Of a stretch of DNA of 20,782 nt, positions 1 to 20,782 are shown one piece after another (positions within the stretch are counted from its first letter, which is position 1; every line of letters starts with the position of its first letter). The stretch covers positions 1 to 20,782 of IMG/VR virus record IMGVR_UViG_3300035180_001568. One strand, 5' to 3'. The translations under genes and the position numbers were made by a program. Below the pieces are notes generated by a model, which had not been told where the DNA came from, did no database searches, and was given only the letters and a program-made list of their open reading frames with translations. The stretch comes from a virus.

Positions 1-11
1 GTATCGTCTAT

Positions 12-1781
12 TTACTCCTCCTGTACATATGAGAACTTTTTAATCAACTGGATTGTCATTTTGCGGTCAAACACACGTTCCACTTCATTTCGGTGTGAGA
101 TCACGTACATCGATAGACCTTCTGTCTTTGCAAGGAACTTGATAACCTTTGCACATGCGACAACGCCTACGGCATCGAGTCCAAAATCCAACACCTCATC
201 AAACATGCAAATGTTGGTTCGGCCGTGTAAACGCTCACGAACATCCTTAAACGCCACAGAGAAAGCAAAGTCAACACGAGCTTTCTGGCCTGTTGATAGA
301 TTGCCAAACTTCATCTCAACGCTGTTATGAGAAATCTTTGCTGTCAAGTCTTCTTGGAACTCTACTGCATGTGGTAATCCCAACATTTGCAAGTAGAACT
401 GAACCCGCGCATTCAGGAACGGAACATACTTATTCAGCAGCGACTTGCGTACGAAGCTGTCGCTCTTTGTCAGTAGTTTCAGTAGGAAGTTTTGATGGTC
501 AATTTCTCGCTGTAACGCGTTAACCTCGTCGTAATTGATTGCATCAAGCACAACAGCTTTCAACTCAACTAACGTATCAGCATGTGGATTATCTTCAACT
601 TTCAACTCTTCTACACGCGCCCGAATGTTGTCAGCATCACTTTGAATTCGTGCGATTTCCTCAACATTGTCAACAGTAATCTGCTCGTGTAATTGTTTGT
701 ACAACACATCAAGATCGGTAAGCATTGCAGCATGTTCTTTGACCTGCTCTGCTAACTCTTCAATCGTCGTATCCAACTTCAACAGTTCCTCTGTCTTCGT
801 CTTGATTTCACCTGCCGCACCTGCAAACTGTTGCTTGCAATGAGGACATTTGTTGTCTCGAAGTGAGAGGAGTTCCTTATCAATCTTTTCAAACAATGTT
901 GTGTGTTGCTTACACTCACGAGCCGCATTGTTCTTATCAGTTGTAACTTCGCGAATGGTTACATCAACTTGTTTTATCTTTGCGTGAATTGCACGTTGTC
1001 CCTCAACATCCACACCGTCAATTCGTGACAGTTTTGCTGTGAGAGCCTTGATTGTATCTTTGCGCTGTACGTCCCATTGATCGAGCCGCCGTTGCGTGTG
1101 ATCAATCTGTGTAGTATGTCGTTCAATCTCTGCTTGGTGTGCTGTTAGCTGTGCTTTCTTCAAGTCAAAATCCACTTTTGTGTCTTTGATGATTGATTTC
1201 AGCCGTTCAGCCTTCTGTGTAATCACTGATAGCCCGAACAAATCCTCAATGAACGAGCGCTGATTTGGACCGGTAGTACTTGTTGTTGGGAGCTTTAAGA
1301 ATGAATCGTTTGATGCAGAGAACACAATGATTCGAACGAATAGCTCGTACGGCATCCCGAGTACTTCTTCGATCTTCTTGTTCGTACCACCGACGTCTAC
1401 GGAAATATCAACTCCGTTTTCGTACAGGAACACTTTGTTTCCTTCGGCGCCAGCTTTCATCTTACGTTGACGAACAATCCGGTATGTTACCCCATTTTCT
1501 GCTATGAATTCAAGGGTAATCTCCATTTCCTTCTTGTTGATATTGTTAATCAGTCCGTCTTTGGTAATGTCTTCACTGATAACTCTGTCATACAGCGCAT
1601 ATACCAATGCTTGAAGCATTGTGCTCTTGCCAACGCCGTTTGATCCGGTAGTATCTTCTGTTTGGTTGTCGAGATCTTCACCAACAATTAACGTTGTCCC
1701 AGGGCGGTCCAATTGAAACACTGTGACATTGTTACCGTACGAAAAGAAGTTCCGCAAGGTTAGAACTTTGAAGTGGATCAT
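12..1781 (-). CDS. 46: gp46-like recombination nuclease ATPase subunit (Rad50/SbcC family)
   Basis: This 589-residue protein is the ATPase half of the phage gp46/gp47 (Rad50/Mre11) complex. That complex resects DNA ends for recombination-dependent replication and host DNA breakdown. Visible motifs: Walker A GSNGVGKST at residues 46-54; coiled-coil arms on both sides of a zinc hook CPHC at 312-315; ABC signature LSTGQ at 495-499; Walker B ICMFDE ending D528-E529; D-loop LDFGLD; switch histidine in ISHR (H563). T4 gp46 is about 560 residues, so the length fits. Ten polar residues (GEDLDNQTED) precede the P-loop where Rad50 has a compact loop. The ATG (1779-1781) overlaps the gp47 stop as ATGA, so translation is probably coupled. 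The stop lies 11 bases from the window edge. Family assignment is secure; function is by homology. Confidence 0.96.
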   Translation of the reverse strand: MIHFKVLTLRNFFSYGNNVTVFQLDRPGTTLIVGEDLDNQTEDTTGSNGVGKSTMLQALVYALYDRVISEDITKDGLINNINKKEMEITLEFIAENGVTYRIVRQRKMKAGAEGNKVFLYENGVDISVDVGGTNKKIEEVLGMPYELFVRIIVFSASNDSFLKLPTTSTTGPNQRSFIEDLFGLSVITQKAERLKSIIKDTKVDFDLKKAQLTAHQAEIERHTTQIDHTQRRLDQWDVQRKDTIKALTAKLSRIDGVDVEGQRAIHAKIKQVDVTIREVTTDKNNAARECKQHTTLFEKIDKELLSLRDNKCPHCKQQFAGAAGEIKTKTEELLKLDTTIEELAEQVKEHAAMLTDLDVLYKQLHEQITVDNVEEIARIQSDADNIRARVEELKVEDNPHADTLVELKAVVLDAINYDEVNALQREIDHQNFLLKLLTKSDSFVRKSLLNKYVPFLNARVQFYLQMLGLPHAVEFQEDLTAKISHNSVEMKFGNLSTGQKARVDFAFSVAFKDVRERLHGRTNICMFDEVLDFGLDAVGVVACAKVIKFLAKTEGLSMYVISHRNEVERVFDRKMTIQLIKKFSYVQEE

Positions 1782-2845
1782 GCCAGCCTCTTGTATTGTT
1801 CAACCAGCGTGTTGGCGTCAATCTTGTCGCTCTTGATGTCAGCAAGCATTTGGATAACCAGCTGATCGACTGTGTTGATATCACTCAATTCCACTGTACC
1901 GGTTGCGTCTTTGCCAACATCTGTTTCAGTGTTGGTTAGCACGTCATCTAATTCACTTGTCTCTTCAAGTGCGAGTTCGCGTAGATTGAAATTAGACATG
2001 AACTCTTCTCGAACGACAGACGTATCTTCGAAAGATAGCTCTGTATCAAGCACGCACTTAACTCTTGCTTGTTGTGGAAGAATGTAATCAGGATCGAGCA
2101 TCTTTGACAGCTTGACTCGAATGTATTTCGGGCAATCTGGCCAGTCAATGAAGCTCATCTTTTCAACTGTATGGTCGTACGTTGCCATTCCACGAATGAA
2201 GTCGTTTGCATCACCAAAGTCCATAGGAAATGTGTTGCCAATGTATGTGATATTGCCTTGTGTTTGGCGCTGGTGGAAGTGTCCAGATAGAATTCGCGTA
2301 GGGCCTGCAAAGTTGATTGGATCCGGCCCTGTTGGCATGATCACGTTGTACCCAGTGATTCGAAACCCTTTGAATTCAAAGTGCCCAGCCCAAAACGGCA
2401 GTTCCAAATACTTTTTCAGTTCAGGGTACTCATCGTGGAAAAGGTACGGACTAAACAGCGATCCATCACCTATTTCAGGGAAAATCGTCGGCTCATCAAT
2501 GATCGTAAAATTGCTGAACTCGTTAAATGGCGCGATTGAGTGAACCTCACGCGTATGTCTGTGATACAAATCGTGGTTGCCAACGACAAAGTACACAGGC
2601 AGTCCGAGCGCATTTAGCTTCTTTGCGCCTTGATATGAGTAGTTGATCGTTGCAATGTTGATTGCAGATCGGTTCTCATTCCAATCACCAAGAAAGCCAA
2701 TATAGTCAATAGACGGATCGTTCTGCACTTGTTGGCAAAACCAATCTATGTATCGAAGGCAATCTTCATTGTGTACTGGGGAGTTAGACTTCTTGCCGAA
2801 GTGAATGTCTGTGAAAAAACAGCCTTTACGCAGCTTTTTTGCCAT
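1778..2845 (-). CDS. 47: gp47-like recombination nuclease subunit (Mre11/SbcD family)
   Basis: This 355-residue protein is the metallophosphoesterase nuclease partner of gp46. Mre11 phosphoesterase motifs appear in order: DIH (D13, H15), GDWNE (D54), GNHD (89-92), a histidine in AGHF (H155), and SGHFH (187-191). These supply the two-metal site for DNA cleavage. T4 gp47 is 339 residues, so this is full length. The C-terminal third (about 215-355) would carry the Rad50-binding and capping region and ends in an acidic, less conserved stretch. The stop overlaps the gp46 start (ATGA). The gene is the first leftward gene after the homing endonuclease, and its start is 51 bases from that gene's start on the other strand. 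The ribosome site is weak (AGAAGA about 9 nt upstream). No clear promoter is visible in the short gap, so it may depend on read-through or on a promoter inside the endonuclease gene. Confidence 0.96.
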   Translation of the reverse strand: MAKKLRKGCFFTDIHFGKKSNSPVHNEDCLRYIDWFCQQVQNDPSIDYIGFLGDWNENRSAINIATINYSYQGAKKLNALGLPVYFVVGNHDLYHRHTREVHSIAPFNEFSNFTIIDEPTIFPEIGDGSLFSPYLFHDEYPELKKYLELPFWAGHFEFKGFRITGYNVIMPTGPDPINFAGPTRILSGHFHQRQTQGNITYIGNTFPMDFGDANDFIRGMATYDHTVEKMSFIDWPDCPKYIRVKLSKMLDPDYILPQQARVKCVLDTELSFEDTSVVREEFMSNFNLRELALEETSELDDVLTNTETDVGKDATGTVELSDINTVDQLVIQMLADIKSDKIDANTLVEQYKRLA

Positions 2846-2896
2846 CTTGTGTGTCTTCTTTCATATATACACTTTGTAAATATGGAGGATCTTCTC

Positions 2897-3631
2897 ATGA
2901 AGTTGTATTATACCTATGTTATGCGTCATCCGACAACAGGCGTTGCGTTTTATGTTGGTAAAGGAACGGGAAACCGAATGTATTTCCACTGGCGAAACCG
3001 AAACGCTGCTCGATTTGCAAACAAGCATTTACAGCGCACCCTACAGAAACTTGATTGTGAAGGATTGAAACCTATTTACGAGAAAGCGGTTGACGGGGTG
3101 GATGAACAGAGAGCGTTGGACGCAGAACAGAACTTGATCAAAGCATATGGCCGTAAGGGATTGGGTACAGGCATGCTGGTTAATCTTACGGACGGTGGTG
3201 AGAGTGGGGCAACATCGTGGTCAGAAGATACGAGACAAAAGAAACGAGATACAGAACTTGCCAAACAGAAAGGTCGTCCAGTGTGTCAGTACACGGAAGG
3301 AGGTGAACTGCTCGCCGTTTTTTCGTCGGCAAAGGTGGCTTCTGAACAAGTACTATCTGCTAATCGTTCATACATTACACAATGTTGCAAAGGTAAGCGT
3401 GTTTCATCTGGTGGATTCGTATGGGCATACAAAGGCGATCCAGTTCCTGTGTACACCAAAAAATACTACAAACAAGTTGAACAACGCTCACAAGCGGGTG
3501 ATCTGATCGCTGTTCATCAGTCATTGACCCACGCACAGCAAGCATCAGGTGTTGAACTTCACAATATCAGTGAAGCGTGTCGAGGCAAATCAAAAACCGC
3601 TGGTGGATTTACGTGGTGTTATTATCGATAG
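2897..3631 (+). CDS. Free-standing GIY-YIG homing endonuclease with NUMOD-type DNA-binding repeats
   Basis: This 244-residue protein starts at ATG 2897, chosen because GGAGGA (2884-2889) lies 7 nt upstream. An in-frame ATG at 2882 and a longer open frame from 2729 would read through gp47 and its leader. The N-terminal catalytic domain has the GIY-YIG layout: YYTYV at 4-8, FYVGKG at 18-23, catalytic Arg R27, metal-binding Glu E77, then LVNLTDGG at 94-101. A NUMOD3-like segment (SWSEDTRQKKRD, 107-118) is followed by two NUMOD1/IENR1-like helix-turn-helix repeats at about 128-183 and 190-244, ending GGFVWAY and GGFTWCYY. Such enzymes cut a target in a relative lacking the gene and copy themselves in by repair. 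No intron boundary is visible, so it is free-standing. It lies antisense to its neighbours and overlaps the end of the 74-residue gene by 23 bases. Confidence 0.9.
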   Translation: MKLYYTYVMRHPTTGVAFYVGKGTGNRMYFHWRNRNAARFANKHLQRTLQKLDCEGLKPIYEKAVDGVDEQRALDAEQNLIKAYGRKGLGTGMLVNLTDGGESGATSWSEDTRQKKRDTELAKQKGRPVCQYTEGGELLAVFSSAKVASEQVLSANRSYITQCCKGKRVSSGGFVWAYKGDPVPVYTKKYYKQVEQRSQAGDLIAVHQSLTHAQQASGVELHNISEACRGKSKTAGGFTWCYYR

Positions 3632-3833
3632 CGGTTTGTAAGCTATTGACCGTATCCTGTAACCTGGCAAGATGTGGCTTTCCGTAGTTTTCCATTCGGT
3701 TCGGTGGGTAGTTCACAATCGCTTGTTCATATCGCTTAACTTGGTCTTGTGCCAGTTGAAGAAGATGTTGTAATTGTGCAAGTGTCTTGCCCGCTAACCT
3801 AACCTTCTTGCCGTTGATAAATGGGTAATTCAT
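3609..3833 (-). CDS. Small helical protein of unknown function, downstream of the late sigma gene
   Basis: I do not recognise this 74-residue protein. It starts 4 nt after the sigma factor stop codon, so it is almost certainly on the same mRNA. No strong Shine-Dalgarno precedes the ATG (3831-3833), which suggests translation coupled to the sigma gene. After a short basic start (INGKKVRLAGK) it is rich in Leu, Gln and Ala. It looks like two helices (about 17-43 and 54-70) joined by a Pro/Asn/Tyr turn (YPPNRMENYGKP), that is, a small helical hairpin. No membrane segment, signal peptide or cysteine motif is present. Its last seven codons plus the stop lie antisense to the end of the homing endonuclease gene. 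Position suggests a role linked to late transcription, but nothing in the sequence proves it. It could instead be an unrelated small phage protein. Confidence 0.65.
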   Translation of the reverse strand: MNYPFINGKKVRLAGKTLAQLQHLLQLAQDQVKRYEQAIVNYPPNRMENYGKPHLARLQDTVNSLQTAIDNNTT

Positions 3834-3837
3834 ACGT

Positions 3838-4437
3838 TTAGTATTGGACTAATTCTGGAGTATCATCCTGCTCAACGGGAACTTCAACGGGTGCAACTTC
3901 GGTCCCCTTATCGTCACGTTCGATTGGACTATCGGAATACCGGGTTCGTGTCTGCAATTCAAGTGTGGACCGTATTGTATCAAAGTCACGCTCATCTTCG
4001 ATTTTTGGACCCCCCTCATCATTGTCATCATATCCATATGATGGGTTCAAACCAGAATCAATCAACAACAAGTCTCGAACGTCGCGTTGGCGCTGTTCGT
4101 GATTAAGATACTGGATGAATGAGTTCTTAACGCATTGTGTAAAGAACGCAAATGGATTGTTGCTTTTCTCGGGATTGAAGCTATTCCACGTTCGTACAAG
4201 CATCATCATTGCGTATGCCTGCATGTCTTCGTTGTATGAATAGTTGACAAAGTTACCCTTTTTGGCATACTTTGAACACAACAGTTGAAGCATTTTCGCC
4301 AAAGCATCAGACATTTGTCCTTTTTTCTTTGACTTTTTGACCTCTGCGAGCAGTTCTTTGTTGTTAAGGTATATTACTTTTCCAGCTTGGGTGATCGAAT
4401 TCTTTGCTGTTGGTACTGGGGGTGCTTTTGTTGCCAT
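3838..4437 (-). CDS. 55: gp55-like late-transcription sigma factor
   Basis: This 199-residue protein resembles T4 gp55, the minimal sigma factor that directs host RNA polymerase to late promoters. Matching features: the N-terminal YLNNKELL (T4 has a YVNNKELL-type motif); a helical core (about 45-120) of sigma region 2 character; and FNPEKSNNPFAFFTQCVKNS, which parallels T4 FDETKYKNPHAYITQA. The acidic tail ends in hydrophobic residues (TPELVQY), in the place where T4 gp55 carries its sliding-clamp-binding end; conservation of that function is inferred. T4 gp55 is 185 residues. Perfect TATAAATA octamers in this window are the expected targets. The gene is preceded by its own sigma70-type promoter (4474-4502). 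The best ribosome site, AAGAAGGT, is about 12 nt from the ATG, a rather long spacing. The leftward order 55, 47, 46 matches T4. Confidence 0.88.
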   Translation of the reverse strand: MATKAPPVPTAKNSITQAGKVIYLNNKELLAEVKKSKKKGQMSDALAKMLQLLCSKYAKKGNFVNYSYNEDMQAYAMMMLVRTWNSFNPEKSNNPFAFFTQCVKNSFIQYLNHEQRQRDVRDLLLIDSGLNPSYGYDDNDEGGPKIEDERDFDTIRSTLELQTRTRYSDSPIERDDKGTEVAPVEVPVEQDDTPELVQY

Positions 4438-4473
4438 GGTTGGTTTTATACCTTCTTGGTGAGGTTTGGTTTA

Positions 4474-4502
4474 ATTATCGTGTAAAAAATGTGAAAGGTC
4501 AA
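4474..4502 (-). promoter_or_regulatory. sigma70-type promoter for the late sigma gene
   Basis: Read on the minus strand, TTGACC (4497-4502) is separated by exactly 17 bases (4480-4496) from GATAAT (4474-4479). Each hexamer differs from consensus by one base. Transcription would start near 4467, giving a leader of about 30 nt before the sigma factor ATG. This is what a phage gene read by unmodified host polymerase early in infection would need. Activity has not been tested. Confidence 0.72.
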
Positions 4503-4504
4503 CG

Positions 4505-4512
4505 TATAAATA
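4505..4512 (+). promoter_or_regulatory. T4-type late promoter, exact TATAAATA
   Basis: A perfect T4 late consensus octamer lies 41 bases upstream of the ATG at 4554. It would drive the tube-cap-like gene and gp53. It lies two bases from the -35 hexamer of the leftward sigma70 promoter. A good ribosome site (GGAG, 4544-4547, spacing 6) follows. Confidence 0.82.
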
Positions 4513-4553
4513 TCTCAACAGGATCTCGTATCCAACCTGTGGTGGAGTGCTGA

Positions 4554-5315
4554 ATGGCAGACATTGACAATAATTTCAAAGTAAGATTGATTCCAATAGC
4601 CAGTCTATTGTACGGCGGTGACCCTGCGTCAATACGCGAGAGTCAAGTTGCGTTTGATGTTACGCCAACGTTTTCTGAAACACGAACAGCAGAATATGCA
4701 GCTGTCACTCCTGTTCATATGCCAGGTGCAATGCAAGTGTACAAGCATACAAACTCACGACAGTTTGAAATTACAGCTCATCTAATTTCACGAAACGTTG
4801 CTGATGCTGTCAAGAACATGAAAAATCTCCAAACGCTCCGCGGATGGTTAATGCCTTATTTTGGTGGTACGGATACGCTAACGAATAGTAACAAGGAAGC
4901 TCGGCGAAACACATCATACGGAGCTGGGGGTGACCAACAAACTCCCTTGACAGCAGAGGAACGTGATGCAAAGGTACGCGAACGTGTTCAATCAGAAGGC
5001 GTTCAACTTCGAGGTGCACCACCTGATATTTTGTATTTATACGCATACTCAACGGGGGCAAGTGATCTTCGTGGTGGTGGTCCAGTAGTCAACATTAACC
5101 GTGTTCCTGTGGTACTTACGAGTCTTGGAATTACATATCCCGAAGATGTTGACTATATTCCTGTGTACAACACGGAATACACACCAAACTCACGAACAGA
5201 TCCATTCCCCAAAAAGTTAGATGTGACAATCTCTTTGGTAGAAACACACTCACCACGTGAGTACGAAAAGTTTGATTTACTTGCTTACAAGCTTGGTAAC
5301 CTTGTTAACTTCTAA
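4554..5315 (+). CDS. Baseplate tube-cap / tail-tube-initiator-like protein (gp48/gp54 type)
   Basis: This 253-residue protein is probably the component joining the baseplate hub to the tail tube. It has a tube-protein-like pattern: an early beta region ending in VYKHTNSRQFEITAHLISRN (about 63-82, 'field'-type strands); a helix and turn DAVKNMKNLQTLRGWLMPYF (about 84-103); PPDILYLYAY (155-164); then VNINRVPVVLTSLGITYPED and a final strand-helix, LDVTISLVETHSPREYEKF. The polar insert at about 104-150 is rich in Asn, Thr, Glu and Arg and looks like a flexible loop. The layout resembles T4 gp54 (a strand-rich region followed by an alternating Trp helix), but the match is structural in style rather than strong in sequence. 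Position next to gp53 and the hub supports a baseplate role. It is the first gene of the rightward late block; the start is fixed by GGAG 6 nt upstream. Confidence 0.62.
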   Translation: MADIDNNFKVRLIPIASLLYGGDPASIRESQVAFDVTPTFSETRTAEYAAVTPVHMPGAMQVYKHTNSRQFEITAHLISRNVADAVKNMKNLQTLRGWLMPYFGGTDTLTNSNKEARRNTSYGAGGDQQTPLTAEERDAKVRERVQSEGVQLRGAPPDILYLYAYSTGASDLRGGGPVVNINRVPVVLTSLGITYPEDVDYIPVYNTEYTPNSRTDPFPKKLDVTISLVETHSPREYEKFDLLAYKLGNLVNF

Positions 5316-5324
5316 GGATATAAC

Positions 5325-5651
5325 ATGGCAGCTTATCAACGCTCAGATCAACAACGAGGCGGCCGCTTTGTACAAGGTGGAAAAGTTGATATAAAGGGAA
5401 ATCGGCTTGGTTGGTGGGAACGAGTTGTGTTCCCAAAATCTCCAACAGATATTTCATACACAGTCACGGCTAAGTATGCTCAACGACCAGACTTATTGGC
5501 GTTTGATCTGTACGGTCGAGCTACGCTTCAATGGTTCATTATGCAATACAACACTGTATCAGACGTATATGAGGATTTTACAGAAGGTACAGTTATTACC
5601 CTTCCAACACGTTCCCGTCTTTTTGGTGAACTGCTGTCAAAGTCCACGTAA
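5325..5651 (+). CDS. 53: gp53-like baseplate wedge protein (short form)
   Basis: This 108-residue protein carries the conserved core of T4 gp53, a LysM-like wedge subunit that links neighbouring wedges around the hub. The telling stretch is RPDLLAFDLYGRATLQWFIM (about 54-73), the counterpart of T4 RPEELANAIYGNPQLYWVLL, followed by DVYEDFTEGTVITLPTRSRL, a LysM-like strand and turn. T4 gp53 is 196 residues, so this version has only the N-terminal core and lacks the long tail. The N-terminus is basic and Gly-rich (RGGRFVQGGK). The start is supported by AAGGA about 8 nt upstream. It begins 9 nt after the previous stop, so the two genes form one transcription unit from the 4505 promoter. Confidence 0.75.
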   Translation: MAAYQRSDQQRGGRFVQGGKVDIKGNRLGWWERVVFPKSPTDISYTVTAKYAQRPDLLAFDLYGRATLQWFIMQYNTVSDVYEDFTEGTVITLPTRSRLFGELLSKST

Positions 5652-5660
5652 CTATGAGCG

Positions 5661-5668
5661 TATAAATA
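5661..5668 (+). promoter_or_regulatory. T4-type late promoter, exact TATAAATA
   Basis: A second perfect octamer lies in the 42-base gap between gp53 and the hub gene, 25 bases before the ATG at 5694. The short flank CGTATAAATA also occurs at the 4505 promoter. AAGGA (5677-5681) is the likely ribosome site, about 12 nt from the ATG. Confidence 0.82.
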
Positions 5669-5693
5669 CGCACTATAAGGAATAATACCAGCG

Positions 5694-8594
5694 ATGTCCA
5701 ATCCACCTAACAGACTTGCGTCTTTTCGATCGTACAGCTATTACCATGTGTTAGTGATGTGCGATAGCAGTCAAACTGCTGATGCTCTTGCAGAGAGTTC
5801 AGATCTCAATGTGTGGGAGCACGCAACACAAGATACCCGTGTAGTTGATTCCCGGCCGTTCACTCACGATCTCGGTCCATATTCACCAAAGAAGGTTGAA
5901 GGCGCTGGAAAATACATTGTTTTGATCAATGGGTCCACTGATGCGTCGTTTGTAATCGAAACAGCAACATGGACGTCAGCAACTGGATCAAGCGCAGTAC
6001 CTGGCGATAGATCAACATCAATTGCTGTTGAGGGTTCATTGAAACTCTCAGAACCAAAAGGCGTTGCATTCTTGGATCAAGTGGTTAAATGTTGTGTAGC
6101 GCTTGGTGTTGATAGTGCGCAAGTGGTATATGTGCTCAAAACGTTTTTCATTGGATTTCGTGATGATGAACAAACGCACGACGGTATTGGGAACCGACAA
6201 GACTTCATTGGTGACATTCCTCCCGTTAATTTCATCGTATATGATGTCACAGGATCATTCACAGAAGCCGGTGGGTCATACGAAATGCAGTTTGTGGCCG
6301 CCGGGCACGGGGCAGCACGACTTCCACAGTACAGCAAAGCTGTAAACTCCATGAGTTTGACAGCTGGTGATAGTTTGAAGGAAACCCTAACAAACCTTCA
6401 AACAAACATCAACGACAGTTATGACCAATACTATGATTGCGTATACAAACAAATTGCAGCTGTTCAAGGTGATTCAGCGGATTTGCTAAAAGCATTGCGC
6501 TCTGTCAAGTACGTGATTGAAGTTGGTAGTGATTATAGTGATGCAAATGAGATGAAGTATAAGGTATCAAATCAATCCCAGCAGTATAAAAATACTGCTG
6601 GATGTGGAGATGCTGCACAAATCACATTCCCTGCACACACAAGCATTGAAACAGCAATTGGCACCATCATGATGATGAGTCCGCAGGTACAAGCGGACAT
6701 GACAACCGGTGATACAGCGACAGGCGTGAAGTACGAACATAAGATTCATACAGCCCTTGTTTCAGAACAAGCTTCTGATGCAGAAGAGGGTGTGATTGAT
6801 TATACCGTATATTACCGCGTTGAGCGGTTTATGTCACCAAAAACTATAACATACAACTCTGCTTTTGATGAATTACAACGTGATAATGTTGATTTGAAAG
6901 ATCCTCAAAACGCAAAAATACTTCAAAACATCATTGAGTTTGATTACATGTACACAGGCAAGAATATTGATATTCTTGAATTTGACATGAAGGTCAACAT
7001 GGGAATGGCGTATTTGCAAACTGCAACACTTGCAAATACGTTCAAGAGTCAGTTAGAGCGGGCTCCAAACCGCCAGATGCAACCCTCTGCGGCTGATTTG
7101 AATAGCCACACAGTGCGGTTTGGAACAATGGTTCAGACGCCAGTCTTCTTTGGATCACAAATCAAAGCACCTAACATGATTAACTCGCAGAATGCGGGGG
7201 ATTCAATCCAGAGTGCATATACAATGACGAAGCATGCTTCGTTAGAAGTAACAGATGTGTCGATGAAGATAATTGGAAGCACTCAACTGCTTGGTTCAAC
7301 TAACAAAACTACTTCTTCCAAATACATTGTAGAGTCAGCCACTCGTGTACAAGAATTTACAGAGCAGACGGAAGGAAATTTCCCTGATTGGTCACACGTA
7401 CCTGCATATGTGAAAATCAAAATTAAAATGCCACGTGAAAATGATGATTTCGCGTTGTTTACTGGGCAATCAACAACTGGTGATCCAAGAACTGATCCTG
7501 GCATCACTGATTATGCTCGTGACTTTTGGTTTGATGGATACTATTACGTTGTTGGAGTTGAACACGTATTTGACGGTGGTGAATTCTCACAAGTTCTTCA
7601 ACTATTAGGATTGCCGAAGCGAAGCGCATTCCAAGCAACACAGGAAAACGCAACAACAGAAACAGCTATTACTGCGGGTGTCGGATCGTGCTATGATAAT
7701 CAAATTGGTGCGGGCAGTACAGCGCCAAACCCAACCGTGCCTTCTATGCCACCAGCAGGGAATACTGAACCAACAAACCGAGCTGATGCAAACGCAGCCA
7801 ACTCAACTGCAAAAAATCCTTCCGACGTTGTGGGATGGGACAGCGCGTCGCCTGCTGTCAAATCAGCGATTATTGATGCGTCTAATCGCTACGGAGTTGA
7901 TGTTGTGGTAATGGCACAGTTCGCAGCAAAGGAATCTGCGTTCAATCCTAACGCAAAAGCTCCAACATCAAGTGCTTCTGGATTGTATCAGTTCATTACA
8001 AGCACGTGGAACGGCTTGGTTAATCAAGGAAAAATTGCCGGTCTTCCACCAGGATCTCCTGATAAGCGGTTCGACCCACAATTTAACGCTGCGGGCGGTG
8101 CAGTATTTCTTCGAGACAACGCCAGAGCGATTAGATCTAACGATGTTGGTGATTTGTATCTCGCTCACTTTCTCGGCCCGGCAACTGCTGCAAAAGTAGT
8201 ATCCAGTGATAATAGCAGTGGTGGAAAAGAATTACTAATAACAACACTCGGCGCAAGCGCTGTTCTACGCATTTCAAAAGCAAACCCATCAATTGTCAAA
8301 CCAAATACAACTGTTGGAGAACTACGCACATGGGCAGCCACTTCAATGGCTAAAACCTTGAAGAATGGAATTAAGGTGGCTGATCAGCGAAAAGCAACCC
8401 CACCAGCAGCTGCCGCAAATGCGCCAGGACAAACACTGCCGTCATCTAATCCACAAGACGCCCGTAGAACTGCTGATAAGCAAATTGCTGCACAACAGAA
8501 TGAAAATGTACAGGCAGGAAAAACAGATACTAATCCGTGTGGTCCTACGGCAGGTCAAGCACCACAAGATCGGCCAATACGAGGAGGCCAATAA
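5694..8594 (+). CDS. Baseplate hub protein with C-terminal lytic transglycosylase domain
   Basis: This 966-residue protein combines a hub with a cell-wall hydrolase. Residues 1 to about 650 are a beta-rich structural region of the hub (gp27-like) class. They include YIVLINGSTDASFVIETATW near the start and VKIKIKMPREND, then DYARDFWFDGYYYVVGVEHV, before a strand-rich end. A Pro/Ala/Asn-rich linker follows (about 660-710). Then comes an SLT-type lysozyme-like domain (about 715-830): AAKESAFNPNA with the likely catalytic Glu E747, ASGLYQFITSTW, DPQFNAAGGAVFLRDN and YLAHFLG. The tail (about 880-966) is Pro/Ala/Gln-rich and disordered-looking. The SLT domain would open peptidoglycan as the tail tip passes through. 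T4 instead carries its lysozyme inside gp5, between the OB fold and the spike helix. The stop overlaps the spike gene start as TAATG. Hub assignment rests on context and domain style; the SLT domain is clear. Confidence 0.85.
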   Translation: MSNPPNRLASFRSYSYYHVLVMCDSSQTADALAESSDLNVWEHATQDTRVVDSRPFTHDLGPYSPKKVEGAGKYIVLINGSTDASFVIETATWTSATGSSAVPGDRSTSIAVEGSLKLSEPKGVAFLDQVVKCCVALGVDSAQVVYVLKTFFIGFRDDEQTHDGIGNRQDFIGDIPPVNFIVYDVTGSFTEAGGSYEMQFVAAGHGAARLPQYSKAVNSMSLTAGDSLKETLTNLQTNINDSYDQYYDCVYKQIAAVQGDSADLLKALRSVKYVIEVGSDYSDANEMKYKVSNQSQQYKNTAGCGDAAQITFPAHTSIETAIGTIMMMSPQVQADMTTGDTATGVKYEHKIHTALVSEQASDAEEGVIDYTVYYRVERFMSPKTITYNSAFDELQRDNVDLKDPQNAKILQNIIEFDYMYTGKNIDILEFDMKVNMGMAYLQTATLANTFKSQLERAPNRQMQPSAADLNSHTVRFGTMVQTPVFFGSQIKAPNMINSQNAGDSIQSAYTMTKHASLEVTDVSMKIIGSTQLLGSTNKTTSSKYIVESATRVQEFTEQTEGNFPDWSHVPAYVKIKIKMPRENDDFALFTGQSTTGDPRTDPGITDYARDFWFDGYYYVVGVEHVFDGGEFSQVLQLLGLPKRSAFQATQENATTETAITAGVGSCYDNQIGAGSTAPNPTVPSMPPAGNTEPTNRADANAANSTAKNPSDVVGWDSASPAVKSAIIDASNRYGVDVVVMAQFAAKESAFNPNAKAPTSSASGLYQFITSTWNGLVNQGKIAGLPPGSPDKRFDPQFNAAGGAVFLRDNARAIRSNDVGDLYLAHFLGPATAAKVVSSDNSSGGKELLITTLGASAVLRISKANPSIVKPNTTVGELRTWAATSMAKTLKNGIKVADQRKATPPAAAANAPGQTLPSSNPQDARRTADKQIAAQQNENVQAGKTDTNPCGPTAGQAPQDRPIRGGQ

Positions 8595-10087
8595 TGCCAA
8601 TGTTCACAGCCCAACAAGAGATATTTCAACAAGGGGCACAATCATCCCCAACAATGCCGTTCATTACACTTGGAATGGTGGTAGATACTAATGATCCCCA
8701 ACAAATGGGACGAGTGCGTGTATTGTGCGCACAGTGGGGTGATACGTGGGGATCCAAGGCAGAAGATCTGCCTTGGGCATTGTATATGTCACCGTTTGGA
8801 GGGCAGCAGCAAGTTGGCACGCGTGGTCCAGGTGTTCAAGAATCAGAGGGCGGCGTAGCATACGGAATGTGGGCAATTCCAAAGGTTGGATCACAGGTAG
8901 CTGTTGTATGTATTGACGGCAACCCAATGACACGGATGTATTTTGGTTGCGTGTTTGACCAATTTACTCCACATACTATGCCGCACGGTAGGTTCATGTA
9001 TGATGACCACCCAGAATTGGAGAAAGCTGGAAGTGATCCTGCTCCGTACGGGCCGTATACATCAGCTGAAAAGTTTATTCAGCCGTTAGCAACAAACCTA
9101 AAACAAGCGTTTGGTAATGTCGGTGAGCCAAACCACGAATTCCGGTCACGAGCTGCTGACTACACAGTATCTCGGTTAGACATTTCACAATTGAACCAAA
9201 CGTATTCAAAGGTTCAAGATGATAAGGACATTCATCACGAAGATTGGACGTCTACACAGGGATATCAAGTTAGTAGAACTGATCCAAACGCGCCCTCGTC
9301 ATTTACTGACAGAAACTATGATTCAATGGTGTATTCGTTTACATCACCTGGATTTCATTCATTATCAATGGATGATCGTCAGGAGAACTGCCGAATTCGG
9401 TTGCGTACAACATCTGGTCACCAGATTATAATGGACGATACGAACGAGCGAATCTACATTGCAACAGCAAAAGGAAACAACTGGATTGAGTTGGATCAGG
9501 ACGGAAACATTGATATTTTCACTGCCAACAAGTTGAATATTCACGCCGCAAAAGAAATTAACATGACGTCAGACGAGACAATTCGTTTGTATGGCAAAAA
9601 AGGTGTTCACATCAAATCAGATGATGAGCTTCGAGTTGATGTTGCAAAGGATATTCACGTTAAAACAGCTCAAAACTTGCGGATACATTCAACACAGGCC
9701 ACATTTGTACAAGCTGACGGCGCGCTGCACATTAAGACAGCTGACACAATGTATGCAGAAGCTGCATCAGCATTGAACGTTAAATCAGGGGCTGCTCTCA
9801 ATCTACAATCGGGTGCAGCTACCAATATTTTGGCTGGTGGTGACATTATTGGTACTGGATCAGCCGTTCACTTCAATGGACCAGGCGCAGGATCAGCAAC
9901 AGCTGCAACAGCCGCATCTGAACAACTGGCTTTCTGGACCAACCGGGTTCCAGATCATGAGCCATGGGCGCGAGTAATGACAAAAGAAGACACAGCTCAC
10001 GATCCAGAATTTGATTACACCAGCAAAGAGGTTGGTAAATCCGAACGTGGTCGAACAATTGACCGCGGAATGTACTGGCGTAGATAA
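8594..10087 (+). CDS. 5: gp5-type baseplate central spike (OB fold + triple beta-helix), no lysozyme domain
   Basis: This 497-residue protein forms the membrane-piercing needle. The start is ATG 8594, overlapping the hub stop (TAATG) with GAGGAGG (8581-8587) just upstream; the open frame runs 19 codons further back but inside the hub gene. An OB-fold domain lies at about 12-125: LGMVVDTNDPQQMGRVRVLC, WAIPKVGSQVAVV and GNPMTRMYFG, as in VgrG and gp5. A linker region (about 125-290) follows, then a triple-stranded beta-helix built from alternating short repeats at about 303-430, for example DGNIDIFTANKLNIHAAKEI, LRVDVAKDIHVKT and LNVKSGAALNLQSG. The C-terminus (RVPDHEPWARVM, then a basic end at RGMYWRR) follows the helix. 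T4 gp5 has a lysozyme between the OB fold and helix; here that position holds no hydrolase. No PAAR-tip gene is visible nearby. Confidence 0.9.
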   Translation: MPMFTAQQEIFQQGAQSSPTMPFITLGMVVDTNDPQQMGRVRVLCAQWGDTWGSKAEDLPWALYMSPFGGQQQVGTRGPGVQESEGGVAYGMWAIPKVGSQVAVVCIDGNPMTRMYFGCVFDQFTPHTMPHGRFMYDDHPELEKAGSDPAPYGPYTSAEKFIQPLATNLKQAFGNVGEPNHEFRSRAADYTVSRLDISQLNQTYSKVQDDKDIHHEDWTSTQGYQVSRTDPNAPSSFTDRNYDSMVYSFTSPGFHSLSMDDRQENCRIRLRTTSGHQIIMDDTNERIYIATAKGNNWIELDQDGNIDIFTANKLNIHAAKEINMTSDETIRLYGKKGVHIKSDDELRVDVAKDIHVKTAQNLRIHSTQATFVQADGALHIKTADTMYAEAASALNVKSGAALNLQSGAATNILAGGDIIGTGSAVHFNGPGAGSATAATAASEQLAFWTNRVPDHEPWARVMTKEDTAHDPEFDYTSKEVGKSERGRTIDRGMYWRR

Positions 10088-10102
10088 CAGAGCGTTGCTT
10101 CC

Positions 10103-10110
10103 GATAAATA
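10103..10110 (+). promoter_or_regulatory. T4-type late promoter variant GATAAATA
   Basis: One base differs from TATAAATA, at the first position. It lies in the 49-base gap between the spike gene and gp25, 26 bases before the ATG at 10137. A good ribosome site AAGGAA (10123-10128) follows. Position and spacing match the two perfect octamers upstream. Confidence 0.65.
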
Positions 10111-10136
10111 CAGAACACTAACAAGGAACAAGTGAA

Positions 10137-10514
10137 ATGACAAAAGGGTTGTATCGTGGGTATTCATCATACGAGTATCAAGCGAAGAAAACGTTCAGCA
10201 TTACAGATATTGAATTGGTCAAGCTTGACTTGCTCAATCATATCTTTACGCGCCGTGGTTCGCGCGTGATGATGCCAACGTTTGGAACCCGCATTCCTGA
10301 CCTTGTGTTTGAACCTCTTGATGCCATCACATTGGATGTGCTTGAAGAAGACTTACGTGCTGTATTTGCGTTCGATCCGCGAGTTCGCCTATTAGAGTTG
10401 GTAATTGCTCCCGAGTACGATTCCAACGCTGTTACAGCCAGTGCAAAACTACTCTATATTGAGCTCAACCTTACGGGTAATCTTGATATCAACATTGTAT
10501 TTGAGGGTTCATAA
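10137..10514 (+). CDS. 25: gp25-like baseplate wedge protein
   Basis: This 125-residue protein belongs to the gp25/GpW lysozyme-like wedge family, which starts sheath polymerisation at the baseplate in contractile tails (T4 gp25 is 132 residues, so this is full length). The family signature is visible: DIELVKLDLLNHIFTRRGSR, then MMPTFGTRIPDLVFEPLD (about 43-60), then a helix and paired strands, ending ALLYIELNLTGNLDINIVFE-like (residues about 102-123; the first residue of that stretch is K here). It is one of the most conserved baseplate proteins in phages and contractile injection systems. The stop overlaps the gp6 start as TAATG, so the two wedge partners are translationally coupled, as is common for these genes. 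It is the first gene after the 10103 late promoter. Confidence 0.92.
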   Translation: MTKGLYRGYSSYEYQAKKTFSITDIELVKLDLLNHIFTRRGSRVMMPTFGTRIPDLVFEPLDAITLDVLEEDLRAVFAFDPRVRLLELVIAPEYDSNAVTASAKLLYIELNLTGNLDINIVFEGS

Positions 10515-13500
10515 TGAGCAGATTAGTCGCAAGAGCAGAATCATGGGAACGGGCATATGATGCGTTTCAAAACGTAAATTTTGCTGCGTTTGACTACAAT
10601 ACCGTCAAACAAAGTTTGCTTGAATACATCAAACTGTATTTTCCTGAAACATTCAATGACTTTATTGAATCAAGTGAATTCATTGCCATCATTGAGACAT
10701 TCGCATATATTGCAGAGTTGCTGGCATATCGCCTTGATATCAACGCTCATGAAAACTTTATTTCAACAGCACAGCGGAAAGATTCGATTCTGCGGTTGGC
10801 AAAACTGGTGTCATATACAGCTTCTCGTGCACTTCCAGCACGCGGTCTGGTAAAAATCACATCAGTATCTACGACAGAATCTGTTGTTGATTCGAACGGT
10901 AATGATCTTGCAAACCGAACGATTCGGTGGAACGATGTTAGCAACACCAATTGGAAAGACCAGTTTATTCTCGTAATGAACCGCGCATTGGAACAAGAAT
11001 TTGGATCTGTTGGTCCAACGGATAGATTCCAAGTTCAGGACGTATTGTTTGAATTGTATTCGTGGAATTTAACACCGTTGCCAACTGGTGTATTTTCATA
11101 TTCTGCAATTGTCAATGGTCAAAATGCTCCAATGGAGCTGGTTCCTGTCACGTATGATTCAAAGATTGGGATTCTTGAACGTCGTCCTCAAAACAATGCC
11201 AACTTCACATTCTTGTATGGTCAAGACGGACTTGGAGATACTTCTGACACAACAGGATTCTTCTGCTTCACAAAGCAAGGATCTTTGCAGCGGTATCGTA
11301 CGTCTTTCGACGGTATTACACCAAACCAAACATACGACATTGCTGCTCAACAAGTCAATGATACGGACGTTTGGGTTAATGCTGTTGACAGTGTCACAGG
11401 AACAACTCTTGATGAACCATCGCTTCTCCCTTACCGTCGTGAAACTACTGACGGGAAATCAGGCGAGTGGGTGCAGGTTGACCTTGCACACGCACAGAAC
11501 GTCATTTTCAACACAAACCCAAAGCGTAACAAGTATGAGATTGAAACGCGTGACAGTAACCGCGTACGCTTGATCTTTGGTGACGGTGAATTTGCTGACG
11601 TCCCCGCTGGTACGTTTGATATCTGGGCACGTACGTCATTAGACCAAGATATTGTTGTACCACAAGCTTCCGTAGTTAACACGCAATCATCTTTCACATA
11701 CGTTGATACGTTTGGAAGGGCGCAAACGTTTACGTTTACGTACAGTCTGATCAATTCACTGCAAAATGCATCTGCATCAGAAGATATTGAGCACGTTCGT
11801 GTCACGGCACCAGCTGTGTACTATTCACAGGATCGAATGGTAAACGGTGAAGACTACAACGTATTCATGCTTCAAGATTCTTCAATTTTGAAGCTACGAG
11901 CAGTTAACCGTACTTTTGCAGGTGATTCAAAGTATATTCCGTGGCACGATGCGTCAGGAACATATGAAAACATCAAAATATTTGGTGATGATGGTATTTT
12001 GTATTTCCAAGATAGTGGAGATACAATAGCAACCCCTGTTGTGGACATTAGCGTACTAATCTCAACATACATTGAGCCACTGCTATCTTCAACAGACATC
12101 TATCTGCACATGGCAAGTGCAGGTGTTCCACTCCTGCAATATCGTCGGACATTTAACAACGATGAAAAGAATCGAATTACAGCTGCATTGACACCACCTC
12201 CAACCCCAGCCCAGATGGAGATGTACTACAACACTGTGACATATGATTGGCACGCAGTTAAAGTCAGTGATGACCCCGCAGTTGCCTTGGCACCGTACGG
12301 ATGGGCTTCGGGTCAGTTTATTGCAGACCCATTGATTTTAGTCAACCAAGCATCGATCTTTGAAACACGGTATAACGTAACGCGTAATGCGCGAAGGTTG
12401 GTATTTGAAAGTCAAACAACTTCGTTTTGGAATACAAATAGTGCATCAACGGTGGTTGAGTATGATACCCTGCGTTCTGATGATGATAACATTGTGATAT
12501 TGCAAGCAAATGTTAATTACAATCGTGACGGCATCCTTACAGAAAACTGGACATACAATGTATTAGGTCAAGAAACAGTTGACTCGGGCACAGAAACAGG
12601 ACTTCCTGATGTGCATCGGTTGTCTCTGCTGTCACAAGACGTTAATGACGACGGTGTGCCTGATGACTTGGTAATTGATGATGAAGTCAATCACCGCGGC
12701 GTTGCTGACATTATGATGCCAAAGTATTACTACACAGTTCCAGCAGGCATTCCTTTATTTGGAGGTGTAGATATTACGCTTCCAACGTACTATTACATCG
12801 ATCCCGCTGCTCCCGATCAAACCCCTGATATTAGTGTATCGTTTAATGGAATTGAATTGACAGACCAAGCAGTCCAATGGGGAGTTTCTGCTGCACTTGG
12901 TTCATATGCATCCAACAAAATTACGTTGTATAATGCAGTATACGCTGCTCCTGGAATGGTTCCTGGTACTTCACAAATTTTGATCAAGATCAAAGACTAT
13001 GTGTACTTTACTCGCCCAACTACAACCGATCCTTGGGAACAAGCACCAACAGCTCCTGCGTCAATCAATTCATTTGCTACGGATCAGATCAATGCAACAC
13101 AGCTGTGGAAGCGTCACGAAGGACGCTCTGATTTGAACTTTGCGTGGTTTCACCGTTCCCCTCGGTACTATTTGGTTGATCCATCACCATCAAATATCAT
13201 CGACAGTTTCATCATTACCAAAGGCTACTATATGGCGATGAAGCGATGGCTCGAAGACCCGTTGGCAACTCAACCAACCCTTCCAACCCCATTGGAATTG
13301 AGGACGTCATATGGATATCTGTTGGACAACAAGATGATTTCTGATACGATTGTTCTTCACCCTGGAAAGATCAAACTTTTGTTTGGGGCACGTGCTACTG
13401 CATCACTCCAATGCTCGTTTAAGGTCATTCGTTCCGCTGATCGTAGCTTAACGGACAACCAAGTCAAAACAACAATCGTTACCACAATTCGCAATTTCTT

Positions 13501-13744
13501 CAACATCACGTTGTGGGAGTTTGGAGAAACGTTCTACTTCACGGAGTTAGCAGCCGCTATACACGCTGCATTACCGACGGAAATCAGTTCCGTAGTACTT
13601 GTTCCTTCACTGCCCCAGAATCAGTTTGGAGACTTGTTCCAAGTGCTGGCACGCGAGGATGAAGTGTTCTATCCAGATGTGTCTGTAACGGATATTGAAA
13701 TTGTTACGGGCTACACTGCAACCAACCTTCGTCTGAACGCATAA
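10514..13744 (+). CDS. 6: gp6-like baseplate wedge protein (BaseplateJ type), enlarged
   Basis: This 1076-residue protein is the wedge subunit that forms the inner ring of the baseplate. The N-terminus is strongly T4 gp6-like: YNTVKQSLLEYIKLYFPETF (about 28-47), SSEFIAIIETFAYIAELLAY, RLDINAHENFISTAQRKDSI and LVSYTASRALPARG. The J-family motif FGDGEFADVPAG begins at F355. T4 gp6 is 660 residues, so about 400 are extra. They lie mostly in the middle (about 480-900), a beta-rich region with a D-N-D-G-D-type loop (DVNDDGVPDD, 709-718) that resembles a calcium-binding loop, and repeated Tyr-rich strands (PKYYYTVPAG, PTYYYIDPAA). The C-terminus (about 930-1076) again looks like the family: IKLLFGARATASLQCSFKVI, FFNITLWEFGETFYFTELAA and VLAREDEVFYPDVSV. 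The ATG overlaps the gp25 stop (TAATG). Confidence 0.9.
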   Translation: MSRLVARAESWERAYDAFQNVNFAAFDYNTVKQSLLEYIKLYFPETFNDFIESSEFIAIIETFAYIAELLAYRLDINAHENFISTAQRKDSILRLAKLVSYTASRALPARGLVKITSVSTTESVVDSNGNDLANRTIRWNDVSNTNWKDQFILVMNRALEQEFGSVGPTDRFQVQDVLFELYSWNLTPLPTGVFSYSAIVNGQNAPMELVPVTYDSKIGILERRPQNNANFTFLYGQDGLGDTSDTTGFFCFTKQGSLQRYRTSFDGITPNQTYDIAAQQVNDTDVWVNAVDSVTGTTLDEPSLLPYRRETTDGKSGEWVQVDLAHAQNVIFNTNPKRNKYEIETRDSNRVRLIFGDGEFADVPAGTFDIWARTSLDQDIVVPQASVVNTQSSFTYVDTFGRAQTFTFTYSLINSLQNASASEDIEHVRVTAPAVYYSQDRMVNGEDYNVFMLQDSSILKLRAVNRTFAGDSKYIPWHDASGTYENIKIFGDDGILYFQDSGDTIATPVVDISVLISTYIEPLLSSTDIYLHMASAGVPLLQYRRTFNNDEKNRITAALTPPPTPAQMEMYYNTVTYDWHAVKVSDDPAVALAPYGWASGQFIADPLILVNQASIFETRYNVTRNARRLVFESQTTSFWNTNSASTVVEYDTLRSDDDNIVILQANVNYNRDGILTENWTYNVLGQETVDSGTETGLPDVHRLSLLSQDVNDDGVPDDLVIDDEVNHRGVADIMMPKYYYTVPAGIPLFGGVDITLPTYYYIDPAAPDQTPDISVSFNGIELTDQAVQWGVSAALGSYASNKITLYNAVYAAPGMVPGTSQILIKIKDYVYFTRPTTTDPWEQAPTAPASINSFATDQINATQLWKRHEGRSDLNFAWFHRSPRYYLVDPSPSNIIDSFIITKGYYMAMKRWLEDPLATQPTLPTPLELRTSYGYLLDNKMISDTIVLHPGKIKLLFGARATASLQCSFKVIRSADRSLTDNQVKTTIVTTIRNFFNITLWEFGETFYFTELAAAIHAALPTEISSVVLVPSLPQNQFGDLFQVLAREDEVFYPDVSVTDIEIVTGYTATNLRLNA

Positions 13745-13756
13745 ACACCAGTGTTT
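13743..13756 (+). terminator. Weak candidate hairpin after gp6
   Basis: AAACA-CCAG-TGTTT (13743-13756) can form a 5-bp A/T-rich stem with a 4-base loop, followed by only two more T residues. It lies at the gp6 stop codon and upstream of the next promoter. The stem is too weak to be a convincing intrinsic terminator; it is listed because it is the only candidate in this gap. Confidence 0.2.
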
Positions 13757-13774
13757 TTGTCAGGCGTTCCTCCT

Positions 13775-13782
13775 CATAAATA
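13775..13782 (+). promoter_or_regulatory. T4-type late promoter variant CATAAATA
   Basis: One base differs from TATAAATA, at the first position. It lies in the 67-base gap before the giant gene, 29 bases before the GTG start. As at the other three sites it is intergenic, on the coding strand and 25-41 bases from the start codon. Confidence 0.65.
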
Positions 13783-13797
13783 TTGAAAGAGCAATAT

Positions 13798-13814
13798 GAG
13801 AGGGTAAGCCCGTG
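13798..13814 (+). promoter_or_regulatory. Ribosome site that fixes a GTG start for the giant gene
   Basis: GAGAGGG (13798-13804) lies 7 nt upstream of GTG (13812-13814). No ATG in this frame precedes it. The ATG at 13796 reads ATG AGA GGG TAA, only three codons, and overlaps the ribosome site. The first in-frame ATG after the GTG is well inside the conserved N-terminus, so GTG is the start. Confidence 0.75.
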
Positions 13815-16800
13815 GCTACAAACAGCGATCACAAAAAATCATCAACAGACATCAATAACCTCCTGCCGGAGGTGTATGCGTCTGACGTAAATCATAGTAC
13901 GTTTGAGATGGCGTTTAACCGTCACCTCACCAAAGATGATACTTCTCGTGTTGCTGGATTTATCGGGGAAGGTAACCCAGCCGCGCTTGTTAATCGCCAG
14001 ATTCAAGAAGTAACTCCTCATCGCCAAGCATTCCAATTGTCGCCAACAATGTTTTCAACAGTTGGCACAGTTGAAACGGCACTATCGTACAAGGCATTCC
14101 AAGGACAGCTATCGCTGATGGGCGTAGACATTGACCGTATGCCACTGTGGGGTGATACAACGCAATTTAACTGGGCTCCTCCTGTTAACATTGATATGTT
14201 GGTCAACTATCAAGATTACTTTTGGAAATCAACCAGCTCCAAAGATACTGCTCAATACCTTACAATTGAAAATCGTTGCAACAAGGCACTAAGCAAAGTA
14301 CAGTCATATTCAAATGTACTCGACTTGCGTGGAAGCACGTTTGCAGTATTGGACATTGGATTTGAAACTGATTATTTTGTAGTTGAAACCAAAGTAAATG
14401 ACCTGTTTGTAGCATCGTTTGTTTTTTACACAGACACTACTTCCAACCCCAACTTACTGAACCAACGATGGACTGTTGCCAGTTCAACATATGATGTGGT
14501 GCTCAACCAAACCACTATTTTTGTCGTTGAATCAATTGCCAATGCCGGTCCTACCCCTCCTGCATCACCATTCTTACAAGAATGGTGGTTTGACACAGCA
14601 ACAACACTGAAAGAGTGGAGCGGTGTTGCGTGGGTGTACGCTATTCAAGCTCAAAGTTTTAATATTGACCTTACACGTCAACTTACCAACTATCAAGCAG
14701 AAGCCAATTGCATTTGTAATCAAGATTTTGGTTGGGACATCAGTAAGTGGGATGATGGGGAGGGCTCACAGTGGGATTTCTCATCAGCTTGCGTTGCACA
14801 AGAACTAAATCAATGGTCTGATCAAAATGAGTGGATTCACAAGTCCCAAGTTCAATCATTTGCTGATGTCAAGCGCGCACAGCTTCCTATTTTGGAATAC
14901 AACAGCACAGCTGAGCTCAACGAATGGACAAAGCTAACATATTCTTGGAAGTATCGCCAAACAGTTGATGCTCCATTTGCTCCTGTATCGGTTGGTCCTA
15001 CCCGGTTTGAGCTTGAACCAATCAAAGGATACGTAGTGGTAAACGTATCAGGAATTTGGACAGTATTCCTTTTTTCACAGAATGCAACAGTTAACCGCGA
15101 TATCAACCACGCTGCTACGTTTGTTCCGGGGTTTCGTTTTAGGTTTACTGACGACACAAACAGTGCAATCTTGTATACAACTGCGAGTTCGGAGTATCGG
15201 CAAGTATTAGCTTCGGATCCGGTTGCTGTAACATCAGCTTGTGGAGTTGGAAGTTTGTGTACTGTTGTGCGGTTGGCAGAATCGACATTTACATCAGCCT
15301 CAACCAGCGGTGGCCTGTTTAATTCACGTCTTGAACCAAGTTTAACCTCATCGGGTGATACATGGAGAGGATACCACGTGCATTGGGTGCTTGACCAAGC
15401 AGCTACCAGTTATGCAGCTACTGCAAATCATAGCTGGAATTACTTTTTGCGCAATTCATTGGAAAACCCACCAGCACCTATCGTACTTCCAGGTGCTACA
15501 TATGCTCCAACAATTGACCCACCAAATCCTGTATTGTCAGTAATGACATCCAGCCCGTGGACACTAACTGTTACAACCCCGCTGGTGCAGGGTGATGTGG
15601 TGATGTTGACCGGTGCCACTATTCCGATTGGAGCAATGGCAGGTGGCTTATATCGTGTAAACGTTGATTTGACAGGCTTGGTTATCCAATTAGTTGACTT
15701 GTACAGTCCAACAACTATTTATCTGACCACAACAGGAGCAAGTGTTGTGTTGCAGCGTATGACCGGCACTCCATCTACTATTCACTTTGATGATGGAGTG
15801 CCGTTTCAATCGACACCGCTAACTATTACTGTGGGAGTTGGGTATCAATCACAAGCTGTTGGTACAACAGGAATAGTTCGAGTTGATTTGGTGGATAGTC
15901 TCCGGTATAACCCAGCAATTACTGGATACTATGCAACGCCGGGTAGTAATGAACTTCGTGTGTATATCAACAATGTGCGTCAATATGCTAATTACGTAGA
16001 GATTCCAGGTACTGGAACTCCGTCATACACGCTGGTTGGTTCAACATTGCAAACTACGCAAACTATTTCATATGTTCGCGCTGTTGTGTTTAATACACCA
16101 CTGGCTCTTTATGACGTTGTGCGTCTCGAAGTTTGCCCTGCATCTATGGCAGATATGGGTATGTTTAGTGTTCCTGTTCGTACGATTGAAGATGAAATTG
16201 CATTCACGCTTGCAACTGTATCTGGTTCCCAACCAACATACACATCATTAACTCAATATCAAAAAATTGAGCAATCAAAGAAGTCCATCAACGAATATCC
16301 ACAATTCAATGTGTACAATGTCGTAACTTCACAGGTCATAAAAGCTGCTCCGTTATTTGAGTTCAACGAATCTTCTACTTCACCTATCAATTCGTCAATA
16401 GGTAAGCGAATTGTTGCTTCTTCTGACGGTAAAGAGTATCAATTCAAGCAAACGCTGTTGGATCGGGACGATAATTTGCTATACGCTTATCGTAATCCAT
16501 ATAACACATCACTGTCCTATTGGTATAGTCCTTTGCTGAATACCGTTAGTTTTTGGGATGGAAAAGCATGGACACGTGATATGATTGTTCAGCTTACGGG
16601 TGGATTTGCATTGCGGCGAGCTGTTATTGCAAGTCTTCCTCCAACAGAATTACTAACTGTTGAAAAGTCGTTCTGGCTTGATAGTACTACCAATACGTTG
16701 GTACAACGTATTGGTTCAGCTTGGGTTGTTGTGGCTGGATTGATTGTGAGCGGAACAGATCCATCTCTTCAAACAATTTGGAAGCAGGGCATTGCTAACC

Positions 16801-19800
16801 CAACATACGTTCCTGCTTATGTTGATAAGGACAAGTTGCCAATTACTGTTGGAAGTCCTTTGGGCGATTGGGAAGTTGCAGATCAATGGGCATATAATTC
16901 AGAGCACCACAATCGTGAACTGGTATATTACTCTCAGATCATCACTCACTTCACATCTATTTTGAGTGGCCAACCAAAGATTCCTGGACTGTTGGGTGGC
17001 GGTGCTTATACGCTAACTCAAAATAGTGTTGATTATGGCATTGGCGGAACTATTAAAGAACACAACGACAGCTATGACACTTTGATCTCTGCTGTCAACG
17101 TAACAAACGCTACACCAACAGGTGTAATGGAGTTTGCACAGCAGGAATATGCAGGAGCACTACTATCGATCCGTGATTTGTTCAACAAGACTGTCGAGCA
17201 AACGTTTGCTACATACACTCCTGCCTCTTTGTTAGATTTTTCCAAGTATCTCAGCGACTACGTAATAACTCGATACGAGGCCAACGATTTTATGTCGCAG
17301 CTGTATGGGGATTCATCTACGTTTGATCCTGTGACTAACAAGGGTGTTCGTAATTGGGTTGCGACTTGCCCAATGTTTGGGTTGAGTGCGCTGTACCAAC
17401 CATACTTAACAGTGAATGATGTTGGTGATGTACAGTTATTTCACCACGACGGACACCGTTCTCGTATCGAATACACAGCAGCTGAATTTGATCGTTTTGC
17501 ACGGATTGTTTGTAAGACACCTGACGGACGTACCTCTGGTGGTACGTATGGAAAAGTAAGTTCACTTACTTTTCCAGCAACAGCCGCAGCAACAACAACT
17601 GCGTATGGTAATTTCCGCTCCGGTGTATATTGGTACAAGACTGGTGCTGATCGTAAACTGTACCGGTTTGAGCCATACACAATCGGTAGCGTTGGTCCAT
17701 CGTTTTATGATGAAACAGGAGCTGAAATTCCTGATGGAATTCGGTACTACAATACAACGATTGATGCATCATACGAAAAAGTAGGTCTCACGTGGAACAT
17801 TATCACTACTCCTGGTGCAGGAGATGTAACTCCTTTGTGGACAGAGATTGATTTTGCAGTATTGTTGGGAGAGATCCAGCTTGAAGTTGAAAATCGACTG
17901 TACGAGGTAACTCCAATTGCCGATCAAGTATTTGACTACTCCCTGCTCACGCCAACACCAGCAGAGCAACAAACATACACGGATCTTGATCGTGATCGCT
18001 TTTCAACATTCCTAATTTCTGCTAACATCACAACACCCTTCACAAATAGTGAATATGTGTCGTCTAATGCATTCACTTGGAATTACGCAAGCAGTGCTTC
18101 ACTTACACCACCCCGTGGCGATATTACGCCACTATCCCCTGCTGCTTGGCAAGAGCTGTATACACGTTGGTACGGTACACCTTATCCACATCTTGAACCG
18201 TGGACAATGCAAGGCTATACAAACAAGCCTTTGTGGTGGGATGCACAGTATCTAAACACAACTGGCAATCGCCGTTGGATATATGTACATTCTACTACGA
18301 CGGGGATGTGGCAGAATATTCGCGTAGGAACGGTTCCTGCTGGACGAACATATCCTAATGGTGCTGTTAGTACTGGTAACACAATTGCAGATGGACAAAC
18401 TCTACCAACATACTTGTATTTTTCAGTCAATATTTCTGACAGCGTAATACCAGGTGGATACGGCCCGGATGAAGTATTGCCACCATATTATGACAACACA
18501 GCAATAGCTGTTGCGTTACCAACAGTGCGCTCGTTATTCAACGTGTACGCATCGGAAATCAGCGCTCCGGATGCTGACTACGCGTTTGGTGATGTAGGTC
18601 CTGCGGAATGGGCGTGGACAGTTTCAAATCAACGCCCATACGATCAACCAATTATTGCGTTCTTGATGCAACCGGTTCGGTTTATGCATCTTGCGTTTGG
18701 TCCTTCATACACAATCGTTGGAGGATTGCAGGTTGAGACTACATTCAACCAAGTATACAGCCACGAGGATGTATTATTCCACGGTGATGTGTTTAACACA
18801 GACCAAACATACTTGGTGCGTGGACTGAATCAATGGTACGTCAATTACAATCGATTCACAGGAACTGATACAAACGGTGAGTTTAGGGAATTGTGGGCAG
18901 GATGGAATCCAAGACTGACGTACCAATTTGGTGGAATTGTCGATACAAGCACGTTTGAAATTTCAAACAAGTATTTTGACGTCATTAACCAAGATTTTCA
19001 AATCATTCTTGCCAATAACGGCGTAATCAAAGACCTATGGCTGGATGCTTTTGAAATCAGTCTAATCAATATTCCACCTGCCTTGGTTCAGTATAACAAC
19101 CAATCAGCTTGGAAAATGGAGATTGATGTATTAGCATCTGCTACGCGTAACATTGAATTTTACGGCGTAAAATCATATCAATTTGCAATGAATCCTGGAA
19201 CTGACATCGGCACGGCATTCATATACCCAATGGTGTCTGCTAATGCACCTGCCCGTAGGTTTGGTATTGAGGGAGATCACACAGCAACATTTACGGCAAA
19301 TACTGTGTTTACCGTAGCAGGATCTATCGGAAATGATGGATCGTACACTGTAACTTCTTCGATCTTTGAATCATCAACAAATCGAACACGAATTAACGTC
19401 CTGCAACCTATATCGTTCTCGAACGCTGGTGGAACATTACACATATCTCGTGCACTTCCATGGGCTACTGGTGATCAAGTTGTGATCAGTTCGACAAAGT
19501 TTCTACCAGCACCATTGCTGCCAAACACTCCGTATTACATCATTCGAGTGACTCCTAATACATTCAAGCTGGCAGAGTCGCCAGCTGATGCATTAGTTAA
19601 CAATGCAATTGATCTGACATCCGCTGGTGATGGACTGCTACGTGTATCCCAAGTTGACTCAACGTTTTACGTGTTTGGTGGTGCTGGTAACACGCAAGAT
19701 TTGTGGTATCACTATGCAATTGATAAGACCGATCTCCGTGTTGCATCTCCTCCATATACCTTCCTTGGAATGCAAACATTGATCAACATAATGGATGGAT

Positions 19801-20782
19801 ATGCTGCGCTTCAAGCTGATAACGGCATTCTTCAAAACATTGCTGTGTCTTCTGACTTCGATCCTGATACAGGTCGTCAAATCAACTGGACTGTTGAAAC
19901 GGAACGATTCATTGACTGGGCTTATGGCCTGCGTCAATCACGTATAACCGTGTCTGATCGGTATCCAGTTACCGTAAACACATCTACGAACCTGTTGACG
20001 TTTGGAAATGCTATTCCTCAATGGTTGAGTGGCACAGCTGTAACCGTATTTTCAACTGGTGACTACCCAGCTCCGTTGATTGCTGGATCACCGTACTATG
20101 TTGTGAACACTGGAACATCTGGTGTAATTCAACTGTCTACGTCTGCAAATTCATCTGACATGTCGTCATACATTGATATCACAACAGTGGGATCTGGTCA
20201 AGTATCAGTTGGAGCCTACAACAAGAATCGTGCATATCCACGTTTTGAATTGAACCCAACACGCAACAATATGTGGGTTGAAACACCGCTTGGCGTATTG
20301 TCAAATGTCATAACTGGTCCTTACAGCGACATTCGTGTCAATCAGACGATTTTTGACCAATACAGCCGCCAACTTGGTTCTGATAAGATCACAGTTTATC
20401 GTGAAGATAAGCGTAGCCACATCACCATTCGCCCTCTATTGGCCAACGATGTTGATCCAGTGTATCAGACGGATCCGTACAACTATATTCATATGGGGGG
20501 CGCTCACCTATTTGTTGAAGGATACGAACACTTCTTGGTATTCAATGATTACACAGTTAGCAATTCATTGTTGTATGATTCTTTCTTGGGTCTACAAGCA
20601 ACAAAGTTTAACGTTGACTACTTTGAGAAAGAAGAATATACCCTTCGTCCAACACTGGGCGGATACTATTTGCTGGACCAACAATTCAATCGTAATATTG
20701 AAGGATCTGCAAGTGATATGCGCAATTACTATGATGCTCTTGAATTGTCAGAAACTTCTGACGTCGCGCGTCGGTCGCGCGC
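13812..20782 (+). CDS. Giant virion structural protein, probably baseplate wedge (gp7 position); partial, runs off the window
   Basis: This frame is open for 2323 codons from GTG 13812 to the window end, with no stop. The product begins MATNSDHKKSSTDINNLLPE. The N-terminal region (about 17-140), with LPEVYASDVNHSTFEMAFNR, AGFIGEGNPAAL and VNIDMLVNYQDYFW, resembles the start of very large virion proteins of T4-like cyanophages; this is from memory of the family. It directly follows gp6, where T4 has gp7 (1032 residues), so a peripheral wedge role is likely. The body is beta-rich, with Trp/Tyr-rich segments and several modules: about 578-652, 1817-1876, 1877-1948 and 2056-2135, the last two clearly related. 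No enzyme motif, signal peptide or membrane helix is seen. The last visible residues, LELSETSDVARRSRA, look like ordinary coding sequence. The assignment to gp7 specifically is uncertain; a large structural protein is near certain. Confidence 0.8.
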   Translation, partial: MATNSDHKKSSTDINNLLPEVYASDVNHSTFEMAFNRHLTKDDTSRVAGFIGEGNPAALVNRQIQEVTPHRQAFQLSPTMFSTVGTVETALSYKAFQGQLSLMGVDIDRMPLWGDTTQFNWAPPVNIDMLVNYQDYFWKSTSSKDTAQYLTIENRCNKALSKVQSYSNVLDLRGSTFAVLDIGFETDYFVVETKVNDLFVASFVFYTDTTSNPNLLNQRWTVASSTYDVVLNQTTIFVVESIANAGPTPPASPFLQEWWFDTATTLKEWSGVAWVYAIQAQSFNIDLTRQLTNYQAEANCICNQDFGWDISKWDDGEGSQWDFSSACVAQELNQWSDQNEWIHKSQVQSFADVKRAQLPILEYNSTAELNEWTKLTYSWKYRQTVDAPFAPVSVGPTRFELEPIKGYVVVNVSGIWTVFLFSQNATVNRDINHAATFVPGFRFRFTDDTNSAILYTTASSEYRQVLASDPVAVTSACGVGSLCTVVRLAESTFTSASTSGGLFNSRLEPSLTSSGDTWRGYHVHWVLDQAATSYAATANHSWNYFLRNSLENPPAPIVLPGATYAPTIDPPNPVLSVMTSSPWTLTVTTPLVQGDVVMLTGATIPIGAMAGGLYRVNVDLTGLVIQLVDLYSPTTIYLTTTGASVVLQRMTGTPSTIHFDDGVPFQSTPLTITVGVGYQSQAVGTTGIVRVDLVDSLRYNPAITGYYATPGSNELRVYINNVRQYANYVEIPGTGTPSYTLVGSTLQTTQTISYVRAVVFNTPLALYDVVRLEVCPASMADMGMFSVPVRTIEDEIAFTLATVSGSQPTYTSLTQYQKIEQSKKSINEYPQFNVYNVVTSQVIKAAPLFEFNESSTSPINSSIGKRIVASSDGKEYQFKQTLLDRDDNLLYAYRNPYNTSLSYWYSPLLNTVSFWDGKAWTRDMIVQLTGGFALRRAVIASLPPTELLTVEKSFWLDSTTNTLVQRIGSAWVVVAGLIVSGTDPSLQTIWKQGIANPTYVPAYVDKDKLPITVGSPLGDWEVADQWAYNSEHHNRELVYYSQIITHFTSILSGQPKIPGLLGGGAYTLTQNSVDYGIGGTIKEHNDSYDTLISAVNVTNATPTGVMEFAQQEYAGALLSIRDLFNKTVEQTFATYTPASLLDFSKYLSDYVITRYEANDFMSQLYGDSSTFDPVTNKGVRNWVATCPMFGLSALYQPYLTVNDVGDVQLFHHDGHRSRIEYTAAEFDRFARIVCKTPDGRTSGGTYGKVSSLTFPATAAATTTAYGNFRSGVYWYKTGADRKLYRFEPYTIGSVGPSFYDETGAEIPDGIRYYNTTIDASYEKVGLTWNIITTPGAGDVTPLWTEIDFAVLLGEIQLEVENRLYEVTPIADQVFDYSLLTPTPAEQQTYTDLDRDRFSTFLISANITTPFTNSEYVSSNAFTWNYASSASLTPPRGDITPLSPAAWQELYTRWYGTPYPHLEPWTMQGYTNKPLWWDAQYLNTTGNRRWIYVHSTTTGMWQNIRVGTVPAGRTYPNGAVSTGNTIADGQTLPTYLYFSVNISDSVIPGGYGPDEVLPPYYDNTAIAVALPTVRSLFNVYASEISAPDADYAFGDVGPAEWAWTVSNQRPYDQPIIAFLMQPVRFMHLAFGPSYTIVGGLQVETTFNQVYSHEDVLFHGDVFNTDQTYLVRGLNQWYVNYNRFTGTDTNGEFRELWAGWNPRLTYQFGGIVDTSTFEISNKYFDVINQDFQIILANNGVIKDLWLDAFEISLINIPPALVQYNNQSAWKMEIDVLASATRNIEFYGVKSYQFAMNPGTDIGTAFIYPMVSANAPARRFGIEGDHTATFTANTVFTVAGSIGNDGSYTVTSSIFESSTNRTRINVLQPISFSNAGGTLHISRALPWATGDQVVISSTKFLPAPLLPNTPYYIIRVTPNTFKLAESPADALVNNAIDLTSAGDGLLRVSQVDSTFYVFGGAGNTQDLWYHYAIDKTDLRVASPPYTFLGMQTLINIMDGYAALQADNGILQNIAVSSDFDPDTGRQINWTVETERFIDWAYGLRQSRITVSDRYPVTVNTSTNLLTFGNAIPQWLSGTAVTVFSTGDYPAPLIAGSPYYVVNTGTSGVIQLSTSANSSDMSSYIDITTVGSGQVSVGAYNKNRAYPRFELNPTRNNMWVETPLGVLSNVITGPYSDIRVNQTIFDQYSRQLGSDKITVYREDKRSHITIRPLLANDVDPVYQTDPYNYIHMGGAHLFVEGYEHFLVFNDYTVSNSLLYDSFLGLQATKFNVDYFEKEEYTLRPTLGGYYLLDQQFNRNIEGSASDMRNYYDALELSETSDVARRSR
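19440..19655 (+). repeat. Protein-level repeat module, copy 1, in the giant gene
   Basis: Residues about 1877-1948 run from HISRALPWATGDQVVISS through PAPLLPNTPYYIIRVTPNTF to NNAIDLTSAGDGLLRV. The layout (a 'threshold' strand with TGD, PAPL, PYY, a variable turn, ID-T, G-V) recurs in copy 2 about 180 residues later. DNA identity between the copies is low by eye, so this is an old duplication or two separately acquired related domains. Confidence 0.6.
19977..20216 (+). repeat. Protein-level repeat module, copy 2, in the giant gene
   Basis: Residues about 2056-2135 run from NTSTNLLTFGNAIPQWLSG through YPAPLIAGSPYYVVNTGTSG to SSYIDITTVGSGQVSVG. They align with copy 1 at A-[LI]-P-W, PAPL, PYY[IV], IDxT and G-x-x-V. 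A more diverged relative may be present at residues about 578-652 (LVQGDVVMLTGATIPIGAMA, GGLYRV). Confidence 0.6.

Follow-up and report, generated by a model that had tools for sequence, protein, structure and literature searches.

Overlapping divergent promoters between a gp55-like late sigma factor gene and a baseplate operon in T4-related phages, and their potential for feedback

Genomic context of the gp55 locus

The window analyzed here comes from the virus record of a T4-related phage and is 20,782 bases long. On its minus strand it encodes gp46- and gp47-like recombination nucleases (SbcC/SbcD; positions 12-2845; phrog_77, E = 4e-90, and phrog_100, E = 2e-52) and, on the same strand, a 199-aa ORF (3838-4437) that belongs to the gp55 late sigma factor family by its similarity to phrog_234 (E = 5.9e-30); its score against Pfam Sigma70_r2 (22.4 bits) is slightly below the cut-off of 24. 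A plus-strand ORF (2894-3631) with weak Pfam matches to GIY-YIG/NUMOD homing endonucleases lies between the gp47-like gene and a small ORF. The late operon runs on the plus strand and begins with a 253-aa member of a virion structural protein family (4554-5315; phrog_12050, E = 1.5e-14), whose counterparts in the phages XaC1, RaK2, and PA5oct are annotated as virion structural proteins. It is followed by a gp53-like baseplate wedge gene (5325-5651; phrog_7145, E = 5e-14; Pfam gp53) and by the remainder of the baseplate operon (5694-13744), identified from ORFs and profile matches, with a transglycosylase-like baseplate gene (5694-8594), a gp5-like hub gene (8537-10087), a gp25-like gene (10137-10514), and a large structural ORF (10514-13744) that is likely gp6-like from its position alone. 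The gap at 4438-4553 lies where the late baseplate operon meets a pre-late module (gp46-gp47-gp55).

Several relatives (L021, L023, L024, L025, L027, and L034) harbor a second, diverged gp55-like gene (~3001-3840 in each) directly after gp55, mostly in another frame, and matches to the late-sigma family were obtained for three of them (E = 7e-22 to 9e-17). Two tandem late sigma factors thus appear to be carried by these phages, with a possible division of promoters or functions between the two. A group I intron was considered for the longer gp55 genes and rejected, as Rfam was silent and the extra stretch is the second gp55-like gene.

Divergent promoters in the intergenic region

The 116-nt gap (4438-4553) described in a first-pass annotation is indeed intergenic, flanked by the ORFs at 3838-4437 (minus) and 4554-5315 (plus), and it contains the two outward-facing promoters that the annotation had read there. 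The leftward one, ahead of the gp55-like gene, consists of a TTGACC −35 hexamer (4497-4502, minus) and a GATAAT −10 hexamer (4474-4479, minus), with a predicted start near 4467. Primary-sigma promoters have TTGACA- and TATAAT-like hexamers with a spacer of 16-18 nt, and this site matches the consensus at 10 of 12 positions with a spacer of 17 nt; in relatives the −10 is TATAAT-like, and TTGAC is conserved in the IMG/VR clade. A probable ribosome-binding site for gp55, AAGAAGG, lies at 4451-4457 (minus). Facing the baseplate genes is a perfect T4-type late promoter box, TATAAATA (4505-4512, plus), which is conserved in relatives and lies about one helical turn before its predicted start near 4518, as in a promoter class that needs no −35 element; a probable ribosome-binding site for the first late gene, GGAG, is located at 4543-4546 (plus). 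Exactly two bases (4503-4504) separate the box from the −35 hexamer in the window, as first noted, and the predicted starts are 51 bp apart.

Two further copies of the box occur in the window. One (5661-5668, plus) precedes the 966-aa baseplate/transglycosylase gene. The other (5034-5041, minus) is a perfect copy within the first late gene that points leftward to gp55; it is absent in nearly all relatives checked and is probably a by-product of codons.

TATAAATA has 3 copies in the 20.8-kb window, where 0.56 are expected. The location of this sequence by an ORF start at 38 of 43 sites in six relatives identifies it as a genuine start-associated motif in the window's clade. Taken as a class, sigma70-like sites do not exceed the chance expectation for the window (36 found, 40.5 expected), so the gp55 promoter by itself proves little. 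A strict composite of both promoters (TATTTAT, 3-5 nt, TTGAC, a spacer of 16-18 nt, and at least five of six matches to TATAAT) was scored across the window and the large contigs from six relatives. The window has a single match, at gp55, and 200 Markov shuffles gave none; the composite also occurs exactly once in each of G006, G007, G008, and G009, always at gp55, where at most 0.025 are expected per genome, while G001 and G004 retain the arrangement with few mismatches. The promoter pair at gp55 is far above chance. A scan for the composite in all viral contigs was not informative, as the matches listed were mostly chance and a reversed-box control behaved alike, and its counts were not used. 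The composite was not found at the cyanophage and KVP40-like gp55 loci that were scored. Cyanophage gp55 lies after uvsW and a small gene, all on one strand, and the divergent late operon is absent there; a KVP40-like and a T4-like phage likewise have no such operon at gp55.

Conservation of the promoter spacing

Relatives of gp55 were taken from IMG/VR, the late box and the gp55 promoter were searched independently, and loci where the script had picked another site were checked by eye, giving a final set of 32 distinct IMG/VR loci, window included. The distance from the box to the −35 hexamer in this set is 5 nt (20 loci), 4 nt (10 loci), or 3 nt (2 loci), and these three values account for nearly all loci in which gp55 is divergent from the late operon. 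From the box to the −10 hexamer the distance is 28 nt (13 loci), 27 nt (13 loci), or 26 nt (6 loci). Ten cultured jumbo phages, including E. coli 121Q, GAP32, CBB, RaK2, and Munch, also have 26-28 nt between the late box and the −10. The gene order and the box are common to phages of Xanthomonas (XaC1, XbC2), Cronobacter (GAP32), Pectobacterium (CBB), Klebsiella (RaK2, fENko-Kae01), E. coli (121Q, Sharanji), Salmonella (Munch), and Erwinia (SNUABM_47, Kaldavass). Most of the cultured jumbo phages have a −35 that is poor or of another kind and an extended −10 (TGnTATAAT), and the distance is still 26-28 nt. The expectation that the spacing would be kept in close relatives was thus correct in kind, although the exact two bases are not what is conserved. 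The conserved quantity is the 26-28 nt from the late box to the gp55 −10, that is, the distance between the promoters, because it holds even where the −35 has been replaced (the CBB/GAP32/121Q group).

The same gene order occurs with looser spacing in the more distantly related XacN1, RAS14, PA5oct, Vibrio 2.275.O, and L008, where 37-68 nt separate the box from the −10. The individual distances in L008, L404, L405, L493, and L495 are 37, 45, 46, 47, and 68 nt, which are close to 27 nt plus whole helical turns (10, 20, 20, 20, and 40), in few loci and with values that depend partly on promoter choice; such steps would hint at phasing between two polymerases. Three relatives (L021, L026, and L431) have no late box. 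The intergenic region of L021 is only ~30 nt and both promoters are gone, while its neighbors in the tandem-gp55 group keep both.

Whether this spacing is constrained bears on the most serious alternative, namely that these are ordinary promoters at a module boundary in short intergenic DNA, which interfere too weakly, or at too late a stage, to have an effect and have simply been inherited in this arrangement. Since a gp55-core tree contained few well-supported forks, 14 phylogenetically independent closest pairs were compared instead of counting events on the tree. The late leader differs in 13 of the 14 pairs and the gp55 leader in 12, mostly by several bases; the −35/−10 spacer differs in 5 pairs. 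The gap between box and −35 differs in 6, and the change is larger than one base in just two of these, both with loose lineages. A stretch of 4 nt takes fewer indels than one of 28 nt, and when normalized by length, 6 changes in a stretch of 3-5 nt is about the number that the leaders predict, as compact packing would have it, and intergenic regions are short throughout (~72-134 nt at most loci with resolved start codons). The argument for constraint can therefore be made only from indel size, which is ±1 in tight lineages, and from the constant 26-28 nt, of which the identical distance in phages with a different −35 is the stronger. Against constraint, lineages with 37-68 nt and the boxless relatives show that other states are tolerated. 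On the other hand, packing does not readily account for leaders that vary widely on both sides (late, 17-46 nt; gp55, 20-76 nt) around a constant inter-promoter distance of 26-28 nt in 42 loci, the group with the different −35 included, nor for an arrangement that is confined to gp55 and not seen at other gene boundaries. Compact packing is a tentative but real competitor to a regulatory function.

Assignment of the late box

The late box belongs to the late operon. In relatives, 11-46 nt separate it from the late start codon, also in XacN1, PA5oct, and RAS14 with their loose spacing, and where the promoters have separated (XacN1, RAS14, and L008) it remains by the late gene, while the distance from box to −10 widens to ~46-68 nt. 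The late operon of G006 begins with a nucleotidyltransferase gene placed before the structural gene, with box and spacing unchanged. A nucleotidyltransferase gene with an FGRFNPPT motif is the first gene of the late operon in L020 (G006:46515-47144), L010, L011, L013, L014, L016, and L019, and a check in G006 placed it after the late promoter and before the structural gene that usually comes first. At L026 and L431, the neighbor is a similar gene, and no late box was seen at these two loci.

The assignment also bears on a second alternative, in which the AT-rich late box serves the gp55 promoter as an UP-like contact, so that the fixed distance would reflect activation of gp55 and not exclusion. 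By its coordinates, TATTTAT spans roughly −41 to −47 on the gp55 promoter, which is the position of a proximal UP subsite. UP-like elements have also been reported at early promoters of CBB (PMC5259590). However, TATTTAT is missing there from most of the other strong sigma70-like promoters of these genomes, the box tracks the late start codon and not the gp55 promoter (XacN1, RAS14, and L008), and what is conserved is a sharp late-promoter sequence and not general AT-richness. The reading of TATTTAT as an operator or UP element for gp55 transcription is disfavored, since the box goes with the late gene upon separation, and this explanation is improbable. It is far less probable still that one of the promoters is unused, with gp55 expressed by read-through or from another promoter, or the late operon from the 5661 box only: sigma70-like sites as a class are unremarkable in the window and the box at 5661 does exist, but dozens of divergent phages keep the two elements together at sensible leader lengths, and the first two late genes lie upstream of 5661.

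Class of the gp55 promoter and other regulators

The gp55 promoter is a plain TTGAC/TATAAT type in the window's clade, in which a search for a distinct middle-type promoter class (TTGACYTT or TGAAACG before many genes) was negative. CBB, GAP32, XaC1, and 121Q have a −35 other than TTGACA together with an extended −10. The CBB paper assigns the gp55 promoter to a predicted variant class that has TGAAACG for the −35 and occurs mostly before DNA-synthesis genes, not to the classic RpoD-like class, and it lists ATAAATA before structural genes (PMC5259590). The description of the locus as an early and a late promoter placed back to back is thus sustained as far as two credible, divergent promoters are concerned, while "early" is not established, and "pre-late" is the safer label for the gp55 promoter given the variant class reported for CBB (PMC5259590).

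No match to the AsiA or MotA families was found in six relatives, while a Tequatrovirus positive control matched, which leaves room for control at the level of the promoter. T4-type late promoters are served by gp55-polymerase together with the clamp and gp33 as activators. A gp45 profile gave no match in relatives, although this profile is insensitive and also misses a cyanophage control. For CBB, the genome paper reports no gp33 or gp45 homolog (PMC5259590).

Potential for mutual exclusion and feedback

The geometry of the gap suggests that the two promoters should not be occupied at the same time. The footprint of a primary-sigma holoenzyme extends from roughly −55 to +20; for a start at 4467 this corresponds to ~4447-4522 and spans the whole late box and the late start. 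Conversely, a late complex starting at 4518 needs the DNA before its box, where the −35 hexamer (4497-4502) sits. The earlier proposal that either polymerase would cover part of the other promoter agrees with this geometry, as the recognition elements of each lie within the expected footprint of the other. In 42 loci the predicted starts are separated by 51-53 bp, which should leave no room for two polymerases, and geometrically these are overlapping divergent promoters too close for joint binding. Mutual exclusion is a strong structural inference that is well supported by the geometry.

Under the preferred explanation, host RNA polymerase with its primary sigma factor would start leftward near 4467 and make gp55, as suggested by a promoter match that is kept in relatives, and gp55-polymerase would start rightward near 4518 on TATAAATA and make the baseplate genes, as suggested by the T4 system and the location of the box. 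Because the recognition elements of each promoter lie inside the DNA of the other polymerase, occupancy would be mutually exclusive. As gp55 and active templates accumulate, late polymerase at the box could cut further gp55 synthesis on that template, residual loading of primary-sigma polymerase could delay this one late operon, and the late sigma gene would thereby be capped by its own product. The converse suggestion, that sigma70 polymerase holds the late promoter shut, is largely redundant, as there is no late holoenzyme before gp55 is made; only the blocking of gp55 synthesis by late polymerase would be new regulation.

Negative feedback on gp55 is a plausible inference that meets two difficulties. 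In T4, gp55-polymerase has little specificity for late promoters until it is activated by the sliding clamp (PMC2988020), so the occupancy by late polymerase may be too low for repression, and the many template copies present after replication would dilute occlusion at any single one. Feedback, if present, should act only after late promoters are activated. With these points weighed, conserved overlapping divergent promoters with exclusion plus feedback on gp55 are assigned a probability of roughly one half. The more specific claim, that across a large clade of T4-related giant phages gp55-polymerase on a single dedicated late promoter directly turns off the opposite-strand gp55 promoter, is somewhat unlikely as it stands. 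Similarly doubtful is the corresponding view of the locus as a repressor-free, self-limiting late switch, whose geometry was kept while the non-late promoter changed class.

Comparison with known systems and implications

The locus resembles T4 late transcription in its gp55-family sigma factor, in the TATAAATA box before baseplate genes, and in the division into pre-late and late genes (PMC2988020). In contrast, early and middle transcripts of T4 share one polarity (PMC2988020), and no late operon diverges from the start of gene 55 (PMC2988020; Tequatrovirus example). The T4-related jumbo phages CBB, GAP32, RaK2, 121Q, Munch, and XaC1 have the same gene order and the same distance of 26-28 nt as the window's clade. 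Promoters of CBB have been predicted in print as separate lists, with one ahead of gp55, and the passages of that paper that were consulted do not mention an overlap of the two promoters (PMC5259590). The nearest documented early-late case is that of phi29, where the early promoters A2c and A2b and the late promoter A3 lie together and one set of factors turns the early promoters off as the late one is turned on (PMC3100819). The factors of phi29 are the DNA-binding proteins p4 and p6 acting with host sigma-A polymerase (PMC3100819), whereas the blocker proposed for the window is another polymerase, one that carries what the controlled gene itself encodes.

Overlapping divergent promoters that act as switches are already a known kind in phages. 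The pR/pRM pair of lambda forms a bistable switch from overlapping divergent promoters with product feedback, through repressors bound at operators. The window shares the overlapping divergent promoters, with product feedback as the proposed part, and an operator of the lambda kind was not identified at its gap. What would be new here is that the blocker carries the very sigma factor whose gene is blocked. A description of the gp55 overlap was not found in the literature searched, a scope outside which many subscription papers lie.

The timing of late genes in T4-related jumbo phages has been little studied, and the gp55 locus provides a conserved, compact, single-locus candidate for repressor-less feedback on a late sigma factor. 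The presence of the arrangement in E. coli phages that can be grown on laboratory strains (the 121Q group, including Sharanji on MG1655) makes the question directly testable, and XacN1, RAS14, and PA5oct, with their naturally loose spacing, offer built-in comparisons.
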